A stretch of 36,227 bases of DNA from a virus. The notes under the pieces were generated by a model. That model was not told where the DNA came from. It searched no databases and saw only the letters and a list, made by a program, of their open reading frames with translations. Where the stretch lies: IMG/VR virus record IMGVR_UViG_3300044641_002125, positions 1-36,227 of that record; one strand, written 5' to 3'. The position numbers and the translations under genes were made by a program. Positions 1 to 36,227 of this stretch are shown here, in pieces; within the stretch, counting starts at the first letter, position 1; every line of letters begins with the position of its first letter.

Positions 1-102
1 GGTGGAGTTAAAAAGTTCTGTAAAGAAATAGGAATAACTTATGATGCGGTTTTGGGAAAGAAAAGCAAGAACACAAAAGGTTGGACTATAATAAATAACT
101 AA
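1..102 (+). CDS. C-terminal fragment of a probable homing endonuclease (IENR/NUMOD-type DNA-binding tail)
   Basis: Frame 1 is open from the first base and stops at TAA 100-102, giving the last 33 residues of a gene that begins outside the window. The segment reads FCKEIGITYDAVLGKK and ends KGWTIINN. This pattern (FC-x-E-x-G plus a terminal KGW-x-I) is typical of the helix-turn-helix repeats at the C-terminus of GIY-YIG and HNH homing endonucleases. The catalytic domain is not in view, so the nuclease type is unknown. The assignment rests on a short motif only. Confidence 0.5.
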   Translation, partial: GGVKKFCKEIGITYDAVLGKKSKNTKGWTIINN

Positions 103-116
103 AAAGTATTCATAAA

Positions 117-653
117 ATGGACGCACAAGATTTTCGTAGTCTTCAAGAAGCATATAATCAAGTTCATCAGTTAGATGAAATAATTAGAAATCCCGAAAGT
201 AGAAAAAAACTTCGTGATATTGAACGTAGAGAAGTAAGAAAGGGTGATAAGTCAATAGACGCTCGTGAAAATCCACGCAGTAAGTATCCAACTGAAAAAG
301 GAAAATTAGCATCAAGACTTCTTCGTGCCCCCGAACAAAGTGGTTTAGTAAGAAGCCGTGGTGGAACAAATGCTCCTGCTGACGAAAGAGTTGGTAGGGG
401 TCCTAATCGTGCTGGAAACGCAAAATATTGGGCTGGAAATGCTGGTCCAAATAGAGATAGAGGAGCAGGAAATAAGGCAGCAAGAAGGGCAGGTAAGACT
501 GTTCCAAATACAAGAAATGTTGATGAAAGTTGTGATATTTACGACATCATCCTCTCACACCTTCTTGATGAAGGATATGCTGAAACCCCAGAAGCAGCAG
601 AAGTCATTATGGTGAATATGAGTGAAGAGTGGAGAAACTCTATTATCGGTTAA
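117..653 (+). CDS. Conserved cyanophage hypothetical protein, 178 aa
   Basis: The protein has three parts. Residues 1-35 look helical (DFRSLQEAYNQVHQLDEII). Residues 40-130 are basic and rich in Arg, Gly and Asn, probably disordered. The acidic C-terminus carries YDIILSHLLDEGYAETPE followed by an SEEWR motif. I recall this C-terminal segment as a recurring module at the ends of several T4-like cyanophage proteins, but I know no biochemical function for it. No signal peptide or membrane segment is visible. The gene starts 14 bp after the preceding endonuclease tail. Confidence 0.75.
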   Translation: MDAQDFRSLQEAYNQVHQLDEIIRNPESRKKLRDIERREVRKGDKSIDARENPRSKYPTEKGKLASRLLRAPEQSGLVRSRGGTNAPADERVGRGPNRAGNAKYWAGNAGPNRDRGAGNKAARRAGKTVPNTRNVDESCDIYDIILSHLLDEGYAETPEAAEVIMVNMSEEWRNSIIG

Positions 654-671
654 TCTATTTTAGTTTTTATT

Positions 672-821
672 ATGAAACCAAAAATACTTTCTCAGGATTC
701 AAACTATGATGAATGGTGCGAACAAGAAATTATGAATGCTTATAAAGAAGCAGCGGAATGTGATGAGTTTATGTTTGGTGATTATGACTATTGCAAAGAA
801 TGGTTGGGAATGAACAACTAA
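672..821 (+). CDS. Small acidic hypothetical protein, 49 aa
   Basis: A 49-residue frame begins MKPKILSQDSNYDEWCEQE and ends in KEWLGMNN. It is acidic, with two Cys and several aromatic residues, and has no membrane segment. It starts 18 bp after the previous stop and is followed directly by a terminator-like hairpin at 836-858, which supports it as a real gene end. Function unknown. Its composition matches the many tiny genes of cyanomyoviruses. Confidence 0.6.
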   Translation: MKPKILSQDSNYDEWCEQEIMNAYKEAAECDEFMFGDYDYCKEWLGMNN

Positions 822-835
822 TCATTCATAGATAG

Positions 836-858
836 AGGAGGTTATGCCTCCTTTTTTT
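836..858 (+). terminator. Rho-independent terminator
   Basis: A 6-bp perfect stem (AGGAGG 836-841, CCTCCT 847-852) with a 5-nt loop is followed by seven T (852-858). It closes the transcript carrying the two small genes upstream. The T-run abuts the ATG of the next gene at 859. Confidence 0.7.
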
Positions 859-1020
859 ATGCCAAAAAATCAAATAACAAAAGAAGAACTTAAGGTTCGT
901 GTTTTAAAATTAAAGAATAATCTTTACAAAGAACACATTAGGCACGATATGGATATGAGGGGACTTGCCAATAAATATCTCAACGAAGTTCTTGATATAA
1001 TTGATGAGTACAGATATTGA
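859..1020 (+). CDS. Small hypothetical protein, 53 aa
   Basis: The frame begins MPKNQITKEELKVRVLKLK and ends VLDIIDEYRY. It is predicted almost entirely helical and charged, a possible short coiled coil. The start lies at the end of a terminator T-run and no good Shine-Dalgarno precedes it. The 3' end overlaps the next gene by 17 bp. Such short helical proteins are common in cyanophages. I do not recognise a function. Confidence 0.6.
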   Translation: MPKNQITKEELKVRVLKLKNNLYKEHIRHDMDMRGLANKYLNEVLDIIDEYRY

Positions 1021-1447
1021 CTATGAAAACCCTTGGACCTACAATGGAAAAGTATTTGGTTCAAGTGATATTCAAGATTATTTTGGCTTTGTATATCATA
1101 TTCATTGCAATCAAACTAATCGTGACTATATTGGTAGAAAGTATTTCTGGAGTTTCCGCACACCAAGAGGAAAATCTAGAAAAGTTAAATCGGAGTCTGA
1201 TTGGAAAGCATATTACGGATCCTGTCCCGAACTCAAAGAAGACGTAGAAAAATATGGTAGGGAGAATTTTACGCGCATTATTTTATCATTACATAAAACA
1301 AAGGGCAAAACAAACTTTGAAGAGACCCGACAACTCTTCTTCCATAACGTCCTCACCGAATCCCTTGACAGCGGCACCCCAAGGTACTATAATAGCAACA
1401 TCCTCAACAGATACTTCCGAAAAGACTATTATGGCAACAAAGACTGA
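1004..1447 (+). CDS. GIY-YIG-like putative endonuclease, 147 aa
   Basis: Near the N-terminus the protein shows GFVYHIHCNQTNRDYIGRK, a variant of the GIY...YIG core of GIY-YIG nucleases. A basic stretch (RTPRGKSRKVKSESDW) follows, and later NFEETRQLF, where the family's metal-binding Glu is expected. T4-like phages carry related stand-alone proteins, often free-standing homing endonucleases. ATG 1004 is preferred over the TTG at 1001. The 5' end overlaps the preceding gene by 17 bp and the 3' end overlaps the next gene by 17 bp. The canonical first Gly-Ile-Tyr is degenerate (VYH), so activity is not assured. Confidence 0.6.
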   Translation: MSTDIDYENPWTYNGKVFGSSDIQDYFGFVYHIHCNQTNRDYIGRKYFWSFRTPRGKSRKVKSESDWKAYYGSCPELKEDVEKYGRENFTRIILSLHKTKGKTNFEETRQLFFHNVLTESLDSGTPRYYNSNILNRYFRKDYYGNKD

Positions 1448-1604
1448 AGATATTGTTGCACATGTAAGAGAATGGTCTCTTGACCGTGCTGCAGATAAAA
1501 GTATCTCTAAGATGGATGCTCGTGCTATTCTTGCTGAGTTCTATGAGTGGATTGAACCAGAAGATGATGAATTGGAAATTGTCTCTTTAGAACCTGAAGA
1601 TTGA
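1431..1604 (+). CDS. Conserved acidic cyanophage protein, 57 aa
   Basis: The frame starts MATKTEDIVAHVREW and ends in an acidic tail (EPEDDELEIVSLEPED). The longer open frame reaching back to 1254 is discarded because it runs inside the GIY-YIG-like gene. A pair of helices with an acidic tail is the likely fold. The function is unknown, although I recall this sequence type as widespread in T4-like cyanophages. Its stop codon lies inside the -35 element of the promoter at 1601. Confidence 0.7.
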   Translation: MATKTEDIVAHVREWSLDRAADKSISKMDARAILAEFYEWIEPEDDELEIVSLEPED

Positions 1605-1629
1605 CAAAATCTAAATAAAAACTTATAAT
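1601..1629 (+). promoter_or_regulatory. Consensus sigma70-type promoter
   Basis: TTGACA (1601-1606) and TATAAT (1624-1629) are both perfect hexamers with a 17-bp spacer. The expected start near 1636 coincides with the first base of a perfect hairpin. It should be read by the host housekeeping sigma early in infection and drives the tail-lysozyme gene at 1763. Confidence 0.85.
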
Positions 1630-1635
1630 GCTTAC

Positions 1636-1658
1636 AACCCACCCCTCAAAGGTGGGTT
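1636..1658 (+). promoter_or_regulatory. 5'-terminal leader hairpin
   Basis: AACCCACC (1636-1643) pairs perfectly with GGTGGGTT (1651-1658) across a 7-nt loop. Only three T follow, so it is a poor terminator. It sits exactly at the predicted +1 of the promoter at 1601, as expected for an RNA 5'-end stabilising element. Confidence 0.5.
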
Positions 1659-1703
1659 TCACATTATGAGATATTGAGTGTGAAATTAGAGCCTAGGAGA
1701 TTG

Positions 1704-1719
1704 CCCCTTGAGAAAGGGG
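1704..1719 (+). other. GNRA-tetraloop hairpin in the leader
   Basis: CCCCTT (1704-1709) and AAGGGG (1714-1719) enclose the tetraloop GAGA. It lies in the roughly 130-nt untranslated leader between the promoter at 1601 and the gene at 1763. No T-run follows. An RNA structural or protein-binding role is inferred only. Confidence 0.4.
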
Positions 1720-1762
1720 AAGTGCGCTTTCTCTATTAGGATGTAGAGTTCAATCGGAGTTA

Positions 1763-2404
1763 ATGCAAAATTTCTTTACAGTAGCCCTGCCTCTTGTGGC
1801 AACGGTTACAACCAATACGGCAACACTGCCTGGCGTGTTTCCTCCTCCCCCTGTAAGTGGTCCTCCACCATTCGCTATTATTCAAGAGGAGCCTACATCA
1901 AAGACAGCGACCAAAGAGGTTGCTCCCGAAAAACCTAAAGAGACAAGGTTAATTTGTAAAGGGTGTAATGAAAATGAGAATGCTACCCTGGCATTTTTCC
2001 AGGAACGTGGTATTAAAGACAGAAACGCCCTTGCTACCATCATGGGCAATATTCGTCAGGAATCAACTTTTGTTCCTAACATTTGTGAAGGTGGTAGCAG
2101 AACCAGTTGGGGTAACTGCGGACGTGGTTACGGACTGATTCAATGGACATCTGCCAACAGATATTATGGATTGGGTGATTTTGCTAAGAAGTATGGTGGT
2201 TCTCCATCATCACTTCATACGCAACTTCGTTATCTAACGACTGAGGTTCAATGGCAACGAATTGAGGACAGGATGAAGACTCCTGGTAAGTCTATCAATC
2301 GTTACATGGACTATGCGTATAGTTGGATTGGTTGGGGGCATCATGGTGCTCGCACTTCGTATGCTCATGATTATGCTTCCAAACTGATCACGGTAGAAGT
2401 TTGA
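1763..2404 (+). CDS. Phage tail lysozyme-family protein (peptidoglycan hydrolase), 213 aa
   Basis: Residues 1-30 are hydrophobic and lead into a Pro-rich stretch (FPPPPVSGPPP). A linker follows, then a domain from about residue 75. NALATIMGNIRQES is the hallmark of the phage-tail-lysozyme family. The Glu of RQES (E100) is the expected catalytic acid, followed by GYGLIQWTSANRY. The fold cleaves peptidoglycan glycan strands and usually acts in cell entry or lysis. The hydrophobic start suggests membrane anchoring or export. It is a single gene behind the promoter at 1601, with a terminator at 2437. Confidence 0.8.
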   Translation: MQNFFTVALPLVATVTTNTATLPGVFPPPPVSGPPPFAIIQEEPTSKTATKEVAPEKPKETRLICKGCNENENATLAFFQERGIKDRNALATIMGNIRQESTFVPNICEGGSRTSWGNCGRGYGLIQWTSANRYYGLGDFAKKYGGSPSSLHTQLRYLTTEVQWQRIEDRMKTPGKSINRYMDYAYSWIGWGHHGARTSYAHDYASKLITVEV

Positions 2405-2427
2405 TAAAATAGAATATACAATAGAAT

Positions 2428-2435
2428 AATAAATA
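2428..2435 (+). promoter_or_regulatory. T4-type late promoter motif (AATAAATA)
   Basis: The octamer AATAAATA fits the NATAAATA form of the T4 late promoter read by the phage sigma factor gp55. It lies 30 bp before the ATG at 2465. A hairpin sits between, so the motif could also be chance in AT-rich DNA. Confidence 0.3.
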
Positions 2436-2436
2436 G

Positions 2437-2464
2437 AGAGGAGTGTTGCTACTCCTCTTTTTTT
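2437..2464 (+). terminator. Rho-independent terminator
   Basis: AGAGGAGT (2437-2444) and ACTCCTCT (2451-2458) form an 8-bp perfect stem with a 6-nt loop, followed by seven T (2458-2464). It ends the tail-lysozyme transcript and abuts the next ATG at 2465. Confidence 0.85.
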
Positions 2465-2872
2465 ATGTTCAATTTTAACTTCGGAAAGAAGAAACCAGAT
2501 AAGAAGCAAATAATCCTTATAAGCGTCATACTCAGTGGTATCGTAGCAACCCTCTCCCAATGCACAGGAGCGCCCCAGGAGGCGCTCTGGGACCTTCTAG
2601 ACGAGGTACAGAGGTCTCTGTTCCCAGGCACCATAATCAACGATGTCCTGCTCCAAGACCCTGGTGTGGTGGATAGAAGAGTTGAGAGAGATGTGGATAA
2701 AGCAATCAGAGAGTATGAACGCTTGACAAAGGACTCAGAACCACCTAGAGTACCTTTGCCCAGGTTGATTGAGAAAGATCCAGATGGCTCAGAGGCTCAA
2801 AGATTACTTGGTGGTGAAATGAGACTATGTGCTCCATGGGTTGACGATTGCCCTAAAGAACCTGTAAAATAG
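2465..2872 (+). CDS. Membrane-anchored hypothetical protein, 135 aa
   Basis: A basic N-terminus (KKKPDKKQ) is followed by one hydrophobic segment at about residues 15-31 (IILISVILSGIVATLS). The rest is a charged exported-type domain with two Cys near the C-terminus (LCAPWVDDC). The topology is a single signal anchor. The Cys after LSQ is not a good lipobox. Position beside a lysozyme and a single-anchor topology would allow a spanin-like role, but no homology is evident. Function unknown. Confidence 0.65.
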   Translation: MFNFNFGKKKPDKKQIILISVILSGIVATLSQCTGAPQEALWDLLDEVQRSLFPGTIINDVLLQDPGVVDRRVERDVDKAIREYERLTKDSEPPRVPLPRLIEKDPDGSEAQRLLGGEMRLCAPWVDDCPKEPVK

Positions 2873-2880
2873 AATATATC

Positions 2881-2962
2881 GGGTAGGTGTCCGAGTGGTT
2901 AATGGAGGCGGACTGTAAATCCGCTGGCTCTGCCTACGGGGGTTCAAATCCCTCCCTGCCCA
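2881..2962 (+). tRNA. tRNA-Tyr(GTA)
   Basis: A class II tRNA with a long variable arm. The acceptor GGGTAGG pairs with CCTGCCC (one G:U), the anticodon loop is CTGTAAA with anticodon GTA, and the T-arm contains GGTTCAAATCC. CCA is not encoded. It is the first tRNA of the cluster. Confidence 0.95.
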
Positions 2963-2964
2963 CT

Positions 2965-3044
2965 TGCCGTGGTTCAAGACTTAAGATAAGATGCAGTGGG
3001 GCGCTTATCGATAAGGATTGATTTAGATTCACAACCACACGGCA
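2965..3044 (+). ncRNA. Candidate structured RNA between tRNA-Tyr and tRNA-Ile
   Basis: An 80-nt block is closed by TGCCGTG (2965-2971) and CACGGCA (3038-3044). Inside, GATAAG (2985-2990) pairs with CTTATC (3004-3009), extended by CTTA with TAAG. No T-arm or anticodon arm can be drawn, so it is not a normal tRNA. It starts two bases after tRNA-Tyr and would be released by tRNA 3'-end processing. It could be a small RNA or a decayed tRNA. Confidence 0.35.
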
Positions 3045-3106
3045 TTTAGGGAATTATCTTGTAAAATAGCTCCGATGTTTTCCTCTTTGAGGTTTAGATT
3101 TTTTCC

Positions 3107-3131
3107 TTGACCGCTGCGGGTAAACGGTCAA
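3107..3131 (+). other. Spacer hairpin upstream of tRNA-Ile
   Basis: TTGACCG (3107-3113) pairs perfectly with CGGTCAA (3125-3131) across an 11-nt loop, ending three bases before tRNA-Ile(GAT). It may guide 5'-end processing. The -35-like TTGACC has no matching -10. The preceding stretch 3045-3106 is AT-rich, with only a short CCTC/GAGG stem. Confidence 0.4.
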
Positions 3132-3134
3132 CCT

Positions 3135-3208
3135 GGGAGATTAGCTCAGTTGGTTAGAGCGCACGACTGATAATCGTGAGGTGCCAAGTTCGAGTCTTGG
3201 ATTTCCCA
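3135..3208 (+). tRNA. tRNA-Ile(GAT)
   Basis: A full cloverleaf. The acceptor GGGAGAT pairs with ATTTCCC, the D-arm reads GCTCAGTTGGTTAGAGC, the anticodon stem CACGA/TCGTG encloses CTGATAA (anticodon GAT), and the T-arm contains AAGTTCGAGTCTT. CCA is not encoded. It decodes AUC and AUU. Confidence 0.95.
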
Positions 3209-3209
3209 C

Positions 3210-3238
3210 TTGACAATCAAATCCTCAACTGATATGAT
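3210..3238 (+). promoter_or_regulatory. Sigma70-type promoter inside an inverted repeat
   Basis: TTGACA (3210-3215) and TATGAT (3233-3238) are spaced 17 bp. The arms GACAATCA and TGATTGTC form an 8-bp inverted repeat spanning both hexamers. It begins two bases after tRNA-Ile. Expected +1 is near 3245. Confidence 0.75.
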
Positions 3239-3244
3239 TGTCTC

Positions 3245-3290
3245 ATGGGTGTTGAGGGTCCAAACCTCAAGTAAATCCTACCCCTCCCAT
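3245..3290 (+). ncRNA. Hairpin leader or small structured RNA upstream of tRNA-Arg
   Basis: From the predicted +1 of the promoter at 3210, ATGGG (3245-3249) pairs with CCCAT (3286-3290). Within it TTGAGG (3252-3257) pairs with CCTCAA (3265-3270) over a 7-nt loop. It has no T-arm, so it is not a tRNA. It may be a processed leader of the tRNA-Arg transcript or a small RNA. Confidence 0.35.
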
Positions 3291-3324
3291 GCCTCTCACA
3301 GAAGCACAAACAGGGAGGTCTCTT

Positions 3325-3398
3325 GACTCAGTAGCTCAGTTGGATAGAGCATCTGCCTTCTAAGCAGTTGGTCGGGGGTTCAAGTCCCTCCTGAGTCG
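3325..3398 (+). tRNA. tRNA-Arg(TCT)
   Basis: The acceptor GACTCAG pairs with CTGAGTC, the D-arm is GCTCAGTTGGATAGAGC, the anticodon loop is CTTCTAA (anticodon TCT), and the T-arm contains GGTTCAAGTCC. It reads AGA and AGG, which are frequent in this AT-rich phage genome. It is the commonest type of tRNA choice in T4-like phages. Confidence 0.95.
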
Positions 3399-3482
3399 TT
3401 GGAGTTCATCTCCATATATAAAAGTGATAGAGGGTAAGCCTCTGTTATATCCTTATGAGGTATATTACGCTTACTCCATCAT

Positions 3483-3565
3483 GCTTCAGTGGTGGAACGG
3501 TAGACACAGCGGACTTAGAATCCGCCGCCTTAAAAAGCGTGGAAGTTCAAATCTTCTCTGGAGCA
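3483..3565 (+). tRNA. tRNA-Leu(TAG)
   Basis: A class II tRNA. The acceptor GCTTCAG pairs with CTGGAGC (one G:U), the anticodon stem GCGGA/TCCGC encloses CTTAGAA (anticodon TAG), and there is a long variable arm. A short open frame running through this tRNA and the next is spurious. Confidence 0.95.
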
Positions 3566-3566
3566 C

Positions 3567-3595
3567 TTGACAATCAAACTCAAAAGGTTTATGAT
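3567..3595 (+). promoter_or_regulatory. Second inverted-repeat sigma70-type promoter
   Basis: TTGACA (3567-3572) and TATGAT (3590-3595) with a 17-bp spacer. The same GACAATCA/TGATTGTC arms as at 3210 flank a different spacer, so the element has been duplicated or selected. Expected +1 is about 3602, four bases before tRNA-Gly. Confidence 0.75.
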
Positions 3596-3605
3596 TGTCT
3601 CACAA

Positions 3606-3677
3606 GCGGAGTTAGTTCAGCGGTAGAACGCTATCCTTCCAAGTTAGATGTCGTCGGTTCGATTCCGATACTCCGCT
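3606..3677 (+). tRNA. tRNA-Gly(TCC)
   Basis: The acceptor GCGGAGT pairs with ACTCCGC, the D-arm is GTTCAGCGGTAGAAC, the anticodon loop is CTTCCAA (anticodon TCC), and the T-arm contains CGGTTCGATTCCG. It reads GGA and GGG. Confidence 0.95.
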
Positions 3678-3679
3678 CT

Positions 3680-3693
3680 GAACCTTCGGGTTC
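3680..3693 (+). terminator. UUCG-tetraloop hairpin, weak terminator or processing signal
   Basis: GAACC (3680-3684) and GGTTC (3689-3693) enclose the very stable loop TTCG, three bases after tRNA-Gly. Only a short T-containing tail follows, so termination would be weak. It may protect the RNA 3' end. Confidence 0.45.
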
Positions 3694-3700
3694 TTAAAAT

Positions 3701-3804
3701 GTGGTTCTGGGTGGAATTCCCAGCAGTTCCGTTAGGGACTGTCCTTTGTAGGTTCGATACCTACATCTTCCTTATGGGAGATAAGAACGGCTATTGGAAA
3801 CCAC
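3701..3804 (+). ncRNA. Candidate multi-branched structured RNA
   Basis: An outer stem GTGGTT (3701-3706)/AACCAC (3799-3804) encloses four perfect or near-perfect hairpins in a row: CTGGG/CCCAG, CAGTTCC/GGGACTG, GTAGG/CCTAC with the tRNA T-loop-like TTCGATA, and TCTTCC/GGGAGA. The third resembles a T-arm, but no acceptor partner for the following ATCTTCC exists upstream. It could be a tRNA decayed by insertion or a distinct RNA. Confidence 0.4.
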
Positions 3805-3806
3805 CT

Positions 3807-3878
3807 CCTCTGGTAGTCTATTGGTAAGGACGGGTGGACAACACACATGGAAACTAGGTTCGATTCCTAGACAGAGGT
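3807..3878 (+). tRNA. Degenerate tRNA-like sequence
   Basis: An acceptor CCTCTGG/ACAGAGG (one mismatch), a D-arm GTCT/GGAC with the TTGGTAA loop, and a good T-arm CTAGG/CCTAG with TTCGATT are present at normal spacing. The anticodon arm is poor: only three inner pairs form (GTG/CAC), and loop GACAACA lacks the invariant U33. By position the anticodon would be CAA. Probably a pseudo-tRNA, or one with a strongly divergent anticodon arm. Confidence 0.4.
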
Positions 3879-3882
3879 ACAT

Positions 3883-3955
3883 TCCCTTATAGCTCAATTG
3901 GCAGAGCACGAAGCTGTTAACTTTGGGGTTCCTGGTTCGAGTCCAGGTGGGGGAG
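3883..3955 (+). tRNA. tRNA-Asn(GTT)
   Basis: The acceptor TCCCTTA pairs with TGGGGGA (two G:U), the D-arm is GCTCAATTGGCAGAGC, the anticodon stem CGAAG/CTTTG encloses CTGTTAA (anticodon GTT), and the T-arm CCTGG/CCAGG contains TTCGAGT. Confidence 0.92.
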
Positions 3956-3998
3956 TTGGAAGTGATCCTGCGATAACCTCAAGAGCACTCCTTCCAAC
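3955..3998 (+). other. Long spacer hairpin after tRNA-Asn
   Basis: GTTGGAAG (3955-3962) pairs perfectly with CTTCCAAC (3991-3998), extended by TG/CA past a bulge, over a large loop. It begins on the tRNA-Asn discriminator base, so folding would compete with 3'-end maturation. No T-run follows. Confidence 0.4.
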
Positions 3999-4003
3999 TA
4001 AAA

Positions 4004-4045
4004 CCTAGAATATTTCTAGGTCAGGGGGATGGCCTCCCCTGTTTC
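4004..4045 (+). terminator. Paired hairpins before tRNA-Val
   Basis: CCTAGAA (4004-4010)/TTCTAGG (4014-4020) is a perfect 7-bp stem with a 3-nt loop. CAGGGG (4022-4027)/CCCCTG (4036-4041) is followed by TTT. The second could terminate weakly. The pair ends at the first base of tRNA-Val at 4046, which also suggests a processing role. Confidence 0.4.
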
Positions 4046-4117
4046 GGGCGATTAACTCAGCGGTAGAGTGCCTCCTTTACACGGAGTAGGTCGGCGGTTC
4101 GAATCCGTCATCGCCCA
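4046..4117 (+). tRNA. tRNA-Val(TAC)
   Basis: The acceptor GGGCGAT pairs with ATCGCCC, the D-arm is ACTCAGCGGTAGAGT, the anticodon loop is TTTACAC (anticodon TAC) on a CTCC/GGAG stem, and the T-arm contains CGGTTCGAATCCG. It is the last of the first tRNA group. Confidence 0.92.
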
Positions 4118-4133
4118 TTAGTGGTATAGTAAT

Positions 4134-5090
4134 ATGGAAATCAACGTATACGATAACAAAGGCAATGTATCAAATATCATAGAAGTAAATGATACATTAG
4201 AGTATGTAGATGGTAGAGTTAGTAAAGGTGACAAATATTATTACAAAGGATTAGGTCTTCCTTATCAGTGCCATCATATTCAACCAGAAGATATGTCTGA
4301 TGAATATGAATTCATCGATGCTTGTGATGTTTTCTATATTGGTAATATAGTCTCTAAAAAGTCTTTCGCTGGAAAGTATGGTATCTTTCAAGAGAAATAC
4401 CAAACCCACTTTACTGATTGGATTGGTGCTTGTGGTGTAAAAGAACTCAATATCTTTGAGAACTTATATGATGAAGGTGGATTTGAGTTAAGTGCTATTG
4501 ATGTATTTGAATATCAAACCATTGATGAGGAGAACCAGCAATACTATCTTAAGGTTGATTATCCAGAAGGTAGAGATAACTATTTGACGAATCCAAATCC
4601 TAAAGAACTTAGAACATTGCTTGATTATATGATTCGGGAAGATTGGAATTTTCCTTGGGATAAAAACTCAATCTCAGATATTAACTCAAAATCAAAAGTA
4701 ACAGATATTGCTGATATCTTTAAGTCATCAGATCTTTCTCATAAGATTGGAAGTGTATATTCTGTTCTTCAAAGTTTATATAAAGCAGACATAAACCAAT
4801 ACGCTGAGTTTTGTAATTTAAATTCTTTATCTCATTCTTCAAACAGAATTAGTTTTATTATCAATATCCTTGCTCTTTTGCAGTATAATGATATTGATAT
4901 TAGATTCTTATATGACAAGACACCAATTGAAACTTATAAAAAAATAATTTTTGATTATCTAATTATTGGAAAGAACTGTGGTTTTTGTGGAGTTGGTAGT
5001 TGTAAAAGACGGGAAGACTCAAACAAATCATACGGAGAAGAAATTAGAGAAGAATATATTAGGAGAGCAAAACAAGAACTAAATATCTAA
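4134..5090 (+). CDS. Unrecognised 318-aa protein with a C-terminal Cys cluster
   Basis: The protein begins MEINVYDNKGNVSNIIEV. It is acidic, mixed alpha/beta in appearance, without signal peptide or membrane segment. Near the C-terminus it carries a Cys cluster, CGFCGVGSC, followed by a basic and charged helix. The cluster could bind zinc or iron-sulphur. The AT content and codon use look like the rest of the phage. It lies alone between tRNA-Val and the Dps gene, a site where phages often hold accessory genes. I do not recognise the family. Confidence 0.7.
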   Translation: MEINVYDNKGNVSNIIEVNDTLEYVDGRVSKGDKYYYKGLGLPYQCHHIQPEDMSDEYEFIDACDVFYIGNIVSKKSFAGKYGIFQEKYQTHFTDWIGACGVKELNIFENLYDEGGFELSAIDVFEYQTIDEENQQYYLKVDYPEGRDNYLTNPNPKELRTLLDYMIREDWNFPWDKNSISDINSKSKVTDIADIFKSSDLSHKIGSVYSVLQSLYKADINQYAEFCNLNSLSHSSNRISFIINILALLQYNDIDIRFLYDKTPIETYKKIIFDYLIIGKNCGFCGVGSCKRREDSNKSYGEEIREEYIRRAKQELNI

Positions 5091-5110
5091 ATACTTAAAA
5101 AAAGAGTAAG

Positions 5111-5545
5111 ATGCAGACCTTATATAAGTTACTTTCTGATACTCAGGCAAGTCTTTTTGTTCTGTTTCAAAAGACTTGGGTATATCACTGGAATGTTGTA
5201 GGAGATGATTTCAAACAGTTTCATGATCTCTTTGGAGAGCAATATGAAGCAATGTTTGGTGAGATTGACAGAATCACTGAACATATGAGATACTTAAATG
5301 TAAAACCAGTTCCTACTCTTTCTAGAATTACTGAAGTATCCCATATCTCAGAAACAAATAGTGGACTAGATACTATGGGTATGGTTCGTGACTTGTTAGA
5401 AGGACACCAAAAGATTGTTGACCTTCTAACTCAAGTATCAGAAGAAGCAGAAACTCAAAAGTCAAAAGGAACTATTAACCTTGTTGATGATTTAAATGAA
5501 GCACACGGCAAATTTATCTGGATGTTAAGGTCATTTACGCAATGA
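5111..5545 (+). CDS. dps: Dps-family ferritin (DNA-binding, iron-storing), 144 aa
   Basis: Dps proteins form 12-subunit shells that oxidise Fe(II) with peroxide, store iron and often bind DNA. All four ferroxidase ligands are at the canonical spacing: H26 in YHWNVVG, H38 in KQFHDLF, D53 and E57 in GEIDRITEHMR. In the family the second His is 12 residues after the first and the acidic pair 15 and 19 after that, exactly as here. The length is slightly shorter than usual and there is no long Lys-rich N-terminal tail, so DNA binding is uncertain. In a photosynthetic host it would limit Fenton chemistry during infection. Confidence 0.9.
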   Translation: MQTLYKLLSDTQASLFVLFQKTWVYHWNVVGDDFKQFHDLFGEQYEAMFGEIDRITEHMRYLNVKPVPTLSRITEVSHISETNSGLDTMGMVRDLLEGHQKIVDLLTQVSEEAETQKSKGTINLVDDLNEAHGKFIWMLRSFTQ

Positions 5546-5560
5546 CAGGATTTATGAATT

Positions 5561-5806
5561 ATGATTATCGTAAGATGCAAAGATTGCAATAGAGAAATAA
5601 CTAGCACTAATAAAACACAAACTTGTGGTTGTTCAAATATGATGACTGTAAAGGGAGATGGTGTATCTGCTGTTGACTTAAGTAGAGTGGTTATGGTAAA
5701 CTCTACACAGAAAGAACAAAAAAATGTTCTTTCATCATCAGACCTTGCCTATCAAGAGGCAAGAAGACAGCGAAAAGTCCGTAAATTGGATTTTGAAATT
5801 CGCTAA
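5561..5806 (+). CDS. Small zinc-ribbon-like cyanophage protein, 81 aa
   Basis: The N-terminal third holds CKDCNRE and TCGCSN, four Cys arranged CxxC...CxC as in a zinc ribbon. The C-terminal part is helical and basic (ARRQRKVRKLDFEIR), compatible with nucleic-acid binding. I recall this protein type as common in cyanomyoviruses. Its function is unknown. It follows dps by 15 bp and precedes tRNA-Ser by 6 bp. Confidence 0.7.
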   Translation: MIIVRCKDCNREITSTNKTQTCGCSNMMTVKGDGVSAVDLSRVVMVNSTQKEQKNVLSSSDLAYQEARRQRKVRKLDFEIR

Positions 5807-5812
5807 ATCTTT

Positions 5813-5897
5813 GGAAAGGTGGTCGAGTGGTTGAAGGCTCCAGTCTTGAAAACTGGCGAAGTGAAAGCTTCCGTGGGTTCGAATCCCACCCTTTCCG
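5813..5897 (+). tRNA. tRNA-Ser(TGA)
   Basis: A class II tRNA. The acceptor GGAAAGG pairs with CCTTTCC, the anticodon stem CCAGT/ACTGG encloses CTTGAAA (anticodon TGA), there is a long variable arm, and the T-arm contains GGGTTCGAATCCC. Confidence 0.95.
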
Positions 5898-6022
5898 TTA
5901 CATAGAATACTGATTTAATATTTTCTTCAGTTTTCTGTATAGTAGTGTTACAAAACACTGACATTTGATTGACGTTTAAAATTGCGTGATTAGTATATAG
6001 TAGTACTACTACTAAAATCCCA

Positions 6023-6172
6023 ATGGATCAACATACTTATGAGAATTGGGTGAAAATCAAAGCAACTTTTGAGGAGTCTGGGAACACTAATAACATGTTT
6101 TATTATAGAGCGTGTGAAATTGTAAAAACAAAAAAAGACCCTTTAGCAAAATTTCTTGGAGATGAGAAATGA
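6023..6172 (+). CDS. Small hypothetical protein, 49 aa
   Basis: Begins MDQHTYENWVKIKATFEE and ends AKFLGDEK. It is soluble, helical and charged. The preceding 125 bp after tRNA-Ser are AT-rich with a TTGACG and a TATATAG, but the spacing (19 bp) makes the promoter doubtful. Its TGA overlaps the next ATG (ATGA), placing it first in a run of small overlapping genes. Function unknown. Confidence 0.65.
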   Translation: MDQHTYENWVKIKATFEESGNTNNMFYYRACEIVKTKKDPLAKFLGDEK

Positions 6173-6372
6173 TGCATGAACAAGAAGAATTTATTACACG
6201 TTCTGAAGTTCAGGAGATGATTGATGCCGCAATACGAAGACACAACCGTAATGCTTCTATCATTAGTATGTGCGTCGGTTGGGTGGTTCTTGCTTTATTT
6301 GCTGAGGGACTTTTGAGATTAGTTGGAGTTATTCCACCATTACTGCCATGGCTCAAAATCACATTGAATTAA
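6169..6372 (+). CDS. Single-pass membrane protein, 67 aa
   Basis: A charged N-terminus (EQEEFITRSEVQEMIDAAI) precedes a membrane segment at about residues 30-58 (SIISMCVGWVVLALFAEGLL). It overlaps the previous gene by 4 bp and the next by 25 bp. Two adjacent ATG codons (6169, 6172) are possible starts. Function unknown; translational coupling is likely. Confidence 0.7.
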   Translation: MMHEQEEFITRSEVQEMIDAAIRRHNRNASIISMCVGWVVLALFAEGLLRLVGVIPPLLPWLKITLN

Positions 6373-6527
6373 TTGGAATAGTTTTCCTTTTGGTGTTTGC
6401 TGCCACCATGTTCTATCAAGGAACATGCATTTTGAGAAATCATCGTGGTTATTCTTTACGTGATTACATGAAACAAGACAGCGCAAATATGCGTAAAAGA
6501 ATAGAAGACTTACTCAAGGACAAATGA
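6348..6527 (+). CDS. Small membrane protein, 59 aa
   Basis: An N-terminal membrane segment at about residues 7-28 (ELIGIVFLLVFAATMFY) is followed by a basic and charged tail (RDYMKQDSANMRKR). It starts inside the end of the previous gene and overlaps the next by 4 bp. The topology suggests a short inner-membrane protein with a cytoplasmic tail. Function unknown. Confidence 0.65.
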   Translation: MAQNHIELIGIVFLLVFAATMFYQGTCILRNHRGYSLRDYMKQDSANMRKRIEDLLKDK

Positions 6528-6640
6528 TTTCTTTAACGGAAAAAGATTTACGAGAACTACAACAAAGAGTTCTTCAGCAAAAAATGAATGAACTCTTTGA
6601 AGAACCATCAACTTACGAAGACGAGGATGAAGATGATTAA
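6524..6640 (+). CDS. Tiny acidic protein, 38 aa
   Basis: Begins MISLTEKDLRELQQRVLQ and ends in a run of Asp and Glu (TYEDEDEDD). It is predicted as one helix plus an acidic tail. The start overlaps the previous stop (ATGA) and the end overlaps the next gene by 8 bp, a coupled arrangement that supports translation. Function unknown. Confidence 0.55.
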   Translation: MISLTEKDLRELQQRVLQQKMNELFEEPSTYEDEDEDD

Positions 6641-6725
6641 AACACTTTTTCTATTATCAACCATATATTTTTCTACGATTGGTCTGTGGATTTATTGGGG
6701 ATTAACCCATGCATACCAACCATAA
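6633..6725 (+). CDS. Tiny membrane peptide, 30 aa
   Basis: Nearly all of the peptide is one membrane segment (TLFLLSTIYFSTIGLWIYW). It overlaps the preceding gene by 8 bp and the next by 17 bp. The purine-rich GAAGACGAGGATGAAG stretch upstream can supply a ribosome-binding site. Real expression is inferred only from the coupled arrangement. Confidence 0.5.
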   Translation: MIKTLFLLSTIYFSTIGLWIYWGLTHAYQP

Positions 6726-6909
6726 ACAAAGATATAACTTTGCTATGTCTGCTTTTGTGAGAATGTATGGACACTCTGTGATACATAATCATGATATCAA
6801 GCAGTTCTGCACTGAATGGTCTAACTGGCAAGTAAATGCTCCATTATCAGGGCTTGACGAAGCGGACCAATACTTGTATTATGAGTACAAGAACTGGAGA
6901 GGAAGATGA
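6709..6909 (+). CDS. Hypothetical protein, 66 aa
   Basis: Begins MHTNHKQRYNFAMSAFVRMY and is rich in aromatic residues and His, with WSNWQVNAPLSGLDEADQ near the C-terminus. No membrane segment is present. The gene overlaps its neighbours on both sides. The sequence type resembles small cyanophage proteins of unknown role. Confidence 0.65.
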   Translation: MHTNHKQRYNFAMSAFVRMYGHSVIHNHDIKQFCTEWSNWQVNAPLSGLDEADQYLYYEYKNWRGR

Positions 6910-7031
6910 TTTTTCATCTAGTTGAAACACTTGCAGCAAGTCCAATTTGGTTAGGTCTTTGTGGAGCAGGCTTGACAGTAGTTCCAATCCTTGGTATTAT
7001 ATACATACATTCAAAGAACAACGGGGCGTAG
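6906..7031 (+). CDS. Small membrane protein, 41 aa, overlapping tRNA-Pro
   Basis: One membrane segment covers residues 12-34 (SPIWLGLCGAGLTVVPILG). The start overlaps the previous stop (ATGA). The last three codons and stop lie inside the 5' end of tRNA-Pro at 7022, and a strong promoter (6972-7000) lies inside the coding region. The overlap with a tRNA makes translation of the full frame less certain. Confidence 0.5.
   Translation: MIFHLVETLAASPIWLGLCGAGLTVVPILGIIYIHSKNNGA
6972..7000 (+). promoter_or_regulatory. Sigma70-type promoter for tRNA-Pro, inside a small gene
   Basis: TTGACA (6972-6977) and TATTAT (6995-7000) are spaced 17 bp. The predicted start near 7007 is about 15 bases before tRNA-Pro. 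It lies within the coding sequence of the 41-aa membrane protein. Confidence 0.75.
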
Positions 7032-7093
7032 TTCAGCGGTAGAATGCTGGTTTTGGGAACCAGAGGTCACAGGTTCGATCCCTGTCGCCCCGA
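7022..7093 (+). tRNA. tRNA-Pro(TGG)
   Basis: The acceptor CGGGGCG pairs perfectly with CGCCCCG, the D-arm is GTTCAGCGGTAGAAT, the anticodon stem CTGGT/ACCAG encloses TTTGGGA (anticodon TGG), and the T-arm contains AGGTTCGATCCCT. Confidence 0.95.
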
Positions 7094-7110
7094 CTCATAA
7101 AAATCACTTT

Positions 7111-7341
7111 ATGAAAATGTATCAAGAACTAAACGAACTTCAATCATTTACAGTTGAAGAGTTTCAAAAAGATTTTGACAAACTTATAGAAAGAGTTGAG
7201 AACGGTGAATCATTTATTATACGAGATGGAAATAAAAACGCTGTGATAGTTCCTTACAATGAAACCATAAAGTACGCAATAGAATCTAACGTGGATGATG
7301 AATTGATACGTCTCCACACCGACCACGAAGAAGGTTCGTGA
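7111..7341 (+). CDS. Phd/YefM-like antitoxin domain protein, 76 aa
   Basis: The core reads FTVEEFQKDFDKLIERVENG, then FIIRDGNKNAVIVPYNE. This matches the N-terminal DNA-binding fold of Phd/YefM antitoxins, in which a helix with a Val-Glu-Asn-Gly turn is followed by a beta hairpin ending in V-x-V-P. An acidic C-terminus follows. No toxin gene (RelE, Doc or YoeB type) is adjacent: a tRNA-Pro lies upstream and a tRNA-Ile downstream. It could act as a repressor, or neutralise a host toxin. ATG 7111 is chosen; the longer frame runs through the tRNA. Confidence 0.65.
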   Translation: MKMYQELNELQSFTVEEFQKDFDKLIERVENGESFIIRDGNKNAVIVPYNETIKYAIESNVDDELIRLHTDHEEGS

Positions 7342-7348
7342 TTTTCTT

Positions 7349-7420
7349 GGGAGTATAGCTTAATGGTTAGAGCGCCCTGCTTATAACGGGGTAGTCTGGG
7401 TTCAACTCCCAGTACTCCTA
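7349..7420 (+). tRNA. tRNA-Ile(TAT)
   Basis: The acceptor GGGAGTA pairs with TACTCCT (one G:U), the anticodon stem CCCTG/CGGGG encloses CTTATAA (anticodon TAT), and the T-arm CTGGG/CCCAG contains TTCAACT. A UAU anticodon reads AUA directly. Most bacteria instead use a CAU tRNA modified to lysidine, so this is an unusual tRNA. Confidence 0.9.
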
Positions 7421-7424
7421 CCTT

Positions 7425-7497
7425 GCTCCTTTAGCAATCTGGTGAATGCAGCGAACTCATAATTCGCCTGAGGCGTGTTCGATCCACGCAAGGAGCA
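7425..7497 (+). tRNA. tRNA-Met(CAT)
   Basis: The acceptor GCTCCTT pairs with AAGGAGC, the anticodon stem GCGAA/TTCGC encloses CTCATAA (anticodon CAT), and the T-arm contains GTGTTCGATCCAC. A CAT anticodon could also be lysidine-modified tRNA-Ile. The Ile-TAT gene next to it makes elongator Met more likely. Confidence 0.88.
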
Positions 7498-7498
7498 C

Positions 7499-7528
7499 TT
7501 GACAGAATCCCTGTCAAACCCTTATAAT
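7499..7528 (+). promoter_or_regulatory. Strong sigma70-type promoter with a -35 inverted repeat
   Basis: TTGACA (7499-7504) and TATAAT (7523-7528) are both perfect, with an 18-bp spacer. TTGACAG (7499-7505) and CTGTCAA (7511-7517) form a 7-bp inverted repeat over the -35, a possible operator. It begins right after tRNA-Met and drives the gene at 7551. Confidence 0.85.
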
Positions 7529-7550
7529 ACTAAGGTCAACATTCAAAACA

Positions 7551-7766
7551 ATGACTCTTACAGCAAAATTCAAGAAAGATGTGCAAACCCTTCGTGGTGC
7601 AGCAAATGGTGATTTCTACCTTGATGTAAAGAATCCGAAACTATACAAAAAGGTTCGCCGCTACTACGAAAACGAAGGTGTAGTATTCTCTGGTGATCCT
7701 CTTGATGACTATGAAATGCTTATGGAATACGTCGCTAGTGATCTTGAATCAGTTGAAGTAGCATGA
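7551..7766 (+). CDS. Conserved small cyanophage protein, 71 aa
   Basis: Begins MTLTAKFKKDVQTLRGAANG and continues with a basic middle (KLYKKVRRYYENEG) and an acidic end. It appears soluble and mixed alpha/beta. It is the first gene behind the strong promoter at 7499, so early and high expression is likely. It overlaps the next gene by 4 bp. Function unknown. Confidence 0.75.
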   Translation: MTLTAKFKKDVQTLRGAANGDFYLDVKNPKLYKKVRRYYENEGVVFSGDPLDDYEMLMEYVASDLESVEVA

Positions 7767-7999
7767 AGACTAAAGTTCTTTTTGAACGTGAAGGATATCG
7801 CTTTGTAGAAGTTGGTATTCTTGAAATTAACGGTAAACCTGATTACCGTATGCAAAAACAAAATGAATACACCAAACGTTGGAATGACATTTATCTATTT
7901 GATAATGGTTTACAATGTACTACTGCAATGGAAGACATTGAATATGCGAAATGGTTAGACCCAGATAGAGTTCCATGCTACGTTAGAGATGATGATTAA
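7763..7999 (+). CDS. Hypothetical protein, 78 aa
   Basis: Begins MKTKVLFEREGYRFVEVG and is predicted to be a small beta-rich protein, with alternating hydrophobic strands and an acidic end (CYVRDDD). It overlaps the upstream gene by 4 bp (ATGA), so the two are translationally coupled and share the 7499 promoter. Function unknown. Confidence 0.75.
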   Translation: MKTKVLFEREGYRFVEVGILEINGKPDYRMQKQNEYTKRWNDIYLFDNGLQCTTAMEDIEYAKWLDPDRVPCYVRDDD

Positions 8000-8047
8000 A
8001 TAGACACGGATGGTCTATAACAGCACTGGTCGGGAGCAAACCCCTTT

Positions 8048-8275
8048 ATGGCAAAATCTGATTTATTCAGATACATTGGCAATATTCTTCTTTTGTCGGG
8101 ATATTTTTTCCTGCTTTGGGGAGATATGCAAATTGGATTATTTGTAAAATGTATTGGGAATATTTTTGTTGTTCCCTTTGCAATCAAATATAAGTTTTGG
8201 GATATACTTTTCTTATGTGGATTTTATGCTGCTATTGAAGTACCAAAACTAATCCAACTTTTCCTAGTTAAGTAA
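8048..8275 (+). CDS. Two- or three-pass membrane protein, 75 aa
   Basis: Almost the whole protein is hydrophobic: YIGNILLLSGYFFLLWG, then QIGLFVKCIGNIFVVPFAI, then FWDILFLCGFYAAIEV. That gives two or three membrane segments with small loops. It is the type of integral membrane protein frequent in cyanomyoviruses. No holin-like neighbour supports a lysis role here. Function unknown. The 48 bp upstream are GC-richer and hold no gene. Confidence 0.7.
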   Translation: MAKSDLFRYIGNILLLSGYFFLLWGDMQIGLFVKCIGNIFVVPFAIKYKFWDILFLCGFYAAIEVPKLIQLFLVK

Positions 8276-8295
8276 AACTAGGTGGTGGAGTCAAT

Positions 8296-8382
8296 ATGAC
8301 CCCTTGGTTTCTTGCTTTTCCTCAAGAGCAAGTGGTGCGGATGGGGAATTCTTTCTCCGCCTGGTTTCCAATTTCCAGTTAA
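8296..8382 (+). CDS. Possible 28-aa peptide
   Basis: A short frame (MTPWFLAFPQEQVVRMGNS...) has GGAG five bases before its ATG, a good Shine-Dalgarno. The region 8276-8410 otherwise holds no gene. Several stems in the same DNA (CTTGCT/AGCAAG; GCGGA/TCCGC) mean it could instead be an RNA structure. Either reading is tentative. Confidence 0.25.
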   Translation: MTPWFLAFPQEQVVRMGNSFSAWFPISS

Positions 8383-8410
8383 AGAATTGGTGGCGAGCCT
8401 GAGTTACCGA

Positions 8411-8437
8411 GGTGGGTTGCATAAACCCACCTTTTTT
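8411..8437 (+). terminator. Rho-independent terminator before the sugar cluster
   Basis: GGTGGGTT (8411-8418) and AACCCACC (8424-8431) form a perfect 8-bp stem with a 5-nt loop, followed by six T (8432-8437). It separates the small-gene region from the sugar operon. Confidence 0.85.
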
Positions 8438-8445
8438 AGTATAAT
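8417..8445 (+). promoter_or_regulatory. Promoter of the sugar gene cluster
   Basis: A perfect TATAAT (8440-8445) lies 17 bp after TTGCAT (8417-8422), a partial -35 embedded in the terminator stem. The start would be near 8452, ten bases before the ATG at 8462, with GGGAG as ribosome-binding site. It is the only promoter seen for the following 17 genes. Confidence 0.6.
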
Positions 8446-8461
8446 ATATAAAGGGAGTTTA

Positions 8462-9562
8462 ATGCAATCTATGAGTGATTATACAAAAACAGCACTTGTA
8501 CTTGGTGCTGGTGGGTTTATTGGAAGTCATATGGTAAAGAGGTTGAAATCAGAGGGGTATTGGGTTCGTGGTGTGGACCTTAAGTATCCTGAGTTTTCTG
8601 TCTCTGAGGCAGATGAATTTATTCAGGGAGACTTGCGCGACATGAGTTTTGTTCGCCGTGTTCTTGAATTCAAAGGAGAGCAAGGTAATTTTTACGCTAA
8701 TGTTCCTTATCGTTACATTCTTCCTTTTCACGAGATCTATCAGTTCGCTGCTGATATGGGTGGTGCTGGATTTGTGTTCACTGGAGAGAACGATGCAGAT
8801 ATTATGCATAACTCCGCAACAATTAACCTCAATGTCCTTGAAGCACAACGTCAACTGAATGAAACATTTGATGGTGTTGAAAAAGAATGGACTAATTGTA
8901 ACCGTCCTGTTCTAGATTATCAGACTAAAATTTTCTACTCTGGATCTGCCTGTATGTATCCAGAGCACAATCAATTAGACCCAGATAATCCAGATTGTCG
9001 TGAAGAATCAGCATACCCTGCCAATCCAGATTCTGAATATGGTTGGGAGAAACTGTTCTCAGAGCGGTTGTTTTTCGCTTATTCACGTAACCATGGTATT
9101 CCTGTTAGGGTTGCTCGGTATCATAATATCTTTGGACCAGAGGGAACTTGGGAAGGAGGTAGAGAAAAAGCACCAGCTGCAATTTGTCGTAAAGTGGCAT
9201 ATCTTCCAAAAGAAGGTGGCACAATTGATGTGTGGGGTGATGGAAAACAGACCCGTTCCTTCCTGTATATTGATGAATGTATTGAAGCAACCCGTCGTTT
9301 GATGGACTCTAATTTCCAAGGTCCTGTGAATATTGGTTCTGAGGAAATGGTAACCATCAATCAACTTGTAGAAACTGCTGCTAAAGTTGCTGGTAAGAAT
9401 GTGGAGAAGAATCATATTGATGGTCCCCTTGGGGTTCGTGGTCGTAACTCTAATAACGATTTAATTCGTGAGAAACTTGGATGGGATTACTCCCAAACCT
9501 TAGAAGAAGGAATCGCAAAAACGTATAGGTGGATTGAGGAACAAATAAATGTCAAGGCATAA
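8462..9562 (+). CDS. GDP-mannose 3,5-epimerase (makes GDP-L-galactose), 366 aa
   Basis: An NAD-dependent SDR that double-epimerises GDP-D-mannose to GDP-L-galactose (and GDP-L-gulose). The nucleotide loop is GAGGFIGS near residue 20. The active site matches the plant enzyme: Cys164 in SACMYP, Tyr193 and Lys197 in YGWEK, and Lys236 in GGREKAP. Their spacings (29, 4, 39) equal those I recall for Arabidopsis GME (C145, Y174, K178, K217). WGDGKQTRSF and VNIGSEEMV are also family-typical. ATG 8462 follows GGGAG; the frame running back to 8312 crosses a terminator and is rejected. It is the first gene of a 17-gene cluster, overlapping the next by 14 bp. Confidence 0.92.
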   Translation: MQSMSDYTKTALVLGAGGFIGSHMVKRLKSEGYWVRGVDLKYPEFSVSEADEFIQGDLRDMSFVRRVLEFKGEQGNFYANVPYRYILPFHEIYQFAADMGGAGFVFTGENDADIMHNSATINLNVLEAQRQLNETFDGVEKEWTNCNRPVLDYQTKIFYSGSACMYPEHNQLDPDNPDCREESAYPANPDSEYGWEKLFSERLFFAYSRNHGIPVRVARYHNIFGPEGTWEGGREKAPAAICRKVAYLPKEGGTIDVWGDGKQTRSFLYIDECIEATRRLMDSNFQGPVNIGSEEMVTINQLVETAAKVAGKNVEKNHIDGPLGVRGRNSNNDLIREKLGWDYSQTLEEGIAKTYRWIEEQINVKA

Positions 9563-10355
9563 GTTTAATCTTGTAGGCAATACCTTTGACTATGCCGATG
9601 CTCCAAAGTGTTCTGTTTGGGGTAAAGAGTCGAAGAAAACTGAATGGGTAAGTGAAGGTGGAGATGGAACCTTTTACATTGATGCTGCCATAGGTTATGC
9701 ATTTGATGATGATGTTAAGGGTCCAAAGTATGCTTGGATTCTTGAGTCTGCTGCAATTCTTCCACAAATTACTGATTTTGTAAAAGGTGCAGGCAGAGAA
9801 AGAGTATTGAATTCTTTTGATATTATCTTTACTCATAACAAAGACTTAATTAAGATTAATCCAGAAAAATTTAAATGGGTTCCTGCACAGGGAACTTGGA
9901 TCAAACAACCAAAGGTATATGAGAAGTCTAAGATGATTTCGATGATTTCCTCAAATAAAACAATGTGTGAGGGGCATAGAAAGCGTCTTGAATGGGTTGA
10001 AAGATTTAAGGATCAGGTTGATTTCTATGGTCGTGGGTTTCCGACCGAAATTAAGTTTAAGGAGGAAGGTTTGTGTGATTATATGTTCTCAATTGCAATT
10101 GAGAACGCTTCATACGAAACTTACTTTACTGAAAAAATCTTAGATTGTTTTGCCACTGGAACTATTCCCGTTTATTATGGTGCTCCTGATATTGGAGATT
10201 ATTTTAATAAGGATGGCATCATTGATCTAAGTGAAGAGTTTGAGGTCTCAGATGATATCTACTACAGTAAAATGGATGCTATCAAAGAGAACTTAGAAAA
10301 AGCTAAAAAAATGGAAGTGCTTGAAGATTTTATTTGGGAGAATTATTTCGCATGA
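9549..10355 (+). CDS. GT10 (alpha-1,3/1,4-fucosyltransferase-type) glycosyltransferase, 268 aa
   Basis: The C-terminal half carries the GT10 donor-binding signature, YFTEKILDCFATGTIPVYYG followed by APDIGDYF. FYGRGF lies before it. Family members transfer L-fucose from GDP-fucose. L-galactose differs only by an extra 6-hydroxyl and is a known alternative substrate for some plant fucosyltransferases. As its neighbour makes GDP-L-galactose and no GDP-fucose genes are in view, an L-galactosyl product is plausible but inferred. The protein is soluble or peripheral. It ends in an ATGA overlap with the next gene. Confidence 0.85.
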   Translation: MSRHKFNLVGNTFDYADAPKCSVWGKESKKTEWVSEGGDGTFYIDAAIGYAFDDDVKGPKYAWILESAAILPQITDFVKGAGRERVLNSFDIIFTHNKDLIKINPEKFKWVPAQGTWIKQPKVYEKSKMISMISSNKTMCEGHRKRLEWVERFKDQVDFYGRGFPTEIKFKEEGLCDYMFSIAIENASYETYFTEKILDCFATGTIPVYYGAPDIGDYFNKDGIIDLSEEFEVSDDIYYSKMDAIKENLEKAKKMEVLEDFIWENYFA

Positions 10356-10894
10356 CAAAAGAAGTATTTGATTTGGCAGTGTCTGAAGGTAGACCTGTTT
10401 GCTATTATATCTTTAGAGATCTTGGAATCGGTAAAGAGTGTAAGTATTTTGTAGAGACTGGAACTCATTTTGGTGGTAGCGTTCAGTTTGCTTTGGATCT
10501 TGGGTTTGAGCAAATTTACAGTTGTGAATTTATGGAGGATCGTTATCAGCATTGTATGGAAAAATTCCAAGACAATGATAATGTAAATCTTTGGTTGGGT
10601 GATTCCAGTGATTGCTTTGCTGATATGATGAAGCAAGTGGACAAAAGAACTTGCTTTTGGCTAGATGCTCACGGAGAGGGTGGTGGAGTTCCTACGTTTG
10701 AAGAACTTGATTTGATTGAACAGAATGAAATCAAGAATCATACCATTGTGATTGATGATATCCCCGTATATTTCCTTGGTAAAGAAAAGGAATTGGAAGA
10801 GAAACTACTTTCAATAAATCCTGATTATACGCTTAAGTATTATAAGTCTATTAATCCAACGGACGATTATGTTTTAGTTGCTTACGTCGAGTGA
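10352..10894 (+). CDS. Putative SAM-dependent methyltransferase, 180 aa
   Basis: FVETGTHFGGSVQFALDLG fits a Rossmann methyltransferase motif I, followed by the acidic strand end EQIYSCEF and, later, LWLGDSSDCF and CFWLDAHGEG. The last resembles the metal-site loop (LDAH) of the TylF/class I sugar O-methyltransferase group. Short for the family. It likely methylates a sugar hydroxyl in the glycan. The start at ATG 10352 overlaps the previous stop; the earlier in-frame ATG at 10334 would create an 18-base longer protein without a better ribosome-binding site. Confidence 0.65.
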   Translation: MTKEVFDLAVSEGRPVCYYIFRDLGIGKECKYFVETGTHFGGSVQFALDLGFEQIYSCEFMEDRYQHCMEKFQDNDNVNLWLGDSSDCFADMMKQVDKRTCFWLDAHGEGGGVPTFEELDLIEQNEIKNHTIVIDDIPVYFLGKEKELEEKLLSINPDYTLKYYKSINPTDDYVLVAYVE

Positions 10895-10895
10895 T

Positions 10896-11603
10896 ATGAA
10901 ACCTTGCATAATTAAACAACCTGCGGGGATTGGTGATGTTTTCTTTCTTCAAAAAGTAGCACACACTTATCGGGAAAAAGGTTGCAAAATTATTTGGGCA
11001 CTTAGAGATGATATTTTCTGGGTTTCTGAATACATACCTGATATTGAATGGTATAAATTGAGTGATCAGTTTCCAGGAAAAGAGTTGTTTAATTATGTTG
11101 GATTTGGTGAAACAGATGAATTTATTTACATAGATGCTTCAACTGCAGATAGAACTTTCAATACTGATCCCACAAGGATTATGTCTGCAAAATTTGGTTT
11201 AGTTGGACTTGATCACACTGACTGGGGAAAGTATTTTAAATTCAATCGCAACTATGAAAAAGAAAACAAACTTTATTATGAAGTTTTAGGTCTTACTGAT
11301 GATAGTGAATATGTTTATGTAAACGATATTATCAATACTAATATAGTTAAGACCGGTAAATTTAATAATTTGGAGTTTAAGTATCCTGCAATTTTTAATC
11401 AAATCTATGAAGAATATACTTTATTTGATTGGATTAAAGTATGGGAGAATGCAAAAGAAATTCATACTATTCCAACAGGAATGTGTTTTATTATAGATGT
11501 CATTGACACTAAAGGAGAGATATACTATTATCCTCAGGACGAGAGACAATATAAAGATGTGATAGACATCTTTAGCAAAGTTACTGAATACAGAAATGCT
11601 TGA
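10896..11603 (+). CDS. GT9/heptosyltransferase-like protein, 235 aa
   Basis: The N-terminus reads KQPAGIGDVFFLQKVAHTY, like the opening strand-turn-helix of GT-B glycosyltransferases of family 9, which act on ADP-heptose. Near the end, IHTIPTGMCFIIDVI parallels the donor-side loop. Shorter than typical heptosyltransferases (about 320-350 aa). A related protein lies at 14444, and both share GIGD-x-FFL. The ADP-heptose genes at 15253-17164 could supply its donor. ATG 10896 follows the upstream stop by one base. Confidence 0.5.
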   Translation: MKPCIIKQPAGIGDVFFLQKVAHTYREKGCKIIWALRDDIFWVSEYIPDIEWYKLSDQFPGKELFNYVGFGETDEFIYIDASTADRTFNTDPTRIMSAKFGLVGLDHTDWGKYFKFNRNYEKENKLYYEVLGLTDDSEYVYVNDIINTNIVKTGKFNNLEFKYPAIFNQIYEEYTLFDWIKVWENAKEIHTIPTGMCFIIDVIDTKGEIYYYPQDERQYKDVIDIFSKVTEYRNA

Positions 11604-12225
11604 AAATTATTCAAAGAACATAGATGGAATTGTCTATCAGGTAGATAAACAACACATCGATTATGATAAAGATTATGTGAATACTCGCTATGTTAAGTAT
11701 GGAGAACTTCCAACTTATATGGGATATTTGCGTTTAGGTAATATTATTGGATCTCTTAATCGAGTTCCAAAAAGTATTCTTGATGTTGGTTATGGTGATG
11801 GATCTTTTTTGAAAGTCTGTAATAATATTGTTCCCGAATGTTATGGGTATGATATTTCAACCTATCCTATTCCAAATGGATGTACTCAAGTTGAAAGTAT
11901 TACAGAAAATTTTTATGATGTAATTACTTTCTTTGATTCTCTCGAACACTTTGAAGACATTGATTTTGTTCGTGATTTGAAGTGTAGTGCTGTGTGCATT
12001 TCTGTTCCTCATTGCCACTATAAAAACGATGAGTGGTTTGAGAATTGGAAACATAGGAGACCAAATGAACACCTTTGGCACTTTGATAAAAAATCATTGG
12101 TTACATTTATGAACAGAATGGGATATGAAATTATATCTTCTAGCAATGTAGAAGATACTATTCGTAAAAATAAGGAAGAAGAATCTAACATTTTGACTTG
12201 TGTTTTTAAAAAAGTAAAAGTATGA
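11596..12225 (+). CDS. SAM-dependent methyltransferase (class I, Methyltransf_23-like), 209 aa
   Basis: Motif I is clear, SILDVGYGDGSFLKVC at about residues 62-77, followed by the acidic CYGYDIS and then DVITFFDSLEHFEDI, the motif IV/post-IV region. HRRPNEHLWHFDKKSL resembles ubiquinone/menaquinone-type and sugar methyltransferases (EHLWHF). It likely modifies a sugar in the phage-directed glycan. It overlaps the preceding gene by 8 bp and the following by 4 bp. Confidence 0.8.
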   Translation: MLENYSKNIDGIVYQVDKQHIDYDKDYVNTRYVKYGELPTYMGYLRLGNIIGSLNRVPKSILDVGYGDGSFLKVCNNIVPECYGYDISTYPIPNGCTQVESITENFYDVITFFDSLEHFEDIDFVRDLKCSAVCISVPHCHYKNDEWFENWKHRRPNEHLWHFDKKSLVTFMNRMGYEIISSSNVEDTIRKNKEEESNILTCVFKKVKV

Positions 12226-13232
12226 AAGCTGTTGTATTAGAAAAAATTGATGCACCTCTTGCGATTAGAGATGTTGAATTGACTGAACTAAAGGTGGGTC
12301 AGGTTCTTGTTAAGATACTTGTAAGTGGTTTGTGTGGCGCACAACTCCATGAAATTCGTGGTCATAAGGGAAATGCAAAGTTTCTTCCTCATCTAATGGG
12401 TCATGAAGGATGTGGCATTGTTGAAGAAGTTGGACCTGGTGTAACCACAGTTAAAGTTGGTGATAAGGTTGTGATGCATTGGAGACCTGGAACTGGAATT
12501 GAAGCACCATTTCCATCATATGTTCTCGATGGAAAATCGATGAGTAGTGGTAAAGTAACTACTTTAAGTGAGTATTCTATTGTATCCGAAAATAGACTAA
12601 CTACTGTCCCTCAAGATACTCCAGAAGATTTGTGTGCAATTCTCGGTTGTGCTCTGACGACTGCAATGGGAATTATTGATAATGAGATTGATCTTAAGTT
12701 TGGTGAAAGCGTTGCTGTTGTTGGATGTGGTGGTGTTGGATTGAACTTGATTCAAGCAGCAGCACTTAAGAGTGCGTGCCCAATCTATGCAATTGATAAT
12801 AATGTGACAAAGAGAGATCTTTGCTTTACTGCTGGAGCATCTCTCTTTACTAACTCTATCAACAATTTGGAGGAAAGTGTAGATGTAATTATTGATACTA
12901 CAGGTATTCCTGAAGTTATTAGTGAGTGTGCATCAAAACTTTCTGGTAAAGGGCGTATGGTTCTAGTTGGACAACCAGCTCCTGGACGTGGTATTGAGAT
13001 TATGAATGCACTTAACCTTTTTAATGGTATGGGTCAAAGTATTAAAGCAACTCAAGGTGGAAAGACCAATCCTGCAGAAGATATCCCTCGTTATGTTCGT
13101 ATGCATAAAGAAGGTTTGTTAGATATCAAGCAATTTGTTACACATCGTTTCAAACTAGATGAAGTAAATGATGCATTCGACTTGCTTAAGTCAGGAAATG
13201 CTGGTAGAATTATTGTCGAAATAGGAGTATAA
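12222..13232 (+). CDS. Zinc-type medium-chain alcohol dehydrogenase (MDR), 336 aa
   Basis: N-terminal GroES-like domain with catalytic zinc ligands C38 (GLCGAQLHE) and H61-E62 (MGHEGCG). The Rossmann loop VAVVGCGGVGLNLIQ lies near residue 165. The four-Cys structural zinc lobe of classical ADHs is absent; this region instead reads MHWRPGTGIEAPFP. It oxidises or reduces an alcohol or sugar with NAD(P). It is followed after 3 bp by a thiamine-diphosphate enzyme, so the two may act in sequence on one substrate. Which substrate cannot be told. Confidence 0.88.
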   Translation: MKAVVLEKIDAPLAIRDVELTELKVGQVLVKILVSGLCGAQLHEIRGHKGNAKFLPHLMGHEGCGIVEEVGPGVTTVKVGDKVVMHWRPGTGIEAPFPSYVLDGKSMSSGKVTTLSEYSIVSENRLTTVPQDTPEDLCAILGCALTTAMGIIDNEIDLKFGESVAVVGCGGVGLNLIQAAALKSACPIYAIDNNVTKRDLCFTAGASLFTNSINNLEESVDVIIDTTGIPEVISECASKLSGKGRMVLVGQPAPGRGIEIMNALNLFNGMGQSIKATQGGKTNPAEDIPRYVRMHKEGLLDIKQFVTHRFKLDEVNDAFDLLKSGNAGRIIVEIGV

Positions 13233-13235
13233 TAG

Positions 13236-14444
13236 ATGAGAGGAACTGATTGGACGCCTGAAGGTCTTCGTTCTTTTGTAGATAAGATCGCAGAACATCA
13301 CGATGCTGGTCGTTTGCCTTTTGCCCTCCACCTTCCTGGTGGTAATGAAGAGCAATTGATTGATATTTTTTCGAACATTAATGAGGGGGATTACGTTTTA
13401 TCCACTCATAGAAATATGTACCATGCCTTGTTGCACGGTCTTCCTCCAGAAGAAGTTGAGAATAAAATTCTTAATGGTCGAAGTATGTTTATGTTTGATC
13501 GTGAACGTAACTTCTACGTCTCTGCTATTATTGGTGGACCTGTTGCAATTGCTGTAGGCATTGCTTGGGCATTGAAGCGTAAGGGATCAACTCAAAAGGT
13601 TTGGTGCTTCCTTGGTGATGGAACTGAAGATACTGGGCACTTTGCAGAAGCAGTGCGTTATGTGGATGGATTCGATCTTCCCTGCACCTTTGTGATAGAA
13701 GATGACAGAATGGCAGTAGAAGCACCAAAAGAACGTCGCTGGGGAACCGATAAAGACCTTGATTGGCCTTCTTGCGTTGTTCGCTACCATTACACTAAGA
13801 CTCGCCCTCACATTCGTACTGGTAACTTTGCCGACTTGAAGGTGATGAAGGAAATTATGCGAACTGATGAGGAGTATTTCCCTCTTCTTCCTAAGCGCGA
13901 GTATCCAAAACCAGTTGATTATCATCCCCTTGATATGAAGTTCAAGGATGCAGTAACTCAGGGTATGACTGAACTTGGTGAAGATGGTGCAATCTTTATT
14001 GGATATAGTCTCATTCCTGGTGATGCAATGGGAACTCTCAAGAATGTTCCTGATGACCAAAAGATTGAAACTCCCGTTGCAGAAAATCTAATGGTTGGTC
14101 TTGCAATTGGTATGTCATTTGAAGGTTTTAAACCAGTTGTTTATTTTGAACGGCATGACTTTATGTTGGTTGCTGCCGATGCCATTGGCAATCATGTAGA
14201 TAAAATTGAAAGAATCTCACACGGAGAATTTAAAGTTCCTATCATTCTAAAAACTGTTGTTGATGATGGTGGACTGTTCTATTCTGGACCTACTCATTCT
14301 CAGGACTTTACAAAAGTATTCCAAGAGTTGGTAGATTTCCCTGTTCTTGACCCTCAAACTCCAGAGGAAGCTTTGGATATGTATAGGTATGCCAAAGATA
14401 GTGATGGTCCTGTGATGATTGTAGAGCACAAAAAGTTCCACTGA
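13236..14444 (+). CDS. Compact thiamine-diphosphate enzyme: E1-alpha plus E1-beta domains fused, 402 aa
   Basis: Residues 1-205 are a 2-oxoacid dehydrogenase E1-alpha-like PP domain with the ThDP motif GDG (127-129), 26 residues, then DD (156-157) where NN is usual. Residues 220-402 are an E1-beta-like PYR domain with ETPVAENLMVGLA; Glu283 is the expected cofactor-activating Glu. The third (transketolase C) domain is absent, and no E2 or E3 gene is near. It therefore looks like a free-standing ThDP lyase or ketolase-type enzyme acting on sugars rather than a dehydrogenase complex. Directly downstream of the alcohol dehydrogenase. Confidence 0.82.
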   Translation: MRGTDWTPEGLRSFVDKIAEHHDAGRLPFALHLPGGNEEQLIDIFSNINEGDYVLSTHRNMYHALLHGLPPEEVENKILNGRSMFMFDRERNFYVSAIIGGPVAIAVGIAWALKRKGSTQKVWCFLGDGTEDTGHFAEAVRYVDGFDLPCTFVIEDDRMAVEAPKERRWGTDKDLDWPSCVVRYHYTKTRPHIRTGNFADLKVMKEIMRTDEEYFPLLPKREYPKPVDYHPLDMKFKDAVTQGMTELGEDGAIFIGYSLIPGDAMGTLKNVPDDQKIETPVAENLMVGLAIGMSFEGFKPVVYFERHDFMLVAADAIGNHVDKIERISHGEFKVPIILKTVVDDGGLFYSGPTHSQDFTKVFQELVDFPVLDPQTPEEALDMYRYAKDSDGPVMIVEHKKFH

Positions 14445-15256
14445 TGAAAACATATGTGTCCCTAGGAATCGGGGATTTATTTTTTCTCGATTCCATTCTT
14501 ACAAAAGATGAGAAAGAAAGCATAACTGAAATCTATTGGGCATGTAGATTTGGATATGTGATGAAAGATTTGTTGGAGAATAACCCATCATATCCAAATC
14601 TTATCTCTCAATATGTTATTGATGATGAAACTGGAAAGGCAGCAATGGCAACGCTTGATCCTATTGCTGTCCCTTTTTGGCATTTTAGACCTGACTTTGA
14701 ACGTAACTTTAAAGTTGGGTTAAAACTATTTGGTATCGAGAGTGATTGGGATAATCAAAATCTTCAGATAGTTGATGCTGTAAGTATGTTTCTGGATGAC
14801 ACAAGACCATTCCAAGAATCGTCTTTTATCAAACACGCTGATAGAATTGATGACAACTACATCGTCTTTCATTACCCAACATCAACTAGACCAAGAAGTG
14901 ACATCGCGCATATTACTGATGATGATGTTGAGTTTGTGAATCAGTTATCAAGAGAAACTGGTTATTGTGTCAAGATTATCTCCGATCATAAAGTAGATCT
15001 TGCAATTGAGAATCAAGAGCAGTTTATTAATGAACCCATTATTAAAGTAAAAGACTTGGTTGCCAATTGTAATTATTATGCTGGTTGCGATTCTTTCTGT
15101 AGTATTCTTGCGGCAAAAGCACTTCCAAAAGAAAACTTGTTTATTAAAACATCACCAAACTTTACTGGATGGAATAATTGGTTATTTCGAGCATTCCTTC
15201 CACATTCTCCCGAAGAAGTAAAGCAATTTTATAAACCATACATTGGAAGACCATGA
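14444..15256 (+). CDS. GT9-like glycosyltransferase, 270 aa
   Basis: The N-terminus SLGIGDLFFLDSILT matches the opening of the protein at 10896. The C-terminal half holds CNYYAGCDSFCSILAAKAL, resembling the GT9 heptosyltransferase donor-site loop (G-x-D-S-x-x-x-x-x-A-A-A). Lacks membrane segments. A role in transferring heptose or another sugar onto the glycan is inferred from fold and neighbours. Its start overlaps the upstream stop by 1 bp, and it overlaps the kinase gene by 4 bp. Confidence 0.55.
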   Translation: MKTYVSLGIGDLFFLDSILTKDEKESITEIYWACRFGYVMKDLLENNPSYPNLISQYVIDDETGKAAMATLDPIAVPFWHFRPDFERNFKVGLKLFGIESDWDNQNLQIVDAVSMFLDDTRPFQESSFIKHADRIDDNYIVFHYPTSTRPRSDIAHITDDDVEFVNQLSRETGYCVKIISDHKVDLAIENQEQFINEPIIKVKDLVANCNYYAGCDSFCSILAAKALPKENLFIKTSPNFTGWNNWLFRAFLPHSPEEVKQFYKPYIGRP

Positions 15257-15984
15257 GTAGTATACTAGTTATTGGTGAGACTTGTAGAGATGTATTTGTC
15301 TATTGTGATTCCAATAGACTTTGCCCAGAAGCACCTGTTCCCGTTCTGAATATTGTAGACCAGAGGGAAAACCCTGGGATGGCTGGTAATGTTCGTAGAA
15401 ATATTGAGAGTCTTTCTGGAAAGGTAATTAACATAACAACCAATTCTAATTGGTATGAGATTGTAAAAACAAGATATGTGCATCGAGAGAGTAATCATAT
15501 GTTCTTTCGAGTAGATACAACACAACCAACTCCTAGATTAAATGTTAAAGATCTTGATTTGGATTATGATTTAGTCGTTATTTCAGATTATAATAAAGGG
15601 TTTCTTCTTGAAGATGACATTTCATATATTTGTTCTAATCATAGTAATGTGTTTATAGATACAAAGAAAATTCTTGGTGATTGGGTGAAGGAAGCAAGGT
15701 TTATTAAAATCAATGATTATGAGTATCGTAATTCTGAAAAGTATTTGACAAGTGAGATAAAGGAAAAGATCATCCATACTATGGGGGGTCTTGGATGTGA
15801 GTATAAAGGAAAAAGATACCCAACTAAAAAAGTAGAAGTTAAAGATTTGTCTGGTGCTGGTGATACTTTCATGGCAGCACTAGTAGTAAAATTTATAGAA
15901 ACAGACAATATTGATAAGAGTATTGTATATGCAAATGAATGTGCATCTAAAGTAGTAACTCAAAAAGGAGTAGCAGTCCTATGA
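15253..15984 (+). CDS. Heptose-7-phosphate kinase, stand-alone HldE N-terminal domain (PfkB family), 243 aa
   Basis: N-terminal ILVIGETCRDVFVYCD, a PEAPVPV patch typical of HldE kinases, NPGMAGNV (substrate loop) and the C-terminal PfkB signature DLSGAGDTFMAALVV with its catalytic Asp. In the ADP-heptose pathway this step makes heptose 1,7-bisphosphate. In most bacteria the domain is fused to the adenylyltransferase; here that part is a separate gene at 16760. It is shorter than usual (about 310 aa), with small lid deletions. It overlaps both neighbours by 4 bp. Confidence 0.85.
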   Translation: MSSILVIGETCRDVFVYCDSNRLCPEAPVPVLNIVDQRENPGMAGNVRRNIESLSGKVINITTNSNWYEIVKTRYVHRESNHMFFRVDTTQPTPRLNVKDLDLDYDLVVISDYNKGFLLEDDISYICSNHSNVFIDTKKILGDWVKEARFIKINDYEYRNSEKYLTSEIKEKIIHTMGGLGCEYKGKRYPTKKVEVKDLSGAGDTFMAALVVKFIETDNIDKSIVYANECASKVVTQKGVAVL

Positions 15985-16763
15985 TTATTCTGACTGGTTA
16001 CAATGGATTTATTGGAAATGCTTTTTTGGATAAACTTGATAAAGAGAACCTTTATCGGGTTGGTATTGGTGGAGCATTTAATTTTTTAAATGAATACAAT
16101 GACTGGGATAAAGTGCAACTAATACTTCATCAGGGTGCTATCTCAAGCACAGTTGAAACTGACATAAACAAGATACACAAATATAATGTTGATTTCACGC
16201 TTAGATTATTTGAGAAAGCCATTGAATATAAAATTCCAGTTAAGTATGCATCCTCAGCATCTGTTTATGGAAATCTTCAAGGCATCTTCAATCCATTGAA
16301 CTACTATGCTATTTCAAAACTACAAATAGATTATTGGGTTCAGGATCATATTGATGAATTCTCTTTGATACAAGGTTTTAGATATTTTAATGTCTATGGT
16401 AATGGTGAAGACAGTAAGGGAGACCAAGCAAGTCCAGTAAGTAAATTTACAAAGCAAATAAAAGAGACTGGAAAACTTAATTTGTTTGAAGGATCGGATA
16501 AGTTTTTGAGAGATTTTATTTGTGTTAATGACGTTGTTGATGTTGTCCTTAACAATGAGAAAGGATCTGGAATCTATGATCTAGGAACTAGCAATCCTGT
16601 GAGTTTCCAACATGTTGCAGAATGTGTTGCAAAGAAGTATAATGGTGATATTAACTATATTCCTTTCCCCGACCATTTGGTTGGTAAGTATCAAGATTAC
16701 ACTAAAGCAAAATGTGAATGGGGGGATTATGAGTTTATGACCGTAGAGGACTACCTTAAATGA
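15981..16763 (+). CDS. hldD: ADP-L-glycero-D-manno-heptose 6-epimerase (HldD), 260 aa
   Basis: An SDR with nucleotide loop TGYNGFIG. ILHQGAISSTVETD corresponds to the HldD hallmark HxGAxSSTTExD. YAISKLQID gives the catalytic Tyr-x-x-x-Lys, and FRYFNVYG, LFEGSDKFLRDFICVNDV and YIPFPDHLVGKYQDYT are all HldD-typical. It inverts C6 of ADP-heptose, giving the L-glycero donor for LPS core heptosyltransferases. Slightly short for the family (about 310). Embedded between the kinase and adenylyltransferase genes with 4-bp overlaps. Confidence 0.92.
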   Translation: MIILTGYNGFIGNAFLDKLDKENLYRVGIGGAFNFLNEYNDWDKVQLILHQGAISSTVETDINKIHKYNVDFTLRLFEKAIEYKIPVKYASSASVYGNLQGIFNPLNYYAISKLQIDYWVQDHIDEFSLIQGFRYFNVYGNGEDSKGDQASPVSKFTKQIKETGKLNLFEGSDKFLRDFICVNDVVDVVLNNEKGSGIYDLGTSNPVSFQHVAECVAKKYNGDINYIPFPDHLVGKYQDYTKAKCEWGDYEFMTVEDYLK

Positions 16764-17164
16764 TTACAGTATGGACAAATGGATGCTTTGATATATTGCA
16801 TCCAGGACATATGGAATTATTCAAGATTGCCAAATCTCTTGGTAATCGTTTGATTGTTGGTATCGATGAGGACCAAAAAGTTCGTAATGATAAAGGACCT
16901 AATCGTCCAGTAAATTCATTGTCTTTTCGTAAGGCAATGTTGGAATCAAATAAACATATTGATATTGTAATTCCATTTGGTAGTCGTCAAGAACTTGAGA
17001 ATCTAATTCAACTTTATTCTCCAGACATTCTCCTTGTAGGTGGTGACTGGAGAAATGGTGATGTTGTTGGTAGACAATTTGCTAAGGAAGTAAGATTCTT
17101 AGATAGAGTTGGTGGATATTCTACTACTGATATTATAAGGAGAATTCATGAAATACGTTGTTGA
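16760..17164 (+). CDS. Heptose-1-phosphate adenylyltransferase, stand-alone HldE C-terminal domain, 134 aa
   Basis: A nucleotidyltransferase of the cytidylyltransferase-like fold: TNGCFDILHPGHMELF contains the HxGH nucleotide motif. VGIDEDQKVRNDKGPNRPVN and DILLVGGDW are typical of the HldE C-domain, and ST near the C-terminus (GYSTTDIIRRI) is the usual ISTT-like motif. It transfers AMP to heptose 1-phosphate. Together with 15253 it reconstitutes a split HldE. It overlaps the next gene by 17 bp. Confidence 0.9.
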   Translation: MITVWTNGCFDILHPGHMELFKIAKSLGNRLIVGIDEDQKVRNDKGPNRPVNSLSFRKAMLESNKHIDIVIPFGSRQELENLIQLYSPDILLVGGDWRNGDVVGRQFAKEVRFLDRVGGYSTTDIIRRIHEIRC

Positions 17165-17480
17165 CATTGATGGGACAATTTGCGATAAACCAAGTAATAT
17201 GCATCACGATGGCGATTACTCTATTAGTGTTCCAATCCCAGGTAGAATTGAAAAAATAAATAAACTATACGAAGAGGGACATACTATCGTATATCTCACT
17301 GCTAGAGGTATGGGAAGGCACGGTGATTCTAGGATGTTAGCACATAAAGAATTTTATAATCTAACTTATAATCAACTCATAAATTGGGGTTGCAAGTTTC
17401 ACGAACTTCACATGGGTAAACCCTCTGGCGACTTTTACATTGACGATAAGGGTATCAATTCTAATGAGTTCTTCAATTAA
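17148..17480 (+). CDS. Small HAD-superfamily phosphatase, 110 aa
   Basis: It starts YVVDIDGTICDKPSN, giving the HAD nucleophile pair D6-x-D8, then IVYLTARG (motif II Thr) and DFYIDDKG (acidic motif IV). It lacks a cap domain. Similar small HAD proteins sit in capsule and LPS clusters. Placed directly behind the ADP-heptose genes it could be the missing GmhB-type phosphatase (heptose 1,7-bisphosphate to 1-phosphate), although it does not look like classical GmhB. Overlaps both neighbours by 17 bp. Confidence 0.75.
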   Translation: MKYVVDIDGTICDKPSNMHHDGDYSISVPIPGRIEKINKLYEEGHTIVYLTARGMGRHGDSRMLAHKEFYNLTYNQLINWGCKFHELHMGKPSGDFYIDDKGINSNEFFN

Positions 17481-17817
17481 ATTTGTCCCTAAGGGATGGG
17501 GATTTGAAAAATGGATTGTAAACAATGAGCAATACTGTGGTAAACTTTTATACTTCGCACAGGGAAGAAAATGCTCTTGGCATTATCATAAATTAAAAGA
17601 TGAAACTTTTTACATTCAATCTGGATGCATAAAGTTGTTATATTCTGATGATGATAATAGAGAACTTGCTAATATTATTTTCTTAAAGAAGGGAGATAAT
17701 TTTCACATTTATCCTGGTCTTCGTCATCAGATGATTGCTCTAGAGGATACAGAATTATTTGAATTTTCTACTCAGCACTTTGATGAGGATAGTTACAGAA
17801 TTATTAAAGGAGATTGA
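17464..17817 (+). CDS. Cupin-fold protein (sugar isomerase/epimerase type), 117 aa
   Basis: The cupin metal site is visible: SWHYHKLKDETFYIQSG (His-x-His...Glu) and, later, YPGLRHQMIALED (His). The opening GWGFEKWIVNNEQYC resembles cupins joined to mannose-6-phosphate isomerases and other sugar-phosphate isomerases. The true start is ATG 17464, inside the end of the HAD gene, with a weak ribosome-binding site. A sugar-phosphate isomerase is a plausible role. No gmhA-like isomerase is present, so this protein might fill a related step, but that is speculation. Confidence 0.7.
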   Translation: MSSSIKFVPKGWGFEKWIVNNEQYCGKLLYFAQGRKCSWHYHKLKDETFYIQSGCIKLLYSDDDNRELANIIFLKKGDNFHIYPGLRHQMIALEDTELFEFSTQHFDEDSYRIIKGD

Positions 17818-17819
17818 TT

Positions 17820-18674
17820 ATGATTGGTATGAATAAGTTGGGACAAAAGGGTAGACTGGGAAATCAATTATTTCAGTATGCTGCTTTAGTTGGGATTGCT
17901 AAGAATATGGGATATGACTTCTGTATTCCCGATCATTCAAAGGCAACTTGGTTTGATCAACAAGTTGATGGAAATACTGTAACTGTATATCATCAACTTC
18001 AGCATCTTTTTGAGATGAACTATCTGGATGGTAGATTTGGTGAAGTTGATGGATATGATATTGATGTACACCAAGCGGAATTTTGTGAAGAACTCTTTAA
18101 TGAATGTCCAGATAATTCAAGTCTTCTTGGGCATTTTGAGTCATACCACTATTTTAAAAATGCTGAAGAAGAACTCCGTAAAGACTTTGTAGTGCGTGAG
18201 CACCTAGTTGAAGCAGCATCAAAGTTTCATAAAGATAAAGGAACCCAGAATCCTGTATGTGTAAGTGTTCGACGGGGTGACTACATTAAGTTTCAAGATC
18301 ATCACCCTCCTTGTGTAGAATCATACTATAGAGAGTGTATGGAAAAACTTGGAAAGGAACGTCAATATGTTATAACTTCTGATGATATTGAATGGTGTAA
18401 AACCGTCTTTATTGGAGATAATTTTATATTCAATGACGATGCACCTGAAAATGTGTATAAACCTCATTTTGATTTTGCTGTTGGAACTCTATGTGACGAT
18501 TTCATTATTGCGAATAGTACTTTCTCTTGGTGGATTGCTTGGGTTGGTGGAAAGAAGGATAAGCAAATTTTTATTCCTAAACCATGGTTTGGACCTGCTC
18601 TTTCTCACATTGATACTGAAGGATATTATGTTCCTGGTATGAATATTGTTGAAAGAGAGATTATAAGACTATGA
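17820..18674 (+). CDS. GT11 alpha-1,2-fucosyltransferase-family protein, 284 aa
   Basis: Three GT11 motifs are present: GRLGNQLFQYAAL near the N-terminus, VSVRRGDYIKF (the HxRRxD-type donor site, here VRRGD), and FIIANSTFSWWIAWVG near the C-terminus. GT11 enzymes use GDP-fucose in bacterial O-antigens. A GDP-L-galactose donor is possible here. A second GT11 gene is at 19474; the two differ enough that they probably have different acceptors. ATG 17820 is preferred over TTG 17814. Confidence 0.88.
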   Translation: MIGMNKLGQKGRLGNQLFQYAALVGIAKNMGYDFCIPDHSKATWFDQQVDGNTVTVYHQLQHLFEMNYLDGRFGEVDGYDIDVHQAEFCEELFNECPDNSSLLGHFESYHYFKNAEEELRKDFVVREHLVEAASKFHKDKGTQNPVCVSVRRGDYIKFQDHHPPCVESYYRECMEKLGKERQYVITSDDIEWCKTVFIGDNFIFNDDAPENVYKPHFDFAVGTLCDDFIIANSTFSWWIAWVGGKKDKQIFIPKPWFGPALSHIDTEGYYVPGMNIVEREIIRL

Positions 18675-19477
18675 TGGATTTAACTTTCTTAATTCCAACT
18701 AGAATCGAAACCGAAGATAGGTTGAGAAATATTATTTCATCTGTTTCTTATCTTCTTGCATACGTTCCTGCAAAAGTGATTGTAAAGGAAGTTTCTGGTC
18801 GCAATACATTTAAGTTTAGAGCTCTACCTGAGATTAAAAAAAGGGTTAGTACAGAAAATCTAACTCATTTGTATGAGGAAAATAATGATCCTTTATTCTG
18901 CAAGAGTAAAGTTTTAAATGATTTGATAGTTGCTTCGGATACAAAAGTTGTTGCAAACTATGATGCTGATTGTATCCTTCCACTGTCTTCATACCACCAG
19001 GCATATGGTGCAATTAACGATGGACATGCAGATGTAGTATATCCATATGGATGTGGAATCTATCAGTGGAGAGCAGAATACAATATGGATATCTTTGAAG
19101 ACTTTATGAATAAGTTGGATATATCTGTTCTTGACAGAAATAAAACACTATCCAACTCTACAATTGGATGGACACAGTTTATCAATAGGCAGAAGTATAT
19201 TGATTCCTATATGATGAATGAAAACTTTGTTTCCTGGGGATGCGAAGATGATGAGTTTTATTTTCGTATGAGTACTTTGGGAAATCGTATTGCAAGAATT
19301 GATAACTATGTCTATCACTTGGAACACGGTAGAACTCACAACTCTTGGTTTAGTAATCCAAACTTCAATAACAATTGGACTCTGTGGAATACAATTAAAA
19401 CATTTGACAGAAACCAATTGGTAGAGTATTATGAAAATCAAGACTATCTAAAAACACGTAAAGCACAATTGAAATGA
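18671..19477 (+). CDS. Glycosyltransferase with GT2/GT27-type fold, 268 aa
   Basis: FLIPTRIETEDRLRNIISS at the N-terminus and NYDADCILPLSSY (metal-binding DxD) are GT-A features. FVSWGCEDDEFYFRM matches the 'galactosyltransferase C-terminal' motif (W-G-x-E-D-D-E-F) of GT7/GT27 and chondroitin-polymerase-type enzymes. It uses a UDP-sugar such as Gal, GalNAc or GlcNAc. It overlaps the previous GT11 gene and the next GT11 gene by 4 bp each. Confidence 0.82.
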   Translation: MMDLTFLIPTRIETEDRLRNIISSVSYLLAYVPAKVIVKEVSGRNTFKFRALPEIKKRVSTENLTHLYEENNDPLFCKSKVLNDLIVASDTKVVANYDADCILPLSSYHQAYGAINDGHADVVYPYGCGIYQWRAEYNMDIFEDFMNKLDISVLDRNKTLSNSTIGWTQFINRQKYIDSYMMNENFVSWGCEDDEFYFRMSTLGNRIARIDNYVYHLEHGRTHNSWFSNPNFNNNWTLWNTIKTFDRNQLVEYYENQDYLKTRKAQLK

Positions 19478-20292
19478 TAGGATTTAATGCACTTGGGCGA
19501 ATGGGAAGGTTTGCCAATCAGATGTTCCAATATGCAGCCTTAAAAGGTATTTCCAGAAAAATTGGAACAGATACTTGTATCCCTAATCATACTCAAGTAG
19601 TTGATGATGGAATTGGAAATAAATTAAGGACTGAATTGTTTGATTCTTTTGATCTGAATACAAAAGTTGGTCTCCTTAACAATGGACACGCTCCTGTTGT
19701 TAATGAGAGATTTTTTCATTTTGATGAAGAACTTTTTAATCTCTGTCCAGACCACGTAAGTCTTCAAGGATATTTTCAAACAGAAAAATATTTCAAGCAT
19801 ATTGAAGATGAAATCAGAGAAGAGTTTACCTTTAAAGGTGAAATTCTTTCTCCTTGTAAAGAAATGATTTCTTCTGTAGATAATCCGATTGCTTTACATG
19901 TTCGTCGAACAGATTATGTAACTAATAGTGCAAATCATCCTCCTTGTTCTTTGGAGTATTATGAGGCAGCATTGGAGCATTTTGATAAAGATAGAAACGT
20001 TATTGTGTTCTCTGACGATCCTGCCTGGTGTAACCAACAAGAATTGTTTTCTGATGATCGATTTATGATTTCCGAAAATACAGACAACAGAGTTGACTTA
20101 TGTTTGATGTCTCTTTGCGATGATTTTATTATTGCAAACTCATCATTCTCTTGGTGGGGAGCTTGGTTATCAACAAACAAAGATAAAAAAGTTATTGCAC
20201 CTTCACAGTGGTTTGGAAAGGAAGGATATACAAAAGATCATGATACTAAAGATTTAATCCCAGATAGTTGGACTAGAATTACCAATGGATAA
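19474..20292 (+). CDS. Second GT11 alpha-1,2-fucosyltransferase-family protein, 272 aa
   Basis: GRMGRFANQMFQYAAL at the N-terminus, ALHVRRTDYVTN (HxRRxD-type, complete) and FIIANSSFSWWGAWLS mark it as GT11. It is a diverged paralogue of 17820; compare CPDHVSLQGYFQTEKYF with CPDNSSLLGHFESYHYF. It is followed by a GT25 gene with an 8-bp overlap. As for the paralogue, the donor could be GDP-fucose from the host or phage-made GDP-L-galactose. Confidence 0.9.
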   Translation: MIGFNALGRMGRFANQMFQYAALKGISRKIGTDTCIPNHTQVVDDGIGNKLRTELFDSFDLNTKVGLLNNGHAPVVNERFFHFDEELFNLCPDHVSLQGYFQTEKYFKHIEDEIREEFTFKGEILSPCKEMISSVDNPIALHVRRTDYVTNSANHPPCSLEYYEAALEHFDKDRNVIVFSDDPAWCNQQELFSDDRFMISENTDNRVDLCLMSLCDDFIIANSSFSWWGAWLSTNKDKKVIAPSQWFGKEGYTKDHDTKDLIPDSWTRITNG

Positions 20293-21088
20293 AAATAAAT
20301 CTGCACATAAATTAAAAGGTCTTCCGAAGATTTACTGGTTAAATTTAGACGCCGATACAGAAAGACGTGAGTATATGGAGCAGCAGTTCCAATACTGGGA
20401 GATTGAAAACCATACTCGCATCTCTGGATATGATGGTAGAGTTGATGATGTTGCTTGTCATCTTAAAGGAAGGATTCCTGACAATGTAAGTCAAAATGAA
20501 CTTGGTTGTTGTATGTCTCATCTTAAGGCAATTAAAACCTTTTATGAGGAGACTGATGATGAATATTGTTTGATTCTTGAGGATGATGTAAATTTTGATA
20601 TTGTAAAATATTGGAACTTTACTTGGACAGAGTTTTTCTCTCTTGCTCCTTATGATTGGGATTGTTTGCAACTAACAACTATCTGTACTGGTGATATTCA
20701 CGTTAGATTACATTTGAAGTTTATTAATGATTTTTCTGCAGCAATTTATTTGATTACTCGTCATCATGCTGCAAAACTAATGAGAAATCATGTTCGTGGA
20801 GATAAATTTAAATTAGATAATGGTGTAAAACCAAGGGCTGTTTCTGAAGATACAATTTTAGAAACGGGTAAGACATATACAATTCCTTTGTTTTTGTATA
20901 ACTTGAATATGGGGTCTACTATTCATACTGACCATCTTAGTATCTTCCATAAAGGACCACACGATGCTTTGCTAAATTATTGGCAACAACAAGGTGCTAC
21001 GATCGATATTAGGGAACATATGAATTATGATCCTTATTTGGGGAGAATCGTTGAGAGTTCTGCACCCCCACCACAACAAAATGCTTGA
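20285..21088 (+). CDS. GT25 family (LPS/LOS-type) glycosyltransferase, 267 aa
   Basis: IYWLNLDADTERREYMEQQF is the GT25 opening (x-I-x-L-x-x-x-x-x-R-R), NELGCCMSHLKAIKTF the cysteine-serine-His motif, and CLILEDDVNF the acidic donor site. These enzymes add galactose or glucose to lipooligosaccharide in bacteria and collagen in eukaryotes. It is the last of the sugar cluster. A promoter for the porin begins inside its final codons (TTGACA 21085), so the cluster ends here without an obvious terminator before it. Confidence 0.85.
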   Translation: MDKNKSAHKLKGLPKIYWLNLDADTERREYMEQQFQYWEIENHTRISGYDGRVDDVACHLKGRIPDNVSQNELGCCMSHLKAIKTFYEETDDEYCLILEDDVNFDIVKYWNFTWTEFFSLAPYDWDCLQLTTICTGDIHVRLHLKFINDFSAAIYLITRHHAAKLMRNHVRGDKFKLDNGVKPRAVSEDTILETGKTYTIPLFLYNLNMGSTIHTDHLSIFHKGPHDALLNYWQQQGATIDIREHMNYDPYLGRIVESSAPPPQQNA

Positions 21089-21114
21089 CATGATCCCAAA
21101 GAGAGTGTTAAAAT
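21085..21114 (+). promoter_or_regulatory. Sigma70-type promoter for the porin gene
   Basis: TTGACA (21085-21090) and TAAAAT (21109-21114) are spaced 18 bp. The -35 overlaps the stop codon of the GT25 gene. The expected +1 near 21121 is the first base of a hairpin. Confidence 0.75.
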
Positions 21115-21120
21115 AGTCAG

Positions 21121-21146
21121 ACCTTGAGGAAACTTAAGGTTTTTTT
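21121..21146 (+). promoter_or_regulatory. 5'-end hairpin with T-run at the porin promoter start
   Basis: ACCTTGAG (21121-21128) and CTTAAGGT (21133-21140) pair over a GAAA tetraloop, with T 21140-21146 following. It has terminator shape, and could stop transcripts arriving from the sugar cluster. It also coincides with the predicted +1, so it would be the extreme 5' hairpin of the porin mRNA. Confidence 0.6.
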
Positions 21147-21172
21147 CATATTCTATAGAAGAAATAAATTTT

Positions 21173-22666
21173 ATGAAACTCAAACAACTGATGCTTGCAC
21201 CTGTTGCTCTGGGAATGGTTGCCCCTGTTGCTGCGAATGCCGCAGACCTTAATATGGCAGCAGTCAATCAATATTCCTCTGAGCAGGTTACTAGCGTCAA
21301 CCAACTTTCTGATGTGCAACCAACCGATTGGGCATATCAGGCACTTAGCAACCTCGTAGAGCGTTATGGTTGCGTTGCTGGTTATGCCAACGGCACTTAT
21401 GGTGGCAGTAAGGCAATGACCCGCTATGAGGCAGCAGCACTTCTGAATGCTTGCCTGGATCGTGTAACTGAAAATACTGATGAACTCAAGCGTCTTGCTG
21501 ATGAGTTCCGTAATGAACTGACTGTTATTCAAGGTTCTGTTGCTAAACTGGAAACTCAGGTTGGACAACTTGAAGCAACCCAATTCTCAACCACTACTAA
21601 ACTGAAAGGTGAAGCATCTTTCGTTCTTGGTGGTGTTGATAATGCTTGGACCCCTGGTTCTACTGCAAGCACCAATGTTGGTAATACTGCTTTTAATTAC
21701 GATCTTCGTATCAATCTTGATACTTCTTTCACTGGTAAAGACCTGCTCCGCACTCGTCTGCGTTCTGGCAACTTCTCTTCACAACCCTTTGGTTCTTCTT
21801 CTTCCCTGTTCAAACTGGACAAGGCAGAGAGTACTGCTGATGCTGTGAAACTTGACCGTCTGTACTACAGCTTCCCTGGACTTGCTAAGGGTGTGACTCT
21901 GACTGCTGGTGCTCTGGTTCGTAACACTGAGATGACTTGGATTCCTTCTGCTTATAAGTCGGATGTTCTGGACTTCTTCCAACTTGCTGGTGCCCCTGGT
22001 GTCTATAACAAGGCAACTGGTTCTGGTTTCGGTGCTCAGTGGGTCCAAGGTAAAAAGGGTTTTGTTGCTGGTCTGAACTATGTTGCTCAAGGTGGATCTG
22101 ATTCCACTAAAGGTGAGTTTAACGAAAAGGGTTCTCTGAACACTCTTGCTCAGATTGGTTATCGTGCTCCTAATTATGGCGCTGCATTCGGTTATCGTTA
22201 TGGTACTGAAGGCACCCGTGTTCGCACTTTCAACGGTATTCTTGGTTCTTCTGGTGCTCTTGCTCCTGGTCAAACCTCTAATGGTTATGCTCTGAGTGCT
22301 TACTGGCAACCTTCCAAGTCTGGCATCATTCCTTCTGTGAGTGGTGGTTACGGTTGGAACACTGTAAGCTTGAATGCTGAAGGTCAAGCAACTCCTAATG
22401 GTGCTACCGATTCGCAAACTTGGTATGCTGGTCTCCAGTGGTCTGATGTGTTTGCTAAGGGCAACTCTGCTGGCTTCGCTATCGGTCAACCTGGTAATGC
22501 AGAAGGTCTTGAGAAAGACGCAACGATGTGGGAAGTATTCTATAAGTATCGTGTAAGCGATAATATTACAGTTACTCCTGCAGTGTTCTATGTGTCAAAC
22601 AATCAGGCACTTGCAGATACCTCCTCTAACTATGGTGGGGTAGTTCAAACTACTTTCCGTTTCTGA
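21173..22666 (+). CDS. Cyanobacterial-type SLH/OprB outer-membrane porin, 497 aa
   Basis: Signal peptide (MKLKQLMLAPVALGMVAPVAANA, mature from about residue 24), then an SLH-like domain from about residue 50 (DWAYQALSNLVERYG, then MTRYEAAALLNACLD) that anchors to peptidoglycan. A coiled-coil linker (ELKRLADEFRNELTVIQ) follows, then a beta-barrel ending VVQTTFRF with the terminal Phe of outer-membrane proteins. This is the architecture of the Som/iron-uptake porins of cyanobacteria. Codons such as CTG and CGT are more frequent than in neighbours, as for highly expressed or host-derived genes. It would alter host outer-membrane permeability during infection. Confidence 0.92.
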   Translation: MKLKQLMLAPVALGMVAPVAANAADLNMAAVNQYSSEQVTSVNQLSDVQPTDWAYQALSNLVERYGCVAGYANGTYGGSKAMTRYEAAALLNACLDRVTENTDELKRLADEFRNELTVIQGSVAKLETQVGQLEATQFSTTTKLKGEASFVLGGVDNAWTPGSTASTNVGNTAFNYDLRINLDTSFTGKDLLRTRLRSGNFSSQPFGSSSSLFKLDKAESTADAVKLDRLYYSFPGLAKGVTLTAGALVRNTEMTWIPSAYKSDVLDFFQLAGAPGVYNKATGSGFGAQWVQGKKGFVAGLNYVAQGGSDSTKGEFNEKGSLNTLAQIGYRAPNYGAAFGYRYGTEGTRVRTFNGILGSSGALAPGQTSNGYALSAYWQPSKSGIIPSVSGGYGWNTVSLNAEGQATPNGATDSQTWYAGLQWSDVFAKGNSAGFAIGQPGNAEGLEKDATMWEVFYKYRVSDNITVTPAVFYVSNNQALADTSSNYGGVVQTTFRF

Positions 22667-22690
22667 TAAACTACTCATAATATGAGTGGA

Positions 22691-22716
22691 AGCACCCCTT
22701 TCTGGGGTGCTTTTTT
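22691..22716 (+). terminator. Rho-independent terminator after the porin
   Basis: AGCACCCC (22691-22698) and GGGGTGCT (22704-22711) form a perfect 8-bp stem with a 5-nt loop, followed by six T. It insulates pstS from porin transcription. Confidence 0.92.
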
Positions 22717-22729
22717 ATGAAAACCAAAC

Positions 22730-22774
22730 CTTAACCAAATCTTAGTGGACTTTAAAGTTTCCTTCCAGTATTAT
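22730..22774 (+). promoter_or_regulatory. Pho box plus -10 element for pstS
   Basis: CTTAACCA (22730-22737) matches the cyanobacterial Pho-box half-site PyTTAAPyPyT/A exactly. CTTAGTGG (22741-22748) and TTAAAGTT (22752-22759) are weaker copies at the expected 11-bp steps. TATTAT (22769-22774) follows nine bases later as a -10, with no -35, which is typical of PhoB-activated promoters. This suggests pstS responds to host phosphate starvation. Confidence 0.7.
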
Positions 22775-22809
22775 TACTTACGAAGTCAATTCACTTCTAA
22801 AACTCTTTT

Positions 22810-23772
22810 ATGAAACTCAAAAACTTTATTGCTATTGGTCTAGTTGCTGCTCCTGCTGCTGCTCTTGCTGGACCTGCTCTGAATGGTGCTGGTGCTACCT
22901 TCCCTGCACCGATTTATCAACGATGGTTCCAAGATTATGCACGAACTTCTGGGAATAGGGTTAATTATCAGTCCGTTGGTTCTGGCGCTGGTGTTCGTCA
23001 ATTTATTGCGGGCACAGTTGACTTCGGAGCAAGTGACGAACCAATCAAACCAGCAGAAGCAGCAAAGGTGAAGCGTGGTGTCGTTCAAATCCCTATGGTT
23101 GGTGGGACGATTGCTGTTGCTTATAACAAGCCTGGATGCAAACTGAAACTCACTCAGAAACAAACTGTTGATATTTTTTCTGGTCGCATTAAGAACTGGA
23201 ACCAAGTTGGATGTACTGCTGGTCCTATGACTGTGGTTCATCGTTCTGATGGTTCTGGAACCACTTATGCATTCACTAACTCTCTTGATGCCTTTGGTGG
23301 TTGGAAACCTGGTGTTGGTAAATCTGTAAATTGGCCTGTTGGTGTTGGTGCTAAGGGTAACGAGGGCGTCTCTGGAACTATTAAAAACACTCCTGGTGGC
23401 ATTGGTTATGTGAATACTGGATTTGTTCGTGCCAACAAACTCCAAGCTGCTGTACTTCAAAACAAGGCAGGTAAGTTCGTTGGACCTTCTGCTGTGACTG
23501 GATCTGCTGCTCTGAATGGTATTACTCTAGATGCAAACCTTGCTGGTGAGAACCCCAATCCTGCTGGTGTAAATGCATACCCCATTTCTACCCTGACTTG
23601 GATCCTTGCATATAAAAAAGGTAATGGCGCAAAGACGAATGATATCCGTGCCGCTATCAATTATGCTCTAAGCACTAAGGCACAATCTATTGCTGATGAC
23701 CTTGGATATGTTCCTCTTTCGGGAAGTGTTCTCAATAAAGCACGTCTTGTTGTTGGTCGTATCGGTCAATAA
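22810..23772 (+). CDS. pstS: PstS phosphate-binding periplasmic protein, 320 aa
   Basis: Signal peptide (MKLKNFIAIGLVAAPAAALA), then GAGATFPAPIYQRWFQDY, the PstS opening, SVGSGAGVRQFIAG and VDFGASDEP (phosphate-binding loop), VVHRSDGSGTTYAF (second phosphate loop) and TPGGIGYV. It delivers phosphate to the host PstCAB transporter, which is not encoded here. Cyanophage pstS genes have been shown to be induced in phosphate-starved hosts. Flanked by terminators on both sides, so it is a single-gene unit with the Pho-box promoter. Confidence 0.95.
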   Translation: MKLKNFIAIGLVAAPAAALAGPALNGAGATFPAPIYQRWFQDYARTSGNRVNYQSVGSGAGVRQFIAGTVDFGASDEPIKPAEAAKVKRGVVQIPMVGGTIAVAYNKPGCKLKLTQKQTVDIFSGRIKNWNQVGCTAGPMTVVHRSDGSGTTYAFTNSLDAFGGWKPGVGKSVNWPVGVGAKGNEGVSGTIKNTPGGIGYVNTGFVRANKLQAAVLQNKAGKFVGPSAVTGSAALNGITLDANLAGENPNPAGVNAYPISTLTWILAYKKGNGAKTNDIRAAINYALSTKAQSIADDLGYVPLSGSVLNKARLVVGRIGQ

Positions 23773-23808
23773 TGTAAGCATTTATACTTACTAAAGTCAG
23801 AATTCTCT

Positions 23809-23838
23809 AACAAGGGTGGGTTTTCCCCCTTGTTTTTT
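23809..23838 (+). terminator. Rho-independent terminator after pstS
   Basis: AACAAGGG (23809-23816) and CCCTTGTT (23827-23834) form a perfect 8-bp stem over a 10-nt loop, followed by six T (23833-23838). Confidence 0.9.
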
Positions 23839-23858
23839 CTTTAGATTTCCTATATAAT
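23830..23858 (+). promoter_or_regulatory. Promoter of the hli-petF unit
   Basis: A perfect TATAAT (23853-23858) lies 17 bp after TTGTTT (23830-23835), a weak -35 embedded in the pstS terminator. The same terminator/-35 overlap occurs at 8417. The start would be near 23865, 20 bp before the ATG at 23886. Confidence 0.55.
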
Positions 23859-23885
23859 TGTGTAACAGTTCTTTACAAAACCATT

Positions 23886-24095
23886 ATGACTGTAACAACT
23901 AATGATCGTGGACAACAAAACATGTGGGCAATTGAGCCACCTGTTTACATTTCTGATGAAGATGCAAAGAAGTATGGGATGAAAAGTTATGCTGAACGAG
24001 CCGAATCTGCTAATGGTCGCTGGGCTATGCTTGGGATCGTGGCTGGTTTTATCTCTTATGCCCTGACAGGGAATCTGTTTTTTGGTGTAATTTGA
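23886..24095 (+). CDS. hli: High-light-inducible protein (HLIP), 69 aa
   Basis: The chlorophyll-binding helix reads AERAESANGRWAMLGIVAG (ExxNGR-A-MLG signature), followed by FISYALTGNLFFG. The N-terminus carries the linker PPVYISDEDAKKYGMKSY, as in cyanobacterial and phage HLIPs. HLIPs bind chlorophyll and carotenoid in thylakoid membranes and quench excess energy, protecting photosystem II. The first gene of a unit with ferredoxin and a second, shorter HLIP. Confidence 0.95.
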   Translation: MTVTTNDRGQQNMWAIEPPVYISDEDAKKYGMKSYAERAESANGRWAMLGIVAGFISYALTGNLFFGVI

Positions 24096-24098
24096 GAC

Positions 24099-24127
24099 TT
24101 GACAATGACTTCAATTATCTTTACAAT
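24099..24127 (+). promoter_or_regulatory. Sigma70-type promoter upstream of petF
   Basis: TTGACA (24099-24104) and TACAAT (24122-24127) with a 17-bp spacer. Start expected near 24134, which would leave a 60-nt leader before petF. It overlaps a possible small gene (24105-24191). Confidence 0.65.
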
Positions 24128-24191
24128 GACTAGTGTTGCCTTTTTTGTTTTACTGGCACACTCAGTCAATCAACTTTCAGAAACTTATTAA
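24105..24191 (+). CDS. Possible 28-aa membrane peptide
   Basis: A 28-codon frame (MTSIIFTMTSVAFFVLLAHS...) fills the gap between hli and petF, with a single membrane segment and a short polar tail (VNQLSETY). It ends 3 bp before petF. I compared it mentally with small photosystem subunits (PsbN, PsbT, PsbM, PetN, PsaJ, PsaM) and found no match. The overlapping promoter at 24099 argues for caution. Confidence 0.4.
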   Translation: MTSIIFTMTSVAFFVLLAHSVNQLSETY

Positions 24192-24194
24192 TTT

Positions 24195-24485
24195 ATGACG
24201 TACAATGTTACTCTCCGCTCTCCCGATGGCACCGAAACCATTATTCAGTGTGATGAGGATACTTACATTCTTGACGCAGCAGAAGAGGTGGGTGCCGATC
24301 TTCCATATTCCTGCCGTGCAGGTGCATGTTCATCTTGTGCAGCAAAAGTAATTGAGGGGACAGTTGATAACGAAGATCAAACATTTCTTGATGATGACCA
24401 ACTCGCAGAAGGATTTATTCTGACTTGTACTGCATATCCTAAATCGGATTGTGTTATCCTCATTGAGCAAGAGGAAAACCTGTGA
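24195..24485 (+). CDS. petF: Plant-type [2Fe-2S] ferredoxin, 96 aa
   Basis: Cluster ligands C40, C45, C48 ([15 protein letters not shown]) and C78 (LTCTAYP) sit at the invariant CxxxxCxxC...C spacing. Full-length for the PetF type. It carries electrons from photosystem I to NADP reductase, nitrite reductase or bilin reductases. Phage copies may redirect electrons to phage-favoured reactions such as ribonucleotide reduction. The stop overlaps the next start (GTGA). Confidence 0.95.
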
Positions 24486-24757
24486 CTGCTGGAATGCTTG
24501 GGCAGTTCGCATTCGCTCTTCAAGAACTGGGATGGGACGCCAACGATGAACTCTCTGTTGAGATTGGTGGCGTAGCAGTAACTGGAACTGCAACTCACCC
24601 AGACGCAAACGCAAAGTGGGCGAAACCATTTGGAACTGTAACTTACCAGAACGACGCTTTTATTGTTATCAAGAATAAAACCAGAAGTCCTATGGTCTTC
24701 TCCCAACCCAATCCAGAACTTAAACAACAACACCCTTACAAAGGAGAAAAACAATGA
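24482..24757 (+). CDS. Conserved hypothetical protein, 91 aa, GTG start
   Basis: Begins at GTG 24482 in a 4-bp overlap with petF. The sequence includes [18 protein letters not shown] and [12 protein letters not shown], suggesting a small beta-barrel. No Cys and no membrane segment. It ends in a 4-bp overlap with the second hli, so the three genes are translationally coupled. Its role next to ferredoxin is unknown. Confidence 0.7.
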
Positions 24758-24861
24758 ACGAAAGAGCAGAACGTATTAACGGTTGGGCAGCAATGATTGG
24801 CATTATTGCTGCGATGGGTAGCTATGCCGCTACCGGACAAATCATCCCCGGAATTTGGTGA
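24754..24861 (+). CDS. hli: Minimal high-light-inducible protein, 35 aa
   Basis: The whole protein is essentially the chlorophyll-binding helix: ERAERINGWAAMIGIIAAMG, followed by YAATGQIIPGIW. The ExxNG-xx-AMIG signature is kept, but the N-terminal linker of normal HLIPs is missing. Short phage HLIPs of this type are known. It follows AAGGAGAAAAACA, a strong ribosome-binding site. It would insert in the thylakoid membrane, probably as a dimer with other HLIPs. Confidence 0.88.
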   Translation: MNERAERINGWAAMIGIIAAMGSYAATGQIIPGIW

Positions 24862-24874
24862 GATGGAGGTCAAA

Positions 24875-25402
24875 ATGCGTAGCGAAGGTTATACTATTCC
24901 TGAAGTTCAATTTGAATTTCGGGAATCTGGTGAATTTGTAACTCGTACATCTTCCGAACTTTTCAATGGAAAGCGTGTGGTCATTTTTAGTCTGCCTGGT
25001 GCTTTCACTCCTACTTGCAGTGCCTATCAGCTTCCTGGATTCGAAGAGAAATACGACGACTTTGTTGGTCTCGGCATCGATGATATTTACTGCATCTCTG
25101 TTAATGATGGGTTTGTAATGAATGCCTGGGCTAAAGACCAGAACATTGAGAAAGTAACTCTCATTCCAGATGGCAATGCATATTTCACACGTTCTATGGG
25201 AATGCTTGTCAATAAGTCCAACCTTGGTTTCGGCAATCGCTCTTGGCGTTATGCTGCGGTCGTGGATAACGGAATCATCGAAAAACTATTCGTTGAAGCG
25301 GGGCAACGGGACAATGCTGACACCGACCCTTACGAAGCGACTACTCCAGAAAATGTTTTCGAATATGTGAAAACAACAGTTCGAGAAACTGTTTCTGCTT
25401 AA
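24875..25402 (+). CDS. Peroxiredoxin (Prx5/AhpE-like), 175 aa
   Basis: SLPGAFTPTCSAYQLPGFEE holds the peroxidatic Cys48 in the PxxxTxxC context of the Prx5 subfamily. Later, MGMLVNKSNLGFGNRSWRY and the C-terminal VEAGQRDN are also Prx5-typical. It reduces peroxides with thioredoxin or glutathione. The start ATG 24875 is chosen because GGAGG lies five bases before it; ATG 24863 lacks such a site. It is the last gene of the hli-petF unit and ends in a terminator. Together with Dps it forms a peroxide and iron defence. Confidence 0.9.
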   Translation: MRSEGYTIPEVQFEFRESGEFVTRTSSELFNGKRVVIFSLPGAFTPTCSAYQLPGFEEKYDDFVGLGIDDIYCISVNDGFVMNAWAKDQNIEKVTLIPDGNAYFTRSMGMLVNKSNLGFGNRSWRYAAVVDNGIIEKLFVEAGQRDNADTDPYEATTPENVFEYVKTTVRETVSA

Positions 25403-25411
25403 ACATAATTA

Positions 25412-25436
25412 AGCGTCTCAAAGAGGCGCTTTTTTT
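25412..25436 (+). terminator. Rho-independent terminator after peroxiredoxin
   Basis: AGCGTCTC (25412-25419) and GAGGCGCT (25423-25430) form an 8-bp stem with one G:U and a 3-nt loop, followed by seven T (25430-25436). Confidence 0.88.
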
Positions 25437-25443
25437 ATAAATA
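25436..25443 (+). promoter_or_regulatory. T4-type late promoter (TATAAATA)
   Basis: A perfect TATAAATA overlaps the end of the terminator T-run, 24 bp before the ATG at 25468. It matches the T4 late consensus and would switch on the lysis-like genes downstream late in infection. Confidence 0.7.
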
Positions 25444-25467
25444 TCTGAGTGTTTAGAGTAATATCCA

Positions 25468-26139
25468 ATGACCCTAGATCTTCATAACTTTTTTAAATTT
25501 TATGATGATGGTAATGCGAATCACGTAGCAGCGGTTCAATGGTTAGAGGATAACCTACCTGCTCAATTTTTAGATGATGCGGAGACTGACTGGATTGGAA
25601 TGTTCAGAACGAAACCACCAACTCCAGAAGTTCTTGCAGTTCCATACTTCAATCAAGTAGATAACTACAGAGATGCACATAGAACTTGTAACAGTTCATC
25701 GTGCGCTATGTGCCTTGCTTTCCTCAAGCCAGGAAGCATCAAAGGCGACGATGAATATGTCAAGAAAGTATTTGCGATTGGTGACACTACTGACCATGCG
25801 GTTCAGACGAAAGTTCTGGCAGGTTATGGAATTAAGTCACACTTTAGTTACAATCTTTCTTTTGCTGACATTGATAAGAGTCTTGATGCTGGGAAACCTG
25901 TTGTTATTGGTATCCTGCATCGCGGTTCTTTATCTGCACCTACTGGTGGGCACATGTGTGTTGTAATCGGTAAGACTCCAGATGGAAAGGGATATTACAT
26001 TAACGATCCATATGGTTCACTCAACGATAACTATACTGGACCCGTAACGAATGGTAAGAAAACCATTTACACCAAAGCAGTTCTCAAACATCGTTGGTGC
26101 CCAGGAGGAAATGATGGGTGGGGAAGGATCTTCGACTGA
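25468..26139 (+). CDS. C39-like cysteine peptidase with shared N-terminal module, 223 aa
   Basis: Residues 1-48 (LDLHNFFKFYDDGNANHV, then AVQWLEDNLPAQFLDD) are a module also found at the start of the endolysin at 26247. The rest is a peptidase C39-like 2 domain: VPYFNQVDNYRDAHRTCN with the candidate catalytic Cys in the following SSSCAMCLAF, then GGHMCVVIG (His) and YYINDPYG (Asp). It could cleave peptide cross-links in peptidoglycan or bind as an inactive peptidase fold. Driven by the late promoter at 25436. Confidence 0.82.
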   Translation: MTLDLHNFFKFYDDGNANHVAAVQWLEDNLPAQFLDDAETDWIGMFRTKPPTPEVLAVPYFNQVDNYRDAHRTCNSSSCAMCLAFLKPGSIKGDDEYVKKVFAIGDTTDHAVQTKVLAGYGIKSHFSYNLSFADIDKSLDAGKPVVIGILHRGSLSAPTGGHMCVVIGKTPDGKGYYINDPYGSLNDNYTGPVTNGKKTIYTKAVLKHRWCPGGNDGWGRIFD

Positions 26140-26260
26140 GTTTAAAAAAAAGATTCTGGAAGAAGTGAAGAAACTCACAAATCAAGGTAAACATAAAGAA
26201 GCAAGTGAATTATTCGATATATACTTTCCAAATATAGGAGGCAACAATGGCAAGAATTGA
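26114..26260 (+). CDS. Small charged helical protein, 48 aa
   Basis: Begins MGGEGSSTEFKKKILEEVKK, then a helical segment (KEASELFDIYF). AGGAGG lies five bases before ATG 26114. The gene overlaps the peptidase gene by 26 bp and the endolysin by 14 bp. Located between two cell-wall enzymes, it could be an accessory protein, but nothing identifies the role. Confidence 0.6.
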   Translation: MGGEGSSTEFKKKILEEVKKLTNQGKHKEASELFDIYFPNIGGNNGKN

Positions 26261-26924
26261 CCTGCACAACTTCTTCAAGTTTTATGACGAGAAGAACCCT
26301 AACCACGTTAAAGCAGTACAGTGGTTAGAAGATAATCTCCCAGTCAAATATCTAGAGGATAACATTGATTGGGCGGAGATTTATCGCGGAAAAAAGACTA
26401 GTGCTGCACCAGCCCCTGCCGCTGCTGCAGCTCCCTCTGCCCCAGTAGCAGGTGGTGATGATGTACCGCAAATGGGCATTAAGTTAATTAAAGAGTTTGA
26501 AGGATGCCATCTAAAGGCATATCCTGACCCTTTGACTGGTGGACTTCCAATCACAATCGGTTGGGGTTCTACCCGTAAGAAGGATGGTTCAGCATTCAAA
26601 CTTGGTGATACACTTACTCAACAAGAAGCTGATGAACTCTTAATTGAACAATGTAAAAAAGAGTTTCTCCCAGCACTTCGTAAAATTCCACATTGGGGAG
26701 AAATGTCTGATGGAAAAAGAGGCGCTCTGCTCAGCTTTGCTTATAATCTTGGCGCTGGTTTCTACGGCGGTGATAACTTTAATACTATTACTAAACGCTT
26801 GAAGAATAAAGAGTGGGACTTAGTTCCCGATGCGCTTTACCTCTACAGAAATCCTGGTTCAAATGTAGAAGCAGGACTAGCACGTAGAAGAAAAGCAGAA
26901 GGTGAAGCTTGGAAAAAAGGTTAA
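26247..26924 (+). CDS. T4-lysozyme-type (GH24) endolysin with N-terminal module, 225 aa
   Basis: Residues 1-47 repeat the module of the C39-like peptidase. A Pro/Ala-rich linker (residues 52-70) leads to a GH24 domain: LIKEFEGCHLKAYPD gives catalytic E85 and D94 with T4-lysozyme spacing, and PITIGWGSTR carries T103. It hydrolyses the glycan strands of peptidoglycan. The ribosome-binding site GGAGGC lies just before the ATG. The module probably targets the cell wall or a partner protein. Confidence 0.9.
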   Translation: MARIDLHNFFKFYDEKNPNHVKAVQWLEDNLPVKYLEDNIDWAEIYRGKKTSAAPAPAAAAAPSAPVAGGDDVPQMGIKLIKEFEGCHLKAYPDPLTGGLPITIGWGSTRKKDGSAFKLGDTLTQQEADELLIEQCKKEFLPALRKIPHWGEMSDGKRGALLSFAYNLGAGFYGGDNFNTITKRLKNKEWDLVPDALYLYRNPGSNVEAGLARRRKAEGEAWKKG

Positions 26925-26942
26925 CCTCAAACTAAGGAACAA

Positions 26943-27287
26943 ATGGAAACACCAAACAAAAGAGAAAAGTGTATGAGTACTGTTATTCGTATTGCGATTT
27001 TGGGTTGGTCTGCCGCTCTTCTTACTGCTAGTTATGCTGGGGCTCTATCTAAGATGGACCCCACATTCATTGCTACTGTTTTCACCGCATCTGCTGCTAC
27101 TTTTGGTATTAACACAATGAAGAAGGGTGGTGATGATGATGAAAAGAAAGAAGAACCACGTAGAGAAGTCATAGTAGAACCAACACCAGAACCACCAGCA
27201 CCTGAAGTTGCTGCTGCAGAACCAACTCTTGAAGAAAGAGTTGAAGTATTAGAAGGTCAAGTCCAGCCTCGTACTGGAGGAGCATAA
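26943..27287 (+). CDS. Two-pass membrane protein, holin candidate, 114 aa
   Basis: Two hydrophobic helices (RIAILGWSAALLTASYAGAL at about 16-35, PTFIATVFTASAATFGI at about 40-56) are followed by a long acidic and basic tail with a Pro-rich part (PTPEPPAPEVAAAEP) and a terminal coiled-coil stretch. Two membrane helices, small size and position directly after an endolysin fit a class II holin, though no family match is visible. ATG 26943 follows AAGGA; ATG 26973 is an alternative start. Confidence 0.6.
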   Translation: METPNKREKCMSTVIRIAILGWSAALLTASYAGALSKMDPTFIATVFTASAATFGINTMKKGGDDDEKKEEPRREVIVEPTPEPPAPEVAAAEPTLEERVEVLEGQVQPRTGGA

Positions 27288-27394
27288 TGTCTAAATCTGC
27301 TAATAAGGGCAAGAAGGGATCTGCTAATAATAAAAAGCAGAACCAGGGCAATGCTACTGCTAAAAAGGCTAAGAACGGTGGTAAGAAAAAGTGA
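27287..27394 (+). CDS. Lysine-rich basic peptide, 35 aa
   Basis: Starts in a 1-bp overlap with the previous stop (TAATG). The sequence is almost entirely Lys, Asn, Gly, Ala, with no acidic residues (MSKSANKGKKGSANNKKQNQ...). Such composition resembles histone tails or linker peptides and would bind nucleic acid or membranes nonspecifically. GGAGGAGCATA upstream is a strong ribosome-binding site. Function unknown. Confidence 0.6.
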   Translation: MSKSANKGKKGSANNKKQNQGNATAKKAKNGGKKK

Positions 27395-27570
27395 TTGAAT
27401 TTTTAATTTTGACCGTTGCAGGTCATGTAGTAATTGGACCTAATATGTGTCAAACTGATTATCTACACAAAAATGAAATCTATACATTCACTTACCCATG
27501 CCACGAGAATGGAACACTCCTAAAAGAGAGTGTTGGAATGCTCCAATCCACAAAATACTTCAAGCAATAG
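27391..27570 (+). CDS. Small exported or membrane-linked protein, 59 aa, GTG start
   Basis: The GTG start overlaps the previous stop (GTGA). A hydrophobic N-terminus (MIEFLILTVAGHVVIG) precedes a short polar domain with two Cys (PNMCQTDY and YPCHENG) that could form a disulfide outside the cytoplasm. It overlaps the next gene by 73 bp in another frame. The disulfide and N-terminal helix suggest export. Function unknown. Confidence 0.55.
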   Translation: MIEFLILTVAGHVVIGPNMCQTDYLHKNEIYTFTYPCHENGTLLKESVGMLQSTKYFKQ

Positions 27571-27698
27571 ATAATCACACCCGCCTCTATATGGAGACGG
27601 GTGATTTTTGGCATGAACAACAAGCCCAGATATTGAGAAAATATGTAAAGGATTTGAAAGTCTGGATTCATAAACAAGAAGGATGGTGGAATGAATGA
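27498..27698 (+). CDS. Tryptophan-rich cyanophage protein, 66 aa
   Basis: MPREWNTPKRECWNAPIHK at the N-terminus, helical middle (QAQILRKYVKDLKVWIHKQ) and EGWWNE at the end. Soluble, basic, rich in Trp and His. I recall similar small proteins in many cyanomyoviruses. Its start lies inside the preceding gene and its end overlaps the next gene by 4 bp. Function unknown. Confidence 0.7.
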   Translation: MPREWNTPKRECWNAPIHKILQAIDNHTRLYMETGDFWHEQQAQILRKYVKDLKVWIHKQEGWWNE

Positions 27699-28441
27699 AA
27701 AAATTTCTAACTACACTTGGACTATCATTAACATTAGCATTACCTACATTTGCTAATTCAGTAGAACCAAAACAACCAACAGTAAGACCCTATAGTGTTG
27801 AGGCAATGGGTTGTATGATTCTTTTAGAATGTACTGAGGGTATAGAAAAACTTTCAGTAAATTCTGAATTTTTAAAAGACCCTGATTTTGATCCATTCAG
27901 AGAGGAAATTGTAAGAATCATAAATGCTCTAGATAAACTTGAAATTCCTGTTTATGTTGCACCAGAGAGATATTTTACTCCAAGAACAGTGGGATTATAC
28001 AAACCAAATTATAATCGGTTTTTTATAAACGAAAATCTTGTAAAAGACGAAAGAGAATTTTTGGGAACACTTCGCCACGAAGGTTGGCACGTTGTTCAAG
28101 ATGCTATGGGTGGTGGACTACAAACTTCATTTATGGCACAAGTGCATCAAGATTCTGAAATTCCTGTGTGGTTAATGAAGATGACTAAATTGACTTATGA
28201 ATCAATGATGCAAAGTCGTGCTGTTCCCTGGGAAGCAGATGCTAATTGGGCAGAAGAACAACTCAATCAAACTGCTAGATTCCTAGAGATGGTAGCACAA
28301 GGTCCATTGTGGGAACAGGTAACACCAACTCCACTCACAAAGGAATGGTTAATTGGATGTGGATTTATGAAACCAAGAGATGGGTTGTATCCTTATTACC
28401 CAAATAAGAAAGTACAATATTGCACTGAAGGTAAGTATTGA
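27695..28441 (+). CDS. Secreted HExxH putative zinc metallopeptidase, 248 aa
   Basis: A clear signal peptide (MKKFLTTLGLSLTLALPTFA, cleavage after FANS or A21). The zinc-binding motif HEGWH (H128, E129, H132) lies in LGTLRHEGWHVVQDA. A downstream acidic patch (AVPWEADANWAEEQL) may hold the third ligand. Several Cys in the exported part could form disulfides. It may cut cell-envelope proteins in the periplasm, or be packed in the virion. Starts in a 4-bp overlap with the previous gene. Confidence 0.75.
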   Translation: MKKFLTTLGLSLTLALPTFANSVEPKQPTVRPYSVEAMGCMILLECTEGIEKLSVNSEFLKDPDFDPFREEIVRIINALDKLEIPVYVAPERYFTPRTVGLYKPNYNRFFINENLVKDEREFLGTLRHEGWHVVQDAMGGGLQTSFMAQVHQDSEIPVWLMKMTKLTYESMMQSRAVPWEADANWAEEQLNQTARFLEMVAQGPLWEQVTPTPLTKEWLIGCGFMKPRDGLYPYYPNKKVQYCTEGKY

Positions 28442-28593
28442 TGGATAAGTTCCCTTGGGGAGTAGTAATATTATTATCTTGTGGACTTTCCTTTACTGCA
28501 TATATCATTTACTACATACTAAGGTTAGCTAATGAGGAGATGAAAGATGAAGAACATAGCAATCATTCTGTCAGCGACGAGTCTGGCAATTAG
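28441..28593 (+). CDS. Small single-pass membrane protein, 50 aa
   Basis: One membrane segment (WGVVILLSCGLSFTAYIIYYI) near the N-terminus and an acidic tail (ANEEMKDEEHSNHSVSDESGN). It overlaps the previous gene by 1 bp and the next by 47 bp. The pair of membrane genes after a secreted protease and near a lysis region could form a spanin-like pair, but no family match is visible. Confidence 0.6.
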   Translation: MDKFPWGVVILLSCGLSFTAYIIYYILRLANEEMKDEEHSNHSVSDESGN

Positions 28594-28759
28594 TGGAGCA
28601 CTTTGCTATGGTGCTTATGTGACTTATAAAAAAGCAGAAGCAATCCTTAACAACCCTGAAGAGTTTGTTGGAAAGGTTGTAGAGAATCAAGTTAATAAAG
28701 CATTTGAGAAACTACCAATTCCCAAACTAAATACCAAAGAGTTTAAGTTACCTTTCTAA
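28547..28759 (+). CDS. Signal-anchor protein, 70 aa
   Basis: N-terminal hydrophobic helix (IAIILSATSLAISGALCYGAY) followed by a charged, helical exported or cytoplasmic part (KKAEAILNNPEEFVGKVVEN) ending in Pro- and Lys-containing PIPKLNTKEFKLPF. It starts inside the preceding membrane gene with GAGGAGATGAAAG in front. It overlaps the nuclease gene by 1 bp. Function unknown. Confidence 0.65.
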   Translation: MKNIAIILSATSLAISGALCYGAYVTYKKAEAILNNPEEFVGKVVENQVNKAFEKLPIPKLNTKEFKLPF

Positions 28760-29193
28760 TGGATAAGGATCCTTATATTTACAGAATCAAGCAAGTTTTA
28801 AGAGTTGTAGATGGTGACACTATTGATGCTGCTGTTGATTTGGGTTTTGATATCTCCCTTACTAAGCGAATTCGTCTTGCTGGTGTCGATACCCCAGAGA
28901 GCAGAACAACTGATGCAAAAGAAAAAGCACTTGGTCTTGAAGTTAAAGAATGGCTCAAGAAAAAGTTAGAAGGACAAACTGATGTTATTGTAAAAACAGA
29001 ACTCCCAGATTCTACCGAAAAGTATGGTAGAATTCTGGGACATCTTTTTATTGGTGATAAGGAAGTATCCGCAGTCAATAAGAAAAAGTCTGTTAATCAA
29101 CAAATGATTGATGAAGGATATGCTTGGGAATATGATGGTGGAACAAAGAAAAAAGATTTCTCTTTACTAGAATCAAAAAGAAAGGCGGGCTGA
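28759..29193 (+). CDS. Thermonuclease/SNase-family nuclease, 144 aa
   Basis: RVVDGDTIDAAVDLGF and RIRLAGVDTPESR are the two halves of the staphylococcal nuclease active site (metal-binding Asp, catalytic Arg), and KYGRILGHLFIG the third conserved segment with Arg. There is no signal peptide, so it acts inside the cell unless packed in virions. It may help degrade host DNA to feed phage synthesis. Its 3' end overlaps the oppositely oriented gene by 21 bp. Confidence 0.9.
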   Translation: MDKDPYIYRIKQVLRVVDGDTIDAAVDLGFDISLTKRIRLAGVDTPESRTTDAKEKALGLEVKEWLKKKLEGQTDVIVKTELPDSTEKYGRILGHLFIGDKEVSAVNKKKSVNQQMIDEGYAWEYDGGTKKKDFSLLESKRKAG

Positions 29194-30060
29194 TAATTTC
29201 TTAGCAATCTTTTTCGGTGGGGCATAGAGACCTTTAAATCTCTCTTGTCCCTCCTTTGTGAATTTATCTTTCATCACATCATCAATAATAACTTTGTTCT
29301 CTATCTCATAGAGTGCATTGGTATCTACTTGGTCGCGGATATATTGCTCTACATTATCTGTTTGTGCGACCAAGCGTGTGCCTTCTGCAGAGTATTCAAA
29401 TATATCAATGTGTCCACTATCTGCCATTACATAATGTAAGACAGGTTTAACTTGTTTGATTTTGATTTTAAATTTATTCTTTGCTGCTTCTCTTATTAGA
29501 GGTTCAGCAGCATTCTTAACGACATTCAAGACCGCTGTAGATGCCATTGTAGCAGCAGTGGTAACTACTGCGACAGCACCAGCCGTAGCAACAAGAGAAG
29601 GATCAGGTAAATTAATATCGATTCCACCGACAGTAAAGGTAGGTTTGGGTAAATCTGCAGGAACTTCTGCAATTGGCTTTGGAGTTTCAACTTGTGGGAT
29701 TGCTGGTATTGGAGGTTGAAAAACCTGAGGGGTTGATGGTGGTTTGGTATCTGGCAATCCTCTAGCTTTATCTTGTTGTTCTGCTGCTTGTTTTTCTTTA
29801 TCGGCTTTTACTGCAGCATCAAATTCTGCTTGAGTTGGAACTTTTACAACTGGATATTGTATAGTTGTATTTGGTGCATCTATAATTGGAACTTCAAGAC
29901 CACGAACAACTGGAGCATTTATTTGCTGAAGAATAGGTCTATCTACAGTTGGAATTACAGACGGTCCATTAATCCTATTAATGTTTGAATTTGGAACGTT
30001 AATCGGATTATTTCCGATTATCCTTATTAAATTTGTATCAATTTGGTTTATTGGTTCCAT
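29173..30060 (-). CDS. Putative virion protein with Pro-rich linker, 295 aa
   Basis: Read on the minus strand from ATG 30060. The N-terminal 75 residues are Asn/Ile/Pro-rich beta-like repeats (VPNSNINRINGPSVIPT). A charged and Pro-rich linker follows, then a hydrophobic Ala/Val segment (TAGAVAVVTTAATMASTAVLN) and a basic C-terminal domain (KIKIKQVKPVLHYVMADSGH). I recall relatives as structural proteins in cyanomyoviruses. Last of four overlapping minus-strand genes. The longer frame starting at 30102 runs over the previous gene with no ribosome site. Confidence 0.65.
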   Translation of the reverse strand: MEPINQIDTNLIRIIGNNPINVPNSNINRINGPSVIPTVDRPILQQINAPVVRGLEVPIIDAPNTTIQYPVVKVPTQAEFDAAVKADKEKQAAEQQDKARGLPDTKPPSTPQVFQPPIPAIPQVETPKPIAEVPADLPKPTFTVGGIDINLPDPSLVATAGAVAVVTTAATMASTAVLNVVKNAAEPLIREAAKNKFKIKIKQVKPVLHYVMADSGHIDIFEYSAEGTRLVAQTDNVEQYIRDQVDTNALYEIENKVIIDDVMKDKFTKEGQERFKGLYAPPKKIAKKLSARLSF

Positions 30061-30670
30061 TAGATTTCCTGGACATTTCTTTATACATATCACCCATATC
30101 ATCTTTATATGTAATAGTTTGTTGTGGAACTACTACATTAATGTCCGCACAGATTTTGTAGTATGGACTTGTTGGGAAGAAATCAATTCCTGATTTCTTT
30201 GCTTCACCACACTTTAATAATCTTACAAGTTCAAAGTCCAATCGTGCTTTGTCTGCTTCTGCCTGTTGTCTTGAGATTTCAACTCTGACTCTTGATTTGC
30301 ACAGTTCTTGTAATGAACCATCTAAAGGAACATTGAATCCCATTGATACTCCAGCATTTCCAGAGTATGAACTAAATTGTTCTGGGTCCTGACTTGCATT
30401 TCCATTTCCAATTATAAAGGGTGCAAATGAAAATGTTGCTCCTTGACAACTAACTCCACCCCCATAAGTATTCATAGCATAAGGACCCTGAAGCACCTGA
30501 ACTGCCTGGTTTGTTACGTTACCAGTCGCAGATGCTGAGGGTCCTGCAATATTTGTATTACTTGGAGCTTGCTGTGCTCTACCAGAAGCAGTCAATAAAA
30601 TAAGTATTACTGGGTAAACACAGAGATTGATGTAGTGGTTGATTGAGTTTCTGTGGTGCGATCTATCCAT
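30038..30670 (-). CDS. Secreted putative virion protein, 210 aa
   Basis: Starts at ATG 30670, 64 bp inside the previous gene. The N-terminus has a basic lead and hydrophobic stretch (NLCVYPVILILLTASGRAQ), a signal peptide ending at ARAQ-type site. Then a Ser/Gly/Asn-rich part, YAMNTYGGGVSCQGATFSF, and a helical C-terminus (EISRQQAEADKARLDFELV) with several Cys. Overlaps the next gene by 23 bp. Function unknown; likely envelope- or virion-associated. Confidence 0.6.
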   Translation of the reverse strand: MDRSHHRNSINHYINLCVYPVILILLTASGRAQQAPSNTNIAGPSASATGNVTNQAVQVLQGPYAMNTYGGGVSCQGATFSFAPFIIGNGNASQDPEQFSSYSGNAGVSMGFNVPLDGSLQELCKSRVRVEISRQQAEADKARLDFELVRLLKCGEAKKSGIDFFPTSPYYKICADINVVVPQQTITYKDDMGDMYKEMSRKSNGTNKPN

Positions 30671-30966
30671 GTTTCTTTAGCCACTCCAGGACCGAGGTAT
30701 GTTTCGCTGAACTGGAATGGAGCACCTTGCGTCATAACCGAATAACTAGCACCACGCTGAGGTGTGCTAGGAATGTTGATGTTCGTTCCAGTTACAGTAT
30801 AAGATTCACCAGTTGTATATTCAACTTGGCGTATTGCTTCTACAATTTTTGTAGTAGATTCTGTTGTTGCATTGATTGTGCCTCTTGTAAAATTGGGCAC
30901 AACACTTTCCGCTAGGGCAGCATTATGAAACCCTAGCAGGAGCAAACCCGCTAGGATTTTCTTCAT
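30607..30966 (-). CDS. Secreted small virion-type protein, 119 aa
   Basis: Signal peptide MKKILAGLLLLGFHNAALAE. The mature part is Thr/Ser-rich with GESYTVTGTNINIPSTPQ and PFQFSETYLGPGVAKETW. It shares a pattern with the upstream minus-strand protein (ASYSASGTNIQSTSF and AFSFSESF), so the two probably arose by duplication. A beta-rich fold is likely. Start overlaps the upstream stop by 4 bp. Confidence 0.7.
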   Translation of the reverse strand: MKKILAGLLLLGFHNAALAESVVPNFTRGTINATTESTTKIVEAIRQVEYTTGESYTVTGTNINIPSTPQRGASYSVMTQGAPFQFSETYLGPGVAKETWIDRTTETQSTTTSISVFTQ

Positions 30967-31424
30967 TTAAATACACTCAACTCTATTGATCTTTGACCTG
31001 TAGCAGTGGTTCCAGCACCACCAGCAGTTACAGTAGGAACACCAGTTCCTGATAGAGTACCCGCAAGAGTTCCCTTATCACCACCAGTTTGAGTTACGCT
31101 ATCTCCATAAAGATTTGGAGTTCCGATAACGCCATTAGTAACCGTCTGTGTGGTTACAGGTGTATCAGCGGCGTTGAAACTCTCACTAAAGGAGAATGCT
31201 TGACCTGGAGTATTGATATCATAGGTTCCAGCACCACCTACACCACCGAATGATGTGGATTGGATATTGGTTCCTGATGCTGAGTAAGAAGCACCAATTC
31301 GGGTTGATTGAACTGCGGCACCATCAACTTTCAATTGTACTGAGTCAGTGATTCTTGATGTGATTTCAGCAGCATTAACTGGGATAGCGAAGAATAACGA
31401 AAAGGCTAATAGAAGTCTTTTCAT
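30963..31424 (-). CDS. Secreted beta-rich virion-type protein, 153 aa
   Basis: Signal peptide MKRLLLAFSLFFAIPVNAAE (start at ATG 31424; the longer frame to 31460 adds a non-signal stretch). The mature protein is rich in Thr, Gly, Ser and Val (IGASYSASGTNIQSTSFGG, GTLAGTLSGTGVPTVTAGG), like an extracellular beta fibre. First gene of the minus-strand block and closely related in pattern to the next. Role unknown. Confidence 0.7.
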   Translation of the reverse strand: MKRLLLAFSLFFAIPVNAAEITSRITDSVQLKVDGAAVQSTRIGASYSASGTNIQSTSFGGVGGAGTYDINTPGQAFSFSESFNAADTPVTTQTVTNGVIGTPNLYGDSVTQTGGDKGTLAGTLSGTGVPTVTAGGAGTTATGQRSIELSVFK

Positions 31425-31470
31425 TTTCTTATTGTGATAAACACTGCAAGTATTTAGCAAATGACATTAA

Positions 31471-31478
31471 AATAAATA
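31471..31478 (+). promoter_or_regulatory. T4-type late promoter (AATAAATA)
   Basis: AATAAATA followed by CC, 18 bp before the ATG at 31496, matches NATAAATA. It lies in the 71-bp divergent gap between the minus-strand block and the plus-strand virion gene, and would drive late expression of 31496 and 32059. No clear minus-strand promoter was found in the same gap. Confidence 0.6.
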
Positions 31479-31495
31479 CCTAAAAAAGTAACAAA

Positions 31496-32047
31496 ATGTC
31501 CTGTAGGTCAGCAATTCTTATTGATAATTTTTTACCTCAAAATAAATTTGATGAACTTTCTTCGAAAGTATCATCATCTATAAACTATACTAATAATGAA
31601 TTTGCTGAATTGAGAGACGAACTATGGGAAGAGTCATATAATCTTGTCTTTGAAAGATTAAAAGAAATTGGATTGTATCAAGAACACTTTTCTGAATCAA
31701 TAAAACTATTTGGATATAATCAATTCCGTCCATCTAACTATGGACACGGTAATTTATATGGACCACACGTTGACAATGGTGGGTATGTGTTTTATATTCA
31801 TCCTCATTGGGATGAAAATTGGGGAGGTCAATTAAAAATTACAAATGCGGAAGATGGACAATATAGAGATGGAATTTTCGCAAAACCAAATCGTTTCATA
31901 TGGATTGATCCATCGACACTACATGATGTAACAACAACGTCAGAGGATATAGAACACACTAGAGTTGCTAATATTGCTTTCCTTGGTGGAGAGATATATG
32001 TAGACCCTGTTGGAGTTGATTTCATAAATATTTTTACTACCCATTAA
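31496..32047 (+). CDS. 2-oxoglutarate/Fe(II)-dependent oxygenase, 183 aa
   Basis: A double-stranded beta-helix fold with iron ligands H91 and D93 (GPHVDNGG), and H143 in STLHDVTTT, followed by an Arg (EHTRVANIAFLG) that binds 2-oxoglutarate. The sequence ENWGGQLKITN is the usual strand before the second half. Such enzymes hydroxylate proteins, nucleic acids or small molecules; cyanophages carry several whose targets are mostly unknown. A possible target is the virion protein encoded downstream. Driven by the late motif at 31471. Confidence 0.82.
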   Translation: MSCRSAILIDNFLPQNKFDELSSKVSSSINYTNNEFAELRDELWEESYNLVFERLKEIGLYQEHFSESIKLFGYNQFRPSNYGHGNLYGPHVDNGGYVFYIHPHWDENWGGQLKITNAEDGQYRDGIFAKPNRFIWIDPSTLHDVTTTSEDIEHTRVANIAFLGGEIYVDPVGVDFINIFTTH

Positions 32048-32058
32048 TTGGTTGCACT

Positions 32059-35000
32059 GTGAAGAGAAATAGATATAGTAAAGCACTCAAAATTTTAAAA
32101 TCAACGGAAGTTAATGAAAAGTTAAGTGCTTTAGATGAGTCACTACCAACAAATCATACTAAAGGACTTTATAGCCTAAACGATCCTGGATTTCGTGTAG
32201 GTCAAAAGGATCCTCAGAAAATATATTATCCAGATGCAGATGGAAACTGGCCAGCTGGAATTCCTGGAACTCCTGGTGAACTGGAGTATGTTCGTCCAGA
32301 GGGATACTGGAGCGGCGGAAGTGACTGGGAAACTCAAGTATCTACAGATTTCAGTCAAGATTATTTGAGTTCAGACCCAACAGGTAGAAGCACTGATAAA
32401 CTTATTGGTGAAGACGGAACTGTTTTTTCTGGATTGCCTCCTGGGGGAGAAGGTTTTATTTTGGGTCCAATCGTAGATGGATTTGTTCCTAATCACGGAT
32501 ATGATTCTTACACAAATATTGGATATATTCAAAAAGATACTAGGCAGTTTGTTCTTTTGGCACGTATTCAGGGACAATGGAAAGCTGATTTAAATGGATC
32601 ATATTCCACTTGGAATGGAACTTCTACTGGGTTTACCTCATATAATCAAAACTTTACTCTTGAGATGGCACAGTGGGTAAGGGATAAAATCCTTGCAGAT
32701 GCTTATGTTTCAAAGGTTCCTTACTTCTATAGTGGAGGTGTTCCACAACGCCCTCAAAGTCCAGCAGATTGTCCTAATTGTCCGCCAGGAATGTATGGTG
32801 GTAATGGTATAGACCCTAGACAATTTGGATCTGGTGGAAACCCAAGTATTGGATCGCAGCAAGGAAATCCAAAATCTGGTGATGCTAAAGATGCTGGATA
32901 TCCTTGGGGTAAAGGGGATAATAAGAAAAAAGATAAAGAAAAAACTTATGAGAGTGAATGGGGATATAAAGATAAAGATGGAAAGTGGCATCCCAGAAAA
33001 CTTAGTGATGAAGAAAAGAAAAATATGACTTGGGAAGAAAGGATGGAACATAAGTATGGTCCAACTTTATCTAAAGAAAAAGAGTATGATGATAAGAAAA
33101 GAGAACAATACGAAAAGGAAGCAGGTAGTGTTCCTCCAAATTGGTCTGGTTCTCCTGAAGAGTGGAGAGATTATAAAGCTGGAGGCGGCGATGCTGCTGT
33201 AAGAGATGGTAAGAAATATGAAGATGTTGTAAAGCAGGGTAGAGAAAATCGTGAAAAGACTGGTGAAATCAGTCCTTTAGATAAAGCCCTTGGAATTGGG
33301 GGACAAAGTAGTAGTGCAGCAACTTTTTCTGCTTATAAAAATGGTGGAGGTGATGCTGCAGTTAGAAATGGAAAATCTGCTCAAGATGTTATAAATCAAG
33401 GTATAACAAATATTGATAAAACTAATTCTGGACCAAGAAGGACATCTACTAGTATGTCCGACTTTAGTTCTCCAGCAGAATTTTCTGCATATAAAGCAGG
33501 CGGAGGTGATGCGGCGGTAAAGCAAGGAATGACTAGAAACCAAGTTATTCAGCAAGGAATACAAAATATTGATAAAACTGATTCTGGACCTAGACCACAA
33601 TTTAATTATACAGACTATGTGAATTCTTTACCTCCAGAAGTAAAGAATGATATGCTAAAAGGTGGAAAAACTGCATCACCTGTGGGTGACCTTGCTATTA
33701 TGTTGGGTGTTGGTGCTGCCATATATGGCGGTGGTGCTGTTGCTGCAGGTGTAGCAGCTGCTGGAGCAAGAGGAACTCTCAGCGCAATATCCGCTGCTCA
33801 AGGAATTGACCTTTTGAGATCAATGTCGGGAGATGCAAATACTCCAAAAGATTTATCACTTCAATTAGCCAGTAAGTTGGTTGGATCGATTATTTCTGGA
33901 CTACCACAGGAAATCAAACTATCAACTCAAGCTAAAATGGACCAAATAAAAAATTTGAATTTATCTGGATTTGAAAAAGCACTTGAAATAGGTAAAGCAC
34001 CAAAACCAGATGCAAAGAATGCAGTTAATCCTGGAAATAAAAGAGATGATGTTTTAGGTGGTGGATGGGGAGACCAGGGAGGGGTTGAAGTACATTATGA
34101 CCCTAAAACAGATTCTCTCACTATCACTGGAAATAAAATGTTGAGAACTGGCGAAAAAGGTGATGCATTTGATGGAAATAGGCAAACGGAATTTGGGGAT
34201 ATACCAAAATTAACTCCATCTCAAGTTGAACAGGGATTGGAAAGATATGGATTAAAAGAACCTTTAAAAAAACTTTTCGATAGTATTCCAGATAATGTGC
34301 CTGCTAGCGAAAGGCAAAGAATATACAATGAGGTTACAAGTGCATCTATTAATTATGCTGCACAGGGAACAGCATCAAATGCAGTTGCTGTCCGTCAAGC
34401 AATGGTGAATGCTGGAATTGTTCCCGAAAGTGAAACCGAAAAAACTGGTGGTGGTTATGGACAAGTTTATTCTCAAACAACCTATAGTGGAAAAGAAATA
34501 CCTCCAGAAGTTAGAAGTATTATTAATAAGAAAGTGGGAGTTAAAGAATCATATAATCTCACAAATAAACAACGTAAACTTCTCAAAGAAATCAAAAAAC
34601 CAGTGGTTGTACCAGAACTACCGAAAAAATATAAAATGAATTTTGCTGGTAAGTATTCTCCACAGAATACTCCAGATAAAACTGCATCTAAATTATCTGA
34701 TGACTTAGTTGCATCGGGAAATGCAAGAGGTCAAAAGTGGAGACTTCAGGATAAGTATTGGCAAGGTTATGAAACTACAGAAAGAATGAATATTATTTAC
34801 GATAGAGTTGGGCATGGTGACCAATACTGGGAAGAAATAATCAAAGAAAATAAGAGAAAAAATAATTGGAAAACGAGAGAAATGCAAGAGCATTTGAATA
34901 TTATGGCTCACGAAAAAGCAATGAAAGAGGACAACCCAAATTATGAAAGTCCTTTCTATAAAGAGTTTATCCAAGAGCAAGAAACAATTGAAGCTGATAA

Positions 35001-35244
35001 AGATCCTCTCTTTAAAAAGATTGCAAAGAAATTGAAAAAGGAAATTGATTATTCAGATAAACCATCTAAGACTGGTGTTCCAAATGAACCACCACCACAA
35101 ATGGTAAATGGTTACCATCCTAATTTTGGGAAGAGAAAAGACTATTACAATAAATTAGATCCACAAAGTGCTAGTGCAATGCCAGAAACTGGTGACCCAG
35201 AGATTGATACACAAGTCAAGGCAGCACGAAAGAAACCCAAGTAG
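32059..35244 (+). CDS. Large probable virion protein with three internal repeats, 1061 aa
   Basis: GTG start at 32059, 11 bp after the previous stop. Residues 1-260 look globular (Trp- and Pro-rich: PDADGNWPAGIPGTPGE). Residues 260-365 are highly charged, Lys/Glu/Gly-rich and probably disordered. Residues 370-515 hold three copies of a module with GGGDAAVR at its core. Residues 540-575 contain a hydrophobic glycine/alanine stretch (GVGAAIYGGGAVAAGVAAAG). The C-terminus is Lys-rich and helical. Size, late promoter and context fit a structural or ejected virion protein. No known fold recognised. Confidence 0.7.
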   Translation: MKRNRYSKALKILKSTEVNEKLSALDESLPTNHTKGLYSLNDPGFRVGQKDPQKIYYPDADGNWPAGIPGTPGELEYVRPEGYWSGGSDWETQVSTDFSQDYLSSDPTGRSTDKLIGEDGTVFSGLPPGGEGFILGPIVDGFVPNHGYDSYTNIGYIQKDTRQFVLLARIQGQWKADLNGSYSTWNGTSTGFTSYNQNFTLEMAQWVRDKILADAYVSKVPYFYSGGVPQRPQSPADCPNCPPGMYGGNGIDPRQFGSGGNPSIGSQQGNPKSGDAKDAGYPWGKGDNKKKDKEKTYESEWGYKDKDGKWHPRKLSDEEKKNMTWEERMEHKYGPTLSKEKEYDDKKREQYEKEAGSVPPNWSGSPEEWRDYKAGGGDAAVRDGKKYEDVVKQGRENREKTGEISPLDKALGIGGQSSSAATFSAYKNGGGDAAVRNGKSAQDVINQGITNIDKTNSGPRRTSTSMSDFSSPAEFSAYKAGGGDAAVKQGMTRNQVIQQGIQNIDKTDSGPRPQFNYTDYVNSLPPEVKNDMLKGGKTASPVGDLAIMLGVGAAIYGGGAVAAGVAAAGARGTLSAISAAQGIDLLRSMSGDANTPKDLSLQLASKLVGSIISGLPQEIKLSTQAKMDQIKNLNLSGFEKALEIGKAPKPDAKNAVNPGNKRDDVLGGGWGDQGGVEVHYDPKTDSLTITGNKMLRTGEKGDAFDGNRQTEFGDIPKLTPSQVEQGLERYGLKEPLKKLFDSIPDNVPASERQRIYNEVTSASINYAAQGTASNAVAVRQAMVNAGIVPESETEKTGGGYGQVYSQTTYSGKEIPPEVRSIINKKVGVKESYNLTNKQRKLLKEIKKPVVVPELPKKYKMNFAGKYSPQNTPDKTASKLSDDLVASGNARGQKWRLQDKYWQGYETTERMNIIYDRVGHGDQYWEEIIKENKRKNNWKTREMQEHLNIMAHEKAMKEDNPNYESPFYKEFIQEQETIEADKDPLFKKIAKKLKKEIDYSDKPSKTGVPNEPPPQMVNGYHPNFGKRKDYYNKLDPQSASAMPETGDPEIDTQVKAARKKPK
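33163..33600 (+). repeat. Three coding repeats in the 1061-aa protein
   Basis: Copies start at Y372, Y426 and Y478 (periods 54 and 52 codons). Each has YKAGGGDAAV or a variant, then about seven residues, then V-x-x-QG, NIDKT and SGPR (the last two only in copies 2 and 3). DNA has diverged more than protein, so the repeat is under selection at protein level. Confidence 0.8.
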
Positions 35245-35248
35245 GGGC

Positions 35249-35282
35249 TTGACACGGGTAAGAAACCGTAGTATGATAAATA
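35249..35282 (+). promoter_or_regulatory. psbA: Composite early/late promoter of psbA
   Basis: TTGACA (35249-35254) and TATGAT (35272-35277) with a 17-bp spacer form a near-consensus sigma70 promoter. GATAAATA (35275-35282), a T4-type late motif, overlaps the -10. Both would start transcription within a few bases of 35284-35288, about 160 nt before psbA. The -35 lies 5 bp after the stop of the 1061-aa gene. Confidence 0.75.
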
Positions 35283-35290
35283 GGTAAACA

Positions 35291-35322
35291 AATGTTACGA
35301 ATTTCTCACAATTCTTAACATT
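35291..35322 (+). promoter_or_regulatory. Long hairpin at the 5' end of the psbA leader
   Basis: AATGTTA (35291-35297) pairs with TAACATT (35316-35322), and GAATT (35299-35303) with AATTC (35310-35314), with one mismatch between. The 12-bp stem lies just after the predicted transcription start and would stabilise the psbA mRNA 5' end. Confidence 0.6.
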
Positions 35323-35330
35323 GTCAAACA

Positions 35331-35435
35331 CCCCGCAAACCGAGACCTCTAGGGTGTATAAATTACGTCTCTCATATCCCCGCTAAGGGTGCGGGGAGCA
35401 TAGTATCTCCACCATTTCCCTGATGGTCTTACTAT
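35331..35435 (+). promoter_or_regulatory. Structured psbA leader with alternative pairing
   Basis: CCCCGC occurs twice (35331-35336, 35378-35383) and both copies can pair with GCGGGG (35391-35396). GAGAC (35342-35346) pairs with GTCTC further on. ATAGTA/TACTAT (35400-35405/35430-35435) encloses ACCAT/ATGGT just before psbA. A conditional structure controlling psbA translation or termination is possible. Confidence 0.45.
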
Positions 35436-35448
35436 CCTTTTTAGAAAA

Positions 35449-36227
35449 ATGACTGCTACACTTTCACGTCAACAATCACAATCAAATATTTGGGAACAGT
35501 TTTGTAACTGGGTAACTTCAACAGACAACCGCCTCTATGTGGGTTGGTTCGGCGTTCTGATGATTCCTTGCCTGCTTGCTGCTACAACTTGTTTCATCAT
35601 CGCATTCATCGGTGCTCCCCCTGTGGACATTGATGGTATCCGTGAACCCGTTGCTGGTTCACTCATGTACGGAAACAACATCATCTCTGGTGCTGTTATT
35701 CCTTCGTCCAACGCTATTGGACTGCACTTTTACCCCATCTGGGAAGCTGCTTCCCTAGATGAGTGGCTTTACAACGGTGGTCCCTTCCAATTGGTAGTGT
35801 TCCACTTCCTTATTGGTATCTACGCTTATATGGGTCGTGAATGGGAACTTTCTTATCGTCTTGGGATGCGTCCTTGGATCTGTGTTGCTTACTCCGCTCC
35901 TGTTGCTGCTGCTTCTGCGGTGTTCCTTGTTTATCCTTTCGGTCAAGGTTCCTTCTCTGATGCAATGCCTCTTGGAATCTCAGGCACGTTTAACTACATG
36001 CTCGTCTTCCAAGCAGAACACAATATCCTTATGCATCCGTTCCACATGCTTGGGGTTGCTGGGGTATTTGGTGGCTCTCTGTTTAGTGCTATGCACGGAA
36101 GTCTGGTTACGTCTTCCCTTGTCCGCGAAACGACAGAGCAAGAGTCTCAGAACTATGGTTACAAGTTTGGACAAGAAGAAGAAACCTACAATATTGTAGC
36201 TGCTCACGGTTATTTTGGTCGCCTTAT
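35449..36227 (+). CDS. psbA: Photosystem II D1 protein, N-terminal 259 codons (partial)
   Basis: [20 protein letters not shown] opens a standard D1 protein; the frame is open to the window edge without a break, so no group I intron is present up to codon 259. Membrane helices are visible, for example [20 protein letters not shown] and [27 protein letters not shown] carries the His that binds the non-haem iron and QB site. Phage D1 keeps photosystem II repaired during infection as host synthesis declines. Ribosome-binding site is weak (TAGAAAA). The C-terminal processing site lies outside the window. Confidence 0.97.

Follow-up and report, generated by a model that had tools for sequence, protein, structure and literature searches.

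A marine cyanobacterial virus encodes what looks like a complete five-gene ADP-heptose pathway with a cupin as the probable isomerase

INTRODUCTION

Gram-negative bacteria make ADP-L-glycero-D-manno-heptose with GmhA, HldE (or HldA plus HldC), GmhB, and HldD. We analyzed a 36,227-nt stretch of viral DNA (the window) that contains a gene set with the same five-activity logic. Its kinase, adenylyltransferase, and epimerase are homologous to the bacterial enzymes. It differs in being borne by a phage and in having a cupin for GmhA, a mini-HAD unrelated by profile for GmhB, and a kinase that is about 70 residues shorter.

The closest described gene set is the cyanophage cluster T4-GC 304 to 308 of P-SSM2, S-SM2, and S-SSM7. 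T4-GC 304, 305, 306, 307, and 308 are exactly the transferase, kinase, HAD, cupin, and HldD of the window; the S-SM2 cupin is SSM2_211. The co-occurrence of these genes was recorded as "LPS genes" by Sullivan et al. 2010 (PMC3037559). Heptose genes of SynMITS9220M01 were reported by Ahlgren et al. 2020 (PMC7378029). That phage carries a different variant, with a real GmhA and HddA-type kinases. Neither paper assigns an isomerase function to the cupin. We found no paper in the open-access literature that links a cupin with GmhA or with sedoheptulose-7-phosphate isomerization. The gene set itself is not new.

Two groups of enzymes resemble the less familiar members of the set. D-Lyxose/D-mannose isomerase (2y0o and 7nzo) and the Thermococcus cupin phosphomannose isomerase (7zvy) have the fold and the metal-ligand pattern of the phage cupin. 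They catalyze an analogous reaction, from a ketose to a manno- or lyxo-configured aldose. The phage cupin differs from them in its context of heptose synthesis, its identity of only 19 to 26%, and its lack of a curated family match. The EcbF/BcbF capsule phosphatases (TIGR01689) are, like the phage HAD, minimal HADs of about 110 to 130 aa from surface-polysaccharide loci. The phage HAD differs in its link with an HldC-type transferase, to which it is fused in some loci.

RESULTS

Organization of the module

Four intact open reading frames lie at 15253 to 17480, in the place and order first noted. The first-pass annotation described an ADP-heptose-type module on a phage, with kinase and adenylyltransferase as two genes and hldD between them. 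Both points are supported by the intact reading frames and their family matches, and the virus is a T4-like cyanophage. All joints had been given as 4-bp overlaps. This is correct for kinase/hldD and hldD/transferase, but transferase and HAD overlap by 17 bp (17148 to 17164). The module had also been ended at 17480, but it includes a further gene, for a cupin, that shares 17 bp with the HAD gene (Table 1). This gene starts with ATG at 17464 and stops at 17817, with an alternative TTG start at 17440. The five overlapping genes very likely form one operon-like module. Having the two HldE domains in separate genes is nothing unusual, and the first-pass annotation overstated it; Burkholderia HldA, whose structure is solved (4e84), is likewise a kinase that stands alone.

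Table 1. Genes of the putative ADP-heptose module
Feature	Length (aa)	Coordinates	Strand	Basis
HldA-type D-glycero-D-manno-heptose-7-phosphate kinase, shortened	243	15253..15984	+	TIGR02198, fold, motifs
HldD-type ADP-heptose 6-epimerase	260	15981..16763	+	TIGR02197, conserved residues
HldC-type heptose-1-phosphate adenylyltransferase	134	16760..17164	+	TIGR02199, HPGH motif
Mini-HAD phosphatase, probable functional stand-in for GmhB	110	17148..17480	+	weak TIGR01689, linkage, fusions
Single-domain cupin, probable sedoheptulose-7-phosphate isomerase replacing GmhA	117	17464..17817	+	fold, motifs, linkage

At least nine cyanomyovirus isolates carry the set. Compared with S-SM2, the kinase, transferase, HldD, HAD, and cupin genes are under purifying selection (pN of 0.10 to 0.20 versus pS of 0.66 to 0.83). 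Because the set recurs in many cyanophages and its genes are under purifying selection, the module is not a chance assembly. Sullivan et al. 2010 (PMC3037559) raised the possibility that LPS-like genes are nonfunctional ballast ("stuffer DNA"), and these genes do lie, in phages with large genomes, within a hypervariable stretch close to tRNAs. Ballast is already disfavored and very improbable here: synonymous sites are nearly saturated with changes while few amino acids have changed, catalytic-type residues are invariant, and many distantly related phages carry the same set.

The gene upstream (14444 to 15256), which has a GxGD start, was considered as a candidate GT9 heptosyltransferase. Its 16 members had no Pfam or PDB match, and hhalign to archaeal GT9 gave a probability of 0.2%.

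Kinase, epimerase, and adenylyltransferase

All four profile-matched phage proteins fall below the curated HMM cutoffs, because they are short and divergent (the kinase has 243 aa versus 315). The best family of the kinase in profile searches was TIGR02198 (7.6e-32). It scored 110.7 bits against an equivalog cutoff of 345 and is about 70 residues shorter. Its AF2 model had a pLDDT of 94.8, and the best PDB fold match was HldA (4e84; E, 2.3e-18). The R-x2-PEAPVPV and GAGD motifs are kept in 42 phage relatives.

HldD matched TIGR02197 (1.1e-59, 202 bits; cutoff, 274.6). The YxxxK motif (Y109 and K113) and K146 are invariant in eight phage homologues; we take these to be the catalytic Tyr and Lys residues. 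A close HldD is optional. It is present in 26 of 74 viral cupin loci and absent from 48. The product of loci without it would only be ADP-D-glycero-D-manno-heptose. The transferase carries an HPGH motif and matched TIGR02199 (3e-34, 117.9 bits; cutoff, 181.5). The runner-up family was glycerol-3-phosphate cytidylyltransferase, at 70.2 bits.

Mini-HAD phosphatase

The HAD matched TIGR01689 weakly (1.1e-8, 35 bits; cutoff, 162) and also a generic HAD-IIIA family. It matched none of the GmhB/HAD-IIIA heptose bisphosphatase or GmhA profiles that were searched. Its DxDGT, T51, K91, and DD residues are conserved. The nearest solved relative by sequence is 9iqw, a "capsule biosynthesis protein." RefSeq and PHROGs label it "phosphoheptose isomerase." An isomerase was ruled out by the lack of a SIS/GmhA match and by the conserved HAD residues, and judged from its sequence the label looks wrong. 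Fusions of the HAD with the transferase occur in SynMITS9220M01 (L010) and in eight IMG/VR loci (L051, L078, L097, L115, L118, L126, L133, and L139). The first suggestion that the small HAD could stand for GmhB is plausible in light of these fusions, and linkage and fusion together indicate that it plausibly fills the GmhB step.

The product may instead be some other nucleotide sugar, made for instance from a different ketose phosphate or carrying CDP rather than ADP; the enzymes would then only share descent with the heptose pathway. This would accord with the missed cutoffs of all proteins, the 243-aa kinase, a HAD closer to EcbF/BcbF-type capsule phosphatases, and the 48 of 74 loci without a close HldD. 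A neighboring transketolase-like E1 and a Zn-dehydrogenase could serve an unusual sugar. We consider it unlikely, since HldA is the top match for the kinase by both family and fold and the PEAPVPV substrate motif of the kinase is kept. HldD likewise keeps its characteristic residues, and the HldC profile gives the transferase a much higher score than the glycerol-phosphate cytidylyltransferase profile does. The absence of HldD only means that the product is ADP-D-glycero-D-manno-heptose.

Cupin

The cupin fold is common to many enzymes, 3,5-epimerases and other enzymes acting on sugars among them.

The AF2 model of the phage cupin had a pLDDT of 96.7. Its top fold matches include D-lyxose isomerases and the Thermococcus cupin phosphomannose isomerase; oxalate decarboxylase and CapF score equally well. 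All 50 relatives, viral and cellular, share H40, H42, K45, E47, H88, and R112. These include the residues of the HxH, E, H metal-ligand pattern (H40, H42, E47, and H88). The cupin and the Bacillus subtilis D-lyxose isomerase 2y0o have in common the motif N-x4-YC-x-K ... C-x2-H-x-H ... K-x-E. RefSeq and PHROGs label the cupin "cysteine dioxygenase." None of the 50 members matched a cysteine dioxygenase profile in Pfam or NCBIfam, and this label also looks wrong.

Archaeal operons

In one archaeal phylum, cupin-HldD-HldA-[GmhB+HldC] operons occur in L234, L235, and L238, and in unfused form in L237. The same phylum has GmhA-HldD-HldA-[GmhB+HldC] operons in L241, L242, L243, and L302. In L234, HldA scored 382 bits, and the GmhB and HldC domains were confirmed with NCBIfam. 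Archaeal HldA is fused to the cupin in L222, L236, L248, L249, and L250 and to GmhA in L245 and L304. L229 encodes GmhB+cupin+HldC.

We sampled 236 genomes of this phylum, 64 of them with HldA. The cupin is present in 14 of the 64 HldA genomes versus 3 of the 172 others. GmhA is present in 2 of the 14 HldA genomes with the cupin versus 38 of the 50 without it (Fisher P, 4.6e-5). The two coexist in genomes G184, G235, and G346. Neither is present in 12 of the 64 HldA genomes, so there are gaps in the MAGs or further isomerases exist. The HldA tree requires six switches between cupin and GmhA, and strongly supported branches force at least four of them; L237/L244 is one example of a sister pair. 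The cupin repeatedly replaces GmhA in otherwise identical archaeal operons.

In the loci from Binataceae, Deltaproteobacteria, and Planctomycetota, the cupin mostly does not adjoin HldA. In the phylum of "Candidatus Binatus," cupins are few, and most HldA genomes without GmhA also have no cupin.

Distribution in viruses and hosts

IMG/VR was scanned for viral cupins independently of the kinase, and loci with at least 4.5 kb of upstream sequence were counted. All 74 encode the kinase, transferase, and HAD; none encodes gmhA. Among isolates, the cupin occurs in 35 phage records, each of them a cyanophage or a marine single-cell virus. A nearby transferase, HAD, or cupin is missing for about half of the viral kinase relatives. 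Bellamy and SynMITS9220M01 are arranged differently: their cupin has an HddA-type kinase (279 and 287 bits) on one side and an HddC-like transferase on the other. Although HldA and HddA are unrelated, both use the same substrate, which is made by the isomerase step.

The window contains no SIS-type gmhA. None was found by tblastn with two GmhA queries in six related complete phages (S-SM2, S-SSM7, P-SSM2, P-TIM68, S-CAM1, and S-CAM3). The first-pass annotation was right that gmhA is missing. It reasoned that isomerization must come from elsewhere, and this part is not upheld, as the isomerase is probably the cupin encoded just downstream, in overlap with the HAD gene. The cupin and GmhA occur together in L010, L115, L126, L133, and L139. 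The published "phosphoheptose isomerase" of SynMITS9220M01 was considered as another HAD-type mislabel. This was ruled out; it is a real, divergent GmhA (TIGR00441, 2.8e-12).

Marine Synechococcus strains WH8102 and CC9311 are reported to have no heptose (PMC4515613). We found no full-length HldA-type kinase in 129 of 151 sampled Cyanobiaceae genomes. The other 22 encode one, mostly as a fused HldE together with GmhA. The initial remark that marine Synechococcus is reported to lack classical heptose is supported in part, by the two strains and the 129 genomes; judging by the gene content of the 22, some hosts could make ADP-heptose themselves. GmhA is absent from most sampled hosts.

The presence of GmhA in some Cyanobiaceae genomes and the few phages with both proteins might point to an incomplete phage pathway. 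GmhA would then come from the host or from a distant phage gene, and the cupin, like the 3,5-epimerases and other sugar enzymes of its fold, would perform another step, such as later epimerization or tailoring of the heptose. That is improbable, because the archaeal cupin occupies the operon position and fusion slot of GmhA, which is itself missing from most of those genomes. A tailoring enzyme would be expected alongside GmhA, not instead of it. Most sampled hosts and the complete related phages also lack GmhA.

DISCUSSION

Sedoheptulose 7-phosphate is an intermediate of the host Calvin and pentose-phosphate cycles. With activities predicted from homology, fold, and linkage, we are fairly confident that the module makes ADP-L-glycero-beta-D-manno-heptose from it and that the cupin replaces GmhA. 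The cupin would convert sedoheptulose 7-phosphate to D-glycero-D-manno-heptose 7-phosphate by a metal-dependent isomerization of a ketose to a manno-aldose. This would be the one-carbon-longer analogue of the conversion of fructose 6-phosphate to mannose 6-phosphate. The kinase would phosphorylate C1, and the mini-HAD would presumably remove the 7-phosphate. The transferase would add AMP, and HldD would epimerize C6. The cupin would be a nonorthologous replacement of GmhA, as in the heptose operons of DPANN archaea. The product would most likely go into a surface glycan made by neighboring glycosyltransferases.

The cupin family is probably a second, unrelated type of sedoheptulose-7-phosphate isomerase in marine cyanophages, DPANN archaea, and some bacteria, and the phage pathway would thus be self-sufficient and fed by the Calvin cycle. 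On this reading of the cupin, an apparently broken phage pathway becomes complete. It gives a function to a conserved family labeled cysteine dioxygenase, and the phage "phosphoheptose isomerase" becomes a phosphatase. It also predicts that an enzyme of a new fold carries out the first step in heptose synthesis. Genomes scored as ADP-heptose negative for want of gmhA may be capable of making it. Infected picocyanobacteria, reported to have no heptose, may gain it.

Gene layout of the window

The window is a fragment (36,227 bases) of the virus record. Its genes include 12 tRNAs, pstS, and glycosyltransferases. By gene content and similarity it belongs to the T4-like cyanomyoviruses, and the closest isolate is Synechococcus phage S-SM2.

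Features of the window
Feature	Position	Remarks
Zn-dependent alcohol dehydrogenase, then 402-aa protein	12222-14444	directly upstream of module region
270-aa family protein	14444-15256	4-bp overlap with kinase gene
HldA-type kinase	15253-15984	intact ORF
HldD-type epimerase	15981-16763	intact ORF
HldC-type adenylyltransferase	16760-17164	intact ORF
HAD protein, 110 aa	17148-17480	intact ORF
Cupin, 117 aa	ATG 17464, stop 17817	directly 3' of HAD gene, 17-bp overlap
OprB/SLH porin-like outer-membrane protein	21173-22666	between glycosyltransferases and pstS
pstS	22810-23772	

The four overlapping genes read as a split ADP-heptose module in the first-pass annotation are intact and lie where it placed them. 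The 4-bp overlaps that it gave hold for kinase/HldD and HldD/transferase only, and the transferase/HAD junction is 17 bp. It also closed the module too early and missed the cupin gene. The separation of kinase and transferase is ordinary: the solved HldA 4e84 is likewise a kinase standing alone.

The 402-aa protein is a fusion of TPP E1 alpha-like and beta-like halves. In both S-SM2 and P-TIM68, the dehydrogenase and this protein are conserved as a pair beside the heptose kinase. The pair is under purifying selection, and its product may be an unusual sugar or an acyl group. The conserved 270-aa family has 26 IMG/VR relatives (38-100% identity) and no relative in Pfam or PDB.

Kinase, HldD, and transferase

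The window proteins are divergent from the curated families by profile score: 110.7 bits for the kinase (cut-off 345), 202 bits for HldD (274.6), and 118 bits for the transferase (181.5). Residues typical of each family, including the HAD, do not vary among phage homologues. The top PDB match of the kinase model is Burkholderia HldA. Between the window and S-SM2, the kinase, transferase, and neighbors are under strong purifying selection; synonymous sites of HldD, HAD, and cupin are close to saturation.

Linkage of the cupin in viruses

An IMG/VR search with the cupin as sole query gave 585 relatives. The best 80 of these, nearest to the query by construction, were examined. Among those with at least 4.5 kb upstream, kinase, transferase, and HAD lie near the cupin in 74 of 74 loci, a close HldD in 26 of 74, and GmhA, the usual isomerase, in 0 of 74. 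If the cupin is the isomerase, the four core genes equal the four activities needed for ADP-D-glycero-D-manno-heptose. Phages Bellamy and SynMITS9220M01 instead have an HddC-like transferase on one side of the cupin and, on the other, an HddA-type kinase that scores 279 and 287 bits. HddA has a GHMP fold and HldA a ribokinase fold. The two kinases are not related and have in common their substrate, D-glycero-D-manno-heptose 7-phosphate, which is the product of the isomerase step.

Some phages and some archaea contain both cupin and GmhA. In a second heptose-like module, SynMITS9220M01 (locus L010) encodes the HAD and HldC-type transferase as one fused gene at 12001-12753, beside a true GmhA. 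Loci L115, L126, L133, and L139 have the same arrangement. Two different heptoses may thus be made by some phages.

Cupin and GmhA in cellular genomes

The cupin search of cellular genomes gave 63 loci. HldA is encoded by 64 of 236 genomes of the Woesearchaeota phylum. Of these 64, 14 carry the cupin, compared with 3 of the 172 genomes that lack HldA (p 1e-6). Among the HldA genomes, GmhA occurs in 38 of the 50 that lack the cupin and in 2 of the 14 that have it (p 5e-5). Twelve of the 64 contain neither. MAGs are incomplete.

The archaeal operon takes two forms in regions from these genomes; NCBIfam confirmed the HldA, GmhB, and HldC domains in L234. One is GmhA-HldD-HldA-(GmhB+HldC) (loci L241, L242, L243, and L302). 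The other is cupin-HldD-HldA-(GmhB+HldC) (L234, L235, and L238; last two unfused in L237). HldA is fused to GmhA in L245 and L304 and to the cupin in L222, L236, L248, L249, and L250. In Woesearchaeota, the cupin also lies between GmhB and HldC domains in one protein (L229) and adjoins HldA and HldC (L227). A GT9 heptosyltransferase-family gene lies in the vicinity in both L222 and L229.

In a tree built from 37 HldA proteins, six cupin/GmhA switches are required, at least four of them forced by strongly supported branches. Sisters in the tree can differ in this gene alone, as do L237, with the cupin, and L244, with GmhA. The pattern is that of repeated non-orthologous gene displacement, which meets the objection that shared descent lies behind the counts.

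In many bacteria the cupin does not adjoin HldA. Even so, 24 of 30 cupin-bearing cellular genomes had an HldA match of full length, and a clear GmhA was present in only 6 of the 24. For comparison, GmhA was present in 91 of 110 HldA genomes among those listed for one bacterial phylum.

Complete ADP-heptose operons are common within this DPANN phylum (L241-L250 and L291-L310), with varying fusions (GmhB+HldC, HldA+HldC, HldA+GmhA, and HldA+cupin).

Cupin structure

The AlphaFold2 model is confident (pLDDT 96.7). Its best PDB matches include CapF, oxalate decarboxylase, and D-lyxose isomerases from archaea and Bacillus, at 24-26% identity. Another of the best matches is the single-domain Thermococcus phosphomannose isomerase 7zvy (target-normalized TM 0.82). 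The fold by itself is not diagnostic of the reaction. Two of the fold relatives, D-lyxose isomerase and phosphomannose isomerase, catalyze the same reaction type, ketose to manno- or lyxo-aldose. The cupin profile and the Bacillus D-lyxose isomerase have N-x4-Y-C-x-K, C-x2-H-x-H, and K-x-E positions in common.

Known distribution and database labels

The module gene set is already known. It corresponds to cyanophage clusters T4-GC 304 (transferase), 305 (kinase), 306 (HAD), 307 (cupin), and 308 (HldD) of P-SSM2, S-SM2, and S-SSM7. Sullivan et al. 2010 listed 304, 305, 307, and 308 among LPS genes co-occurring in three phages and raised the question whether they have a function or are stuffer (PMC3037559). 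For SynMITS9220M01, heptose genes have been described (PMC7378029). The set is also present in P-TIM68, S-CAM1, S-CAM3, and Sf-FS3; Sf-CH5 and S-T4 contain all but a recognized HldD.

For T4-like phages, RefSeq and PHROGs label the cupin cysteine dioxygenase (for example SSM2_211, phrog_7851) and the HAD gene phosphoheptose isomerase (for example NC_015279 SSM2_210, phrog_1238). The latter label is on a HAD phosphatase family that occurs in 385 phage records, among them many Escherichia and Klebsiella phages. Fifty cupin relatives matched Cupin_2, with the D-lyxose isomerase family in 33 and a mannose-6-phosphate isomerase domain in 11; none matched a cysteine dioxygenase family, so that name is unsupported. 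The HAD name is also unsupported, as the HAD matched no isomerase. Both labels look like propagated misannotation.

Hosts

Among 151 Cyanobiaceae genomes, 22 encode an HldA-type kinase, which in most cases is a fused HldE around 510 aa long; a GmhA-like protein is encoded by 35. Most sampled hosts would thus be unable to make ADP-heptose without the phage. The first-pass annotation had supposed a host without its own ADP-heptose; this suits most of the 151, and a minority may already make it, which would go against its reading. LPS of marine Synechococcus WH8102 and CC9311 is reported to be without heptose (PMC4515613).

A close cupin relative was found in only 1 of the 151, a Prochlorococcus single cell. 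This genome, AG-409-P03 (locus L290, G006:C3), encodes a window-type cupin with a short phage-like kinase 12 kb away, and GmhA was not found in it. The two genes may mark a genomic island or else a phage module captured by the cell.

Proposed pathway and use of the product

The data themselves show which genes are present, that they are intact and under selection, how they are linked and fused, the pattern of replacement, and the fold. In the proposed pathway, the cupin would isomerize sedoheptulose 7-phosphate. The kinase, HAD, and transferase would then yield ADP-D-glycero-D-manno-heptose, which HldD would convert to the L-glycero form. Against this pathway weigh the phages and archaea with both cupin and GmhA, the twelve HldA archaea with neither, and the many bacteria whose cupin does not adjoin HldA. 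Glycosyltransferases of the same region (GT10, GT11, and GT25 families) would put sugars on a surface glycan. The module sits among tail-fiber or neck genes in S-CAM1, S-CAM3, P-SSM2, and S-SSM7, and the virion may therefore be decorated.

Follow-up and report, generated by a model that had tools for sequence, protein, structure and literature searches.

A candidate fused sigma70/gp55 promoter at psbA and other auxiliary genes of T4-like cyanophages

The psbA locus, its promoter motifs and its leader

The window (the whole stretch of DNA analyzed here, 36,227 nt) is a 36-kb linear virus record that resembles part of a T4-like cyanophage. It holds a tRNA cluster, wcaG and PhotoRC-II RNAs, genes for a phosphate-binding protein, glycosyltransferases and an endolysin, and, at its end, psbA. 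The psbA gene (35449..36225, on the plus strand, as are the promoter and leader features below) is truncated by the window end, and the D1 protein it encodes is 98.5% identical to that of phage DSL-LC03. We did not see gp55 in the 36-kb window, itself a fragment; S-PM2 and P-HM2 encode both gp55 and gp33. The endolysin-like gene looks split: of two adjacent ORFs, the one at 25468-26139 corresponds to the first half of a single PHROG (3617, with endolysin-like matches) and the one at 26247-26924 to the second. Within the tRNA cluster, positions 3283-3319 give a 44-bit match to the abiF RNA (RF03085), for which the gathering score is 37.

Upstream of psbA, an exact -35 hexamer, TTGACA (35249..35254), is followed by a 17-nt spacer (35255..35271) and a -10 hexamer, TATGAT (35272..35277). 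A T4-type late octamer, GATAAATA, occupies 35275..35282. A preliminary description had claimed that TTGACA-17-TATGAT overlaps this octamer with 35275-35277 in common, and that is correct to the base. Judged by a host-like criterion (TTGACA, 16-18 nt, TATAAT-like), the site matches sigma70 at 11 of 12 bases with a 17-nt spacer, and GATAAATA conforms to the late-promoter pattern NATAAATA. The -35, the -10 and the Gp55 site lie within one block 5' of the gene, as in the composite psbA promoter of cyanomyoviruses. The spacer is mostly unconserved among relatives; its 3' end is often TGN (an extended -10) in relatives and is TAG in the window. The octamer is like that of the T4 late promoter (TATAAATA, read with gp55), except that any first base is accepted, as in S-PM2. 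Unlike a T4 late promoter, the psbA site comes with a -35, and its distance to the start codon is 174 bp instead of about 30-60.

From the spacing to the -10 and the late octamer, both polymerase forms are predicted to start within 35283..35288, where GGTAAACAAAT is conserved in most relatives; the transcript start would fall at about 35284-35288. The transcript probably opens with a hairpin predicted by folding at 35288..35324, followed by PhotoRC-II (RF01717, PMC2864571) at 35316..35411. The latter is a full-length match (82.6 bits against a gathering score of 39), and we noted no difference from the described RNA. In most relatives, a comparable hairpin of different sequence comes after the promoter (mean z of -2.1 over 55 promoters). 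Covariation was weak in the GGTAAACAAATG group, with one pair showing a double change, so the support for the 5' hairpin comes from folding energy and from different sequences folding alike. In S-PM2 the leader hairpin is a long, almost perfect stem and is probably the inverted repeat described in PMC5931967. A third leader stem, CCATTTCCCTGATGG, lies between PhotoRC-II and the start codon at 35410-35436. In relatives, the stem at this place differs in sequence and its loop is rich in C (GTTCGTCCCCCCGAAC, CCAGTACCCCCTGG), a pattern that resembles compensatory change in a part not covered by the Rfam model.

Conservation and controls

Taken singly, neither motif stands out in the window: GATAAATA was found once against 2.6 expected, and a loose scan for sigma70-like sites gave 17 against 17.3. 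The composite TTGAC-N16..19-TANN[A/C]TAAATA was found once against 0.005 expected from 200 order-2 Markov resamples, and we rejected a chance overlap of motifs on that basis. The same pattern occurred twice in S-PM2 (0.025 expected) and three times in P-HM2 (0 expected), and a reversed control pattern matched once in 44 records, against 64 real composite sites. The window has 13 N[A/C]TAAATA octamers, and a 6/6 -35 at 17 nt accompanies only the one at psbA. The idea that the late octamer is enriched as a word across whole genomes was also rejected: overall it occurs no more often than the Markov model predicts, which leaves its position as the evidence. Separately, TTGACN-17-TANNNT sites numbered 13 in the window against 1.7 expected, which indicates that host-like promoters are plentiful in its auxiliary-gene region.

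We gathered 80 viral psbA loci by protein similarity. Leaving out 4 that were too short and 14 that were T7-like (12 called by capsid-assembly genes adjoining psbA, L069 and L078 by upstream sequence) gave 62 evaluable loci. The exact composite was present in 50 of these and the TANNCTAAATA form, TA[T/C][A/G]CTAAATA, in 6, making 56/62 when the second octamer base may be A or C. In the other 6, and in the isolate P-RSM6, either the late half or the entire composite is missing; a few psbA promoters have the sigma70 pair alone.

The TANNCTAAATA form uses a late-motif variant seen at capsid genes. That variant, NCTAAATA, lies 33-48 bp 5' of gp23, vrlC, gp4 and a gp12 gene in S-PM2 and of gp18 and gp20 in P-HM2, all of which are missing NATAAATA. 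Judged by this position, it is a genuine late variant. The view that it is a broken late motif was rejected, since it is found at capsid and tail genes. A C at the fifth -10 base would therefore suit both readers, which would explain why the psbA promoters of S-SM1 and S-ShM2 have the TATACTAAATA form.

We then aligned 55 dereplicated psbA promoters, picked by TTGA, a spacer of 17 and a -10 match, so that TTGA (invariant by selection) and the -10 bases are conserved by construction. The AAATA tail was not a criterion, and each of its bases is kept in 53-54 of the 55. The C of the -35 is kept in 54/55, and most spacer and upstream positions are near-random. About 83 pairs of TTGAC and late motif occur across the psbA loci; in 68 of them the distance is 26 nt, and the remaining pairs scatter. 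The conserved block runs past AAATA to GGTAAACAAAT. Because conservation extends to these bases 3' of AAATA, some of it may reflect a role in the transcript.

Other genes of S-PM2 and P-HM2 provide natural controls. Structural genes (gp25, gp8, gp22 and others) have NATAAATA, and none has a TTGAC -35. Replication-type genes (gp55, gp45, gp61, mazG), plus hli, have TTGACA-17-TANNNT without an overlapping late octamer. Both elements occur at psbA in the two phages and at psbD in S-PM2. The composite is absent from gp55-free contexts: it was found at 0/14 T7-like psbA loci and in none of 5 T7-like genomes, and at 0/31 picocyanobacterial psbA genes. T7-like cyanophages have a different late system. 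We rejected the composite as a general psbA feature of all cyanophages because the T7-like loci are without it, and a captured host psbA promoter because NATAAATA is absent from the 31 picocyanobacterial genes, whose -35s are weak at best.

We consider it likely, from the arrangement and distribution of the motifs, that the site is a fused promoter read by the host sigma70 polymerase and then by the gp55 polymerase. The site might instead be a sigma70 promoter only, with AAATA kept for promoter melting or for the transcript start. The continuation of the block to GGTAAACAAAT, the variants that read TATACTAAATA and the few sigma70-only psbA promoters are points in its favor. However, AAATA follows only 5 of the 65 TTGACN-17-TANNNT sites in the S-PM2 and P-HM2 genomes, all 5 of them composite, and the TATACTAAATA variants still match the late variant of capsid genes. 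Together with the tandem promoters described below, these points make the sigma70-only explanation unlikely. We think it more improbable still that one modified polymerase, for example host sigma with a phage co-activator, needs both elements as a single promoter class. The register fixed at 26 nt and the uniformity of the promoter over many loci would fit such an enzyme, but sharing NAT between the -10 and the octamer would impose the same register, and each half occurs alone 5' of other genes. To our knowledge, no phage co-activator requiring both elements has been described.

The same site at other genes

Searches of whole genomes yielded 12 composite sites across 9 cyanomyovirus genomes. 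Of 30 virus records, mostly psbA-bearing, 29 contained composite sites, 52 in all, and the reversed pattern matched once; some records are near-duplicates (e.g., G067 and G068), so these counts are not independent. An open scan of viruses for the composite pattern was left out of the fractions because unrelated viruses were mixed in. Targets besides psbA are psbD, OprB/SLH porin genes, the gene for a cyanophage outer-membrane protein (PF24653), a petE-PTOX operon (S-SM1) and CP12-cpeT (S-ShM2). The gene 3' of the site was annotated for 24 of the 52 (13 psbD, 7 porin, 2 outer-membrane protein, 1 psbA and 1 unknown).

For psbD, 10 of 29 loci have their own composite. Inspection showed most of these to be loci with psbD away from psbA; where psbD closely follows psbA, it has no composite of its own. 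The psbD composites (G065:33104, G067:61484, G069:129984; e.g., L381, L384, L386) differ from those of psbA in that the spacer between the -35 and the -10 is conserved and contains a TGTTAAG-like direct repeat; this repeat is possibly an activator site. Among well-aligned porin genes, 7/9 have the composite. At several unfused Phage_OMP/porin genes (L419, L420, L424, L411), the late and the sigma70 promoter are separate and arranged in tandem. This suggests selection for dual control itself and argues against a role for sigma70 only.

Recurrence also bears on whether the block was simply inherited with psbA from one ancestor and has no current dual function. Although psbA leaders are alignable among T4-like cyanophages, the elements are retained between diverged spacers and flanks, the same fused site stands at unrelated genes, and host psbA genes are without it. 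We regard this explanation as very improbable. Somewhat short of an even call, and put forward tentatively, is the proposal that fused sigma70/gp55 promoters define a small regulon (psbA, psbD distant from psbA, OprB/SLH porin, Phage_OMP, petE-PTOX and CP12-cpeT). Its members would be those genes whose expression has to persist across the change from middle to late transcription, in contrast to replication genes with sigma70 sites only and virion genes with late sites only.

Timing, earlier work and meaning

We infer dual use, polymerase identity, timing and start sites from sequence. As proposed, host RNA polymerase with its primary sigma would read TTGACA-17-TATGAT, probably in the middle phase. 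After the onset of replication, the late polymerase (gp55, gp33 and the gp45 clamp) would read GATAAATA. The start sites of the two forms would lie only a few bases apart and the leader would be identical, so psbA would stay expressed when middle switches to late.

The preliminary description had proposed a host sigma70 early promoter superimposed on a gp55-type late one. Its dual character agrees with the conservation of both elements and with the controls (structural and replication genes, T7-like phages and host genes). The sigma70 half is probably "middle" rather than "early", because host-like promoters precede replication-type genes and because expression of the auxiliary genes of P-HM2 is confined to the middle cluster (PMC5082946). 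Since P-HM2 psbA itself peaks with middle genes only (PMC5082946), a strong late contribution is not established. In S-PM2, the rise in psbA transcript under high light is most pronounced late in infection (PMC5931967). This fits a late contribution, short of proof. In Syn9, the 2016 study of Doron et al. reportedly found a separate element at early genes and host-like promoters at middle genes.

A dual promoter for psbA is already published. The 2018 study of S-PM2d (PMC5931967) described the same gene, -35 and -10, noted that the -10 motif 5' of cyanomyovirus psbA also contains a Gp55 site, and inferred early and late expression. That work concerned psbA only and called the sigma70 half early; here we add counts over whole genomes, controls without gp55, the NCTAAATA variant and sites at other genes. 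The notion of overlapping early and late promoters in T4-like phages goes back further; it was put forward for RB49 and proposed for S-PM2 and Syn9 (PMC2984593), with sigma70-type and late promoters 5' of one gene as seen here. They were thought to replace MotA-type middle promoters (PMC2984593). That proposal concerned homologs of T4 middle genes, whereas the fused site here marks psbA, psbD and envelope genes, and the replication genes that we checked in S-PM2 and P-HM2 had none. Its presence at other auxiliary genes is new here, as far as a non-exhaustive literature search could find.

Because viral psbA ranks among the most common photosynthesis genes in the ocean, the means by which it stays expressed while the phage takes over the cell is relevant to the energetics of infection. 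The fused promoter offers a one-site, mutable explanation for sustained psbA expression. Its signature at psbD, porin and electron-transport genes would serve as a sequence rule predicting which auxiliary genes stay on late, and that rule is testable on existing time-course RNA-seq from S-PM2, P-HM2, P-SSM2 and Syn9.
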